A DNA stretch of 64,000 nt from Neonectria sp. B-13. Taxonomy: Eukaryota; Ascomycota; Sordariomycetes; Hypocreales; Nectriaceae. The notes under the pieces are model-generated. The model was not told the origin of the DNA and made no database searches. It worked only from the letters and a program-made list of their open reading frames with translations. Both the position numbers and the translations under genes were made by a program. Within the stretch, counting starts at the first letter, position 1. Each line of letters opens with the position of its first letter. The stretch covers positions 992,001 to 1,056,000 of the forward strand of contig NOKP01000009.1 of the NCBI GenBank assembly GCA_002682825.1, read 5' to 3'. Shown here one piece after another: positions 1-64,000 of the stretch.

Positions 1-1366
1 GTATTCCACAGCCTTCGGTGCATCTCGGCTGCCAAGGTTGTCCGTTTCCGCAAATGGTCAGGGTCTCGATGCAACCCAATGTGCACTGCTGTTCGAATCA
101 GTGAGCCGGTTGCAATCCAGACCAAATCCTCTCCCACGCCTGAAGTTTCTCGCGCGAGCAGAAGGAGGATATTGATCTGCAGTGACCTCAGGCCGAGTCT
201 GGACTTAAATTCCGGTGCTGCCAACCAGGTTTGGGCCTCGTATACCCATTTGAGGGCGGGGCCTCGAAGGGAGAAGTTCTCATCGTATATGGTGGCCCCG
301 ATGGCGAGAACCAGCTTGAGTAGAACAAGAAACGCCGTATCAGGCTCTGAATCAGACGCCCACACTGCTTCATACTCCGCCATAAAGGTAGGAACGTGTA
401 GTACTCGATATAGGGTCTCGGTTGTTCGAAGGTAACCGTCAACAAGCTTGTCAGCGATGTCTTTGGATGGTAGATCGGCTGTCGGCGGTGAGGGCCAAGG
501 GGGCGCCCGCCTCGACTTGATGATCTTGGCTAAATGTTTGCATTTTTGCATGCCCACGATTGCCCTTGATGTATCTCGTACGAGGGACTCAATGATATCA
601 AATGTTTCCCCAAACTGATGGTGGTTATCATGTTACCACGCATACTTGTATTGGGACGACCAACTGGCGACTGGTGGGAGTCGGGACAGGTACTTACTAC
701 TGCGGTTCCACAGACCCAGTGGCTTTGGCCGAAGAGGCGCGTCTTATGCATGACGCTGCGACTAAGCACGTACACCTCGCCGAACAAGGTCCTTTCTCCG
801 GGTGCGCGAAAAGACCCGGTTGATCGTGGTGCGGTTGGCTCAATGTTAAGATTCGAGGCTGGAGTGAGAGCAGGAATTTGGGTAGACTTCTGGTTCACTT
901 TGGCCAGCTCGTCTTCAAGTTGTCGAATTCTGCTCCGCAAATGCTCCACATCCTGAGTAGGGGTCGGGCCTGGAGGCGGCGATGCCACTGTTGAGCTTGG
1001 GAGTGATGACATGGGATAGCTTGAGACGGTTGACCCTCGGCTTGCACTGGAAGCTGTGTCGACGGGTTCTAGCTGACGAAGCCTCCGGGGTTCTTGGACC
1101 GGGACAGCTCCAATCGTCTCGGTTTGACCAGCATGTTCCCGCGGAGGCTGAGGATGAGATGGATGATTCTCGTAGATGCAGACTTCGTTCTTGGACCGTA
1201 CGCAGTTGCTGCATGGGGTTTCTCGATTGCACCGGACCTTGCGTCTCCTACAAAGCAGACAGGACCTGCATTTCTGTGGTGTCAGCGCAGCACACTCACA
1301 GTGGATTCCAACCTACATGGCGGGCCTTCTCCGCCGGCGTTCGGGGGAAGCATCGGACTCGGCCAT
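1..1366 (-). CDS. Zn2Cys6 transcription factor (3' end outside window)
   Basis: Nuclear DNA-binding regulator, seen only in its N-terminal part because the gene runs off the left edge. The start ATG (1366-1364) opens a short basic exon. After an intron comes a full Zn2Cys6 cluster beginning CRSCLLCRRRKVRCNRE and ending in CVRSKNEVC, so all six cysteines are present. A coiled-coil segment (LRSRIRQLEDELAKV) follows near 915-960. Then comes an 'HKTRLFGQSHW' block typical of this class, and from about 540 to 1 an open stretch with the start of the fungal-specific regulatory domain (LHVPTFMAEYEAVW, LLKLVLAIGATIY). At least two introns are needed to join these frames. It is divergent from the transporter at 1814 and shares a 447 bp promoter region with it, so it may be its regulator (inference). 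Family assignment is secure; exon borders are approximate. Confidence 0.85.
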
Positions 1367-1813
1367 GGTGAGGCGTTCAAATTGGTCGATCGGATACAGT
1401 GGGGTCGTGGTTCAGGAGATAGAACATCCTCCGTGGGAAATATGAAGGCGGATAAGCTGAGACCGAGAGGAGCCAGACGAGGATGGTATTACGTTTTCGG
1501 ACTCGGCACCTGCGCTTTTGGTCCGTGTCGCCCGCCTTTGACCGAGCAATGGCGGCATCTGATTGGTTCTCGAGGTCCGAGTCCCCAGCTCTGACCGAAA
1601 GATGTTATCCCCGACAGTACAAACAGAGCAAAGGGTTCGTGGTGATTCGATGGACAGTGGCTATAAATAATAGATTCGACATCCATATGGTTCTCACTCG
1701 TATTGATGTATATTCTCCAGCATCGCAGTGCAATCAAACAGAACTCCAACCACAGCTCGTTTCTCCCTTCTTCTTTTGCCAGAACTAAGCTGCTACCACC
1801 CAACTAACTCAAC
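1367..1813. promoter_or_regulatory. Divergent promoter region
   Basis: 447 bp between the two start codons of a divergent regulator/transporter pair. A TATA-like stretch (tataaataata) lies near 1663-1673, and a pyrimidine-rich leader precedes the transporter ATG. No other feature was recognised. Confidence 0.5.
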
Positions 1814-3171
1814 ATGGCCACTGCAGAAACATATCGCGAACTCTCCTCCGCAGGCGCCGACAGACTGCAGATATCCGCTTCTATCGAACTCGGCGAAGGT
1901 AAACCGGCTCCCGCTGTGGGGGATGCGCCTGATGGTGGCACCGAAGCATGGCTTGTTGCTGCTGGGGCGGCCTTCATCTCCTTCACAGCACTGGGCTACG
2001 CAAACTCTTTCGGCATCTTTCAGCAGTATTACATGACGCATCAGCTCAAAGGAGAGTCGCCAGACAAGATCGCCTGGATAGGGTCCACTGCGGCCTTCCT
2101 TCAGTTTGCCGCAGGCGCTATAGGAGGTCCGTTGTTTGATCGTTATGGCGCATGGGTATTGCGTTCCCTGGCCGCGTACACGCTCGAGTCGGTCTGCTAA
2201 CACAGAAATAGGTCATCCGACCTGCCGCGGTCCTCTACATGTTTTCGATCATGATGATGAGCCTGTGCCATGAGTACTGGCACTTCATGCTCGCCCAAGG
2301 CGTCCTGATGGGCATCTCCATGGGCCTTCTGACGTTTCCATCCATGGCGGCAGTGTCCCAATACTTTGACAAGAAACGAGCTGCGGCACTGGGCATAGCC
2401 ATATCTGGATCGTCCATCGGCGGTGTCGTCATTCCTATCGCCCTGTCGAAGATGCTGACCAGCTCGTCGCTGGGCTTCGGATGGACCGTCAGAATCGTCG
2501 GATTTGTCATGCTGCCGTTGTTGGTTTTCTCATGCGTGACCGTCAAGTCCCGTCTGCCGCCACGACCTACGACGTTTTTTGTTATGGCGGCTTTCAAAAA
2601 CGTCAACTATATCCTCCTCATCGTCGCCATGTCCTTCCTATTCCTCGGCATGTTCGCTCCGCTTTTCTTCATCCCAACATACGCAGTCTCCAGAGGCATG
2701 GAAGAAACGCTTGCCTCCTACTTGCTCGCCATCGTCAACGCGGCTTCGACGTTTGGCCGCATCATTCCGGGTGTTCTCGCGGACAAGTTCGGACCCTTCA
2801 ACATGCTCTCCGTCGCGGGTCTGGTCAATGGCATCGTCATCATGTGTATGAACAAGGCGGTAACCACTGCAGAGCTGGTGGTTTATTCAGTTGCCTTTGG
2901 ATTTTCTTCGGGCATGATCATCTCAGGAGGCGCCGCAGCGTTTGCCACTTGTCCTAAGGACAAGCGAGACCTTGGGTCCTACTTGGGCATGGGACTGGGA
3001 GTCAGCTCTGTGGCAGTCCTGATAGGGCCTCCGATTAATGGGGCGCTTATTGACAGATACGGAGGGTTTTTGCAAGTGTCCGTCTTCTGTGGTGTCATGT
3101 GTTTGGTTGGTGGCTTCACGGCGGTCTCGAGCAAGCTCGCAACTCCTCAAGGCATTTGGGGGCGGATATGA
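1814..3171 (+). CDS. MFS monocarboxylate-type transporter
   Basis: Predicted plasma-membrane transporter of the monocarboxylate porter (MCT/MCH-like) branch of the major facilitator superfamily, 433 residues. Exon 1 is 1814-2155 and exon 2 is 2212-3171, separated by a 56 bp GT-AG intron with a CTAAC branch site. The first transmembrane segment carries the family's 'AFISFTALGYANSFGIFQQYY' style motif, followed by a DRYG loop after segment 2. Segments rich in Gly and Ala alternate through to a conserved 'GPPINGALIDRYGGF' near the C-terminus. The N-terminal 40 residues are hydrophilic and cytosolic. It is divergent from a Zn2Cys6 regulator and convergent with the esterase downstream. The substrate cannot be read; fungal members move pyruvate, lactate or other organic acids, and others are drug or metabolite carriers in clusters. 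Confidence 0.9.
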
Positions 3172-3274
3172 TTCGTGGGGGCTTCTGTTCACTCGAGACC
3201 TAATGGACTTACGAGGAGATGCAAGCGAAGTCTATTTATTCCGTCCGTATATATTAAATAGCTCATATGTTCTT

Positions 3275-4377
3275 CTACATCTTGCAAAGCAAATTACCGT
3301 AGCACTTGAACATTTTGGTTTCTAAAACCTTGGCCACCTCGGCTGCTACGAGCCTTTCGATTGCGATAGCTGGATGGCCACCATCCCACCACAACTATAG
3401 CCTGGTTAGTTTACGAAATTCTGAGCGTCATGTGATACTGGGGACCTACACATGACAAGCCGTTTCTATTAATACAAGTCGAGTCCAGAGCACCCAAGGC
3501 GCCGGGGTTTTGGACTGCGGTCGAAAATATCCCCGAAGTGTCGACAACTGCGGCTGCTATGTCGGGATGGTTCTTTTTGAATGTTTTGAGATTGGAGCGG
3601 AGAAGATTGTTGTACAGATTAATAGCAGAAACGAGCTTTGCAGACTGTGTATCGTTGAGTGATAACTGGCTGGGCGTCAGGTTCAAAGCTAACGGGTGGT
3701 CAGCGAACATCTCACGCCAACAAGCGGTCTCCAAGAGAACTTACGTGGTACACTCAACAAGACAAACTTCCGCGTCCTGAGGTCATAAAGCCGTTGAAGC
3801 TGTACAAAGTATTGAGCCACGCTCTTCTCTAAGAGGTCGCTGGCATTGTCGAGATAGTACGAGCGACGAACGTCATTGATCCCCATCCAAATCCCAGCGA
3901 CAGTGTTCCATCGCGTCCGGCCTTTCGGGAGTCGCTGAAGGCCGTACGAAGCTGTGAACCGCTGAACTTGGTCGATCAGACTTGCACCACTGCCAGGGAT
4001 CACGCTGGCATCGACGGTTGCGCCACTGCGGGCAAAGTTGTACGATAGGGTCAGCGAGGTGTTGAACTCGGTCACCATGAATCCAACCCAGTTGCGACCG
4101 CCGGACGAAGTAACCCCAGGGAGCCGCGGGTTCCCCAGTGGATTTGCCTTTGACGGCTGAGTGCCTGTGGCGAGGAAGCCGGTCTTGGAAAACGAGTCGC
4201 CGCTTGTCCGTGTCAGTTCGTGGTGAATATGAGATTGTGGTGGTGATAGACGACGAACAATGTGATCAGGTGACTCTTGGGTGGTGCAGTCAGCGCAACG
4301 GCCGTCATTCCTGGGATTATCGTGGCTAAAAGTACTGCAAGAACGACTATGGCCGTCCTTGTCGATGGAAGCAACAT
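3275..4377 (-). CDS. Secreted SGNH hydrolase, CE16-type acetylesterase
   Basis: Predicted secreted esterase that would deacetylate plant polysaccharide side chains, 311 residues in four exons (4377-4259, 4202-3745, 3688-3450, 3394-3275). These sum exactly to 312 codons. The N-terminus is a signal peptide (Leu/Val/Ala-rich, ending TAVA). SGNH blocks are visible: 'ITFGDSFSKTGF' (nucleophile Ser) formed across the first intron, 'GGRNWVGF', 'GIWMGINDVRR' (Gly and Asn of the oxyanion hole), and 'WWDGGHP' in the last exon with the Asp and His of the triad. All introns are GT-AG with CTGAC/CTAAC-like branch sites; the first uses GTTCGT as donor. Tail-to-tail with the upstream transporter. Related GDSL lipases are an alternative substrate class, but block order and spacing favour CE16. 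Confidence 0.87.
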
Positions 4378-5028
4378 GACGAGATCTCAACGTTCAGCGC
4401 CCAAGCCCCCCATTTTACGACACTGTTGCAGGAGATGGCCGGCAGCACTTGGGATGCTTGTGTGAGTAGGACGGCAGGTCGCTTTCGAGGCTTTTAGGGG
4501 TCGTCGATGATACAACAGGCCCAGCTGGCTTCATCCTTGTTCAAAATGTGGCTTGCGCTCATTTTTCTGTTCTTGTTTTTAATTTACCGATTTCTCTGGT
4601 TGAAGCAGAAACTATGAGGTGCTAACGACGGCAGGGTGACTAGCAACTCAATAGTCTGAGAGTAGCGTTAATTGATGTTGGACATGCCTTGGGCAGATAT
4701 GCCTACGACTGGCCGTCAATCGGGAATAGCCTAAAATGAGAAATTTTGCTCGTGTTTGCTGTCTTATCATACCACGCTAATTTGCCGCAAGTCTGGCTGT
4801 GCCACGATAGCGAGCAGAAAGTGGCGTCTTCTAATGCCCAAAAAGAATATTTGGTGGAGATGCAATTAAACTTATTGGTACTAACTTCTACAAACATTTG
4901 GTCTGGTCTGCCTAAGTACCCCTGAGTTACTATATAGTTCGCGATTCCCAGTGCTCCCAGAGCTGTAGCCTTGGTGCCGGTCTTCACTTGCACATGCCAT
5001 TTCGTCAGAACCAAAGTCTGCGGTGACT
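4378..5028. other. Intergenic stretch, no gene seen
   Basis: AT-rich spacer upstream of the esterase. Short open frames on the minus strand (4703-5014) have no recognisable domain or signal peptide. An exon continuing the uncertain gene at 5029-5707 could lie here but has no convincing splice support. Confidence 0.4.
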
Positions 5029-5707
5029 TCAGGAGCCGTCGAGTGTCGCTGTTCCCTCTACTCCACCGCCCATACCAGCTCTCACACTCATGGGAAGACC
5101 CTCGTTTGAATCAGTCTCACCCTCGGACTTGTCAGCGGTTGGATCTGATGTGATCGTCGATGTCACTGTGGTTGCGAGATTAGTTGACTTGTGATTGAGC
5201 TGGAACAGTGGTGCCCATAGATTCATGGTGCAGTATACGGTACGGAGTTTGCCGACGTCCAAGTCCCAAAGTCTGTTGTTATAGCCCACGGCAGTCTCTC
5301 CTGGTTGAAGAAAAACCTCGATCTCCCACTCCGGTTCTCGATCATGGATAACCGTGCAAGCTGGAGTGTACCCCGTGGGGCATGCGAGGCTAGGCAAATA
5401 TAATCCCCAGCCTGTAAATGGGTACACTGGCGGCTGGAGGTTGACCCTGGTATTTGCAGGCGGCCAGCATTTGGAATCGTCTTGGATCGGGCTGCCCATA
5501 TCGCCTAGTTCGGTTACGTAGCGTTGGCCCTAGAAGAGCCCGGAGCAGGTTGAACACACTTGGAAGTCGACGGTGCAGCTCTGCGAGATCGACCAAGTGG
5601 TGGTGAAAGGGCCGATCAGAGTTCCTGGAAGATTTTGTCAAGACACCCATCCTTGAAAAAGTTGTGAGAAGCGAAGCGAGGAAACAGAAAATGGTTTCTT
5701 GAGACAT
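5029..5707 (-). pseudogene. Degenerate or mis-spliced secreted protein, uncharacterised
   Basis: The minus strand reads a hydrophobic start (MSQETIFCFLASLLTTFS, 5707 on). In other frames it reads a segment beginning 'GPFTTTWSISQSCT', then an in-frame TAG, then a 156-residue open frame (5499-5029) with 'KCWPPANTRVN', 'GWGLYLPSLACPTGYTPACT' and a Ser/Thr/Asp-rich tail. The pattern of a signal peptide, a Thr-rich start, 'CWPP' and 'SPG/PSLACPxGYTxAC' resembles a widespread family of fungal extracellular or membrane-anchored proteins of unknown function. I could not find canonical introns that join the pieces (candidate introns are only 20-30 bp), and the usual cysteine block and transmembrane segment after 'GETAVG' are missing. 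It may be decayed or carry sequence errors. Confidence 0.4.
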
Positions 5708-6947
5708 TGACTGCGAGTTCTCTGGCGGTTATATTTGGTAGGAGCGTGTGTCGGGTAGGCTGTCTTGACCAGACATCTGTTCTGGTTATTGGTTGCAAGA
5801 TAATTGGATGGATGGGCTGTCTGGATGTCGTTGGAACTTGCTTGGAAGCCTTTCTTTTCTTCAATGGAACTTGGGATTTATCTTCGTGGTATTTTGAAAT
5901 TTTCAATTGGCCGTGAGGCTCAAACTTGGAGCTTGAAGTAGGATGTCGCTGGCGAGAACATCATCATTGTCAGGCTGCCTCAGGAGAAATCTCCACTTCA
6001 TTCGATCTCAGTAATTAAAAACAAACCATAATTAATTTGCATTTCGGGGTTCCCACTGCCCTTTGAAGATGGCTTTTCCAGCTCACTCACTCATCCTCTT
6101 TCCCTGTTCTCTAGCAAAACTGCTATATCTAAGCCGGCCTTGAAAGATATACCTCGAAATGCTTACGTTGATATCTTACCTGAGGATCAGACCTGGCTGG
6201 CTTCCTTCCTACTATCCCATCGTCAGAAAGATCCAACAGTGGGTCGCTTCTTAGTGAACAATGTGACGATCTAGATTCAGACTAATAACTCGCACACAAA
6301 TAGCATTCGCCACAATGAGCCTAAACAGCAGCGATGTTAACACATTCCTGGAAGCAGGCCCATGCTTGGTTATTGCTTTGCCGACACTCCGATGATAGTG
6401 TCTGCGTACTACCGCATACAAATTACGTGTCAAGGTATATTAGGTATACCCTCCTAAGATCTTTACCTTGCTTGTTCAGAACGGTCTCGTACTTCTTTCC
6501 CTGGCCCAGACAAGTGCGTCCTCCATGGTCAGTTCGTGTAGATAAGAGACTCGAGACACGATCTAAGAGGAATCTTGGATCTAGAAGCAAAATTGGGAAC
6601 CGAAAAGATTTCAATTGACACCTCGTGGTGAAATGGGTCATAGCAAACATCGCGGTTAAGACATCGAAGTCAAGTGGGGAAATACTTACTCGAGAACCTG
6701 GGGCAGTGGGGAGAGTGTTGTTAGTCAGTTGGGTGTGTTATTAGACGACTTACTCGCGCGTCATGGGAGCTCTAGTACGAGGATCGATCCACTGGCCGTA
6801 TCTACTTCGTACGCTGCCCCGCTATTCGTACATCAATTCCCTTCCTTCATCTTTCTCATCGACGAACTGTGACTCGCCCCCAGAGTCAACTTCGATACCA
6901 TACCTCCAGAAACAAGAGATCCTTTGAATCTGTTCGTCTGCTTCAAA
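5708..6947. other. Intergenic region, upstream of Zn2Cys6 gene
   Basis: About 1.2 kb without a supported gene. Several short frames exist on both strands (6251-6650), including a 26-codon plus-strand frame from 6315, but none shows a domain, signal peptide or splice partner. The last few hundred bases are presumably the promoter of the regulator at 6948. Confidence 0.4.
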
Positions 6948-9333
6948 ATGCTACCTCGCCGCAGGAATAGTTCACACTCCGTTAAAAGACCGCGCTTAGG
7001 GGAGCGGACCATGCTCGCCTGCATTGGATGCAAACAGAAGAAGCTCAAAGTAACAAGGCTCAGCTCGATCCGCAAGCAGTTAATTCGGTGGGCCCGGTGT
7101 GCTAATATATACATAGTGCGATGGACAATCTCCAAGATGTCAAAATTGCTCCAGAAGTGGCCGGGGTATGTTTGTCTGGTCGGTTGAAAGTACCAAATAC
7201 TCATTATCCCACCTGTAGAATGTCTCGTCGAGGATCCAGCAACCGGGTTGTATCGGCCCCGGGATTACATGCAGTCCCTAGAAGCTCGAGTTGCGTATTT
7301 GGAAGGTCTCCTACAAAAGACCCGACCTGACGTTGCGTTGGACCATCTCGTCGAATCCGACAAAGATGCATCAGCACAGCAACCATCCTCGTTAGTACTG
7401 AACAGCGCATCGCAAGGACCGCCGGCACCGAGCATCCAAGATGATGGACCAGGCGGCACATCGATTGAAGTTGAGGATCCTGCTGACCAGCTTTCCGCCG
7501 ACGTTGCCTTGCTTTGTTTGAGTGCAGCCGGCAAAGAGCCTCACTACTTTGGCCCGTCCTCCGCAGTCTCCTTCTCGCGCATCGTCAGTGCTGCTATGAA
7601 GTTACCTCGAAAGGTCGGAGGCTCTCAAAACAGCGTCCTCATGGCTGAGAATAGTGGCTTCAGCTCCGCGCAGCTCTTCCCCATCAGTTTCCCTTCACCG
7701 GCACTGGGCTCAACGCTGTCTCAAGCCTACTTCAACAACCTTCATCCTCAGTACCCATTCCTGCATCGTCCAACTTTTCAGTTCTGGCAGGACTCCTGCA
7801 TGAAGGCAGATGCTTCGGGCAACCTCTACGTCGCCGGTGACGTCGCCTTGTTCTTTGTCTGGATGGTGAGTTCCTCTCAGCACAACCAACTCGATACACA
7901 ATGTGTGACAGTGTTTTAGGTATATGCAATTGCATCTCTCGCACTTGGGCCTGCCCACTACGATACGGCAGAGTCGTATTATTACATGGCTCTGGAACAT
8001 CAGCCAGCTGTTCTCGAGCTTGACAGTATCGAGTCGATACAGAGTTTGCTGTCCTGTGCCGTGTACTCAATCAGGTCTCCCACTGGAGGAAGTCTCTGGT
8101 ATGTCGACATGAAGTGTGGAATGAGTCGCGCTCTAACAACATGGCTAGGAGAATATCTGGGGCCGCAATCCGGTACTGTGTTGAGTTGGGATATCACCGA
8201 AGCGTCAATAGATATCGCAAGCAGTCCAATCCACTGGTGGCGGAGATGTCCAAACGGTGCTTCTGGGTAGCCTACGATATCGACCGGGTTGCTTGCTTCA
8301 TCCTCGGTCGCCCCGCCGGCATCCCGGATGACTGCATCGACGCAGAGGTATGCTGTGAGACACGGCTCTTGATCCTAGCTAACGGTAACTCAAGATGCCA
8401 CTGGATATCGATGATGAGAACATCAACACTCTTGGGTTGCTCCAGGACCCACGGTCTTCTGACAACGACCCCCCAACCAACATGACTGGCGCCATCCATA
8501 TTATCAAGCTTCGCCGCTTGTGGTCCAAGATAGGTAACAGCATCTACCCTACCATCACTAATTCCTTGACGAGCCAGGACGTTGCTCAGAAGCCCCTCAT
8601 CGACAAACTTGCGCAAGAGCTCGATGAATGGCATGCGAATATCCCTCAGCCCCCAGATGGCTCTGACTTGGATCCACTTTCTGTCTTTGCGTCTCGAGAA
8701 TGGTTTCGACTCGCTTATGACCATTCCATCTTGATCCTTTACCGCTACTGGATTACTCACGACCCGCCGGCTGGTGAAGAGAGCGGCGTGGAGGAAGCTT
8801 TGAAGATTTGCTTCCAAAGGGCTCGGGACTTGTGCCTGCTTTATCGGAGGCTCTTTCAAAGTCAATCCATACAGTTCACTTGGGGATCTCTCCATATTCT
8901 CTTTCTCGGCGGCCTGACATATCTCTATTGCATATGGAAGTCTTCAAGTTTGCGGCAGTCGGCCCGGAGGATGGAAGTCATCAACACTTGCATGGCTTGC
9001 AACACAGCGCTCGTCATTATCGCTGAGCGATGGAGCAACGCCTCGGCATATCGCGACATCTTCGAATTGCTCTCCGAGAGGACCATCAGCTTAGTATGTG
9101 GGGATGAAGTCAAGGCCCCAGATGTCAGCCACACTTCTCTTCCAACCTTGAACCAAGACATGCCAAACGCTGAACCTCCAGCGTTGGAGGACTGGATCAT
9201 GGATTTGGGGAACAGTGGCATCGCCATGGACTCGGAATGGTTGGTTCAAGAACTATTGCAGGGCATGAGAAACATTCAGCCTGGAGAACAGGGCTACGAT
9301 GTCGAACACGCACCTTCTATGACGCTTCAGTGA
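6948..9333 (+). CDS. Zn2Cys6 transcription factor with fungal_trans domain
   Basis: Complete nuclear regulator. The binuclear cluster is split by the first intron: 'CIGCKQKKLK' ends exon 1 (donor at 7050), 'CDGQSPRCQNCSRSGR' fills a 49 bp exon (7117-7165), and 'ECLVEDPATGLYRPRDYM' starts exon 3 (7219). The six cysteines are thus complete. A short coiled coil (LEARVAYLEGLLQK) follows. The fungal-specific regulatory domain begins around 'LSQAYFNNLHPQYPFLHRPTFQ' and continues with 'SYYYMALEH', 'AIRYCVELGYHRS' and 'RCFWVAYDIDRVACFILGRPAGI'. Further introns lie near 7865-7920, 8100-8150 and 8347-8394. The ATG at 6948 is the first in frame. It is convergent with the 2-oxoadipate decarboxylase gene and is a candidate regulator of the catabolic block to its right (inference from position). 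Confidence 0.9.
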
Positions 9334-9425
9334 TCCAAACTGTATCCCTCTACTAGCTTTTATTTTGCACACTTAGGTAAATACATAAACTGTAAAGAAA
9401 CACTTTTGGGGACACAATATGAGTC

Positions 9426-10892
9426 TCACCACCGCATCTTCCATCCAGCTCCCGTCGCGCATTGTTCCAAGCTCTGGTTTTGCGCCTGGCGATACAAATC
9501 ATCAGCGCTCAACAGCGTACAGCCAAGAGCCTGCTCAAATCCCTTCTCGTCCGAAGCTGTAGTCCGACTCTGCATATCCTCTGTTTCGGAACCTGACGGA
9601 AGATTCGACTGGAAGATTCCTGCTGCAGAAAAGGGTAGGAAATCCTCGTATGTGATCGGATCTGCCTTCAAGAAGCCTTCAGATACAAGGGACTCCACGG
9701 ATGAGTTGAGAGGCAGAACTTCCGGCCTGGGCTTCGTAGTAAGTTGATAGGTGCAGTAAATCAGCCCTTGTTTTCGAAGCTCAGCCCAGCTATCCGGGTA
9801 TGCACGAAAGACGTCGGCAAGGATTTCGTCCATTTTTGCTGGATTGTTTCCCGTAGGAAGAGCTCGGCATTGTTCAGTAGCAGCCACTAACAGATCATCG
9901 TACAACTTTCTCCCTGCAGGGGTTACAGCGGCTCCTCGCTCCTCAATCTCGCCGAATCGAGCCCTATGTGTTCCCTCGACAAGGAGGCTCTCCGAGTTTC
10001 GAAACTTGATTCGTTCTTCGAGTGCCAGGAAGCTGGTTTGACGCAGAAGAATGGGGCAGTTTCGTGAGGGCGGGCCTTCAATACGGTCTTTGACTTTCAA
10101 TCCTTCCAAGTTCATCTGCTTCTGACTAGACGCGATGTTGAGTGTCCTGGGAGTGAGGTGGTTGATGTGCGAGCTCTTGAATGACGCAATATCTGCTAGA
10201 ATAGGATGCTCGGACGCCAGCTTTCTGTACTCGGCCTCGGACGCGGAAGCCACTGGTCTCCAGCTGAATGTCTTCATGGATTCAACGATGAATGCCTCGG
10301 ATTGTTGGCGATTTAAGCGGTTATTGTGCTGTTCTGCAGCATCGAGGAGGCTAAGAAGCTTGGGGGTAAATATTTCCCGTCGATCAAGGAGAGTAGCTGC
10401 CAGATTCCGTGCTTCTTCGTCTTGGAGTAACTCTGGCCTGAGAAGCGTAGTAAAGACCCGGAATGGGTTCTTTGCCAATGCAGCGCCTTCGATTGGTCGG
10501 AAGCAGGTGGCATGCATTGGCAAACCGGCCACGGAGAGGTCGTAATAGCCCACTGGTCTCAGTCCAATGACAGCAAAGAGACGGCGGACAGTCCGCAACT
10601 CATACGGCGTCCCCAAGCGGACCGCTCCATGTCGTTCGAGATCAAGGCGTTCCGATTTTGTCAAACGAGCTCTATCTGTTGGATCGTGTGATTCAGACAG
10701 GGTACTCAAAATCTCTTCGTTGATCGTTCGAACAATGCGGACCAGATCTCCGTATAAAGGAACTTCGTCCCGATACATGGCTGACATGGCGATGGTGAAG
10801 GCAATCCGAATCTCATCCGGTTCAACGTATGGACCGGCTAACAGCTGACTCGCCATTGTAGATGGGTCGGAGGCGAGAGTTGAAAACGACAT
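9426..10892 (-). CDS. 2-oxoadipate dioxygenase/decarboxylase (DUF1338, HglS-like)
   Basis: Intronless 488-residue protein of the DUF1338/YdcJ family. Its bacterial member HglS converts 2-oxoadipate to D-2-hydroxyglutarate with O2 and Fe(II) in lysine breakdown. Visible signature elements are 'ERHGAVRLGT' (His88 and Arg92, the first metal His and the substrate Arg of the family), 'SSHINHLTPRTLN' (His245 in the NHxT motif, second His ligand), and 'RARFGEIEERG' (residues 311-320, holding the Glu ligand). The order and spacing match the VOC-fold family. The first in-frame ATG is at 10892; the open frame extends upstream only with non-ATG codons. It lies head-to-head with the class II aldolase gene, sharing a 458 bp promoter. 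The reaction is inferred from the family; a different 2-oxoacid could be the substrate in fungi. Confidence 0.87.
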   Translation of the reverse strand: MSFSTLASDPSTMASQLLAGPYVEPDEIRIAFTIAMSAMYRDEVPLYGDLVRIVRTINEEILSTLSESHDPTDRARLTKSERLDLERHGAVRLGTPYELRTVRRLFAVIGLRPVGYYDLSVAGLPMHATCFRPIEGAALAKNPFRVFTTLLRPELLQDEEARNLAATLLDRREIFTPKLLSLLDAAEQHNNRLNRQQSEAFIVESMKTFSWRPVASASEAEYRKLASEHPILADIASFKSSHINHLTPRTLNIASSQKQMNLEGLKVKDRIEGPPSRNCPILLRQTSFLALEERIKFRNSESLLVEGTHRARFGEIEERGAAVTPAGRKLYDDLLVAATEQCRALPTGNNPAKMDEILADVFRAYPDSWAELRKQGLIYCTYQLTTKPRPEVLPLNSSVESLVSEGFLKADPITYEDFLPFSAAGIFQSNLPSGSETEDMQSRTTASDEKGFEQALGCTLLSADDLYRQAQNQSLEQCATGAGWKMRW

Positions 10893-11350
10893 ATTGAACA
10901 ACGGCAGAGGTGCGTGGTAATGTTGAAGATCAACGGAACTAACGAAGGTAATTGCAGAGTTGTGAACTACGGTAACTTGAGTATGTACCTCCAAAGACGA
11001 TTCCCACCTTCATGGGATTGATGCTCTATAAAATCACATATAGACATGACTAATACCGCCTTGTGCCCACCATCCCCTGTGATCACGTCGTTCAGGTCGC
11101 GGGACCAACCGAGTTGTCGAGGGATAAATCGACGGCTGGGGTACGCCAAGAAGGACCCGGAGTTGACCAATACCGGGGGTTGCCGAGTCACCACATAGTT
11201 GCCGTATGTGCCCGCACCTTGGTTCGAGTTTTGGAGATGAATTAATAATACAAACAAACAACCATTCTTTTTGGAGATACTAAGAACACAGTCGCGTATC
11301 TAAAGACCTATCTCTTGAATTGAATCGCAATTGACACCATCAAAAGCAAA
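10893..11350. promoter_or_regulatory. Shared divergent promoter (decarboxylase/aldolase)
   Basis: 458 bp between two divergent start codons. The only frames here are short shadows. Purine-rich blocks (aataatacaaacaaacaac, 11241-11260) lie just upstream of the aldolase ATG. Head-to-head layout suggests co-regulation. Confidence 0.5.
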
Positions 11351-12270
11351 ATGACTTCCACCATCACAGTAACCCAGCCCGTTTCCACAGGGACATCCAG
11401 CCTGAACACTGCACGAACTGCTGAGGGGGGCGTCAAGAGGCTTCACAAGATTCCCGAATTTTCTACGAAGGAGGAGACTCGACAATGGCAGCTACAGCAG
11501 ATGGCCGGCGCGTTCCGTGTCTTTGAAAAGCTTGGATATGCCGATGGAGGTAGTGGTCATATCAGTCTAAGAGGCAAGTCTCCACGGACAAGTGACTAGG
11601 GTCTGGGAAACTAAGCCAAGCTACAGATCCTGTCCGACCAGACACGTTCTGGATTAATCCATATGGGGTGCACTTTGGGCTCTTGACAGTCTCTGACATG
11701 GTGCACATCGACGAGGATGGGAACCGTATCGGTGGCTCAGACCAGCCCGTCAACACCGCCGGGTTCATCATCCACGCGGCCATTCACAAACAGAGGCCTG
11801 ATATCAACGCAGCTTGCCATGTACACAGTCCGTATGGTCGGGCATGGTCGACATTCGGCAAGCCCATCGACATGCTCAACCAGGACAGTTGCATGTTCTA
11901 CGGCGACCTCGCCGTGTACACGAGCTTTGGAGGTGTCGTCTTCGCCAAAGAGGAAGGCGGGCGCATTGCTGATGCTCTCGGTTCGGTCAAGAAGAACATC
12001 ATCTTGCAGAACCATGGGCTGCTTACCGCCGGTGGTACTATTGGAGAGGCGGCTGCTTTCTTCATTGCGCTTGAGCGTGCGTGTCAGGCGCAGTTATTAG
12101 TCGAGGCTGCCATCGCCCCAAATGGAAATAGTCTTACGAAAACACTGGTGAGCGATCAGGAGGCGCAATATACAAAGGATGGAACGGGTACTCCGGAAGT
12201 CATGTACATGCAGTTTGAGCCCGAGTACCGACACGTGTTGAAGGTTTCTGGCGGCGACTTTCTTGTGTGA
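11351..12270 (+). CDS. Class II aldolase/adducin family protein
   Basis: Cytosolic metal-dependent aldolase or epimerase-fold protein, 288 residues. The best exon join uses a GC-AG intron: exon 1 ends at 11573, the donor is GCAAGT (11574) and the acceptor ends at 11626. It recreates the conserved 'HISLRDPVRPDTFWINP' motif exactly in frame. Zn ligands appear in 'HVHSPYGRAWS' (two His) and 'LQNHGLLTAGGTIGEAA' (third His). The 'NTAGFIIHAAIHKQRPDINAACH' block is typical of fungal class II aldolases. It could cleave a hydroxy-keto acid formed by its neighbours, but the family includes many uncharacterised members, so the substrate is open. Head-to-head with the DUF1338 gene and tail-to-tail with the racemase. 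Confidence 0.9.
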
Positions 12271-12469
12271 TTAGTCTATAGAGAGCTCATAAGTGCGAGA
12301 TGGACTTAGTTATTCATCATGGATTGCTGGGTTGAACACATCTCCTTGGACTTTCGCTGACATCGGTCTCGAAGTCTTTGCGGTTAAAGGATTCGTGCGT
12401 GACGACTTTAAAAACAGAAGCATGTTTCAGCGAGCATCATGTCCAATTCTCTTGTTTCATCGAATCCTA

Positions 12470-13250
12470 CTAATCCTTCCAAGATTCTGGATTTGCTCTA
12501 AGAAGTCCAGAGTAGAACCATTTACCCATGGTGTATATATCGTACACCGGCAGCTTGATTGCCTGTTGGATGGCATCTCCGTACGGCGGCATATTGGTGC
12601 ATTCCAAAACCACAATAGCTACTTCAGGATATTGGGAAACAAAGGCTGTTGCTTGATCCACGAGCTCCTTTTCAAGCCGCTTGACGTCGTAAACTTCACC
12701 CCTTGCGCAGATGCCTCTAAGATGACCATCGTCAGGAAGGCCCCATATCCTCACTCCTTCTGGGTCAATGCCAAGCTCGAGCAGGTGGGCATTGCGTAAT
12801 CTCTTGCTGTCATAGGTCAACACCCCGACCGCTTTATTTGGCGGAAGGATGGCTCTGATGCTGGGGATCTGAATGAGAGCGGATGTTGCTACAGGAATGG
12901 GCAGACGAGATGCCAGTCTTTGAACATGTCAGCTATTTGGAGATAGATAAGCCTGCGCCGGATGTTGAAAGATACCTTTTTTGGGCCATTGCAAGAAATC
13001 CACAGCTGGTGATGATGCCTATCGCACCTCTCTCAGCCAGCTTCAACCCCGCAGCCACGAAACGATCGATGAAAGCATCATCGTATAAACTGTCGGTAAC
13101 GATTTGAGACTCGGTTGTGCCGGTGACCTTTTCACGAATAAGAGGAAAAGGCCATGTCCTCTCGTTGAATGGATCACCTGGAGGTCTGAAGATGTCAACT
13201 TCCACCGCAAGGAACCCGAGTGGAGGTAGTGGCCTTTCTTGGCTTGTCAT
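12470..13250 (-). CDS. Asp/Glu/hydantoin racemase family protein
   Basis: 240-residue cytosolic enzyme in two exons (13250-12976 and 12917-12470, summing to 241 codons). Both halves carry the catalytic cysteine motifs of the superfamily: 'IGIITSCGFLAMAQKR' (Cys of half 1, with the intron just after) and 'VVLECTNMPPYGDAI' (Cys of half 2). Both cysteines being present favours a racemase or maleate-isomerase-type reaction over arylmalonate decarboxylase. The N-terminus (PPLGFLAVEVDIFRPPGD) is typical of fungal members. It is divergent from the D-2-hydroxyacid dehydrogenase gene, so the two may act on one substrate series. Substrate unknown. Confidence 0.87.
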
Positions 13251-13728
13251 GGCGCGTTATGTGCTTGTATTGGAACTGATATTAGGGAACCATACGAACG
13301 CCCAACTATAGAGGCTTTTCAAAGCTTGAGAATGATAATATCCGGCCCCAATTAAGTCCCCGCGCGTGCCTCACTTCCATATCCGAGGTTGGGGTTGCGA
13401 TGGCGGACATGGTGGTGGGGCGAAAGCAACGAATCACGGGAGAAGCCGACTTGTGGTGTCGCATCACAAAGCACGTTATCTCACACCGGGGGAAGCCATC
13501 ATCCTAGATGATCACTACTGACAGGGGAATGGCTTGAATCCCTCTCCAAGGACATGGTGGGCTTGCTTGGAAGCTAAAGAGCGTCCGGAAATGCACCCAG
13601 AACGAGCTGGCAGAATAAAAATACACTAGGCAATACATCGTCCCATTGACGCTGTCTTGTCTCCGGCCGAGTCTAGCCATTCATCCTTCTTTTCGCTGTA
13701 GACGCTTCTCAACTCCCGCGTCGCAGCC
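13251..13728. promoter_or_regulatory. Shared divergent promoter (racemase/dehydrogenase)
   Basis: 478 bp between divergent starts. It contains a GTGGGG element (13412-13417) and a CT-rich leader (13650-13728) before the dehydrogenase ATG. Nothing else was recognised. Confidence 0.45.
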
Positions 13729-14833
13729 ATGTCTCCCAGCCGTCTCGACGAAAACGCCAAGAAGCCTCGCGTCGTGTGTCTTGGTGCGCCCAAACATGCA
13801 GGCACTGAATACCTCGAGACCTTTGGCAAGCAGTTCGACTTTGAGGTGCTGGATGCCCTAGACCGTGCCGAGACACAGAAAAAACTGCCTGAGCTCATTG
13901 CGCGTGGAGGCCCTATTGATGCCTTTGTCATCCGGATGGGCACGCCTCCATATGAGCCATTTGACGAAGACATGCTCAAGGCTCTTGTGCCCGACTGCCG
14001 CATCATCACTTCGGCCTCGGCAGGCTACAACGAGTTTGACATCGACTGGATGAGCAAGAGCGGCATCATCTTTTGCAACTCTGTCGACGCAGTTGCTGAA
14101 GCTACAGCTGATATGGCCATGTTCTTGACCTTGGCTGTTCTGAGAAACGCCTTCGCCGCGGAGCGAACTGCCCGGTCTGGAAAATGGAGAGGACAGCCGG
14201 GAGTTCTCAGCCCCGCCAGAGACCCGACCGATATGACGCTCGGAATCGTTGGCATGGGTGCAATTGGCAAGGTTAGTTGATTATTTTCCTGCCTACGCCT
14301 ACATAGCAGTATCACTTACACAGAAACAGTACCTTGCAAAGAAAGCGGCGGCCTTTAACATGAAGGTTAAGTATCACAACCGGCACCAGCTTCCGAAGGA
14401 GGATGAGAAGACCTATAACGCCACATATTGTTCCTCTTTGGAGGAATTACTCTCAGCATCTGACGTCGTATCTCTCAATTGTCCCCTGAATGCGGACACT
14501 ACGAACCTAATTAGCACCGCTGAATTTGCAGTCATGAAAGACGGAGCCTTCCTGATCAACACTGCAAGAGGGGCTGTAGTCGACGAGGCTGCGTTCAAAG
14601 TTGCTCTCCAATCTGGAAAGATTGCACGAGCCGGCTTGGATGTATTATGCGACGAGCCCAACGTGGATCCTTGGTTTCTGGAGCAAGAAAACGTTATAGT
14701 CCAGCCGCATCTCGGCGGACTGACGGATGTGGCCTTCCAGAAGGCGGAGCGGGAATGTTTTGAGAATATCCGGGCATTTTTCGAGACGGGCAAGGCGAAC
14801 AGTCCCGTAAACTTAGATAAGATCAAGAAGTAA
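13729..14833 (+). CDS. D-isomer-specific 2-hydroxyacid dehydrogenase
   Basis: NAD(P)-dependent oxidoreductase interconverting a D-2-hydroxyacid and its 2-oxoacid, 348 residues. Exon 1 is 13729-14271; exon 2 starts at 14330 (acceptor AAACAG). An alternative acceptor six bases earlier would add two residues. The Rossmann fingerprint 'LGIVGMGAIGK' sits at the splice. Catalytic residues are visible: Arg in 'NTARGAVVDEAAF', Glu in 'LDVLCDEPNVDP' and His in 'VQPHLGGLTD'. The N-terminal half ('RIITSASAGYNEFDIDWMSKSGI', 'NSVDAVAEATADMAMFL') is typical of the fungal glyoxylate/hydroxypyruvate reductase-like group. It is divergent from the racemase. In this setting it could handle the D-2-hydroxyacid made by the DUF1338 enzyme (inference). 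Confidence 0.92.
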
Positions 14834-15415
14834 ATACAGGGCATGCATATATGTGAAAAGACACAAATGAATCAAAAGAAGCCCGCTTTCTGAAATATTT
14901 ATACGGTGCCAAATGCATCAATGGTTTCCTGTCTGTGATTTCCGTGTCTTCAAACTGAATCTGTGATGGCCCCCTGTCTACCTACATCCAGAGAAATATT
15001 GAAAAGAATTCTTAAGTTTGCAAGTTACAATAAAGGGCATATTAAGGACATGATATTAACTAATACTGATCCAATGCACACTGCGGCGAAAGGAGCACAT
15101 CGAAAGCGGTCAATAGAGCATCATGCATGTAATCGGCAGGGCTATTCACAAAGCAACATGCCAAGAACAGTGAATAGAGTGAACTTGATCAAAACTAAAA
15201 CTATAAGTGATCGGGCTTACCATGAAGGTAAATATCTACTATCAATTCACTCAGATATCTAAATAAAATCTGCGTCTTTTTGGTTCATTTTCTGTTTTCT
15301 TTGCAAATACGACATAAAGGAGTCAGACCCTCCAACAACAAAATCTCACCTAATCAGTTCAACACCTTGCGCACCCGAAAGTTAAGTTCAAAGAGTAATG
15401 AGCATTTCAGTTTCC
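14834..15415. other. Intergenic, tail-to-tail spacer
   Basis: AT-rich spacer between two convergent genes. One 99-codon frame (14963-15262) lacks domains or a signal peptide and is rich in Lys, Asn and His, as expected by chance in AT-rich DNA. No gene is supported. Confidence 0.5.
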
Positions 15416-17244
15416 TCAATTGATCCGTTTGCCATTGACGGAGGCTTCTTTGCTGGAACTCAGTTTGGCGTCTTGTGGGTCGATGCTAGCCCTACAGGCG
15501 CGTCAGTTCATGTTCTCATCACGCGGTAAGACTAGAGCTACTCACTCTTCTTCGTCGATTACGTGGGCTGTGATAGTTGCATGAGCCTTCTTGGCCTTGC
15601 TGCGAATCTGCCACCACGGACCCTCAAAGAGAGCGTCAAGGTGCTCGACTGGCAAACCTGCTGTCTCAGGCACCGCCAGGAAGACGTAAATGAGAGACAC
15701 AAAGCACCATCCAGCAAAGAAGATAAAGGCACCCCAGTTATCCATGCTCTCCAGGATAGATGGGGTTGCTCTGCTAATGCCGAAGTAGAATAGCCAGTGG
15801 AACGTTTGACTCAAGGCGGAACCAAACGACCGAATGCTGTTGGGCCATAACTCGGCGCCGAAGACGTACGGTAAGACCAGTAGACCTAAATAGAGCTGTC
15901 AGCTATTGTACTTCTCCAGGCTGGCTTACGCCAAATCTTTGCAACTTACCAATTGCGTAGCCAAATCCGTGAATGAAGATGGCCGCTACTGCGCCCTGCG
16001 AGGCTCCTGGTGCCACCGATCCGCTGTTTCGATACTTAAGGTACACTCCGATGTAGATATCGGAGATCATCTGGATGGTGATTCCAGTGAACAGGGATTT
16101 GCGACGACCAAGAGCATCAATGAAGAAGAATGACGCAATCAAGGTGTAAAAGAACTTGGACATGGAATACATGCCAGACAAGAAGAGAGAGCGACCGTTC
16201 TCTCCTCCGAGGCCCATCAGAGACAAAATTGGCACGAGATAGCTCGTGACGGAGTTGGCGCCCGAGAGTTGAGCCAAGGCATATGAGATAAGAGACTGCT
16301 GGACCCGGCGGAGGTTTGATGGTACCATGAATGTCTCTTTCAGCACAGCCTTTAGCCCTCCGTTGGATCCGTACTTGGCGTGCTCTGCCTCAATCTGTGT
16401 CCGGATATCCGAGAGCTCGCTAGCAACGCGAGGGTGGTCCCTGGGAAGACCGCGAAGAGCCTCGAGGGTTTGGGTTGCTTCTTCCTCGCGGCCGGCCAGC
16501 ATAAGCCATCTGGGAGATTCATAGACGAAGAAGCTGGCGAGGATGATGAAAGCGCATATGATTGTAGGGGTGAAGAAGACAATCTGGTACTGCAATTTTG
16601 AAGGTGCGACGTGGAGAAAGCAAGCGTAGACGGTTAGAGTACTGACTGTCAGGCTGAGCAGCATGATGACGCTGAACCATACAGTCAAAAGGCCACGGAT
16701 CTCGGTAGGCGCAATTTCCACAATCGACATGGGCCCCGTGACGGTCAGCGGCCCAATTCCCAGCCCCGAAACAAAGCGAGCGGTGTAGAGCGCGCCGAGG
16801 TGTCCATTGGCAAAGGTGGCGATGAGCTGGCCGACCATCCAAATGGCAAAGTAGAGGCGGAGAGACCACAATCGCCCGATACGATCATTGATGAAAAACG
16901 AAAGGGCCGAGCCAACACCAGCGGTGAGGTAGACGAACGAGATGAAGTTGGTCACCTGCTTGGGGTTCGTGGCCGACGTAATGCCAAAGGCCGAGGAGAA
17001 TCCGGGGAGCGAGGGGATGACGGAGCTTGAGCCTTGGTCCCATGCTGCAGGATAGAGTGTGAGTAGACGGAAGAGATGTTACTAGAAAAATACAAACAAA
17101 CTTACTAATGCACACGCCTGACATTGCATACACTGCCGTGGTGAGCAGCAGCCGGCGGTTGAAGATGAGTTCACGGGGCGAATCCCGTATAGTCCGGACA
17201 TATCTGGCGAGAGTCGACTCGCTGAATATCGGGCCAAGACCCAT
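15416..17244 (-). CDS. Sugar-transporter-family MFS protein
   Basis: Predicted plasma-membrane proton symporter of the sugar porter (quinate/hexose-like) family, roughly 560-580 residues in four exons. Exon 1 ends 'AVYAMSGVCIT', and exon 2 continues 'WDQGSSSVIPSLPGF', the usual first-helix motif. Signatures are 'NDRIGRLWSLR' (GRR/K loop), 'RFVSGLGIGPLTVTGPMSIVEIAPTEIRG' (split over two helices), 'YESPRWLMLAGREEEA' (PESPR motif), 'DALGRRKSLF' and 'VPETAGLPVEHLDALF' (PET motif). The frame could end at a TGA near 15542. A donor GTGAGT at that point joins in phase to a further 24-residue hydrophilic exon ending at 15416, which I prefer. Head-to-head with the FAD oxidase and probably its uptake partner (inference). 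Substrate not readable. Confidence 0.88.
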
Positions 17245-17838
17245 GGTGAATGAGGCGTTTCAGAGTGATGAAGTCAGTTTGATGAAGAAAGAGTCTCGAA
17301 TGAGGAAGTATGGCTGATGTAGTGTCGCCTGATGAGCAATACTAGCCCTGAGTCTCTCGAGTAATGCCGGATGCTGGTGATGGATATATTCACAACCGGC
17401 CATGGTTTGACAACCTCTTGCTCATCATTGGACCCGACACAACGAGATTGTATCGTCGCGTGGCGTGGTGCGTTGCGCCGTGTGCGTAAGCGTTATCTGG
17501 GGAAGCAGCACGTCGCTATCGCTCTCCACAAATGAAACCCTGGCCCTTAGGATTCCTCCGGGTCTAATCCGCGAATGGTGTGGGGCGAAAAGAAAGGTTG
17601 TCGGTACAATCCGAGTTGTTCGTTGGAGTAGTTCGCAGCTCCGTTTACGCTCTAGCTCGAGTCGTGTGGTAGTCGCATCCTTCCGGGGCCAGCCAGGCTA
17701 GTTAATAACAGTACTAACCGAGGTTTTGGATGTGGACGTGATCTTTACCATGGCTGTTGAGGCATTCTCCGTCACATTGACAGTCGTCTAGGCCGTACGC
17801 TGCTTCCAGATCACACACACTGCTTTGCCAATTACACC
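17245..17838. promoter_or_regulatory. Shared divergent promoter (transporter/oxidase)
   Basis: 594 bp between divergent start codons. A 78-codon frame at 17465-17701 has no recognisable content. GC-rich CGGN-type triplets (ccggccatgg near 17396) could serve Zn2Cys6 regulators, but no clear paired site was identified. Confidence 0.45.
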
Positions 17839-19345
17839 ATGGCTGAACGTCCTTGTAAAGATGATCCCATTCTCATCGTGGGTGCCGGCATCTTTGGTCT
17901 CAGCACTGCCCTGCATCTTGCTCGACGTGGTTACCAACATGTAACCGTCTTCGATCGGCAAGACTATGACACAAGCTTGTATTCTTACCAGAAAGGATGC
18001 GATGCCGCCTCGGCGGGTATGTACCATGGACTCATCATTACTACGATCGGGTCCTCACAAGTTTGCAGATTTGAACAAGATCATCCGCTCAGCCTACGGC
18101 ACCCAGACGGAATACCAGGAGCTTTCATTTGAGGCCATCCGACAGTGGCATGCGTGGAACAAAGAATTGTCTGACGGAGACGTGCCACCCGGCATGACCT
18201 CCAACGACAAGGTCTTCCACAACTCCGGCGCAATCTCGATCAACGCCGGGGAGGGGTTGCCTCCATTTGAGCAAGCTACTATCCAGGCAATGGCCAAACT
18301 TGGACATGGACATACTCAACTTATAACCACGGACCCAGAACACGCCAAGACTGCCCAAAGACTGGGCTTCAACTTTGACCAGTTCAAAGCTCAAGCTCGG
18401 GGCAAAGCGACCGTCGGGGTTCTTGATACCAGCGGCGGATTCGCAGTTGCTGACAAGGCATGTCGCTTTGCTCTCCACAAGGCTCGAGGATATGGAGCCA
18501 AGTTTGTTTTTGGGCCTTCGGTCGGTGCCTTTGAGTCTCTTGTCCACGAGCGCAATGTTGTTGTCGGAATCCGAACCAAGGACGGCAAAGTCCACCGCGC
18601 CAAACAAACCATCATGGCTTGCGGCCCCTATACTCCCGTTCTCGTCCCAGAGCTCGACGGTCTTTGTGAAGCCACAGCAGGGTCTGTCGTCGTGTTCCAG
18701 ATCCCAAAGACGTCGCCTTTGTTCACAGACCTAGTTCCAGAGAACTTTCCAATTTGGATGTACAACATGCGGAGCGGTGCGGGTGGCGGCCTCTACGGGT
18801 TTCCGGTTGATTCTCAAGGCTTGTTCAAGATTGGATATAGAGGCACAAAGTACACGAACCCGCAAGTCCAGTCTGATGGCAAGGAGCGCAGCGTCCCAGT
18901 CACGCGATACACGAAAGGTAAAAACATCACAAAGATTCCAACAAAGGCTATGAATACTATCGCTTCATTCGTGGCGGAATATCTCCCTGAAATATTCGAA
19001 GAAGGTCACGAAATTGCTTTTACGAGAGTTTGCTGGTACACAGACACCTTTGACAACCACTTTGTGATAGACCAAGTTCCGCAACAGCCAGGGCTCATGG
19101 TTGCAACCGGAGGCAGTGGCCATGCATTCAAGTACTTGCCTAACATCGGCAACTGGATTGTTGACATCCTGGAGGGTGTCGATTTGGACAGGCCGGCCGT
19201 CAAGGCGTGGAGGTGGAGGAAGCCGAGCGATGTCAAGCCGGCGAACGTGCTAATGGAGGGGAAGAAGGGCTCCAGGGCTCTTCAGAATGTGACATTGACG
19301 GATCAGATAAACGGAAGAACATCCAAGAGGAGTGCCCTGCTATAG
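17839..19345 (+). CDS. FAD-dependent amine oxidase (sarcosine/pipecolate/fructosyl-amine oxidase group)
   Basis: Flavoenzyme of the DAO/MSOX family, 484 residues. Exon 1 is 17839-18016, followed by a 52 bp intron, and exon 2 is 18069-19345. The N-terminal dinucleotide fold is 'ILIVGAGIFGLSTALHLARRG', and the join reads 'CDAASADLNKIIRSAYG', typical of fungal fructosyl amino acid, saccharopine and pipecolate oxidases. Toward the C-terminus 'TRVCWYTDTFDNHFVID' carries the Cys that binds FAD covalently in this group, followed by 'LMVATGGSGHAFKYLPNIG'. No clear peroxisomal C-terminal tripeptide is present (it ends SALL). Near a 2-oxoadipate decarboxylase, an L-pipecolate or related lysine-derived substrate is attractive but unproven; an Amadori-compound oxidase is the main alternative. 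Confidence 0.88.
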
Positions 19346-19542
19346 TGAGCAATGGGTGTTACGATGAGTTTAGGGACGAGGTCATTCCCCCTTAGGAGTC
19401 TCACCTCACGCTGATGGGGTGGGCCTAAGCATTTCCTAGTATTTGGTCTAATCACGCCGGCAGCGGTTCACAAGGTAGTCCTACTCGATATAGAACTCGA
19501 GTTCATTTTTATATATGGCTAATCTTTGGTATGAATTCTCCG

Positions 19543-21467
19543 TTAAGCATCCCCCGACACGGAACGCTTCACCTTCTTCTCCGGGGGGTAAACGACAATC
19601 TTGTCAATATCTCCACCCTTGTAGTCGAAGCCATTGTTCAGGCCGCCAATAGTAATCTTGTTCTTGCCCTTCTTCAAAGGCAGCAAGAGGGGGCTGGAGA
19701 GAATTGTACCCTTGTGAGTGTCCCTCTGGTACAGCGTGTGAACATTGTCCGTGTCGCCATTTACCACAACGCTGCTGACACGGCGTAGTTGCCATGTTCC
19801 ACCAATGCGGTCTGGCGAACCTCCGGCTGTTCCAAATTAGCGGTCTGTCACAATATTTCAGTGCGACGTGGCAACTTACGTTGATCGCCGAATCCCATGT
19901 CGTCGGTATCTTTTGACAAACCGTGTTAGCAACTATCCGTATGCTGCAACTATTACCAACACCAACTACTTACTCTGGTGGTAGAAGGAGATCCATTGAT
20001 CCTGGCCTTGGCCATCAACCTCAAATGTCAGGGTGCTATCATTGCCGTAGATACCAGTCGCGATTACGTTGTAACTCCCAAAGTTCTAGAATCGTCAGTG
20101 GATGCCTAGTTCATGGGTGTTGCTGAACGTACAGCCTCTTGAAGGTAGACATCTCCCTTCGTCTTTGCATTCTTGGAGTAGTAGGCTTTTCCTGTGATCG
20201 GTTTCCATTCGCCGGTTTTCCTATGCACGAGCGATTAACTTCCGTCTATTGGTCAATGATTGAGCATCAATGGGCTTACACGTTGAGGTCATAAATGTCA
20301 TGCCACAAAACCTCAATGCTGCCCTTCTTGTCGTCAATTTCCAGCGGTAGCCAGACATTGCGGCTCTCCCATAGGGATATCGAGTCCCACTACATTCCAT
20401 GAGTAAGCAGTACAAAGGATAGAATAGACTTGTCTTGAGCATACCTGGTCTCCCATGTAAAGATATGTTGTCTTTTTCGTGCCCTTGATTCTCCAGGAGA
20501 ATCCCGACTGGGTACTGAACGTGCGGGTATAGGCTGGCGAGACGAAAAATGGCTGTGACCACGGGCCACTGAGCGAATCGGCCCGGAATGCGACAACGTC
20601 TAGTATTGTCAGTCGCAATGGTCAGGAGTTAGGATGCCACAGGAAGCTCTCAACTTACTATTCGGTCGGTATCCAGTCTTGTGGCTCATGAGAGCATAAT
20701 AACTCTTGTCAGTCTGAACAATTGTCGGAGCTTCGAGATCATATTTGTTGAAACGGAATATGGACTCTTCAACCTCGGTGAGGTTATCATTGAAGCGGCT
20801 AAGGTAGACGTCACGCCCCTCTTTTCTGTCTCCATTCGAGTACAGGGCGTAGGATTTGCCATCCTTGTAGTCAGTGAAAGCCCCAAAGTCCTGGGACCAG
20901 TTTCCAAGGGGCGCAGTAGCGTCTTGGAAGGTGTAAGGGCCAGCGATGTCGTCTGAAGTTGCGAGACCCTGAAGGAGCTTGGTGTACTTGGAATCGTCGG
21001 CATGCCACCACATCTATCGACTGTCAATATCAACAAGAAGCCTGCATTAGCGGTCGTAACATACATGGTACTGGCCTGTCTCCTTGCTATACAGGACCTT
21101 AGGGCGCTGGATCACATTTCCTGGGGAAATCCAAGGGTGGCCTTCCACCGGTTCTTGTCGCCCGTTAGTACGATTGGTTCGGACGCAGCCATGAAACCAG
21201 AAACTCACTCAGTGCGATCCCATGAGACTTCCATGTTGCAAGGTCATCCGAGCTGTAAACCGAGACGCCGCCGCCTTCAACTTGTCCCTCGCTTTTGTAC
21301 TCTCCAAACCAGTAGAATCGTCCCGTTTCCTGGTCGACGCAGAGGCCGCCGGCGTGAGCGTTGAAGATGTTGCCGTCGGTATCCAGCCACCTTGCGCCTG
21401 GGACGATCCATTTGGCAGTGGCACATGTGGCCAGCGCTGCCATAATGGCAAATCGTAGAGCGACCAT
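19543..21467 (-). CDS. Secreted GH43 (exo-beta-1,3-galactanase type) with C-terminal CBM35-like domain
   Basis: Secreted glycoside hydrolase acting on galactan/arabinogalactan. The signal peptide is MVALRFAIMAALATCATA, starting at ATG 21467. The five-blade domain opens with 'NIFNAHAGGLCVDQETGRFYWFGEYK'. It continues over many short exons with 'YHMWWHADDSKYTKLLQG', 'QDFGAFTDYKDGKSY', 'KYDLEAPTIV' (likely acid Glu) and 'YLYMGDQ|WDSISLWESRNVWLPL' across an intron. The Gln in MGDQW matches the catalytic Gln of GH43 subfamily 24 galactanases. The C-terminal part ('TLTFEVDGQGQDQWISFYHQ', 'KKGKNKITIGGLNNGFDYKGGDIDKIVVYP') resembles a CBM35-type carbohydrate-binding domain. At least eight introns were placed by eye, so interior exon borders are approximate. 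It is the last gene of the left catabolic block. Confidence 0.83.
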
Positions 21468-22790
21468 TTCCAAGTCGTTCTGTGGAAAGCTGCAGGTACC
21501 GATCTATCGAAGGGTGGGATCCAGGAACATCACGGTGAATTGACCCTGCAGCATCACGTCTTTTATGTGGAACTTTGCTAATATCTAGGCCTGGGGTATA
21601 CTTACGCCTTGATCCCTGGAATAGTCGTTCGCTGGTCAAATGCCCCGAGCTCGGGTGGACCTAACGCGAGCCGTCCCGCTGTGTCCATGATGCGCACCTA
21701 CGGCAACGGGGCAGCTACGGTGAATCGAGCGTCGCGAGGTTGCCAAGCATGGATCTTCAACTTTAACCGGTGATCAGTAATTTAAGTCGGGGTTATATGC
21801 TTTTCTCCCCTTGTCTTAGTCGGGCCACTATCCTCAAAGAGATCTACTCTCCGTACCCCGCACTTGAACGCATCATTCCATCACCGCCAGTCGTGATGTG
21901 ACACTGAGGCCATGAGGGGATACGAGATGCTCAACAAGGTATGATCGTCAAACCCCTCGGGAAATTGTTTTTGCCGCTTCCAGAACAAGACTGAAGTTAT
22001 CCCGGTTTCTCCACGAATTGAAAGCAACCCGGGGTACGATCATCGAGCCAACATCATCACGTCACACATTGACCTGTCCAACATGTAAGAAGTCGCAGAT
22101 GTCTGAGATTAAAGTAAAATTAATACTGACAACATGGAAGGCTTCACTTCGCATTGCAGATGCATTAATAAAACGAAACGAAATCGGTATGAATGAGGAC
22201 GAGGAACCACATCATGAACAGAAGCATGGACTGAATCACCATGGTTCTATTGCTTCGTTCTTCAATTATTCGAAGAACATTCAACGTGCAGGAGTAATTA
22301 TAGTACCGCCACATGACGTAATAATGGATTTGTTCGATTAATATAGAGTTATAACCAATGTACTTACATAGCCCAGGTGGCCCGCTTGTATGCCCCTCTC
22401 AACCCCCAGCCAGCCCGCCTTAATAACCTGTATCTTAACTCTATATTGAGGGCTCTGTACAACTTCTATCCAAGTATACCAACTATAAACCAAGAAGAAA
22501 AATGCTAACAGCAAGTCTTAAACAAATACTAGCGGGTCTTTATAACTAGGACAATGTTGAGAAAGGGCTGGCTAACACATTAATACATAAATCAATCAAG
22601 AGAGGCATCACTGTATCTTGAGATGGGAATCATTGAGTGATTTTAGATAGATTATAACACTGCCTGATCTATTCTCTATAATGTATAAAACAAGTGCAAA
22701 TAACCTTGATCACTTCAATTCACCTGAGCAGGTACACAAACAGAGGCATTCTATACAACCCAACAGACCACCCACTATCATAGAAGCGCC
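21468..22790. other. AT-rich gene-poor region with a short inverted repeat
   Basis: No protein-coding gene is supported. From about 22000 the base composition becomes strongly AT-rich, with many stop codons in all frames. This is typical of decayed or RIP-affected DNA in filamentous fungi. The only open frame of note (22018-22341) lacks recognisable content. Confidence 0.5.
22340..22447. repeat. 12-bp perfect inverted repeat around 84 bp
   Basis: AATATAGAGTTA (22340-22351) is matched by its exact reverse complement TAACTCTATATT (22436-22447), enclosing 84 bp that include a C-rich stretch. It could be a small decayed element or chance pairing in AT-rich DNA. No flanking target-site duplication is evident. 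Confidence 0.35.
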
Positions 22791-23155
22791 TTAGCAGTGA
22801 TCGCTTTTGCCAGCACCGCCATTTTTGCAACCATTTTTGCAGAATGCTTTATACCGAATCTCTCCATCAGGACCTCCAGTGCAATAGAAAACCGAGTTTA
22901 TGACGTGATTCTTCCCAATACACTTGGACTTTTGACTGCGGATCAGTTCATCTGCAATTTGAGGAAAGTATTTGCCTTGATGAATCTAGGATCAGCTTCT
23001 ATTGCGCTCCAACGTAGTGCAATGGCTAATTTTCCTTACCGGTGTCTAAAAGAACACTGCCACAGTAGTTAAGTTTGGGGGGTGCAGTTTCTGGCTTCGC
23101 CGAAGGCCGCAAGGCCAGCGACGAGAGCGAGAGGAAGAAGAGTAATATTGACCAT
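22791..23155 (-). pseudogene. Small cysteine-rich secreted protein with one-base frameshift
   Basis: Two exons of a small secreted effector-like protein of a family found in plant-associated fungi. Exon 1 starts at ATG 23155 with a signal peptide (MVNITLLPLALVAGLAAFGE) and the first conserved Cys. A run of six G (23077-23082; C on the coding strand) then puts the next segment, 'LNYCGSVLLDTG', one base out of frame, and exon 1 as written stops at once. An intron (donor GTAAGG, acceptor ATCAAG) leads in phase to exon 2 with 'KYFPQIADELI', 'VFYCTGGPDGEIRY', 'FCKNGCKNGGAGKSDHC' and a stop at 22791. One base fewer in the C run would restore the frame, so this is either a true pseudogene or a homopolymer sequencing error. 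Function unknown; secretion and Cys content suggest a role outside the cell. Confidence 0.75.
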
Positions 23156-25213
23156 TTTGCCGGCAGGTAAGAGTAGAATAAGCTTCTGGATAGAGTCGGA
23201 AACGGTTGGCGGGGGAGATTGAATGAGTCCTGTTGATGGGGGGGAGATCGAGGAGACGAGAAGGAGGTTTTTATAAACTTGTAGCCATAGAGTCTAGTGC
23301 CCTCACGGGGTGCAGCCACATTTCAATTTACAAAGGTCTAGACCTCAAAAACACGGAATCCAGCACACACTTCTGATCAAGACGTGTAGCTAACGAGCCT
23401 TAGTAGTGTTCAGCTACCAAAAATTAGCGCTACTCCGGTTCAGCTGGGATACCGGCGTGGCTGCCATTTTCGCATTTTCACTCGGGATCACCAATGGGCA
23501 GATATACATGATGCACCACCAATGCAACAAGATGGGACTGGGCAGCGTTAATTGGCTTAAGTGATGTGGACTCAAATGGGATAAGCTGAATCAGGGCTGG
23601 TCAGTTGTCGTCGATGCCTCATAGGGCGGTTGCGGGGGGTTGGACTTACAGGTGGCGTAATTAGCTGACGAAGGTGGAGATTGAAGGCGTTCATTCAACC
23701 TTGAAGGCGTTTAAGGCTGACTGGGGATCTGGTGGCCGAAGATAGAGGACAACCCTAAATGACTCGTTGGCGAAAACTAAGGTTTGCGTATCAAGGTAGA
23801 TTACAAAGTTGGCGATGGCTATCTAAGGTGGCACTTGGCATCGACAGAGCATGAACCAACAATGCTGGGGCCTTGAGCTTGGTGGTAAAGGTAGATGGGA
23901 TCGAGTGTGATACTCTATTGGTGGAACACGCACTTCAGTGTAAAGACACCACCCAAGAATATGCTGTCCTAGCACGGTTGGATTAAGAGGGAAGAAATGG
24001 AGACTGTATAACCCCAAAGGATAATAGAGGGATAATTTTGAGACCACAAGAATGATCGAAAGCAAAGAAACTCAGTAGTAGTCAAAGGTAGCAGAGAATG
24101 TTCAAGTTGATCACAGAAGCAGCTAAGATCATAGCAAAAGACAAGACGGAAGAAGGACAGTCCAACAAGTGGTAAAATTCATGAGGAAGAAAGAGGTAAT
24201 GAAGCCAATAAGTGGCAGTCTCAGTCCCTTAAGTAGGTGCTGCCAATTGGTGCTGCCCTTGCTAGCATTAAACCCCAAGTGCATAAATCCTCTAACACAA
24301 TACATAGCTTGGTAAAAATGAAGTTTCAATCAATCAGGCTCGAGATGTGAACTTAATGCGTGGCACGTTGGTTAATACAATAGATGAAAGAAACTGAGGC
24401 CCGTCTTTAAGGAGCACGCCAACTCTCCTTGTCGAGCGCTGAGAGTCTTCATATTCGTCTAAAATGGCGGTGAAAGTACCTTTCCCCTGTTCTTGACACT
24501 TTTAGCATCCCCAAGATCCCCATAGGCCACCGCAGGTTGCGTGTGGGTTCTTGTTGTCATCCAATTCCACTACTGGATCTTCCATCAGACTCTTAGCCTG
24601 AGCGTTGTCTAATTACTCCAAGCACAAATAGTGAGAGATGGACAACTATATTCGGGCTGGTAGAGCGCTTGTGCACGACCTGCTTGGTCTTAGTTCCCAG
24701 GAATGCTGATTTTGACAGTGATTCTGTACGCATGTTCTCCCACATCTCGGCGAGTGCAGCAGCTAATTACCCTACAATTCGCTTTTGCTGACGTCGCGCG
24801 ATCGCCACCATCGTCCTAACCTAGCAACGTCAGAACGCTCTCGTCCGGTAACACAGGGGCATCACCACACCGATGCCACATGGCCACAGAGCGCAAACTC
24901 GCATCGTGAAGCAATACCGCAGCTGTGCTGTCGGATCTGATTGGCTGCTTCTGGGTGTCGTGCAGGGGTAGCGTCTGCCAATGAGACAATAAGGCACATC
25001 TGTGCTGATGCGACTCAGCCTCGTTCAGACCTCCAGTCATAGAACGATTCCAGAGGCTCAACTTGACGTCTGCAACATCTGTACTTTGGCCTAGGACACA
25101 AAAAACTAGACCCCAGTCAACGATACACTAGTCAACAATACAAGGAACAGCCAGTTTATGTTTGATCCGTAGCGGACGGGCTGCCGGTCGCAGTCGCGCC
25201 TCAAGATCATAGA
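23156..25213. other. Gene-poor region, no gene recognised
   Basis: About 2 kb lacking any supported gene. Short imperfect direct repetitions such as 'ttgaaggcgtt' (near 23682 and 23701) occur. The region may hold degraded repeat DNA, but no transposase or reverse-transcriptase motif could be read in any frame. Confidence 0.4.
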
Positions 25214-28200
25214 ATGTCGGACCAAAATAGGGCTCTGTTTATGGGCAATTGGGTTGATATGGTATGTTGGCCTATTGTTACATCACATCTAAGTCTTCTC
25301 AGATGCATGTGCTAATTATAACATTTTAGGACTTTGGTGGTATGGAATATCCTAGCCCCTTACACACGGGGGATGTGCTCAATGACTTCGACTTCGACTC
25401 TTTCCTCCACGATGAATATGCGGACAACCAGCCGTCCGATTATTGGGCGATCCAGATGATAGAGGGCCGCGAGATTGAGGAAGATATGGGCCGCTTTCGC
25501 TGTGAGACATGTGGCTACCATCCACGCGGGAATCCGAAATACTTCAAGAAGAGTCTAGCCAGACACATGAAACGACACACCAAGGACTATTCTGTCAAAG
25601 AGTCAAGGACGACGAGGGAAGTCAGTGAGGCTGCTCCCAGAGAACGCGGCGGCGATGCATCTGAGCTTATGGAACTGGAACTTACCGAGCTATCCTACGG
25701 CCGCAGGAGCGTTGATCATACTGATAGGACAGAAGAAGCCATTAAAACACAAGATGAGGCGGCATTTACAGAATCGGGATACGCATCAGCACCGAATCTG
25801 AATGCATGTTCGTTCGCAAAACCTTTGGCCGAGCAAGGAAGCAGCCCTGCTCTTAATACATCTCCAGCAGCAATGAACGATAATGACAACGATGATACCG
25901 GAACACTGTATTCTGATGGGACTACTGTTGCGCCTGTCCGAGCTGAGAATTATATTGCCGAGATATGCAATCACATCTACAGCAAAGTGAGCGACTGTGT
26001 CAAGACCAAAACGTGGACCGATGTATCCCAGATTCTCCCCGACCTGATCAAAGCTTTTGCTGTCAAGCTGGGGAACGACTCTACTGCTCAGGTCAACCGA
26101 GATATCATGTTTTTCGTTCACAAACGACACAGGTTAGTTTCTTCCGTCATACCCTGGTATTTCTGCGCAGGCTAATCAATTCGAACAGAGAAGTGGGAGC
26201 GCGGCTTGAAGCGATGTTCAGTCATGACATTGACAACCAACCCGAGGATAGTCGAGATGGCCTTTCCGGAATGGCTCTAGTTGACAAGATGGCTATGTGG
26301 CAAAGCAAAGATGAAGACGATATCCCTGCGGCCGAAGGCGAAGACTGTTTCCAGGGCGTCAAAGACGACGACGACGAAGACACCAACATTGAAGAGATCC
26401 ACTTGCTAGCGTACCAAAACGTCATATTCAACAGCCAGGCTTACAAGTGGTTTCTTGCCAGCTTTCAGAGGGAAGCAATGCTGCAGTGGGAGGATTCGCG
26501 TCCACGCATGATGATCGAGAGCATTCGCCGCAGACTTCTCGAAAGGCTCCCAACGGGAACCATCAGTAAGCGGTATGCACCTGCCAGTCATGAAGTGACA
26601 TTCGTTCTTGACTGGCACCCGAATATGGGACTGCGTCTTGACCGCGAAAACATTGAACTTTCATCGTGGCCGGCTCAATCATTTTCAAGTTTTGCTGTCC
26701 TGACAGGCTCACCGGACAAGGCACAGGCACTCACAGTGAGGCAGTACATGAGTCAAACATGGCCAGCTAATGGGTTGGAAATGTTGAATGCGCTTCAAGA
26801 GGCGATTGCGAGCCCCAGTAGCTTAGTACCTGGTAAGACAACCCAACTCGTCCTGTCCTGCTGTGCTTCATACTGATCCGTCTAATGTACCTAGCCAAGT
26901 CGCTGGCCAATGCCCCCATTGTCGCAAGAATATCTGCTTTCAGACTAATGGTCAAAGTAGCCGGAACGGCGTACTCTATTGCAGAATGTGGTGAACAGTT
27001 GGCTTGGCTCGCATCTGCTTTCTCAAACAGTAGTCGAGATGCCGTCGGTTACTTGACGCCCTCAATCGAGAACATCGATGTTCGGGCCACACATCCGCGA
27101 AGCTCGAACTACCGTGGCCAATGCCATGTTGTGCTCGGCATTACTAATGCGGCCAGCTCAGCAGCTCGTTCTACACTAGGGACGCATAATGCTTGGGAAA
27201 CTGTGGTAGGAGGACACAACCTTATCCAAGGGTATCCCATCGCTCGACGGCCAGAGGGATACCTAGGGCTAGAGCTTTCCTTGGGCATGCTATTGTATTT
27301 GATGCAGGCCAGAGAGGCTTGTATCTTTGAAGGACAGGTTTTGATCACTGGACCAGAGACGTCACTGAAATTGGTGAGCCAGACTGAAAATGTCTGGCTT
27401 TGGCACCCTCTTAGCTCCACCACCAAGCACTGTTGTTGTGATGAGCCTCCCTCTAGTGTCAATGTTTTGAACATGGAGTCGGATCGCCACATTCTAGGAA
27501 GTTGCAACCCTCAAGATTCCCCACCCCAGGGTAGGCTTCCAGATCTCTCGTTTCAGAAGCGTAATTTCTAACCATATGGAACACAGATGATGATGGATTA
27601 TCTACGGATACCATACTTCCTGAGAATATTGTTCGGAGACGGTTGATAAGCCGTGGAGCTGGGATTCCAGTAATTGAGCATTGCTCACCTGAAACTCCGA
27701 TGGAACTCTCCGGAAGTCAGAGAGACTTTCGATCAGTGACAGCAACCTCATCCGGTGTGGAATCTTTCGATACAGATCAGCTTTCAATATCAGATGCTTC
27801 AGAAGAAACTAAACGACTGGATATCAACGAACCGTTATATCTGATTCTGAAGCCCGTGCTGCTTCAACTTCTCTCTGGATATCGAACCCTGGCGGAACAC
27901 CCCTCGTCTGCAAGAGAAAGCGGTCAAAGATCTAGCGCATCTACAAGTGCACACGGACAGTCAAACAGCAGTGCTAGAGACGCCTCAAGTCACAATCACC
28001 CAAAGCGGAAACGGGGGAATGACGACAGGGATGATGCTGACCAGGATGATTTTCAACGACCACCGCAAAAGAAAACAAATTGCGATGCATCCGAAGTTTC
28101 TAAGAAGTCGTTTGCTTGCCCTTATTTGAAGAGAGATCCTATCGAACACGGTGAATGCTGCACGAGGAAACTGAGCAGAATTCGAGACGTCAAACAGCAT

Positions 28201-29205
28201 CTGGCTCGGCGACACACGCCTGAACGATACTGCCAGCTGTGTTTATCAACAAACTTTGCAAATCAGAGAAACCTACAGGATCACATCAGCGAGCGAGCAT
28301 GTTTCAGCCAGGATCCTTCGGTGCTGGAAGGGATATCGTACGATCAACGCCAGAAGCTTTCCAAAAAGTCCAAACCGAGTCTCGGTGAGGAGGGTCAATG
28401 GTTTGCGATTTGGGAGATTATCTTCCCTGAACACCCAAAGCCAACGTCTGCGTACGTAAATACCGATCTTTCAGTAGAGATGCGTCTCTTCCGGGAATAC
28501 AGTTATAGCCGTGGCCCGGCCTTGTTGAGAGAGCAGATAATGTCGAACCCAGGCTGTTTGAGACAGGAGCTTACAGAAGAAGAGCGTCAGAGGGCATTGG
28601 ATCGGGTAATAGCCGAGGGTATAAGTCGCCTGTTTGAGACTTGGCAGTCGCACCAATCTATCGGTCCAATATCCTCAAGAAATCAGAGCAGAAACATTCA
28701 ACAGACAGGACAGCCGACGCCAATGAGCTTCGTGACCGACAGTGGTATTACGATGGGGAGGCAAGTTTCGACATTGGAAGCCGGGTCTCAAAGCGAGGGA
28801 ACCGCTCGATATTTGGACATGCTGGAGTTGAGTGTTCCACCAGCGGCAACCACGAACACAGGGGAACGTCAAGCTTCGCCACCACCACAGGTCTCTGCCG
28901 GAACGCATGCGACATTCCATCCAGATGTCGGGAACCTGAATTGGTCTTCGGTGGGGTTCGCAGATGTGGCTCCTACAAGGTCTGCGGACTTTGATATTGA
29001 GTATATTACATCAAACTTCGACAGACCATCTGAATTCGACGCAAGCGCGAGTACGATTGACGAACTAGATGTTGATGCGGCGGTGTCAACCGAGTTCGAC
29101 CTTTTGCTTCCGGAGACATGGCTTACTCTTTCAACGGCGGACCCTTTGGCCGAAATGGTACATGTCAACTCCCGAGGAGTACCAGATGCAAAGCTACAAC
29201 TATAG
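25214..29205 (+). CDS. Large fungal C2H2 zinc-finger protein, uncharacterised
   Basis: A protein of about 1,200 residues assembled from five exons. A 16-codon first exon (25214-25261, ending GNWVDM) joins by a GTATGT...TTTTAG intron to exon 2 at 25330. Further introns lie near 26133, 26832 and 27526, each restoring frame. The N-terminal region has one C2H2-like finger (FRCETCGYHPRGNPKYFKKS then HMKRH). The C-terminal third holds the fungal multi-Cys/His block 'FACPYLKRDPIEHGECC ... DVKQHLARRH ... YCQLCLSTNFANQRNLQDHI', preceded by a basic stretch (PKRKRGNDD) that looks like a nuclear signal. Acidic patches (DDDDEDTNIEE) occur in the middle. The central region (LGTHNAWETVVGGHNLIQG, GLELSLGMLLYLMQA) has no function I can name. 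Role unknown; nucleic-acid binding is plausible. Confidence 0.75.
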
Positions 29206-30309
29206 CCTGTAATAGATATGCACAGACTCGGGCGAAACCATCTTCTATCGCCTAGTATGTTCAAATTGAGGCTCGTTTTTCATCGCAATCATCCTCTCGC
29301 ATTCTCGTCTAGGAGCTGCGTCAACGAACAGCTTTGGGATCTTTCCGTAGAGTTAACTGCCTGTTTCGCCGTCTCTTCATTGGCGCACCAAACGGCCGCA
29401 GCCTTTCTTGTACTCTAGGATCAAGTAGTTCTCCACTATGAAACTCGTGTGCTATTTTCCCCCTTAAAGTTGTTCCTCAACCCACTTTCCTTCCGTATCC
29501 ATGCCTTTCCATTCTGCGGATGCAAAAAGCAAAGTACCGAAGCATGATGTCAACGACACAACCGCTGGGGGTTACGCGGAAGCTGCAAGAGCATGGCGTA
29601 TTGGTCACACAATTGCAAGGTCTAGCATCAGTTCAGCTTTTGGTGCCAGAAATGGGGGGAATTTAGTTGCATCGGTGGTGGAATCCAGTGCTCAATTGCC
29701 GATGTTGCCGATAACAACGGCAACAAGACAACCAGCCTCTTCCATCTGCCTTGACTTACCGAAGGTAAGCGGTTCTTCTGGTCCTGGAGAATATGACTCG
29801 TCAAGCCACGACCCAACACACTGTCCGTCTCTTATCACAGGGTTAACTTACGCCTTGAAGCGCTTATCGTAGGAGCTTCGCGATGATAGGACAGCATGAC
29901 TCAAGAATGGATGGGCTATCTCTTGGAGGGAACCTTAACTCTCTTGGGCCACGACTGCACCGCGAGAAATGGGGTCGCCACTGTTGCGTCTTCCCCACAA
30001 AGCGCACTTCTGTCTCCCCCACCCCCACTATTGCTGGGCTAGTTCGACTCGAAGGAGTGAAGCAGTTGACCCGTTCGTGTCTAGCCCATAGTACATGATA
30101 GCCTGGTACGATAACGCTCAGCCAACAGGAATCAAGGCTTGAGTAATCACGGCGCTGCGACGGGTGCGGAGAAGAGCAACTGGCAGTATATTACCATCCA
30201 GACGCTTGGATCACGACTCCCTCAATAGACACGACTCACAATCTCACAAGCATACAATTGTACAGACTACAGACAAACACAACCATACACACAGTCAACC
30301 CCATAAGCA
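29206..30309. other. Intergenic, promoter side of Rieske gene
   Basis: 1.1 kb. A 123-codon frame (29501-29872, +) starting MPFHSADAKSK lacks a domain or signal peptide and is not called as a gene. C-rich blocks 'ctccccc acccccact' occur at 30015-30029, and an ACA-rich leader precedes the ATG at 30310. Confidence 0.45.
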
Positions 30310-31760
30310 ATGTGGCGCATTCTCGGTCTCGGCTCGTCTGGCGACACAGCTAGTGCCAAGACGCCCCCGTCTCGAGGCATTCCTGCCTCCTGGTACAGGT
30401 CTGCAGAGATGTTCCAACTAGAAAGACGCGCCATATTCTCTCGGAAATGGATCCTCGTCACTCACTCATTGAGGTTCAACCAGTCCGGCGACTTTCTATC
30501 TTTCACATATGCTGACTTTGCATTCTTCCTCGTCCGGGACCGGGAAGGTTCCATCAATGGCTTCCACAACGCATGCCGCCACCGTGCATACCCTATCGTG
30601 GAGCGTCGCTCTGGTGAAGCCAAGATCCTGAGCTGCAAATATCACGGGTGGTCTTACGGGCTCGGTGGAAACCTCGCCAAGGCCCCCAGATTTGACACCG
30701 TCAAGGACTTTGACAAGAGTCAGCATGGGTTGCTGCCCGTCAATGTGCACATCGACAAGGCGGGCTTTGTCTGGGTGAACCTGCAAGCGGGAGAGCCAGA
30801 CGTGAAGTGGGAAGACGAGTTTGGAGGCATGGAGGACAAGCCGAGAATGAAGCAGTTTGACTTCTCGGGTGGCTACTTCTTCGACCACGTCTGGGAGATG
30901 GACCTCGATGCGAACTGGAAGTCGGTCATGGAGAACTATAACGAATGCTATCATTGCCCGACATCACACCCGCTGATTGCGGGGGTATCGGATTTGACCA
31001 AATATCGAGTCGAACCTAGCGGCGGTTGTTTGGAACACGAGATTATTAATAAGAAGTCGCAAGACGAGGAGGATCAGTTTCGGCGTTCTATCACGTTTGC
31101 CTTCCCCTGCACGTCTGTCACAGTTACGTAAGTTGTAAATCCCTTTCTTCTTCACCCCCACTCCTGGATGACATTCCTACATCCTCACGCTTCATCCAGA
31201 AGTGATTGGAATTATGGCTTAACTAACAGTTTTAACAACATAGTAAAAACTTCTTCTATATCCAACGCATGATTCCAATGAGTGCAACAAAGACGAAGAT
31301 TGAGAATGAGGTTTATCGTCACAACATCGCAACAGACGAGGAGTTTGCTGCGATCAACGCATTTTATAAGCAGGTCTTGGAGGAGGACAAGCACTTGTGC
31401 GATGCGGCGCAGAAGAATCTCAACGCGGGTGTGTTCGTAAATGGCGAGCTCCATCCTGAGAAAGAAAAGGTCAGTTCGATGATGCCCCGGTTGACCAGTT
31501 CTTAGTATCTTGGAGACTTGTCTAGATTTACTCTTGCTGACCGGTAAAACAAACAGGGTCCTGTTCATTTCCAAAATGCTGTCAGGGAAGAGGTAATGAA
31601 CCATCGGAAGAAGGAAATGCAGCAGGGCGGACAGGAGATCTGGCCTGCTACGCCAAAGATAGTCGGGGAGATGAAAACGGGGAAGTTGAGTGAGGAGGAG
31701 ATGTTTTGTTCAGAACTCGAAACCTCGAGCTGTCGGGCTAAAGAGGAATTGGCGTGGTGA
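30310..31760 (+). CDS. Rieske [2Fe-2S] oxygenase, choline-monooxygenase-like
   Basis: Alpha-subunit-type Rieske non-heme iron oxygenase in three exons (introns about 31130-31243 and 31469-31557). The Rieske centre is '[12 protein letters not shown]' with Cys89 and His91, and 'CKYHGW' with Cys109 and His112. The catalytic domain carries '[16 protein letters not shown]' with the iron ligands His215 and His220. The arrangement matches choline monooxygenase and related quaternary-amine or stachydrine demethylases. The ferredoxin reductase partner is not in this window. The C-terminal exon ends at a TGA (31758-31760) after 'KEELAW'. It is tail-to-tail with the C2H2 regulator. It may belong functionally to the cluster at 32-54 kb or stand alone; the substrate is not readable. 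Confidence 0.88.
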
Positions 31761-32109
31761 GGTGGTTTTGCTATACAGGAAGGGGTGTACTCAAGGAAAA
31801 CTGTATGTACGAGTCAACGACGCTACGAGTGTGATGGTTTAGGTTGCTCTGGATAGCTCCATGTAATTGCATCAGTTTAATCATCCCGTCAGCTGGTTAC
31901 TAGCTTCCGATCGCAACACCAACAGACATGGAGTTACCAAGGTTCAGTGATTAAAGGTCGTCTCCGAATGAATCATCAGCTTCGTCTCCTTACTCTAACT
32001 CATAGCAAAGGCGTCACAAAGAAAGCAAGTTCGGAAGAACAAACGTGCAAATGTCATAAATGCGTCATAATTCAATTACGGTCGTTTAAATATTCAACGG
32101 GAGACTCCT
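31761..32109. terminator. Tail-to-tail spacer
   Basis: 349 bp between convergent genes, presumably carrying both 3' untranslated regions. No open frame or motif of note. Confidence 0.35.
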
Positions 32110-35100
32110 TTAATCCTCAAACTGATCGTACTGGTTGATCAAGCGCTGCGGAACCAAGCCTCGCAGAACGACAACACCTGAGTGTACGATCCCCCATCGA
32201 ACTTTGGTCAGTGCATCTGCCATGAGCCAGACAAGTCCGTTTGTGCGCCTTCGCTCCCAGGCCAGCACTGATTCATTGCGGTGTAGTCCACCTGCCATGC
32301 TGGATAATAGTGACTTCATCTCGGCCTGAGGGTCCCAGACCATCTCGTCATCTTCGTGAGCACCTTCATCCTCCTCATCCCTACGTCCACGACTTGGACG
32401 CGCATGGTGGTAAGCCCAGCAGGTCAACGTAACCAAGTAGAGACACCAAGGCACATGGAACAAGTTCATAGCCTCTGAGTCGATCAAGACTCTCATGGTG
32501 TCTCGTAGCATCCGTGCCGCATGCCAGGCTGCAGTTGGCGCAGACTGGCTTGACTGAGGGCCTTGATGTTCACCTGATGGGGTGGATGTAGAATCTCTCG
32601 AGCCAGAGCCAGATGATGCATCTCGACTTGAAGCTCCCGTGCTGGCCGTGGCCCACCGCTTCACTACCTGAGCTGAACGCAGGTAATCTCTTTGCTGCAC
32701 AGGTCGTCCGAGAATATGGCGAGCTCCAGCGTAGATTTGGACATCCAGAAAATCGAGGTTCAGCAACACTTGTGCGGAGTGATACACGGCGTTGTAGGCG
32801 GCGGCGAACGCTATAAACTCGCTGCGTTGTGTTTCTTCCTCAAGCATGAAATCATCACGCCCAGGTTGCTGTCCTCTTGGGAACCTCGCGGTTACCGCTG
32901 TGCAATAGGCATCGAAGTCACCCTTCCAAAGATCGTAGGCTGTGCTGACGAGTTTGCGCCAGGAAACGTCGACGGTGCCCTCAGACACTACCCCAAGAGA
33001 CGTCTGGTCACGTCGCTGCATGTCCCACGCAATAGACATTAGCCCATGTAGAACCAGAATCCGAGAAAGGCCGCTGAGTCCTGTAGGTCGGGGGGTGTTC
33101 GAGGACAAGTACGACTTGAGAGTGGGGAGATATAGTGTTCTATGGTCTGCTGAGAGCGTAGACCGCCAGGCAGACACCCACGATGTCGGATCGCGGGCTT
33201 CCCAGATGCTTTGGCTGCAGGGAAGTTCTAAGCGCAATTCAAATGAGGACATGCAGAGGCTCTGACAGAAAAGCACTGCATGTTGCGTGTCCCACATGAA
33301 GCAGAGCAAGGCAAGTCTATGATGTTATGTTAGGCGCCGTGCACAATGAGTGTAGTGAATATAGTGCGTACCTCTTCTTTTGCTCAGCCTCGGCCCACCG
33401 TCTCCAAGTACGTTCGAGAGCCTCGGGATTGTCTTCACCTGAACCCGGAGGTGGACCACTGGGTCTGATGGACTGACAATCTGAACGGCGGATGAGATTG
33501 ATGAGGAGTCCGTGGAACAGATGGCTCATGTCGTGTTGCTTCTGGCCAGCCCTTGACTTTCCGAAGCATTCTACCAGCAGAATGCACTGCAGTGTCCAAA
33601 GCTCTGGCCGCGGCGAGAAGCCAGTGTGGGCGAAGATGCTTGGTCGGATAACATCGTGGATACAGACCGCAAGTTGGTGCGCATCCTTTCCTGAGTACGT
33701 TGCTCCGAGAAGCAAGACGGATAGGAGAAGTAGTGGCTCATCCTCATGGACGTTGAAGGTGGCTAGATGAATCAATGGATATGCTGTGTTGAAGCGAGTA
33801 AAGTATAGTTCGAGATACGATTGAAGAGAGACAACCGAGAGGAGAGGGTGGTCCCAGATGGAGTGACGTTGGTCCGGGAGAGCAGGATTGGCCAAGTCAA
33901 TAATCTTCAACAGGCGTTCTCGTATAACCTCGGTGAGTATTGGAAGAGGAAGCGGTTTCCGTAAGGTTGAGAGTGGTCTCTCGGGCTCAAGGGGAATAGA
34001 ATGAGCTCCGCCAGTCCGGCTCTTCTGGGTGCTAGCAGATCCATCTCCCAGTCTTCGTCTTGCTCCTCGGTCGGGATAAACCTCTGTTGAACCGGGGCGG
34101 ACAGACTGGCCTGGCATCCTATGTGCTTGCGGGTGGTTGTTCATATCCATGAACTGTTGCTCTTGGGTTCTCTGTTCGTGCTGATCCGCATCCGTAGCGT
34201 CTGACCAAGCCTGGGCAGCCCCCATTGATTCCGGGGTAATGGCCAAGCCAGTTTGCGTCATGCTTAGTCCTTGGATGTCTTGTGCACAGAAATCCGGAGA
34301 TTGGGTAAATTCAGCTCCTCCAAATGCAGCTGGAGAAGACTTTTCCACGTTAAATAGCCAGTTGTAATCCAGAGCGGTCGTATATGGCATATTAAACGAG
34401 CTCGCTGTGTCGGGCTGGAAGATCCTGTCGTATTGGAGATTCTCGGTCCCACCAAACGGATCGTCTAGTACCCGGGACTGGAGGAGGTCTGTCCAAGATT
34501 GGGTGTAGACCAGGGTGGGGTCGTGTTGCTGGGTAGAAGAGATGACTTCCGAGTAGGGGAGAGCGTCGACAGGGTTTGCAGAATTCTCCGTAGTGATATT
34601 GGTGTGCCCAGATCGAATGTCCAGGACGATGGATGTGTCAGTCTCGGTGCCTCCTCCAATGTTGGGTGCCGCAGTTGATTTGAAGGAAGAATCAGCATAG
34701 TCAAGCTCGGCAGGTTCAGGGTCCGGCGACGGCTCTTGTTGAGCTTGGGGCTGGAGAGGCCCGGTTGAAGACCTCCTTCGGGTGGAAGATTTTGTACGAG
34801 GGCGTTTCTCTACAACAGACCCGTCTGGCGCCTTCCAGGATCGTTTTCTTGTATCGAGAATGCCGCAGCCTAGACCACCTGCTTCGAGATCCTTTTGGCG
34901 GTGACGATCCATATGCCTCTCTAACAAGAAAACGTCAGTATGGGCCATCCATACGCCATAATTGCTTCACGACGACGAGACATACTCAAAAGGTCAGGCC
35001 GCTTGAAGTGGGCGCGGCAGAGAGTGCAGGTCGACCCGCCAGTCGTGTGATTAAGGGCATGGCGATGCAGATGCTCGGCGCGAGTGAAGCGTTTGGTACA

Positions 35101-35214
35101 GCCCTGATGGGTGCAGGCGAATGACTTCTCGCCGACGGTCAACATGCTGGGGTCTTCAGCATCAGCCAGCTCAGCGTCGTCTGGCTCGTCCGTGGATCTC
35201 CAGGAGTCGTCCAT
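32110..35214 (-). CDS. C2H2 transcription factor with fungal_trans domain
   Basis: Nuclear regulator of about 1,000 residues in three exons. The first ATG in frame is at 35214. Two C2H2 fingers lie at the N-terminus. Finger 1 is 'CTHQGCTKRFTRAEHLHRH', with helix positions -1/2/3/6 = R/E/H/R. Finger 2 is 'CTLCRAHFKRPDLL', completed after an intron as 'KRHMDRH', with positions R/D/L/R. A basic stretch with 'KRPRTKSSTRRRSS' follows, then a Gln/Ser/Pro-rich linker. A fungal-specific regulatory domain begins around 'SYLELYFTRFNTAYPLIHLATF' and continues into exon 3. The architecture is that of ADR1-like fungal regulators. By simple finger-code reasoning the preferred core would be 5'-GNGGGG, which matches an element repeated in neighbouring promoters. 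Divergent from the FAD monooxygenase gene. Confidence 0.9.
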
Positions 35215-36344
35215 TCTATCCACTTCTGGTCAGAGTGCCAAAGCCCCTGAAAAGTACCTTGGATTTCTTTTTTGGTGATAGAGGGTAAAAATGGGGTAAG
35301 GGACGACGATGCGTGGTCTGGTCGAGGGTGGAGAGGAAGGGTGGGCGGTCTATTTTCACCTCCGGCGTTCGCGATGCTCGGATGGTTGACTCGCTATCAT
35401 GTGAAGGAAGTGGGGTGATGGGTAACGAAAACCGATAAGAGTGTGCTATGATCTAGGATACGAACAGCTACATGGAAGCCAGCAGAACGGGTTTACAAGC
35501 GGCACAATACTCTAAAGTGCGGAGTATGCAGTCCAATTACTAACAGGCTAATTGCGCCTCCTAAGGGACTACGACATCTGTTGAGTTGGCACAAGACGTC
35601 GATACATGTGAGAATAAATTGTAGAAGATAGACTTTACCAACTTCAAGTCATTGCCAAATATCTCAATATTGTTTACCCCTTTCTCAGCGAGCCTGAGCT
35701 GAAGAATAAGGACATCTCAGAGATAAGGATGCTTGCAAGCCATTTTCCCTCCTTATCTCTCCCCATTCTTGCTCCACCATTCCCCCACTTCCAGATAAGC
35801 CCATGTAGCTCCAAGAGTGGGATTGCTCTGCACTAAGCCGTATCCAGAGGCGTGGCATTTAAGTCTCGGAGGTGGGGAAGTCTCCAGGGAGGGACCATGA
35901 ATCGTCCTACCGGGCCCCTTCGGTATCTTGCTTCTTATCTGTGTCAGGCTTTGGGGAAGTCGGGAAGATAGATGTCATGCAGTAAAGACAGGTTCTTAAG
36001 AAACAGATCGTAAAATACCCAAGCGGCAGATGGCATCGGCTCCAAACTAGCCCCGCAGTTCGGCCTTGGACGCCGTGACATTTCCACTTCCACTCCCGAA
36101 TCCATCCCATAGAGTCGTCATGCATTCTTGCTCAGCCGAATGGCACGGAGGTCATTCGGAATAAATCGCCCTTTATCCCAGGAATTGGAACCTTGGTGAC
36201 ATCGGTACAAACACTCATTGAACAGTACCCTACTTGCCAGAATCACATCAACGTCACAAACTTCAGTATATTGTTCACTCGCTTTAAGTTGATGAAATTG
36301 ATTGCCTCTTCAACTATAATATTACTTCGGTTCGACAATCAACC
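35215..36344. promoter_or_regulatory. Divergent promoter with repeated CCCAC elements
   Basis: 1.13 kb between the C2H2 regulator and the FAD monooxygenase. Elements seen are GGAAGTGGGG (35406-35415), CCCCCACTTCC (35782-35792), AGAGTGGGA (35814-35822), GGTGGGG (35871-35877) and TTCCACTTCCACTCCCGAA (36082-36100). GATAAG sites lie next to them (for example 35794-35799). The density suggests that both genes are controlled through the same element, possibly by the adjacent regulator itself (inference). Confidence 0.6.
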
Positions 36345-37858
36345 ATGGCCGACTCGAGACAATTCTTTGTTCAGGAAAAAATACAGCGAGATGCGGCAAG
36401 CAAGCTAGATGTAGGCAGTTCCTACGAGTAACAGCTTTTCGCTGTCTACTTGCAAATTCTTTCAAGTCGGATCATTTGCTGACTTGGTATCTTCCCTCCA
36501 ATTAGATAATAATTGTCGGCGCTGGTCTAGGCGGTTTGGGGGCGGCCATCTCCATCCTCCTTGCTGGCCACGATGTGACGGTTCTTGAGTCCGCGTCAAA
36601 CATCGGCGAAGTCGGCGCAGGAATCCAAGTTCTTCCCAACGCCGCGCGTGTGCTCTTTTCCTGGGGCTTGAAGGACAAGCTTGAAAAATTCGCCACAAAG
36701 CCCCAGAAGTGCAACTTCATCGGCTGGAAGGGCAACCACCTCTCCGAGATGGACTACCATGGGTACGCGGCCGCGACAGGAGGGTATCCTTTCTGGGATT
36801 TCCACCGCGCCAACCTCCACAAGTGTCTCCTGGATCGTGCAGTCGAGCTTGGTGCAACGCTCATTACCAACGCCAAAGTCGATACCTTTACAGTGTCTGC
36901 GGATGGCAGTTCGACGACTGTGTTCCTAGCCGACGGGCGATCCATGTCCACGGACGTCCTGGTCGGCGCTGATGGGATCAACTCAAAGCTGCGAGAAGAC
37001 TTTCTCGGCAAGTCGGACCCGCCAGAGCTTACTGGAGACTTGGCTTACCGGCTTCTGCTGAACACGTCCGACATGCTCAAGGACCCGGAGCTGAGGCCGT
37101 TTGTGGAGAATCCCCAGGTCAACTACTGGGTTGGCCCGGAGAAACATGTGGTCAACTATGTTCTCAAGGGCGGCGAGCTGTTCAATATGGTTCTTTTGGT
37201 CCCGGACGACATCCCACTCGACCAAGGGAATACACTAGAGGGAGGCATCGACGAGATGCGAGCCCACTTTGACGGTTGGGATCCCCGGATCGCAAAGATG
37301 CTCGCAATGAGCGACTCTGTCCTCAAGTGGCGCCTTTGCATCCGGCCAGGTCTCGAGCCCACGTGGTCACACCCTTCCGGTTCGTTCACGATGCTTGGCG
37401 ATGCCGTCCATGCCACTCTGCCGTATCTCGCCAGCGGAGCGGGAATGGCCCTTGAAGACGGCGGTGTGCTGGGAATCTGCCTGGCGCGACTGACAGACAA
37501 GTCTCAAAGCTCGAAACAAAAGGCGTTGGAGGTGTACGAGGCTTGTCGACGGGAGAGGACGGAGAATGTCGTGCGAAGGGGCACGTATAACCAGTGGATC
37601 TACCACCTCTCGGACGGCCCGGAGCAGCAAGACAGAGATGAGAAGTTCCGATTGTTCGGGGAGAAGGACGAGCAGTGGTTGAGTGAGAAGTCGCCTGTCC
37701 TTCCAGTGTCCCAGGAGACGGGAGAAGATCCGTTCCCGTGGAGGTACAATGGAGTAGGGAGGTGGTTGTTGACGTATGATATGTGGAAGGATGTTGACGC
37801 AAAATGGGCGAAGGGCACAAATCTAGCATCAGATGTACCAGTTCGAGCAAGTCTGTAG
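36345..37858 (+). CDS. FAD-dependent monooxygenase, salicylate hydroxylase type
   Basis: Single-component flavoprotein aromatic hydroxylase, 472 residues. Exon 1 (36345-36410, 22 codons) joins in phase 0 to exon 2 at 36506, where 'IIIVGAGLGGLGAAISILL' gives the FAD-binding GxGxxG. The second fingerprint 'DVLVGADGINSKLR' (DG motif) and the third, 'MLGDAVHATLPYLASGAGMALEDG' (GD motif), are complete. 'YPFWDFHRANLHKCLLDRA' is typical of salicylate and 6-hydroxynicotinate-type hydroxylases in fungi. It would use NAD(P)H and O2 to hydroxylate, often with decarboxylation, an aromatic acid in the cytosol. Divergent from the C2H2 regulator, convergent with the Old Yellow Enzyme gene. The exact substrate is not determinable from sequence. 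Confidence 0.92.
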
Positions 37859-38386
37859 AAGCAAATTTTATTGCAATATTTTAAGCCTCATACGTATCCT
37901 TTATATCGTGCATTTGCGGTTAGCATGCTTTATCTTCCGGGCGTTGGCAGCCGTCTTTCTAACCGGCCGGTGTACTCCAATGTTCATTCTAACAGAAAGC
38001 CGCACCATCATTTAACAAAATGCCGCAAACTTGACAGTTACTTTGCACTTGGCTCTATACCTGTCTAGTTACTCGACCAAGGGCCTTACACGAGACGCCA
38101 ACTTTATTATTTCTCTTCTGTTGTATTTGCTTGAACACTTACATCTTACCGCAAATCCCTGCAACTAAGCTATGTAGTCGCCACTCGAAAATCTCGCGCA
38201 CGCAAGTAGGACTTCAATGCTAATAACTGAGTAAACTTGTCTTTATTACTCCAGTACTTGAGATAGCCTTGTCTTTTCTCAAGGCTATCACTCTAATCTA
38301 ATTATCTAGACAGGAATCTCTTCCCACGGTCGAAACTGAGATCGTTTTCGGCATCAATCATCCTCGGCTATTTTCCTTCAGCTGGA
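37859..38386. terminator. Tail-to-tail spacer
   Basis: 528 bp, AT-rich, between convergent genes. No coding potential or RNA gene was recognised. Confidence 0.35.
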
Positions 38387-39813
38387 CTATGCCTTCTTTG
38401 ACTGAGCCTCGTCGTAAAAGGGATAATCGTTATAACCCTTCTCCGGAGGCGACGCTCCGTAAAAGGTGGTTCGGTCATACTTGTTAAGTGCCCAGCCGTT
38501 CTTGAGGCGCTCGGCCAGATCGGGGTTGGCAATGAAGTTTCTGCCAAAGGCAATAAAATCGGCATCGTTGCTTTTTACCTTGGGCGCCGCATTATCCTGG
38601 TTGAAGTTTCCGCAGGCAAGGAACTGGACCCCAGCGGGCTTCAGAATGTCGCGGAAAAGTGTCAATGAGTTTTGTGCCTTTTGCACCTTGCTGTTCTCCT
38701 TTGTAGTGCCCTCCAGCGAGGCCATTTTCTCCGCCTCATCCAGGACCTCGTCGAAACGGGGTTCCACCCTAGGAGCACAATATGTCAGCACCTTCAATTC
38801 TCGGAAAACTCGGAATAGGCGTTGAGACTTACATGTGAACGTAGACTGGTCGCTGAGATGCAGACATGTTGGCGATGCGGCTGCAGAGATATGACCAGTG
38901 CGTGTTGGGATCACTGTCCCTGGTGTCCTGGAAATAGTTGAACGGAGAAAGACGGACGCCCACTTTGTCGGAGCCAATGGCGTCAGCAACAGCCGACAGA
39001 ACCTCGAGGACGAAGCGGCACCGGTTCTCGATGGTGCCACCATACTCGTCAGTGCGGTTGTTGACGTTGTCGTGGAGAAACTGCTCCAAGAGATATCCGT
39101 TTGCTCCTGGAACAAGTTAGATACATACAACATAAAGGCAAGAGCTTGAGATAGTGATGGAAGTTGTTTCTTACCGTGAATCTCAACACCGTCAAACCCA
39201 GCTTCATCCACAGCCCTCTTGGCCGCAGCTGCCCACTCAGCCGTTAACTCGTGAATATCATTCACAGTCATAGCGCGAGGCGGCTCGTCCTTGCAATCCG
39301 TGCCATCAAGATACTTTCCATTCATGGGCGTAGTCCCCGACGAAAGGGGCGCATCGCCACCTCGCAGGCCGGCAGAAGAAGCCCGACCGGTGTGCCACAG
39401 CTGAACAAAGATGAAACCGCCCTTGGCGTGGACGGCATCCGTCACCTTGCGCCATCCCTGCAGCTGGGACTCGGTGAAAACACCGGCGACGCCAGGGTAG
39501 GCGCTAGCATTAAGGCAGATGTCGGTGGCCTCGGCAATCTGAAGACCGCCGGAGCTGGCGCGGTCACCGTAGTACTTGGCAACGCGCGGTCCTGGAACAT
39601 GAACGCCGCGGGACTCAAAGTCACTTCGCATGCGAGTGTTGGGGGCCTAGGTACCATGTCAGTTGGTTGTGCGTTATCAACTAACTCGTGATGGGGGCAA
39701 CTCACCTGGACAATGCGGTGCTTCAGCGTGATCTTTCCCAGCTTCATGGGGATAAATAGAACGGTGTCCTTGAGCGCGGCAATGGCCGGCGGGGGTGTGG
39801 TGGCTGCAGGCAT
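38387..39813 (-). CDS. Old Yellow Enzyme family NADH:flavin oxidoreductase
   Basis: FMN-dependent ene-reductase of about 400 residues, four exons. Exon 1 (from ATG 39813) ends 'LKHRIVQ' and joins through a GTGAGT intron to 'APNTRMRSDFESRG'. FMN/substrate-site motifs are 'FVQLWHTGRAS' and 'DEAGFDGVEIHG|ANGYLLEQFLHDNVNNRTDEYGG' across an intron. In the last, the conserved His and Asn of the anion-binding site and the NxRxDxYGG signature are complete. The C-terminal 'FIAFGRNFIANPDLAERLKNGW' binds the phosphate. It probably reduces an activated C=C bond of a cluster intermediate (inference). Its upstream region carries several CCCAC-type elements, as do the neighbouring genes. Confidence 0.93.
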
Positions 39814-40783
39814 GGTTGGTTCGGTGAGTTGAGACTGTAATGGATGAGTTGTAGATAGTCCAGATTTCTGACCTCGGGAAACGCAACGAGGTTATGAAGA
39901 CGCAGATTGAATCTCAAAACGTAGATCGCCAATCGAGATTCCTCAACCCAAGTCCGTTACAGGTCCTTGTCCAATGGCACGCCTGGATTCAATCTCTAAG
40001 GGTGGACATTTGCCGTGATCCCCATTCTTGGAGTGGGAAGTGGATGAGGACCCGGCGAGAGTGGGGGATGGGCGAGGTTGACTATCATCACGCCCCTAGA
40101 GTCCCACTCCCGATCAGCCATCGCCTAAGGAACTAAACCCACCCTCCACTCGTATCAGGGAGTGGAATTGCCCTCAGGGGAAACAATCAGTGGATCTTTA
40201 GGGGGTAATCAAGATTCACAACGCAGCATGCCGGAAGTGGTCATTTGAGACGTAGACTACTTGGAAGCTTTGGCCAAACGGACAGATTCCAGACTTCCTT
40301 CGTGTCAGTGGGGGGTGTGGAGCGGCAAGATCGGTTTGGAGTGCATGAAGTGCGCCGGAGCATTAATTCCATTAGTTTTACTTGTCTATCTATGGATTTA
40401 GCGTGAGCCTGCATTGAACCCACGAGGAATCGCATTGTACTAGCTTCGAGGGAGCAATGCTACGTCATTCATTCTCAGATGTTGGACAAGACAATATGAC
40501 TCTGGCATGCTGAGTGATGAGCAATTGTGCAAGATTTAGGTGACGAAGTCATCACCTACTGTGTAGTCTCGATGGCGCGCCTAGTCAGTGTGCTTCTTCT
40601 TTTGACATGCCTCCTAATTCCTCACAAACAAACGACATCAAAGAGTGAATCAGATTCAAATGTGTGTGCGAAACTTTGTATTTACTAAGTAGCATCTAAA
40701 GGGAGGTCTAATTCCCAAAATTCGAAATATTACAATCGATTCAATCTGCTATCACCGCGACAAGACGTCGCTGCTATGCTCAT
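39814..40783. promoter_or_regulatory. Upstream region of the ene-reductase, with CCCAC elements
   Basis: 970 bp. Elements include GAGTGGGAAGTGG (40031-40043), AGAGTGGGGG (near 40058), CCCACTCCCGA (40103-40113), GGAGTGGAA (near 40159), GGAAGTGG (40233-40240) and AGTGGGGGG (near 40308). They are concentrated in the 500 bp next to the ATG of the minus-strand gene. The part beyond about 40450 is the 3' flank of the transporter and holds nothing recognised. Confidence 0.55.
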
Positions 40784-42615
40784 CTAGATCGAAGCATGGC
40801 CATGGGTCTCAAAAGGCAGCCCGAAGCAGAAAATACCAGCCAAAATCCACAACGCGGCGCTGGCGTAGATTGGCACCACAGTGTATCCTGCAAAGGTCGA
40901 AATCAACGAAGCACCCAGTCCTCCAACACGGAGCAATGTGGCGGCGATGCCCGTTCCCGTACCGCGCACAGGCCCAGGGAAGGATTCTGGCGTGAAGGCG
41001 TACATGACAGCGTACTCTGCACAGACAGTTAGTCAGTTATGATATTAAAGGGTAGACAAGTTGATGGGGAGACGTACCAAAGTTGCCCAAGATACCAGTC
41101 GCGCATTGGAATCCAATGTCTGCAGCCTCGGTCCCGGCCACTGTGTAAACAAACAGGAAAACTCCCGTCAAGACGGCCGAGATAGCCATCATCCACCTAC
41201 GGCCAAAGCGTGTCTCGACACAAAAGCCCGCAGCGACGGGACCAAGAACTCCGACGGCCGAGACAATGCAGTACACCATGTAGGAGTGGTCGAAGCCAGT
41301 GTTTGCCGAATACGTCTTCTTTGTTTGCAGGTACGACGTGATGAAGGCAAAGTAAAGAGGGTATGCAATGCCGATAGTGAGCCAGATCAGGAACGTGACC
41401 GACGTGTGCTGGGCCATCTTGCGGCCGGCAAACAGCTTTTTGTAGTTGCTGGAGTTGTAGTCCTTGAAGCTCTCCTTGAGGATCTGCATATAGGACATTC
41501 CCGCCTGGCTTGGGGCAACGATGACTTCGGAGCCAGACTTGTCGGCGTTGCATCGTCTGTCGATGGCCTGGAGCATGTCGAGAGTGAGCGTCTCCTCCTT
41601 GCCGTTGTATCGTGCGATGTAGTTGACGGCCTCCACGGCCTCGGCGTCGCGGCCCTTGCAGATGAGGTAGCGCGGGGACTCGGGGATCTTGAACAGGAGA
41701 ATGCGGCAGAGGCCGAATGCGATGGCGATGGCTCCGAGAGTGATCATAAGATAACGCCTGGGAGAGAATATTAGCGTTGAATCATGCTAAAGGAAGGAAA
41801 CCAGATGATCACTTACCAGCCCATGTTTTCGCTCGCCGGACAGGGAGCATCCTCGGCGGAACAGGCGAAGTTGGCCAGGAAAACCCAGGACAGGAGGGCA
41901 ACGATGACCTGGCCCAGGTTCCACCATGCAGAGAGACTGACAAGCAGCCACTGATGGCTCTGCGGTACAAACTCCAGGAAGACGATGCTGTCAACGGGGA
42001 CGTTTCCACCAGCAGCCGTACCGATGACAGCCCAAATCGCACAAAAGGCGACGAAGTTCTGGGTACCAGCAACGGCACAAGCAAAGACACCACCAATGAG
42101 AATGGTGGCGTTGAAAGCGGGCTTTCGGCCGATGAGATCAGCAGTGGTTCCCCAGAAGGTTGCACCGATGATGAGGCCGATGTAGTATGCTACGGAGCTG
42201 TAGCTGAGACGGGTAACGTCGCTGAACTCGTTGCCGACGGGAGGTCGGACAGCGGTGATGCCCTGAGACCAGAAGTTGTCGACGATCCAGCCGAATCCGT
42301 TCACCACGAAGAGGATCCATTGGAACCTACAGAAGGGTTGTTAGCTTGATCCCGTGTGCGTGCTGCCATGTCCTGCATGCGCTCTATGAATTGGTGTGGA
42401 TGCACTTACTTGCCCATGCCAATCTCGGTCAGGTGGTGCGAGACCAGCTCCGACTTCAAACGATAGCTATCATCAACAGCACTGCCGTAGAATTCTCTAA
42501 CAGCCGCATCATCAATGACGTCCGTCTCGCCAGGCTGGATGGAGTTGGAAATTGTAAGCTGGGCTAGGTCTTGCGGCCCCTTGCCAGAATTTCCCTTCTC
42601 ACTGTCACTAGACAT
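40784..42615 (-). CDS. MFS transporter, SVOP/NiaP-like
   Basis: Predicted 12-helix membrane transporter in four exons (introns near 42327-42408, 41756-41818 and 41018-41085). The N-terminal 70 residues are hydrophilic and acidic. Helix 1 reads 'FQWILFVVNGFGWIVDNFWSQGI', followed by 'GATFWGTTADLIGRKPAF' (loop 2-3 motif) and 'GTAAGGNVPVDSIVFLEFVP', the pattern of the SVOP/NiaP/aromatic-acid carrier branch. 'IPESPRYLICKGRDAEAVEAVNYIARYN' follows helix 6. The last exon contains 'YAFTPESFPGPVRGTGTGIA', also typical. Such carriers move nicotinate, benzoate-like acids or other organic ions, which fits uptake for the surrounding hydroxylases (inference). Same strand as the ene-reductase and the phenol-hydroxylase-type gene. 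Confidence 0.9.
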
Positions 42616-43894
42616 GGCGAATATGTCAAAGGGGAATGATGTAGTGTTTGAGGGGTATATGAAGAAGTGTCTGCTTCGTCGAGGTCGTTCTGAGCCTTGT
42701 TGGGGGCGATGTCGTTTAATTTATTCGACTTGCTTTTTCCATCCCTGCCGGAATCCGGGGACGCGTCGATTACGACGGTACGCGACTAGGGGTTCGAGCT
42801 GAGGGCGATAGGTTGGATGCTGACCGAGTCTATCGCTTATCCATGGTCTGGCGTGACAGGCTCACCTCAACATGCGATGATGATTGCAACCTATCTGTCT
42901 AGCACTGAGTATATCGTGTCTCTTCAGTATCGGTATCAGGACCAGTATCGCGGTTATCAGCCCGTTTGCCAGGATCAAGCCTTGGAGTTGCTGTGGCTCC
43001 ACCCCCACTTCCGAGGCATTGACCAATGAGCCCATCCATATTTGTGGCCGCTACGAGCAAACGAGTCATTCGAGGGCGGGGGAAAAGTTGCACGACTGCA
43101 ATCGGGGTCGATTGTGCTATTCCGAGTTGTGGTCAAACCTGGGGGACCAGGCATGGATCGGAACTCCGGGCGAGAAGCCGCAATCTGGGGTGAGGCCAGG
43201 GTGGGTGAGCAACTCGGATTCTCGGTGAGTTCATGAGCTTGAAGCATCTGGGGAGTTGGAGATTACGGATGATTGCAGAGTCGGTAGTGGGCAGTGGACA
43301 TACGGGCTCCAACTTTGCTTGTTAGAATGGGGGAGGATAGAGTTCAACCACCAGTCTTTGCGGCCGTCACAGAAGTCAACAAGTCAGGTGGCAATCGGCT
43401 TCTGGTGCTGGTTTGCGGATTCGGTGCGAAACACGGAAGAGACGCCCGCCAAAGAACCAGACAATCCAGAAGTAGCAATAGTTCCCCGGAGGCAAGGGTG
43501 GGCTGTGTCGTTCCAGAAGAATTCTGTATCATCGCTTTCTCGTTACCCCTGCAGGACCACTGCATTAGACCGTACTAGCTTTGTCAAAGCTACGTAGTGA
43601 CAACTGTGTATCAACTAGCAGCCTGTTCCAGATGGCCAATGAAGTATACGGAGTTGATATCCTGCCAGAATGGGCAACTGCCACGAAATCCCTGGGCCGA
43701 TTGCTCCAGATTCGCGCTCTGAGTAGTGAGTAGAGAATACGAGCATATCACCTCTTCGACAGACATAGAGCTAAATGCAAGCTGTGTAAAAGCTGCACGA
43801 GTGGAAATATTGAGTACAGTCGTTTACTCGTAAAGAGTAGCGTGATTTCATAGATTGTCTCGTATAATCATCCATCTGCATTCCAAGTCGTGCT
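42616..43894. promoter_or_regulatory. Upstream region of the SVOP-like transporter
   Basis: 1.28 kb without a gene. It carries CCCCCACTTCCGAGG (43002-43016), identical over 15 bases to the site at 46270-46284, about 390 bp upstream of the transporter ATG. Open frames in 42817-43597 are short and lack domains. Confidence 0.55.
43002..43016. promoter_or_regulatory. Candidate cluster operator, copy 1
   Basis: CCCCCACTTCCGAGG, the longest form of the repeated element. The reverse strand contains GTGGGGG, the core predicted for the cluster's two-finger regulator. Confidence 0.5.
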
Positions 43895-45921
43895 TCAGTT
43901 CTCGGGGACCTTAAGAAATCCTCCGAAGTAACCATCTAGCCATTTAGCCGCCGACTCTCCTGCGCCTGACTCGGAAGCACTCCATCGCTTCACCGCTCCA
44001 ACATAGCCATCCGGTCGGACGGTAACTATCGCAACTTCATTGGACTCCAGAGCCCCGAGCCATTTCTCGGTGCATCGTCGACCCTGGGTATCTAGGTTGG
44101 GCACATCGTCTAGGTAAATAGTCCAGCCGCTCTTGCTGAGAAATGGCGGAAGAGAGGCGATTTCAAAATCTTTCTTGTCCGCAGATGCTAGGAGTTGTTA
44201 GGCACATAATCGTTGAGTCAAACAAGGGTATCAACTTACTGATTAATGAGTATGTGATGAGCTGGCTGACCGGTGTATATCGCTCCGGCCGTACGTAAAC
44301 GTCATCTGACCTCTGCGGCCGCGGCTTGTCCTGGTATGACTTTGCCGCTGCTTCTGAGACGCGGGAGATGAGTGAGGACTCTGATGTTAGACCACTGTTG
44401 AGGGCAGCCATGAATGAAGTCTCAGATGACCCAATCTCGCTACCCAAGACAACGTAGACACGAAACTGTCCCAACACCGGGATATCAAGCTGGACGTCAA
44501 CAGGGCTGGCATCAATGTATCTTGTAACCTTTGCTGGAGGCAGGTTACATCCTGGCTTGGCCGCACCCTTCAGAGCCCCGTCCTCCAGGTTCAGCTTGTT
44601 GGGACCATACTCGACACCAACACCTGAGATAAAGCGTGTGTTTTTGCGAAAGTTCTCAGCTAGTCGGCCCGCATCTCCTGCCGCAATCTCGTTGGCATGC
44701 TCAAAGTCAAAGTCGATCAAGTCGTGTGCAATCTTCTTCCGCTCGTGCTCGTAGCTCTCTAGAAGAACCTCATCCCTGGCCAAACCTCGCGAGGCCAGGT
44801 TGAGCTTCCAGCCCAGGTTCCACGAATCATGCATGCTCGTGTTCATACCCTGGGCCGCCTTGGGGCTGTGCGTGTGGCTCGCGTCTCCCGCGATGAAGGC
44901 CCTTCGGTTCGGATCCGAGAAGCGAGCGGCGACGCGCTGGGCTACTTGGTAGTTGCCGAACCATTCCACGGAGCGCCACTCGACGTGGTACGGTGCCAGG
45001 ATCAGGCGGGCTTGTTGCTTCACGTACTCCTCTCCTAGGTCCTTTGATGTTGCAGAGGTCTTCATCTCGATGTAGAAGCGAGTCATGTTGCGCTCTCGCG
45101 GGATGATGAGCACAGAACCGTGCTCCTCGGAAAACACCACCGTCTTGCTCCAGAGGTCAGGAAAGTCCGTATCCAGCTCTCCGTCGAGAACTCCCCATAC
45201 GGAGTTGTGCGGCGTGCCTTGGGAGTATGTATCGGGGATGCTCTTGCGCACCAGCGAGCGCGATCCATCACAGCCAACCAGGTAGTCGGCGAAGATGGTC
45301 TTCTCTCCGTGCTCGGCCCAGTCACAGCTGATTTGCAGAGCTCCTTGCGGCTCGTCGTTTTGGTAGCTGTATGTCTTGAAGCTGTGGCTGCGCTTCACCT
45401 CGGCGCCGCTCTTGCGCAGATCGTCGATGAAGACGCCCTCGACCATTCCCTGGTGGCAGAGCAGGATGTAGGGCTGCAAGACGTCGACGATGGAAGGCGG
45501 ATAGTGGACTTCGCGACCGAGACGACGGAGGCCCTTGTCACCGGAGCTCTGCCACATGCAGATGTCATGGACCTTGACTCCGGTGCGGAATAACTCATCG
45601 CCTACTCGAAGCATCTGAAACGTCTCAATCGTCTTTGGCTGGATTCCATCGGCACGGCCAACGGATGTCTGGTCGGGCCGCTCATCGAGAAGTTCGACCT
45701 TGAGACCGAACCTGGCAAGTAGAGCGCTAAGACTGCGTGTTAAACGAGGACTGGTTTATGTATAAGACGAAGTGAAGCACTTACCCCAGCATCACGCCGG
45801 CAGGGCCAGCTCCGACAACACACACATCGGATTTATCTTGTTGCTGGCCGTTCTGAGATTGGGAGGAATGGTTTGTTCCATTGGGGGTCCCGTTTGCCGG
45901 GCTAGCTGATGAGGTAGTCAT
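43895..45921 (-). CDS. FAD-binding aromatic monooxygenase, phenol 2-monooxygenase type
   Basis: Class A flavoprotein hydroxylase of about 620 residues in three exons from ATG 45921. A Gln/Ser/Asn-rich leader precedes 'DVCVVGAGPAGVMLG|LSALLARFG' (GxGxxG, split by an intron near 45735-45786). Then come 'VGRADGIQPKTIETFQML', typical of the phenol/3-hydroxybenzoate hydroxylase group, 'YLVGCDGSRSLVRKSI' (DG motif) and 'RAFIAGDASHTHSPKAAQGMNTSMHD' (GD motif). The C-terminal part after the last intron (44187-44237) is the thioredoxin-like dimerisation domain characteristic of phenol 2-monooxygenase (SGWTIYLDD, VAIVTVRPDGYVGAV). It would hydroxylate a phenolic substrate with NADPH and O2. Divergent from the amidase gene; the 681 bp between them holds two CCCCCACTT elements. 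Confidence 0.93.
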
Positions 45922-46602
45922 GCTGAATTGTCGGCTGCACTGTATATGATGAATTGATCGACCCCGAAGATGACGTGTCCGAAAACCAATAAAGTGTCCG
46001 TCTACGAAGTAGGTATTAGATACTTTCCGCTCTTGTCTAGATGGAGGCAGTCATGCGTTCATTTATTACTTCAACGAGGTTGATGATGGTTTCCGTCCCT
46101 TGGTCCCTGGTGGCGCGAGCATCTCGACGAGCCGCCTCAGTTCACTCGGCCTTCTCCGCGACGGCACTTGGTAAGCCGTGATGCTGAGTGGCAGATGGGA
46201 CGCCATAGATGGGGTCGAGATAGTGAACGCCTCACGCCCATTCCCCCACTTTAGCTCCATCTCACAGTTCCCCCACTTCCGAGGAACTGGGCCTCTTTGG
46301 GCAAAGTCTCCTGGTTTTCGGCCTCACAGCCAATGCCTCCGATGATCCATCTCCACCCACGCTACGCCGGTGATATGTCGGAATCCCGGCTGGTCACTAT
46401 GGTAAACCCGGTCGCGCCCGTTCCCCGCCTTGGTTATCCGGGGTTATCGCAGGATCCAGGGCCGACTTCGCTTCAGATAGGGCGCCAAAGGGGGGGTTCT
46501 ACAGCACTTGCTACAGATTGGATGGAATGACGAGTTCATTAATTCGAGAAACAATTCCTCGCCTCATTCAGAGACCTGTACACTTCTGTCGCAACCGCCG
46601 CC
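45922..46602. promoter_or_regulatory. Divergent promoter (monooxygenase/amidase)
   Basis: 681 bp with CCCCCACTTTAG (46243-46254) and CCCCCACTTCCGAGG (46270-46284), only 16 bp apart. Both lie about 330 bp from each start codon. Confidence 0.6.
46270..46284. promoter_or_regulatory. Candidate cluster operator, copy 2
   Basis: CCCCCACTTCCGAGG, a 15/15 match to the site at 43002-43016 and next to a second CCCCCACTT at 46243. Confidence 0.5.
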
Positions 46603-48715
46603 ATGTCTGACATCAACGGGAGCGCAAAACCGTCGTGGCAAGATGTCGTCGCTAGGAAAAAAGCCGAACAGGCGAAGCGGCTGGCACCCTTCACAAATGC
46701 AGGCCCTGGTGGGGGGAACAATAATGGCAATACAGGCGAGGCTGGCATAGGCCGTGATCTCACCTTCGAACCCAGTGCTAGTGAATTGGTTGACTCGATT
46801 GCCCGCCGTGAGACAAGTTGTGTGGCCGTTACAGAAGCCTACATAAAAAGGTACGGTTTCAGTGTGTCCCTATTTCTGAGCGTGGTTTTTCAACAAGGGG
46901 ACATCAAGCTTACATTCAATTTCTTCGTGATAGAGCCGTTGAAGCTCATAATGAGGTATGTAATAGCATGTCCGAACCATCCTCAATGATCTCATCACTC
47001 ACAAACACATCAGACAAACTGGTAAGCATCCCATCAATCGGCCAAGCATTGTCACAGTCAGAGCAGATCGCTTCACTACTGGAATGTCTCATCAGCATAC
47101 TAACTCTGTTGTTTGTATCAATAGCCTCACAGAGGTCGTATTTGATGACGCCCTTCGACAAGCCGCGGAGCTCGATGCTAGCCTAGTTAGAGGGGAAAAG
47201 CCACTGCAACCCCTACTCGGTGTTCCTGTGACACTAAAGGATCAGTTCAACCTTGAAGGCTACGATACTACTCTCGGCTATGTGGGTAGATCGTTTGCCC
47301 CAGCTGGAGAGGACGCCGTCCTTGTCAAGATGCTTCGGTCCCTTGGTGCAGTCATAATCGCAAAGTCGAATCTGCCTCAAAGTATTATGGTGAGTTTCAG
47401 TTTTGTTTTGCGCTGAAAATCTACACCCTCTTCATGCCGTAAGAGAACTAGATCCTAACACGAAAGTAGTGGTGCGAGACTGAGAATCCCCTCTGGGGCT
47501 TGACCACCAACCCTATACACAAAGGCTACACTCCAGGAGGCTCAACTGGAGGTGAGGCAGCACTTCTCGCATGCAAAGCCAGCATGTTGGGTTGGGGAAC
47601 TGATATCGGAGGAAGTATCCGCATCCCAGCCCATATGATGGGCCTGTATGGGTTTAAACCAAGTGTAAGTGGGATACCTTATGGTTGTCAATGATACACT
47701 CAATCCATGACAGCAAGAAAGTGGCTAACCATGCTCATAGAGCGCCCGACTGCCTTATCGAGGAGTTCCAGTTTCTACTGAAGGGCAGGAACATGTGCCC
47801 TCCGCCATTGGTCCGTTAGCTCGCAGTCTCGACACAATCCACCTAACCATGAGTTCCCTCATTCATGCGAAGCCATGGGAGATGGACGCTCGCTGCGTTC
47901 CTATCCCCTGGAGGGAAGATATGTACAACGAGGCTCTAAGTCGTCCTTTGACTATTGGCGTCTTATTTGACGATGAGGTCGTTCGGCCGAATCCTCCCAT
48001 CACTCGTGTTCTGCGGTCTGCCGTCGAAGCCCTCCGTGCTGCCGGTCATGACATAATAGAATGGAACGCCGACCTACACGAAGATTGCGTCAGAGTAATG
48101 GTACGAAGCAGCCGAGAATTTTCTTATGTGCACACAAATTGCTAACAATGACACGCACAGGACCAGTACTACACGGCTGACGGTGGTGAAGATATCCGCA
48201 ACGACATACTCGCGGGAGGCGAGCCGTTCATCCCTCACGTCGAGCGTCTCGTGAACCGCGGGAAGCCAATCTCAGTGTACCAGTATTGGCAACTGAATAC
48301 CACCAAGATTGAGTTACAGCAGATGTATCTGAAGAAATGGGACTCCATTCGGTCGGCAAAGACCGGGCGTAAGGCAGATATCCTGCTCATGCCTCCCATG
48401 CCACACACCGCCGTACCGCATGGAGGTTGTCGCTGGGTTGGCTACACCAAGGTGTGGAACTTCCTCGACTATCCAGCGCTTGTGATACCAGGTGGTTCAG
48501 CGTGCGAGGACGATGTTGCTGAGCCCTTGGCATCCGAGGCACTTGGGCCAGAGGATGAATGGAACACAGGGTTATGGGAGAAGCATGGACGTGAGATGGC
48601 GTCTCTTCGTTTGCCTGTGGGTTTGCAGATCGTCGGTCGTAAACTTGAGGAGGAGACGGTCTTGGGTGCTGGGAAGGTTCTAGACGACCTGCTTCGAGGA
48701 GTGAATAGTAAGTAA
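46603..48715 (+). CDS. Amidase signature family hydrolase
   Basis: Cytosolic amide hydrolase in about six exons. After 'TEAYIKR' the first intron (about 46853-46934) recreates 'KRAVEAHNE'. A second intron (46957 to about 47090) joins to 'HTNSVVCINSLTEVVFDDAL'; later introns lie near 47393-47469, 47666-47739 and 48099-48161. Catalytic residues are visible: Lys in 'GVPVTLKDQFNLEGYDTT', the cis-Ser in 'PGGSTGGEAALLACKAS' (Thr replaces the usual second Ser) and the nucleophile Ser in 'LGWGTDIGGSIRIPAHMMG'. 'LGRKLEEETVLGAGKVLDDLL'-type C-terminal residues are typical of fungal acetamidase-like enzymes. It probably releases ammonia or an acid from an amide in the cluster's pathway (inference). Exon 2 borders are the least certain. 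Confidence 0.9.
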
Positions 48716-49003
48716 GTATTAGAGTAGTTAGTTAATATTTTACGACATCTTTGAGTATTTCAAGTTATTTTCCATCGTAGTATCTCAAACATGCTTGATA
48801 AGACGAGACATCCGTAGTTCAAAGAGTTAGGCGCAATGCCAATCATGCCCATCTCATCTCTACACTTAGATTGGTAGCCCAAGACGACCACTTTCTCGGT
48901 ACTCACATGAGATTTAGTTGATCTAAAAGAAGTTTGGGAATAAATGTGATTTAACATTGTTTAATTCATTGGCTATCCATTATATGTTCTTCCTACACAG
49001 GTC

Positions 49004-50304
49004 TTATACCTGCGTCTTCTTCCAATCCTCATACTTCTTCATCACTTCCTCTTGACTCGCAGGCATGAGTGCTCCTTCAGGAACAGGATTCTTGCTCTTG
49101 AAATGATCGGCCATCTTGTGTCATGTCAGTTAACCTGACTCTTCGGTGAAGAACATGGGAGAAAGCTTACCTCGGCCATTGTAACCCATTCGACGCCTTC
49201 GTGCTTGTTGATGTGCTCAATGATACGCTCGTGCATCAAGAGTACGTGGGGCCTGCCCGAAACATCGGGGTGGATCGTCATTGGGAAAATGAACTCGTCT
49301 GGGTTGGGGAGTTAGCTAATGTCTTCATGGGAGAGCTGGATATACGAACCATATTCTCGGTAAAAGTAGTCAAAATGGTCTTTCCAAATGTCTTCGACAT
49401 CCCTAGATCCCATCAGTATGGTTCTTCATAAGCTAGTGAGTTTGTCTCACCTGGGGTTCACCCAGCCGTGTGAGTTGGCCGAATTCTTAATAAACATCAT
49501 CGGAGGCAGATCGTCGATGTACCATGATCCAGGGATTTCGACCAGCCCGGTCTCTTTCCCCTTTACCAATGGCTTCATCCACGTCTCGGCTTTTTTTGTG
49601 TAGTCAATCTTGGTCCAGGTATCTCCTGATCGCAGCCAGTACGCTTGGCAATCGTGGTGCGACATGGAGTGGTCGTACTCGATGCCGTAGCTCAGCATCA
49701 GCTCAGTGCCCTCCTCACTGGTCTCCCACCATGGGGCCACGCTTCCACGGGGCGGCTTCCCGCAGAACTCGGTAAGCATCTTCCACGTCTTGTCGAGAAC
49801 ATCACGCTGCTGCTCCAGGGTCATGTCGACGGGGTTTTCGTGGCTGTAGCCATGCAGACCAATCTCGTGGCCGGCATCGCGCACCATGGCGCATTCCTCA
49901 GGGAAAGTCTCAAGGGAGTGGCCTGGGATAAACCATGATGCTTTGATGTTGTATTTCTCAAACAGCTTGAGCAGCCGGCGAGTGCCGATGGTTCCAGCCC
50001 ATAAGCCTAACGAGTACGTCAGTACCGTGTTCAGTTACCCGGTCTGTGTCGGCCCCTTCCCGAAGCTTGATAGTAGTCCAAGTATGGAGGGGGCCTAGTT
50101 TATGCTGGGGTCTGGTGGATCACGCGGATAGTCTTACCTCTGCTGATGTCGCTCGTACTGTCTTCACCACCGTAAGAGCCCAGCCAACCAGCCACAGCAT
50201 CAATATCCACACCGTAGCTGTTGATGAGACCACAATGGTGAGTGGATAACACTAAAGCTGAGTCTTGGACAAGCTTACCTCACGAGAACCTTCTTCTTGC
50301 CCAT
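49004..50304 (-). CDS. Polysaccharide deacetylase (NodB) family protein
   Basis: NodB-fold hydrolase of about 310 residues in several exons. The start is MGKKKVLV (ATG 50304), joined to '[20 protein letters not shown]', whose Asp pair is the first metal/catalytic motif. '[17 protein letters not shown]' and '[17 protein letters not shown]' supply the HxxxH metal motif, and 'RGSVAPWWE' follows. '[28 protein letters not shown]' carries the final His. There is no signal peptide, so it is likely cytosolic. This cytosolic fungal subgroup includes peroxide-linked and allantoinase-like amidohydrolases rather than chitin deacetylases. With an amidase adjacent, a C-N hydrolase role is plausible (inference). 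It is divergent from the SDR gene over a promoter carrying the CCCAC element. Confidence 0.87.
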
Positions 50305-51534
50305 ATTTCCTGCGTGACCGAAAAGCGTTTGGTACAAGGGAAGTTGAATGGGTGTTTCAGTTGACGAATGGGAAATTCTACCGAGGAAGAACGGGGGTCT
50401 TAGTTTGCAAGGAAGACTGATGTGTGGAGGAATAGGTTATGAAGTGACAAGGGAGTGAGAGTGGCTAGGACCGTGTGTGGTCTGGCCTTATATGTAAGGA
50501 AGTGAACATAGCCTTTAGTGCATTCATCACTGATAAGGGTGTGGATTATTGCTGGATAACCTACCCTATAGCATGCGGCTTGAATCAGAATCTATAAATT
50601 AGTTACGAATCGTCCAAGGTCCAATAAGTAGCTATTACTCCTAGACGACGTCATTTTAACAATGCTTATAGCACGTAGGTTTGGATTGTTACTGTTACTA
50701 TGCGTTGATCGATTCCGTTGAAATCAATCCCTCACGTCTACTTACTTGGAGCCTGTCCGTTGCGACAAACCAACTCTCTCCCATTGCCTTCAACTCGAGC
50801 TGACTAAATTGATGCTTGAGTCGAGTGATATCTACAACTCAAGATAAGAAACCTAATTTAGCTAGTGTCCTTTCCTTAGCATGCGTTTGCATGTACCCAC
50901 ATCCCACTCTTGCATCCATCGCTTATATCCCACTCTTGGCATAAGAGTGGGCAGGGTACTTTTGTGTCAAGCCCACTTCTGCTGGTTCTCCCATGCTATC
51001 CATTGGATCTGATTCAACTCCGCTTCGAGGGATTTCTCCATTCCCTGTGAGGCGTAATGCGAACCAAGGTGCTAGAAGCACTCCCACTTCCACTCTTATT
51101 CCACTCTCAATCCACTTTACCTTGCGCATCTTCCCTCCTCACAACTTCTCCACATTGTAGACAAACCACCAAGACACAATGGGGCATAGTGGGGGAATCT
51201 CGGCACGGGAATAATTTCCGTGTTGTGCTTGGGCCCGTAGCTTGGGAGGCTATGCTTAGCCGGCCCACCTTGACGTCGAGGGCGATAAGCTAGGTCTGTT
51301 TAATAACTGCAGAGTAAAAGAAAGGCTGACCTGGATTAGAAGGGAGGACACCGAATGCGTTGACTTCTAATTCACCAGAAAGGCTTACGAAACCTGCCTC
51401 GTCACCTACCCCGTGCTTCCTTTCTACTGAGACGAAATCATCCATACAAATCATTTCACTTTCAGCATTGTCAACTGTGCAGCAGCGCCACTAGATCCCT
51501 AGTTACACGATTGCTCCAAGCTTCTATTCCATCC
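50305..51534. promoter_or_regulatory. Divergent promoter (deacetylase/SDR) with CCCACTC repeats
   Basis: 1.23 kb. CCCACTCTT occurs at 50903-50911 and again at 50929-50937, where it is the left arm of a perfect inverted repeat. GCCCACTTCT (50971-50980), CCCACTTCCACTC (51083-51095) and AGTGGGGG (near 51188) follow. GATAAG sites are at about 50536, 50842 and 51286. No gene is recognised. Confidence 0.55.
50929..50951. repeat. Perfect palindromic CCCACTCTT element
   Basis: Arms CCCACTCTT (50929-50937) and AAGAGTGGG (50943-50951) flank the spacer GGCAT. The arms are the same element repeated elsewhere in the cluster, so this looks like a two-monomer binding site. A cruciform or terminator role is less likely mid-promoter. 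Confidence 0.5.
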
Positions 51535-52491
51535 ATGTCTCCGGTATGTTGCAAATTCCAACTCATGTAGTCTCAGTAGCTCTGCTCCGGTCACTTTATT
51601 TGTTTTGGTCAATACATAATAGGAATAGACGCTTATCTTCCACATAGTTCTCTCTGAAAGGCCGCGTTGCCGTCGTCACCGGCGGTGCCGGAGGCTGCGG
51701 CTTCGCCTTCACTCAAGGGCTTGCCGAAGCCGGCGCAGATGTCGCTATTTTTGACATGACGCATCCAGAACCTTCAGACATGGAAACTCTTTCCTCTCAG
51801 TATGGCGTTCAAGTTCGGTCCTACATTGTCGATGTGACGTCGCTTTCTAGTCTAGAAGCCGGGTTTTCTTCCGTCAAGGCCGACTTCAACGGCAAACTTG
51901 ACGTCCTAGTTGCATGCGCAGGCGTCAACAAGAATGTCGAGTTTCTCGACACAAATGAGGAAGATTTTGAGAGATTATTCGGCGTCAACTGCAAGGGCGT
52001 TTACTTCTCCGCTAAGCTCGCCGCCCAGGCCATGATCGCCAATGGAACCAAGTGCGGCAGCATCATTCTAGTAGCTAGCATCGCATCACACATGGCAATC
52101 CGGTCCCAGCGATCATCAGCCTACTGTGGAACCAAGGGAGCGGTGCGTGCCATGGTTGCGCCTATCGCTGCTGAGTTGAATGCACATGGCATCCGGGTGA
52201 ATTCGATCAGCCCTGGATACGTCAAGACAAACATGACGGCTGCTTTCCCTCATCTTCTCGAAGGGTGGAAGGATGAGATCATGAATCACCGTGTCGCTCA
52301 GCCGGATGATATCAAGGGAGCTTGCGTATTTTTGGCCAGTGATGCCAGCCGGTACGTGGATGTCCTACTACTCGCATGATTATATTTCACCTCAGAAATA
52401 GTACGAGGCAACTTAAGGAAAATGCTAATGTTTCTCTAGTTACTGCACCGGAAGTGACATTTTGGTTGACGGAGGTGTTACAAAATGGTAA
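51535..52491 (+). CDS. Short-chain dehydrogenase/reductase
   Basis: NAD(P)-dependent oxidoreductase, 254 residues in three exons: a nine-base first exon (51535-51543, MSP), exon 2 51648-52351 and exon 3 52440-52491, summing to 255 codons. The cofactor motif is 'VAVVTGGAGGCGFAF' (TGxxxGxG). Further motifs are 'LDVLVACAGVNKN' (NAG-like), the catalytic Ser in 'ILVASIASH', and Tyr/Lys in 'SSAYCGTKGAV'. The last exon gives 'YCTGSDILVDGGVTKW', the usual SDR C-terminus. It resembles fungal polyol/Sou2-type dehydrogenases, but SDR substrate calls from sequence are weak. Divergent from the NodB-type gene and convergent with the 2OG oxygenase. Confidence 0.92.
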
Positions 52492-53063
52492 TTGTCAACT
52501 AAGTTGGGTTCATGATGGGTTATTGCATGAAAATAAGACCCCTGGGGATGGATTCACGGAGTCAATAGAACTTTACTGAGCAACAATGTGTATATGGCCT
52601 TTTCCACAAACTTGACAATTAAATGGCATACGCTGCTGCGTAGGACCTCCAGTTGATTGCCGAATGAATAGCTCTCTGAAGCGTTTAAAGTTCCTAAATG
52701 GATATTGGTCCGGCCTTCAGCTTGATAAACCTGCTCCTGTTTCATTGTAAGCGAATCCTAGGACATTAAACCTTTGTACCAGGAGCATTTATATCACTAG
52801 GTGATTATCAAGCCCATAGATAAAAAGCGGTGATGCGTTGGAAAGTTAGAAAGTCACAATTGCTTCCAAGGCCCTTTTGAACACATTAATTTGCTCCAGT
52901 GCCGGGTTGAGCTCAGCTCTAAATCTAAAAACAAATACTTTCACATTGTCACCAAACCTCATATGTACAATGTCTCAAAAACACAACGTACGCTCTTACA
53001 ATTCTTATTGACACAATCTGTATAATTATTTATACCTACACTTCCGTCATCGCGTGCATCACT
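52492..53063. terminator. Tail-to-tail spacer
   Basis: 572 bp between convergent genes; AT-rich, no open frame of interest. Confidence 0.35.
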
Positions 53064-54231
53064 TTACGCGACCTTCTGACCCGCCATTTTCTCCAAACCC
53101 TGCTTGTAGAGCTGCGCTCTTCCATAAGACTCGGCGTAAGCCGCTGAGACAGCCTCTTCCACCGTCACGGCTCCAAACTTGGCTGGCTTATCCGCAGACT
53201 GGCAGGTCGGGATGCATTCAACAAGGTAGTCTGGGTTTCCGGACACAAATACGGGGATGGAGTAACGCTCCTTGCCCGACTTGTTGATGACGCGGTGGAT
53301 GTTGCTCTTGTACTTTTCGTTGGTCCATCTGGCCATCAGGTTGCCCAAGTTCACCACGTATGCTCCCTCAGTGGGTGCGACCTGTTCACTCATTAGCGAG
53401 CTGCACAATGGTTTGGAGAATGCCAAGGTTATATGCACTTACATCAATCCAGGTCTCGTTCTTCTTGTCCCAGACCTGAAGACCATCAACTGTATCCTGC
53501 AGAAGCATCGTGATAGCACCGAAATCAGTGTGAGCTCCGATTCCCCGGGTAAGCTTGTCGTCTCCATCCTTGGGCTGGGTTGGATAGTGAAGGAGTCTCA
53601 TTGTGGCGACAGCGCCATCCATAAACTTGGAAAAGTAGGTTTCCTCCAAGTCTAGAGACAATGCAAGCACACGCATCAAGTCCGACGCCAGCTTCAGCGT
53701 TGAAGAATAGTACTCCATGGAGCCGTTACGGAAACTCTGTAGATCGTCACCAAGGCCTTCGGGCCACTGGTTAGGACCGCTGTTGAGCTTCTTATTAACA
53801 AAGTAGGGGTGCGTCTCAGGGATCTCGGCGCCGATGTAAAAGCCCTCCTTCAGTTCAGGCTTGGTTCCCTCTTCGAGGATCTGCGACCTCAGCATCTCAT
53901 AGCCGCGGTTCCAGGTGTTGTTCTCTTTGGCGACCTTCTTCTTCTCTTCCAGTGGTAGAGAAAAGAACTTCTTGGTGCCTTCCATCACGGCCTTCTGCTG
54001 GGCTAGCGGGACAGAGTGTCCCACAATCTGGAAGAATCCATTGTAAAGGCAGCTGGTACGGACCTGGTCCACGACCTTTTGCTTAAGTGCGGGGTCTCCA
54101 GAGTAGAAGCCTACAGTGGTTTTGAATGTCAGATACTAGTTTTGTTTAAGAATACTCGATTGTTGAGGCAAGTAAACAGTGGACTAGGACAAACCTGAAA
54201 AGTCAATGGTGGGGATTTCCAGCTTGGACAT
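53064..54231 (-). CDS. 2-oxoglutarate/Fe(II)-dependent oxygenase
   Basis: Isopenicillin-N-synthase-like dioxygenase, about 345 residues in three exons from ATG 54231 (MSKLEIPTIDFSG). An intron joins to 'FYSGDPALKQKVVDQVRTS'. The DIOX_N region contains 'YNGFFQIVGHSVPL'. The Fe(II) facial triad is His/Asp in 'GIGAHTDFGAITMLLQD' and His in 'KSNIHRVINKSG'. The 2-oxoglutarate-binding Arg and Ser are in 'ERYSIPVFVSGNPD'. All catalytic residues are intact. It is the last gene of the right-centre cluster and could hydroxylate or cleave a cluster intermediate (inference). Its upstream region has GATAAG sites and one AAAGTGGGG. Confidence 0.93.
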
Positions 54232-56124
54232 GATGGAATGTGTTTTGACTCGACGAAGCAAGTGGTGATTGGAGGTGTTAGTTGCTTCAGAACTGTTGAT
54301 CTCTGTCGCTGTTGATTCCAAGATGCACAATCGACTATGGCGTCAAGGAGACGAATGTTATATCGTCTTTGGGTGAGTGGGATGAGGTTTGGATGCAGCC
54401 TCACGTCCTACTGAGCACAATTCCAAGCTGCATCAAGTGACGAGTCAACTAGCGTTTGGACGCCAAGTTGTCTATGTTCGGGATGATTCGAAAGTGGGGT
54501 ACAGAAGTGTGGTCCAGACACTGCGGAGATAAGGCGGAGGCAAGCTAGTTTCAGGAAAATACTACCGTCATGACGTGAAGATAACGAAGATAAGCGGCAC
54601 GCTTTCCAATTGAGGAGTTGGCTTTGTCACTTGTGTGCCGGTGGGCGTCGGGCTAGAGTTTTCGGCCCTTTCCGACCCCCACGATAAAGACGGAGGCCGT
54701 GAGAACGATAAGCCCAGTGTCCGAGGATCGGGTGTGCTGATTAATAAGACGGATTGGACGTTGCATCACTGAGGGGAATCAAGTCGACGCTACTACACGG
54801 ACAGATGAGGGGCGTTGTGCTCCTGCATGTGTTCTGTCGGGGCTTATGACTGAGACCGAAAGCCGAGATGTGGGAACATGGGAGAAGTGCGGAGGTTCGA
54901 TTGTTGGATGCCCGCTAGGAAGAAGGGACACAAAGTCAAGACCCGCAGTGTTGCTCTTCATGGACCTTACCTGGACAGATTCTAAGCGACAATGCAAGAA
55001 GCGTGATGCAACATTAGTCCTCTCTAGTTAATGAGTTGAACCTTGCGATAAAACACTGCGACAGAACTATCAAAACCGTGCAACAGAATCCAGCTCCATT
55101 GCAATAGCATCCCTTGGGAAATGACGCGAAAATGTTCATTCAGAGTCTAACAAGAATGCCTAAACCTTCCAGGTCCGTAGATATATATAATATAACCTGA
55201 GTATTGTAAAATACCAAGACTGTGCATTTTATCTAGAATTGCTATTCGGATAATTTGCCTCATTAAGAATGGCCGTAGCATCAAAGCGTATGTGTGCTAG
55301 GAATGAGAAATCGTCTCACAGCTCAGGGGCACTTAAGAACTTCTTTCTTTCTTCTATATGCTTAATGTAGATAGAATCCTGGGCTACATAGCTGGAATCC
55401 AGCTACCAGAGGCCGTTCACGGCAGCCATGTTAAGGGCCCGTTCGTGAATAGAAGGGTACTTTCTGACAATCGGATTCCGTAACAATCCAGGGCTCTTCC
55501 AATGCCTAATCAAAAGGAAACAATAGTGCTTGATCGTCGATCCTATAGACACCATCACCCATCCACGATGTAGTGCATTCCGTTTCCGCAATGCCGTAGA
55601 GACGATTGCAGTTCTCGAAGATTCGCTGACACGAGCTCACGAGGCCCTTCGTTTGTTCCAGGATGTCCAGAGATCATTTCAGCAGGTTCAAATCTTCGAG
55701 GTCCAACTTGGTGACGCATTGATGAAATGTCACTAGGAACGGGGTGAAAAAGGAGGATATGTGAACCCTGTGATGGTCAGATTGGTGGCCCTTGGTGAGA
55801 TCGAGGTGAGAGTATACCAGACTGTGAAGTACGCCAAGGTCTCTAGATCCATGTCTATGTACCGGGTATGCAAAGAAATATGTTCCTGTAAGTTTCTGCG
55901 CGCAGTCCACTGAGAAATAAACCGTCAATAGAGAATCCGAACCTGTGGCCATCTGAAAATTAGCGTGACCCCAAGACAGGAGTTGGACGGGCTTACGCCT
56001 TGCGGCCCGTAGCAGACCTACGACGAAATCCGATGGAGGTAAACTGTCCTTAAGGGACAGGACATCTTGCTCCCGACACCCCTACCCCGCGACTCTTGAT
56101 GATTGTTGGACCACACTCACCTAG
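54232..56124. other. Promoter and long gene-poor stretch
   Basis: The first 500 bp hold three GATAAG motifs (54528-54533, 54589-54594, 54707-54712) and AAAGTGGGG (54491-54499) upstream of the 2OG oxygenase. From 54750 to 56124 no gene is supported. Minus-strand frames at 55403-55591 and 55674-55952 are open but have no identifiable domain. Confidence 0.45.
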
Positions 56125-56242
56125 ATTCACTCCAAAGCGGAGATTCTTGGTGTTGATCCAAAACGTATAGCTGTCATGGGCGAAAGCACCGGAGGAGGCC
56201 TTACGGCAGCCATGACTCTCAAGGCCAGAGATGTCGGCCTAA

Positions 56243-56303
<61 letters not shown>

Positions 56304-56681
56304 ATTGCGGAACAAATTCTTTCATCGCCCATGGACGATAGGACGTGCGGAGAAGTTCCAGGAGATTTCAAGCTTTGGGCTGAAGAGGACAACTTGACTG
56401 CTTGGACCGCCTACCTGGGGATGGCCCTAGGACATGCCAATGTTCTATATCTTGCCGCTCCAGGTCGTCTTACGGATGCATCTGGGCTACCAAAGCTGTA
56501 CCTGGACACCAGCCAGTTCGACTTGTTTGTGAAGGAGAACATCAGCTATGTTCAGAAATTCGTTGATGCTGGTGTGGAAGTAGAGAGCCACATTTATCCG
56601 GGTCTTTCGCATGGGTTTGATAGCCTCTTCTCAACCCACAGCGTCAGTCGGCAGTTGGAGAACACAAGACGCGGATATTGA
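56125..56681 (+). pseudogene. 5'-truncated alpha/beta hydrolase interrupted by a poly-C tract
   Basis: Remnant of an HSL-type (alpha/beta hydrolase-3) esterase or lipase. From a possible splice acceptor (CCTAG, 56124) the frame reads 'EILGVDPKRIAVMGESTGGG' with the nucleophile elbow GESTGG, then 'LTAAMTLKARDVGLMP'. Next come 59 consecutive C bases (56245-56303). Beyond them, in a frame shifted by two, 'IAEQILSSPMDDRT' resumes the domain and continues to 'LYLDTSQFDLFVKENISYVQ' (catalytic Asp region) and 'VESHIYPGLSHGFDSL' (catalytic His). The N-terminal half with the HGGG oxyanion motif is not found upstream. The gene is therefore broken at its 5' end and in the C run, though the run length may be an assembly artefact. 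Confidence 0.75.
56245..56303. repeat. 59-base homopolymer of C
   Basis: Uninterrupted C from 56245 to 56303. It lies at a site where related hydrolases normally have only one or two prolines. Could be real slippage expansion, a G-quadruplex-prone tract, or a sequencing/assembly artefact. Confidence 0.95.
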
Positions 56682-57551
56682 GAAGGTTGTGAATCCGGAT
56701 CTCTATGTACATACCACACAGATAGCTCTGGCCAGCCCGGATGTAACGGAAGCCGAACGGTTTCGACTTGAGATGGATCCTGAAGAACTACATCACTTGA
56801 CTTCCAAGTATCCGTTAGTGAATTAGGGTAAGATCTACCCTTGACCTGCCATGTCCCGGGGACGGTAGCTTCGTTTCTAGGAAATTACATGATCAATGTC
56901 GAGGTGGAGGGGAGGTTCCCTTTTCTGAAAGGGTATTACCTCAGTAACGGCATCACTCCGGACCAGCTGACGGAGTTTGACGCCGTGGTGTTCACCGCTG
57001 GGGCTAATGGATGGCACATGTTCCTGCTGGTGAAGATGCCAACAAGTAATCCCTCCTCCATGCCAATGGCACAGTTTAGGAATTCCAGTACTTGCAAAAG
57101 TTGGTACAGCGATCCCCGTTAGAAAGGACGTCCAAGTCTTACCCTTGGTAACACTGCCAACCCTGCAGATTCGGGGCCGTTGGAATATTCCCTCCCAAAG
57201 GCGACTCCAAGGGCAAGTGATATGAGAATGTTTGGTGGGCTGTGTCAGATGATCGGGGAAACAACTTGCTCGAGATTGAACGACATTTGCAAGGAAGAAA
57301 ACGAGTTCAACTCGGGGAACAAGTTAACAACCCACCAAATCTGCGTAGTGCATTCACAAATAAAAGCTTTCCCAAAGGAGCTTTTCCCTATAATGATCTC
57401 GAATAATCAAGTAATCACGATCCAGGAAGGAGTGGAAGTGCATGTCATTGTTCTTTGATACAAAATTGTACAGTTCTGAGCGAATGTGAGTTAAGTTACT
57501 GGTGTTCCACATCTAACCATCTTATATCTTTTTATGCTTTTCCTCCTTTAT
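56682..57551. other. Degenerate coding-like DNA
   Basis: Two plus-strand frames look coding but are short and unlinked. 56611-56826 holds 'VHTTQIALASPDVTEAERFRLE'; 56841-57122 holds 'VEGRFPFLKGYYLSNGI' and 'FDAVVFTAGANGW'. Frame changes and stops between them suggest remnants of one or two decayed genes. I do not recognise the family. Confidence 0.35.
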
Positions 57552-58956
57552 TCAGAGGTCACCGAGGAACTCTTCCTCTTCATCATTCTCATTGTCGTCG
57601 ACGTACTCTCGAAGTCTCTTAATCAGGTCGTCGATTTCAATCTCCCCAGTAAGGACTTCGGCCTCTTTTCCACTCTTTCTGCAAGGAGGGATTGGGATAC
57701 CTTCGACAACCTGGATCACACCATTCTTGCCAACGCCGTCCTGGAACCCAACCTTCACGGCCCCATTCACAACGATTGACGTCCATCCCTTCCAGCTGTG
57801 CACGTCCACTCCGAGACTCTTCTCCAGTAAAGTGCCGAGCTCAATGTGGAAGTGGCCGTCGGCGCCCTTGGCCGTGGGCTTGTTTGCTTCGTCTCCGTAG
57901 TAGATCTCGTCACTGTACAAGGTGATGTTCGGCACAATCTGATACTTCAGAAGCGCGGTGAGGTACTTGTGTCCCTTTTCAGAGTTGAAGAGGAAGGCAT
58001 TAGTCCTGGGACCCAGGCGCTCCCATGCCGAGTTCGAGGGGGCGAAAACTGTGCTGCCGACCATCTTAATGCCATGGATATACTTGACAAAGTCGGTCTT
58101 GTCATATGCAAGAAGGAGAGTCGAGAATGCGGTTGGGAACAGGCTGATTTCTCGGCCGATGGACGTGGGCGGGATGAGGATCTTGTTGACCGCGTGGATG
58201 TAACCATTCTTGGCTTTCTATGTTTGAGGTTAGAGCCATTCTTCAGACATCATCTCTGGATGGACTGGAGTCAGTTCTTACAAAGTTCACGCCCACAACT
58301 TTACTGTAGACATTCACCCGCACACCGGAAAGTCCAACGCTGGTTCGAAGGCGCTGGGACTTTCCGCCGAGGAAGTCCTCCTTAAGAGACGTCGGAATGG
58401 TGTGTGTGGTTAGGATTCTTCCGGCAGGGTAGCTTCCCAGGCCAACGTGATAGTCGAGAAGGTTCTCAATGAATTCATCGGACGGCTTCTTGTGGTCCTC
58501 AGGGATATCCTCAAACGCCTTGTCAATCGGCACGAACAAAGTGTACTCATTGTCAGTGTCGTTGAGCAGCTTTGTAACGTTCTCGTGATCCTTGACCAGC
58601 TTGTAGAACTCTTTTGTATAGTTGCTCTCGGAAATGAGCTCGAAGATGGTATGGTTCGACCTGTCGTGGTCCACGAAGTCGACATCGTATCCAAAGGAGG
58701 ACGCGTGGCTGGAATCCTTGCCAAATAGCCCAGTGAACTCTTCACCAGCTTTCTCCTCGGCGGTACGGACAACACTCTCTATGCCTGATGACAGAAAATC
58801 GATCGCCTCATCGAAGGAGGAGGCGACATTTGACCGAGCATCTTCGACCAGGGACTCCGCGTGGCTGACTGAGTCCTTAAAGAGCTCCTCGACATCCTTC
58901 AGGATGGCGATCGCCGAAGCGGCGGTGACGAATGTGAGGGACGTGGTGAGCTTCAT
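57552..58956 (-). CDS. Secreted protein with two fasciclin (FAS1) domains
   Basis: Predicted secreted or cell-surface adhesion protein of about 450 residues. The signal peptide is MKLTTSLTFVTAASAIA, from ATG 58956. A helical region (residues 20-75) precedes FAS1 domain 1: 'TIFELISESNYTKEFYKLVKDHENV', 'YTLFVPIDKAFEDIPED' (H1 motif) and 'LLDYHVGLGSYPAGRIL'. An intron (about 58218-58280) then joins 'GVNF|KAKNGYIHAVNKILIPP' (H2 motif). Domain 2 has 'GSTVFAPSNSAWERLGP' and 'LLKYQIVPNITLYSDEIYYG', and ends 'GVIQVVEGIPIPP'. The tail is strikingly acidic (DDNENDEEEEF). No GPI signal is evident. Known fungal fasciclin proteins act in adhesion and wall integrity. Confidence 0.92.
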
Positions 58957-60253
58957 GATGGCAAACCGAGCGTCCAAATCGTCTAGATGGGGAGATTTGT
59001 CGAACAGAACGATGCTGCTGAATACGGTCGCGGAATTGAGTCGCAGCGAGTCGAATTCTGGCAGTTATTGTCTCAACACGGTCGTGGCGGGAGAAACAGC
59101 GGTTCTTGACTACTGTGCTTCCAAGAGGGCGACGCGCGGCTCAGGTTAAGTAATACGATCCTTCGAGCACATCAGCGGCAAAAACGCCAAATACGTGTAT
59201 CGATGGCCAATGGGAAGATTAAGTTCGCAAATGTCAGTATCATCAACGTCATCATCTGATGTTGGAGTTGTCATCCCGGAGGCTTCGGAATTACCCCGCA
59301 TCACCCCTCGGAGGTCTCGGGTGCCGGACGTCCAGGACAGTAAGCCAAAACGGCCAAGAATGTTAGCGAGCTGTCCGGAGCAGTGGCTGTTTTAGGGGAT
59401 GAGCCGAGCTGTTTACGGTGTTTGTGGGCTGTAAGGGGCTCTGCAATTATTTTGGCTTACGCTTAGAGCAGCACTTACTTATAAGTCCGGTGTAAATGGG
59501 ACGGGAGAGTCAGGCGCAAGTGAAGATACTTGGAGCAAAGTATCTACATTCCTAGGTTTCGCTCTCGTGCAAACGCTCGCAAAGATGAAACACAGTACCA
59601 GGCGGAAACCGTCCACCAAATCTTCAGAGAGTCGCCAAGCCAAAATGGACCAGCAAAGGGGAATGCAGGGTGCTGCATCGCTCCATGTCAGATCTCAACC
59701 TCCAATCAATGAGTAACTCTTAGTTGTCAAGGTAGCACAAGATGTTTCAGGTATTTCACATGAAAGACGGTCGATAGGCTATAGATTTACTCGTCCAGAT
59801 GTCATCAACTGCTGGCACCAACCAGCCAAGAGGAATCTTACCCTCGAGCAGATCGACATTCGGAGCGGATCCGACTCGCCGGGTGTGACTATGCACTCAC
59901 TTCTTCTCTTAAGTCATTTTATTCGATTCACCGTTTCCATTCATTTGAGATGCTCCAGCTTCTTGGTGCACATAAGAACCAAGTGGTGTCTGTGATACAT
60001 GAACTGTGGCTGCATGGGATGGCAGTCGCTGCTGCCTAAAATGTCAGACCTTCATAGCCGAGCGCTAGCTTATTTTAGTTATGCAGAAAGCACGCTGTAT
60101 ATTGCAGCTATTCTAATACACCCTAGCGTTCATCATCAGATGTAAACAATCGCTCTCTCGTTTACGGTTGAATGGCGGCATAAGACTGTATTAACATTCG
60201 TTTACTAAGGCTTATAGAGTAAAGGCTTGGGCGAATTCACTGCCAACTTTGCC
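58957..60253. other. Intergenic, divergent region fasciclin/sirtuin
   Basis: 1.3 kb between divergent starts. Short frames at 59195-59395 and 59530-59712 lack support. Nothing else was recognised. Confidence 0.45.
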
Positions 60254-61575
60254 ATGGCTTCCTCTGCTCCGAAGATTGCTGAAGCTGAAAAGCACGATGC
60301 GCCTAGCACACTCGCCCGCAAAGCCAGAGCCTTGGCGAGCCTGATAAAGGAGAGTAAACACTTCGTCGTTTTCACCGGTGCAGGCATCTCTACTTCTGCC
60401 GGTAAGCCTCACTTTCCGAGCGAAATTCACTCGTCTTACTCATTTCACGCAGGTATTCCTGACTTCCGTGGCCCCGAGGGTGTTTGGACGTTACGCGCCC
60501 AAGGTAGACAATCCACCGCAAAGTCCGTGAGCACATTGCAAGCCATTCCAACACCCACGCACATGGCACTGCTCGAACTGCAGAACCGGGGCCTGTTGAA
60601 GTACCTGATCAGCCAAAACTGCGACGGTCTACATCGAAGAAGCGGGATATTGCCTGTAAGTATACGAGATGTGATGAACAGCAATCTTAGATGCCTACTA
60701 AGCCCAAAGACAGGACAACATATCGGAGCTTCACGGTAATAACAACCGTGAATGCTGCAAAGGTTGTGGGAAAGAGTACCTTCGCGGTATAGAAACCCTC
60801 TCCTAATGCTTCAAATTTCCTATTCTCATATGTCACAGACTTCCGAGCTGTCGCCACCTACGAAAAGACCGTTCACGATCATCGCACAGGGCGGAAATGC
60901 GCTCGTTGCGGAGAACCCCTTCACGACACCATCATCAACTTTGGAGAGTCGTTGCCCAAGCAGCCTCTCCAACGCGCCTTCGATAACGCTGAAAATGCCG
61001 ACCTTTGCCTCGTTCTTGGGTCATCACTCACAGTCACTCCGGCCAACGAAATCCCCGAAGTCGTCGGTCGAAGAAAGGGTGCCAAGCTGGCCATCTGCAA
61101 CCTCCAGAAGACGCCGCTGGACAAGCTATCCGAGCTGCGCATTCATTCCGAGGCTGACACCTTGATGATTGCGGTGATGGAAAATCTTGATATCCCGATC
61201 CCGCAATTCGTCCTCCATCGTCGTCTCGTCGTCCAGCTCAAAAGCCAGGATGATAATCGGCATGAACTGACTGTGGGCGGTGTCGACGTGGACGGCACAC
61301 CAGTCACCTTTCTTCAATCGGTAAAGCTCGAGAATAACAGAAGGGTCATCCGGAATGAGCCATTTGCCATTCAGTTTCGCGGAACGCTTGAGCCTGGACT
61401 GGAGTTCAAGCTCGAGCTGGAATTCATGGGACACTACGGCGAGCCTAATTTGAAACTCGTTCATCAGTACAATGGGGTGCAGGATTCAGAGGGCTTATAT
61501 CACCTTGATTATAACCCTTACACTGGGGAGTGGAAGGCCGTCCAAGAAATTGTTCTGGATGATTCTGTGCTTTAG
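60254..61575 (+). CDS. NAD-dependent deacylase, SIRT6-like (class IV sirtuin)
   Basis: Sirtuin in four exons; introns at about 60401-60460, 60657-60720 and 60790-60839 each rejoin in frame. NAD-binding motifs are '[26 protein letters not shown]' split by intron 1. Others are '[13 protein letters not shown]' (the usual Val/Ile of QNVDGLH is Cys here) and '[22 protein letters not shown]', with the catalytic His and the first two Zn cysteines. '[22 protein letters not shown]' has the second Zn pair, and '[20 protein letters not shown]' follows. The order and the 'HDTIINFGE' segment match class IV (SIRT6/7) enzymes acting on nuclear histones. A C-terminal extension of about 120 residues (from '[12 protein letters not shown]') is beta-rich and typical of fungal members. 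ATG 60254 is the first in frame. Confidence 0.92.
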
Positions 61576-61848
61576 GAGCCGGCGCGGAAGTACTGTTGTG
61601 CCTTGCATCCAAATATTCGTAACGAGCAGTTAGTCACTCCTCACTTCGAGTTGTTCAAAGCTATGAGTAGTACCAAGCTACTTGGAGACGACATTGAAGT
61701 GGAATAAGCCTGTCCCTACTTCTTTATCTGAACTCCAATACGTCAGAATAACACAGTGGTGTAGTAGTGTCGAGACAAAACAAACATATCCTACAAAATA
61801 AAGCGAAGGGAATTGCTCGTTGACTAAGTAACTATGCTTTCTACTTCA

Positions 61849-63336
61849 TCAGTACTCAGTAACATCGGTCACGTTGTAGAATCCATCATCTCGTTCATCC
61901 GGATTTATGATCCTTCCCGTGGCAAACTTATGCGCCCATTCAATCGCTCGAGCCTTGAATAACTCCTTGTCCGATGTCCAATTCAAGGGCATTTCGGTCT
62001 CAATCGGGTTATCCCAGGCTGGTTCGTCAAGCAGTGACGCCACACTGATCAGCAATTTTTCCAGAGTCAACGACGGTGACCACGAGCCGTCATCAAGTGT
62101 CCTGGAAAGGGAGCTTATGCAAACAGCACCGTATCTATCGATGTTAGGATGAAATATCATTGTCAGAAACCACACCTGGGGCGGATGAAATGGATATCCC
62201 CCAGTGACATTGAATCGAACATGGAAAATACCCCCTTCGTACGGGGTGCCCTCTGGGCCGCAGAAAGTACCGAGGAATTTGTCCAAATGCGATTCACTTA
62301 TGGGCGTGATGGTAAACCATCCATTCGGGGTTGTTTGATCAGTCCAGGTTTTCATTTCCATCTTGATACGCCTCCTGGCCCATTTCCCGGGCTCATAAGG
62401 TTCATTAGTGACCAAAGGCTCAGGCGGCAACCCAGCCAAAATGTATTTGCAAACTTGACGATTGGTCGCTTCAATATCCGAGAACAATAAAGTCCGTACA
62501 TTCACACCCTCCTCGTCTCGTGAAGTTTGGACTTCTATGTGTGACGAAGGATGCGATTCGGCAGTCATGAAAGTCGCCGATGTAGTACTGGACGTGTCGA
62601 TTGTCCGGGCATGAATCAAGCTGAGGCGAATACTTGCGGCATCGGATATGACGGTTTTCTCCACCACAGAGCTCTTCTCGATTCTGTAAAGTCCATCTTC
62701 GCTGACCTCTGCTACAGCTTCAGCTGCATACTGCTCTATCGCTTTGGCGGCTTGAATATCGCGAGTCAACTTGTCGAGGTCGTCGACAAGCGCCACAATT
62801 TGGGTAAGCAAAGCAGTCGCCTTCTTCTCATCCCGAATGGACCATTTCGCTTTCTTCCAGAACGAGGTGGTATCTTGCTGTCGCATTGATTGACGCTCTC
62901 TGCGTACAACGGCTTGTAACCGGATGTATCTGCTTCTGAATACTGCGGAAGGTGGATTTCTTTGTATGGAGGACGAGTCGTTGTCGAATAGATTTCCCAG
63001 TGCAGGGGCCTGTTGCTGGTGAATCTTGAACCCATACTGTTGAACCAAACGGTCGGTGTTGGAGAAGAGAAGAACAATCTGCTGGAGCGTGTCGGTAATT
63101 TGTCGGGCTCGCCAAGTTGGGGAATTGAGACTGGTCGTGTATCCCTCTGATGAGAAAAACCCCAGCCTCTCGGCCCATATCAGGAAGATGGCACGCTGGT
63201 TGTCCAGCCTCGTACTGAAGCAGTGAAAATTCTCTTCATGGTCCCGGCCGCTGTCAACGAACTCCCATGCCTCCAGGGCGGTTCTGAAGAGGCCTGCAAG
63301 CCCAATGATCCCGATGGCGAGGCCAACTCCTTCCAT
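61849..63336 (-). CDS. HeLo domain fused to ubiquitin-conjugating (E2) domain
   Basis: Intronless 495-residue protein with an unusual domain pairing. Residues 1 to about 210 match the HeLo (prion-inhibition and propagation) domain of fungal cell-death proteins. They show a hydrophobic N-terminus 'GVGLAIGIIGLAGLF', then 'ALEAWEFVDSGRDHEENFHCFSTRLDNQRA' in part, 'IVLLFSNTDRLVQQYG' and 'FWKKAKWSIRDEKKATALLTQIVALVDDLDKL'. After a polar linker (about 211-320), residues about 322-475 form a UBC fold: 'PEGTPYEGGIFHVRF', 'YPFHPPQVWF', 'FHPNIDRYGAVCISSL' with the HPN motif at 396-398 and the active-site Cys at 406, and 'SPSLTLEKLLISVASLLDEP'. The E2 active site looks intact. HeLo domains insert in membranes when activated, so this may couple membrane targeting or cell death to ubiquitin transfer (inference). 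Confidence 0.9.
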   Translation of the reverse strand: MEGVGLAIGIIGLAGLFRTALEAWEFVDSGRDHEENFHCFSTRLDNQRAIFLIWAERLGFFSSEGYTTSLNSPTWRARQITDTLQQIVLLFSNTDRLVQQYGFKIHQQQAPALGNLFDNDSSSIQRNPPSAVFRSRYIRLQAVVRRERQSMRQQDTTSFWKKAKWSIRDEKKATALLTQIVALVDDLDKLTRDIQAAKAIEQYAAEAVAEVSEDGLYRIEKSSVVEKTVISDAASIRLSLIHARTIDTSSTTSATFMTAESHPSSHIEVQTSRDEEGVNVRTLLFSDIEATNRQVCKYILAGLPPEPLVTNEPYEPGKWARRRIKMEMKTWTDQTTPNGWFTITPISESHLDKFLGTFCGPEGTPYEGGIFHVRFNVTGGYPFHPPQVWFLTMIFHPNIDRYGAVCISSLSRTLDDGSWSPSLTLEKLLISVASLLDEPAWDNPIETEMPLNWTSDKELFKARAIEWAHKFATGRIINPDERDDGFYNVTDVTEY

Positions 63337-63755
63337 TCTGCAGCAAAGATATGGAGGAAGATCAATCGAGAGGTGGAAATAGCTGGTTTAGTTGACAGGT
63401 TATTGCAGGAACAAGATTGACAGACTACGTAAGAGAAATCAGCATTTATTGCGCATCAGGCTGAGCTGCAAGGTAGGGTGGGTGGCAGTGCATCGAGGAA
63501 ATGCAGCCTATGTTAAGGCAGACATGCAGGCGCAGTGCATTGAAGCGGCAGCCAACACCTCGTGTCATTCAAGCTACGAGTCTCCTGATCCAGGTTCATG
63601 TTAGACCGGGAGCGGAGTGGTTGCTGAGGGTGGCTGAGAGGGGGCTGAAGGCGAAATTCGTGGACGATGCTTGATTGAAGTTAAATACTGCCCATATTTG
63701 AGTATCTTTCAGTTTCGGGCAATATTCTCACAGAGATAAAGCAACTCGGAGGATA
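63337..63755. other. Intergenic, upstream of HeLo-UBC gene
   Basis: About 420 bp without a supported gene. It presumably contains the promoter of the minus-strand HeLo-UBC gene. Confidence 0.4.
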
Positions 63756-64000
63756 TTATATAGCAAGAAGCAACGGCCAGGTCTCATATGGGTTAATTAT
63801 CAACTCGACGCCCATGAAACGATGACTGCATCCCTCCAAGTCCGCGCTCTTCTCCAACCTGAGGGTACGAGAAAGTCCGATTGCGATATCCATGAGCTGC
63901 TCGTGGATGTAGTTAGAGTAGGCGCTGGTTATCCGGCACACAAGCTCATAGGATGGATTCAATGGCACAGTTGCAAACAGGCCATTCATGAGAGCATGCA
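63756..64000 (-). CDS. Possible 3' end of a gene entering from the right edge
   Basis: An open minus-strand frame runs from the window edge to a stop at 63756 and includes 'MNGLFATVPLNPSYELVCR' and 'IAIGLSRTLRLEKSADLEGC'. It has no recognised domain. It may be the C-terminal end of a gene that starts beyond the window, or chance. Confidence 0.25.
   Translation of the reverse strand, partial: HALMNGLFATVPLNPSYELVCRITSAYSNYIHEQLMDIAIGLSRTLRLEKSADLEGCSHRFMGVELIINPYETWPLLLAI

Follow-up and report, generated by a model that had tools for sequence, protein, structure and literature searches.

The window analysed here (64,000 nucleotides of Neonectria sp. B-13, positions 992001-1056000 of a contig designated C114 in an assembly of 61 Mb) carries a gene in which a HeLo domain is joined, within one reading frame, to a ubiquitin-conjugating (UBC or E2) domain. 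The gene and its parts are as follows:

61849..63336, minus strand: HeLo-UBC gene, a single open reading frame of 495 codons plus stop, with an ATG start and no internal stop
62701..63324, minus strand: HeLo domain (PF14479), residues 5-212; Pfam E 2.7e-37; matched by the HET-s chains 2wvn, 2wvo and 2wvq
63274..63330, minus strand: N-terminal hydrophobic segment, residues 3-21, the most hydrophobic stretch of the protein
62623..62646, minus strand: hinge motif SDAASIRL, residues 231-238, conserved, at the junction of HeLo domain and linker
62560..62574, minus strand: second linker motif TFMTA, residues 255-259, conserved
61936..62370, minus strand: UBC/E2 domain (PF00179), residues 323-467; Pfam E 2.1e-34; matched by UBE2D2 chain 6ttu_D
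62143..62151, minus strand: HPN motif, residues 396-398
62119..62121, minus strand: codon of the catalytic cysteine, Cys406

The original prediction, made by inspection of the letters, was that one uninterrupted frame joins a HeLo domain to an E2 domain with an HPN motif at residues 396-398 and an active-site cysteine at 406. The frame is indeed continuous, the residues lie at those positions in its translation, and both Pfam profiles match far above their cut-offs: HeLo with 129 bits against 23.2 (profile positions 1-197 of 205), and UQ_con with 118.6 bits against 27 (positions 1-139 of 140). A third Pfam match, to DUF848, falls below its own cut-off. The Pfam scan found no NACHT, NB-ARC or repeat domain in the protein, and no known prion domain is among its Pfam matches. 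PADLOC returned no match, and the single NCBIfam match lies far below cut-off.

The same gene is found again as an exact inverted copy at 520857-522341 of contig C114, with 5001 of 5001 bases identical around the two. Similarly, 3 kb of the window recurs in inverted orientation at 580202-583202, and the centre of the contig consists of 100 N flanked by identical arms of 4849 bases. C114 consists of one sequence followed by the reverse complement of itself, very likely an artefact of scaffolding by which genes are counted twice. Given such a join across the 100 N, the inverted copy is most likely one gene shown twice. Matches on another contig, C72, also pair up about the contig midpoint.

Downstream of the HeLo-UBC gene, on the opposite strand and pointing towards it, lies an open reading frame with a SIR2 match (60227-60736, E 2.2e-11). 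Six further open reading frames of the window, between 36 and 59 kb, were scanned, and these match five oxidoreductase-type families and fasciclin. Outside the window, about 6 kb upstream of the gene start, is an open reading frame with a HET domain (L040:5374-6321, E 1.1e-19), again a gene of the incompatibility type. With 150 of 216 candidates scored and mirror copies included, HET matches in the assembly number at least 151, and a lone HET neighbour is for this reason weak evidence.

A family of HeLo-UBC proteins

A search of 5.8 billion proteins returned at least 31 homologues, at least 26 of which carry both HeLo and UBC domains, and a search with the alignment of these homologues returned at least 35 proteins, at least 25 of them two-domain and one of these new (P0032). 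All of these counts are lower bounds, since the 8000 candidates sharing most words were scored in both searches. When residues 1-315 served as the query, 10 proteins were recovered, namely nine two-domain proteins and P0017 (see below). The two-domain proteins come from Cylindrodendrum hubeiense (P0001, P0010 and P0022), Ilyonectria, Thozetella, Hypoxylon, Fusarium sarcochroum, F. austroafricanum, Fusarium sp. VM40 and Elasticomyces elasticus; the last is the sole Dothideomycete among the sources, the rest being Sordariomycetes. The homologues share their start residues with the window protein (alignment A1). Because both domains score far above cut-off and occur together in 26 of the 31 homologues, a chance pairing is excluded, and the possibility of a one-off fusion or annotation artefact was rejected on the same 26 of 31. 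Judged from sequence, HeLo-UBC proteins are a real and conserved family, and apparently one undescribed so far.

The same genome contains a second, divergent HeLo-UBC gene (C39:476681-478424), whose HeLo match is in two pieces 46 bases apart, as if by an intron, and whose E2 half retains the HPN motif and the catalytic cysteine. This copy is 78% identical in the HeLo domain and 82% identical in the UBC domain to P0022 of Cylindrodendrum, and its E2 half is 79% identical to that of P0028 from Ilyonectria; such E2 identities would probably place the genome in the Nectriaceae, in the Cylindrodendrum lineage. The window protein and P0001 of Cylindrodendrum, which is possibly not its orthologue, share 65% identity in the HeLo domain and 58% in the UBC domain. 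The window protein, the C39 copy and 27 homologues make up the set of 29 rows to which the counts below refer.

One homologue, P0017 of Fusarium longipes, has an IBR stretch followed by a HeLo domain with an apparent start of its own, and this HeLo domain groups inside the HeLo-UBC clade. P0017 is probably a merged gene model; otherwise it would be an E3-HeLo fusion. The idea of a neighbouring RBR-type E3 gene, taken from P0017, was rejected for the window gene, as all 20 IBR matches of the genome lie on contigs other than C114. P0017 does suggest that merged annotation occurs in this family, and one might ask whether the window gene is likewise two adjacent genes read as one. However, its frame is open throughout with no stop, and the same junction with the same hinge motif recurs across several genera, so that this explanation is exceedingly improbable.

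An adjacent NLR gene, as in the HET-S/NWD2 pair, is a mark of HET-S-like executioners, and such a neighbour was rejected for HeLo-UBC: among the matches listed, no NLR-type domain (scored candidates: 91 of 115 for NACHT, 150 of 227 for NPHP3_N and all 43 for NB-ARC) lies within 100 kb of either HeLo-UBC gene. The closest NPHP3_N to the window gene among these matches is about 104 kb away, and the closest NACHT or NPHP3_N to the C39 copy about 108 kb away. With all 43 NB-ARC candidates scored, that domain has no match on C114 and none on C39 nearer than about 300 kb.

The HeLo domain and the linker

At the level of sequence, three solved HET-s entries (2wvn, 2wvo and 2wvq) match the HeLo half, 2wvn best of all (E 4e-12, residues 2-242). 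The top 19-residue hydropathy window of the protein starts at residue 3 and reaches 1.78 on the Kyte-Doolittle scale, against 0.98 beyond residue 45, which agrees with the hydrophobic N-terminus that had been noted at the outset. In 19 of the 23 rows that have an N-terminus, the segment is similarly strong (1.57 or more), and it is weak in the other four (P0005, P0010, P0012 and P0020); the N-terminus is missing from the sequence used in the remaining 6 of the 29 rows. HeLo domains are nearly always N-terminal, an arrangement that has been read as fitting membrane insertion (PMC3531502, in the part available). The single change H33P abolishes the toxicity of HET-S, according to the accessible portions of PMC3531502 and PMC10197012, and none of the 23 rows has proline at the position aligned to HET-S residue 33, the pairing being made through the HET-s chains. 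The original prediction spoke of a membrane-directed or death-linked device for ubiquitin transfer; of this, the membrane-directed part gains qualified support from the HET-s homology and the hydrophobic N-terminus, both of them features of the sequence, and the death-linked device is an inference.

The columns between the HeLo and E2 domains are mostly variable in the 29 rows, with two short conserved motifs. The first, at the end of the HeLo domain, has S231, A234 and S235 invariant in all 29 rows and R237 in 28; the window protein, with SDAASIR at 231, thus has the two domains with the S-x-A-A-S-x-R hinge between them. A hinge-like stretch also closes the HET-s HeLo chain in the alignment, and SDAAS is present in one of 12 other HeLo open reading frames of the genome, L045, which is without an E2 domain; looser matches occur in two more (L044 and L050). 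The similar stretch in HET-s and the presence of the motif in the E2-less L045 argue that SDAAS is a hinge of the HeLo domain. The second motif has T258 in 28 and A259 in 26 of the 29 rows, and the pattern [ST][FYW]xTA is found in 25 of the 29 family rows versus none of the 12 other HeLo open reading frames of the genome. This second pattern may be specific to HeLo-UBC proteins.

The place of the HET-S prion-forming domain is thus taken by a linker with these two motifs and then the E2 domain. An amyloid motif shared with another gene was also considered and rejected: a search of the genome with the linker returned the gene itself twice (once as the mirror copy), and the other matches were weak (best E 0.05). 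A motif of a novel kind may still be present.

The ubiquitin-conjugating domain

The closest solved structures to the E2 half, by sequence, are UBE2D (Ubc4/5-type) enzymes, with UBE2D2 chain 6ttu_D at E 7.3e-27, and Cys406 aligns to the cysteine region of UBE2D. H396 and P397 are present in all 29 rows and N398 in 28. Cys406 is present in 27, being replaced by tyrosine in P0005 and by serine in P0010. The HPN motif, Cys406 and the UBC profile lead to the prediction that the window protein has a catalytic-type E2. The two members without the cysteine imply that catalysis is dispensable in some copies.

The domain also departs from UBE2D in several respects. Two residues after the cysteine, at position 408, 27 of the 29 rows have aspartate, and the window protein and P0001 have serine. 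Compared with a Ubc4-like fragment of the genome, the window protein, again near the active centre, has Ala440 in place of Asn and Asn443 in place of Asp; in each case the residue of the fragment is found in 18 of the 29 rows. Phe383 and Pro421, at positions which we take from UBE2D to be E3 contacts, are kept in 14 and 12 of the 29 rows, respectively. Ala440, Asn443 and the weak conservation of these presumed contacts speak against a fully canonical enzyme. Finally, in the alignment to a UBE2D-type structure, an insertion of five residues follows the active site.

The two rows that lack the cysteine both belong to the four with a weak N-terminus (Fisher p 0.024), a value that comes from two rows of one clade and a threshold chosen after the values were seen. 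The link between cysteine loss and a weak N-terminal segment is thus suggestive, and the two together may represent joint decay.

The Cys-less copies raise the question of whether the E2-like half could be a bait: as a decoy, it would detect interference with the ubiquitin system, and its modification or cleavage would release the HeLo killer. The divergence of the E2 half and the lost cysteine of P0005 and P0010 would suit such a role, as would the consideration that a HeLo killer needs a sensor when no NLR-type candidate is nearby among the matches listed. However, a decoy would not need the cysteine, the HPN motif and the E2 core that most rows keep, and the weak N-terminal segment of both Cys-less copies also counts against it. 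On this evidence the bait explanation seems quite unlikely.

Other HeLo genes and the origin of the fusion

The genome has 26 HeLo matches, a figure that contains five mirror pairs and counts the C39 copy as two pieces. Removal of the window gene, the mirrors and the C39 copy leaves 18 HeLo places as a control set, and the HeLo open reading frame was scanned in 17 of these (L053 was left out), along with three neighbouring frames. None of the 17 has a UQ_con match, one (L048) has STAND domains in frame with HeLo, and 14 have HeLo alone in frame, although introns may hide more. The open reading frames adjoining HeLo in L055 and L060 carry NPHP3_N and ankyrin repeats, the NPHP3_N of L060 being below cut-off. 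L045 (L045:1327-3135) is a frame of 603 amino acids with HeLo and the SDAAS hinge and without a recognized C-terminal domain; among the other HeLo domains of the genome, that of L045 matches the window protein best. In L056, a partial HeLo (profile positions 1-86) lies beside an open reading frame for a DDE transposase (L056:1372-2022, 2402-3772), possibly reflecting damage to a HeLo gene by a mobile element. In two places HeLo shares a frame with DUF7580, a further HeLo partner about which little is known (L049:1309-3189, and L051:1056-2879 just below cut-off).

Partners of unknown role such as DUF7580 are compatible with HeLo acting as a plain anchor, which would hold a specialized E2 at a membrane or scaffold for housekeeping or trafficking and have no part in cell death. 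The good conservation of the C39 copy between genera is what one would expect of such a steady function. However, conservation against Cylindrodendrum hubeiense is lower for the window copy, with the reservation that the orthology of P0001 is uncertain. Canonical E2s are usually far better conserved than the window copy is against P0001. In addition, the functions shown so far for HeLo domains, in the sections of PMC12881547 and PMC3531502 drawn upon, are cell death and incompatibility. A plain anchor is accordingly regarded as improbable, if still worth weighing.

In a tree of the UBC domains (29 family rows and eight E2 fragments from this genome), a branch with support of 85/93 has the 29 family rows all on the same side, and the canonical fragment that joins nearest to the family branch is L016, labelled Ubc4-like from its resemblance to UBE2D2. 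The tree of HeLo domains (44 rows) does not unite the HeLo-UBC rows, with four label changes and several very long branches; in particular, P0020 groups with the UBC-less L045 (support 95/94), which counts against a single origin. When 30 rows (P0017 counted in) were held as one clade, a single clade was not rejected (p-AU 0.42). Together with the UBC tree, this makes one fusion, or few, the simplest reading of how the HeLo-UBC genes arose.

Possible mechanisms

The leading interpretation, to which somewhat less than an even chance is given, is that the combination of a HET-S-type HeLo domain with a ubiquitin-conjugating enzyme is a membrane-anchored ubiquitin writer that takes part in regulated cell death or helps to control it. 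In the resting state, the protein would be soluble, with its hydrophobic helix buried among the other HeLo helices. The helix could be released by stress, by recognition of non-self or when something binds the linker or the E2 domain, and the freed protein would then insert in a membrane or cluster there. The Ubc4/5-like E2, with an E3 partner, would ubiquitylate proteins at the membrane, plausibly including the HeLo assembly itself. The anatomy of the protein, with its hydrophobic N-terminus, hinge, variable linker and catalytic-type E2, would suit such a transfer of ubiquitin at a membrane upon HeLo release. Counting against this interpretation are the departures from the Ubc4-like fragment near the active centre, the two Cys-less members and, among the matches listed, the lack of an NLR-type domain within 100 kb of either gene. 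Whether the E2 would act as output, brake or sensor is a choice that the sequence does not decide.

A connection between ubiquitin and fungal incompatibility has some precedent. In the sections of PMC3689799 drawn upon, domains of ubiquitin-based degradation are over-represented among the genes that incompatibility induces in both Podospora and Neurospora, and seven of nine Podospora HeLo genes are induced. The nearest animal parallel is MLKL, in which K63-linked ubiquitin on lysines of the HeLo domain directs MLKL to endosomes and not to the plasma membrane (PMC8816944, in the portion available).

The MLKL case also favours a rather different role, in which the HeLo domain is a killer and the E2 is its built-in brake: ubiquitylation of its own or a neighbouring HeLo domain would have stray assemblies degraded or diverted, and death would follow only once transfer is blocked. 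MLKL is diverted from its death function by ubiquitylation of its HeLo domain, the E2 occupies the place of the HET-S activation domain, and one HeLo lysine is well conserved, K172 (lysine in 23 of the 29 rows and arginine in three). On the other side, the remaining HeLo lysines are poorly conserved in the 29 rows, and the Cys-less copies with their weak N-terminal segment are equally compatible with a brake, with a writer and with mere decay. A brake is therefore considered a minority possibility.

Given the precedent of K63 chains on MLKL, self-ubiquitylation is the boldest version open to test. The protein would be a self-marking executioner, a pore-forming HeLo with its own E2 in cis, and its assembly at a membrane would start the local transfer of ubiquitin onto the protein and whatever surrounds it. 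Whether the cell dies would then depend on ubiquitin and not on amyloid templating or an NLR, and copies with neither the cysteine nor a strong membrane segment would serve as inactive partners, in a role comparable to that of HET-s. This full version is speculative and on the whole doubtful.

Relation to known systems

The window protein shares with HET-S/HET-s of Podospora anserina the HeLo domain, the hydrophobic N-terminus and the hinge-like stretch at the HeLo end, but has a linker and a catalytic-type E2 where those proteins have a prion-forming domain. It likewise shares an N-terminal HeLo with the fungal HeLo and HeLo-like NLRs (STAND proteins), but not their NACHT, NB-ARC or repeats. 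The Ubc4/Ubc5 (UBE2D) enzymes, its best structural matches by sequence, have the same E2 core, HPN motif and catalytic cysteine; the window protein differs from them in the added N-terminal HeLo and linker, in Ser408 for Asp and in the insertion of five residues. Among cell-death regulators, BIRC6/Apollon, an apoptosis inhibitor, has an E2 domain within a multidomain protein, with a BIR domain, caspase control and no HeLo; the two proteins are alike in placing an E2 in a multidomain regulator, of death in BIRC6 and putatively so here, and differ in having BIR and HeLo, respectively. Mammalian MLKL resembles the window protein in that ubiquitin is functionally linked to a HeLo-type (4HB) killer domain (PMC8816944, as excerpted). 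However, the ligase ITCH is a separate protein in that system, and the E2 of the window protein is fused in cis.

The original prediction came with the remark that its author knew of no described system of this kind, and no description of a HeLo domain paired with a ubiquitin-conjugating domain was found in the open-licence literature. The pairing is not treated in the available parts of PMC3689799, PMC9815663 and PMC8816944; the word ubiquitin is absent from PMC12881547, PMC3321046, PMC4986451 and PMC10197012, and PMC12258605 has it a single time, among its references. Both domain labels are already present on the database records of homologues, where they were placed by machine annotation.

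The HeLo and 4HB killer domains of fungi, plants and animals are related to one another, and the animal representative, MLKL, is steered by ubiquitin. A natural cis fusion, found in several genera of filamentous fungi and in both catalytic-type and Cys-less versions, offers a simple and testable system for the ubiquitin control of membrane-attacking death proteins. HeLo-UBC would add to the fungal HeLo proteins a branch for which no amyloid domain and no NLR partner were found, and the family may connect the attachment of ubiquitin with cell death that the fungus brings upon itself.
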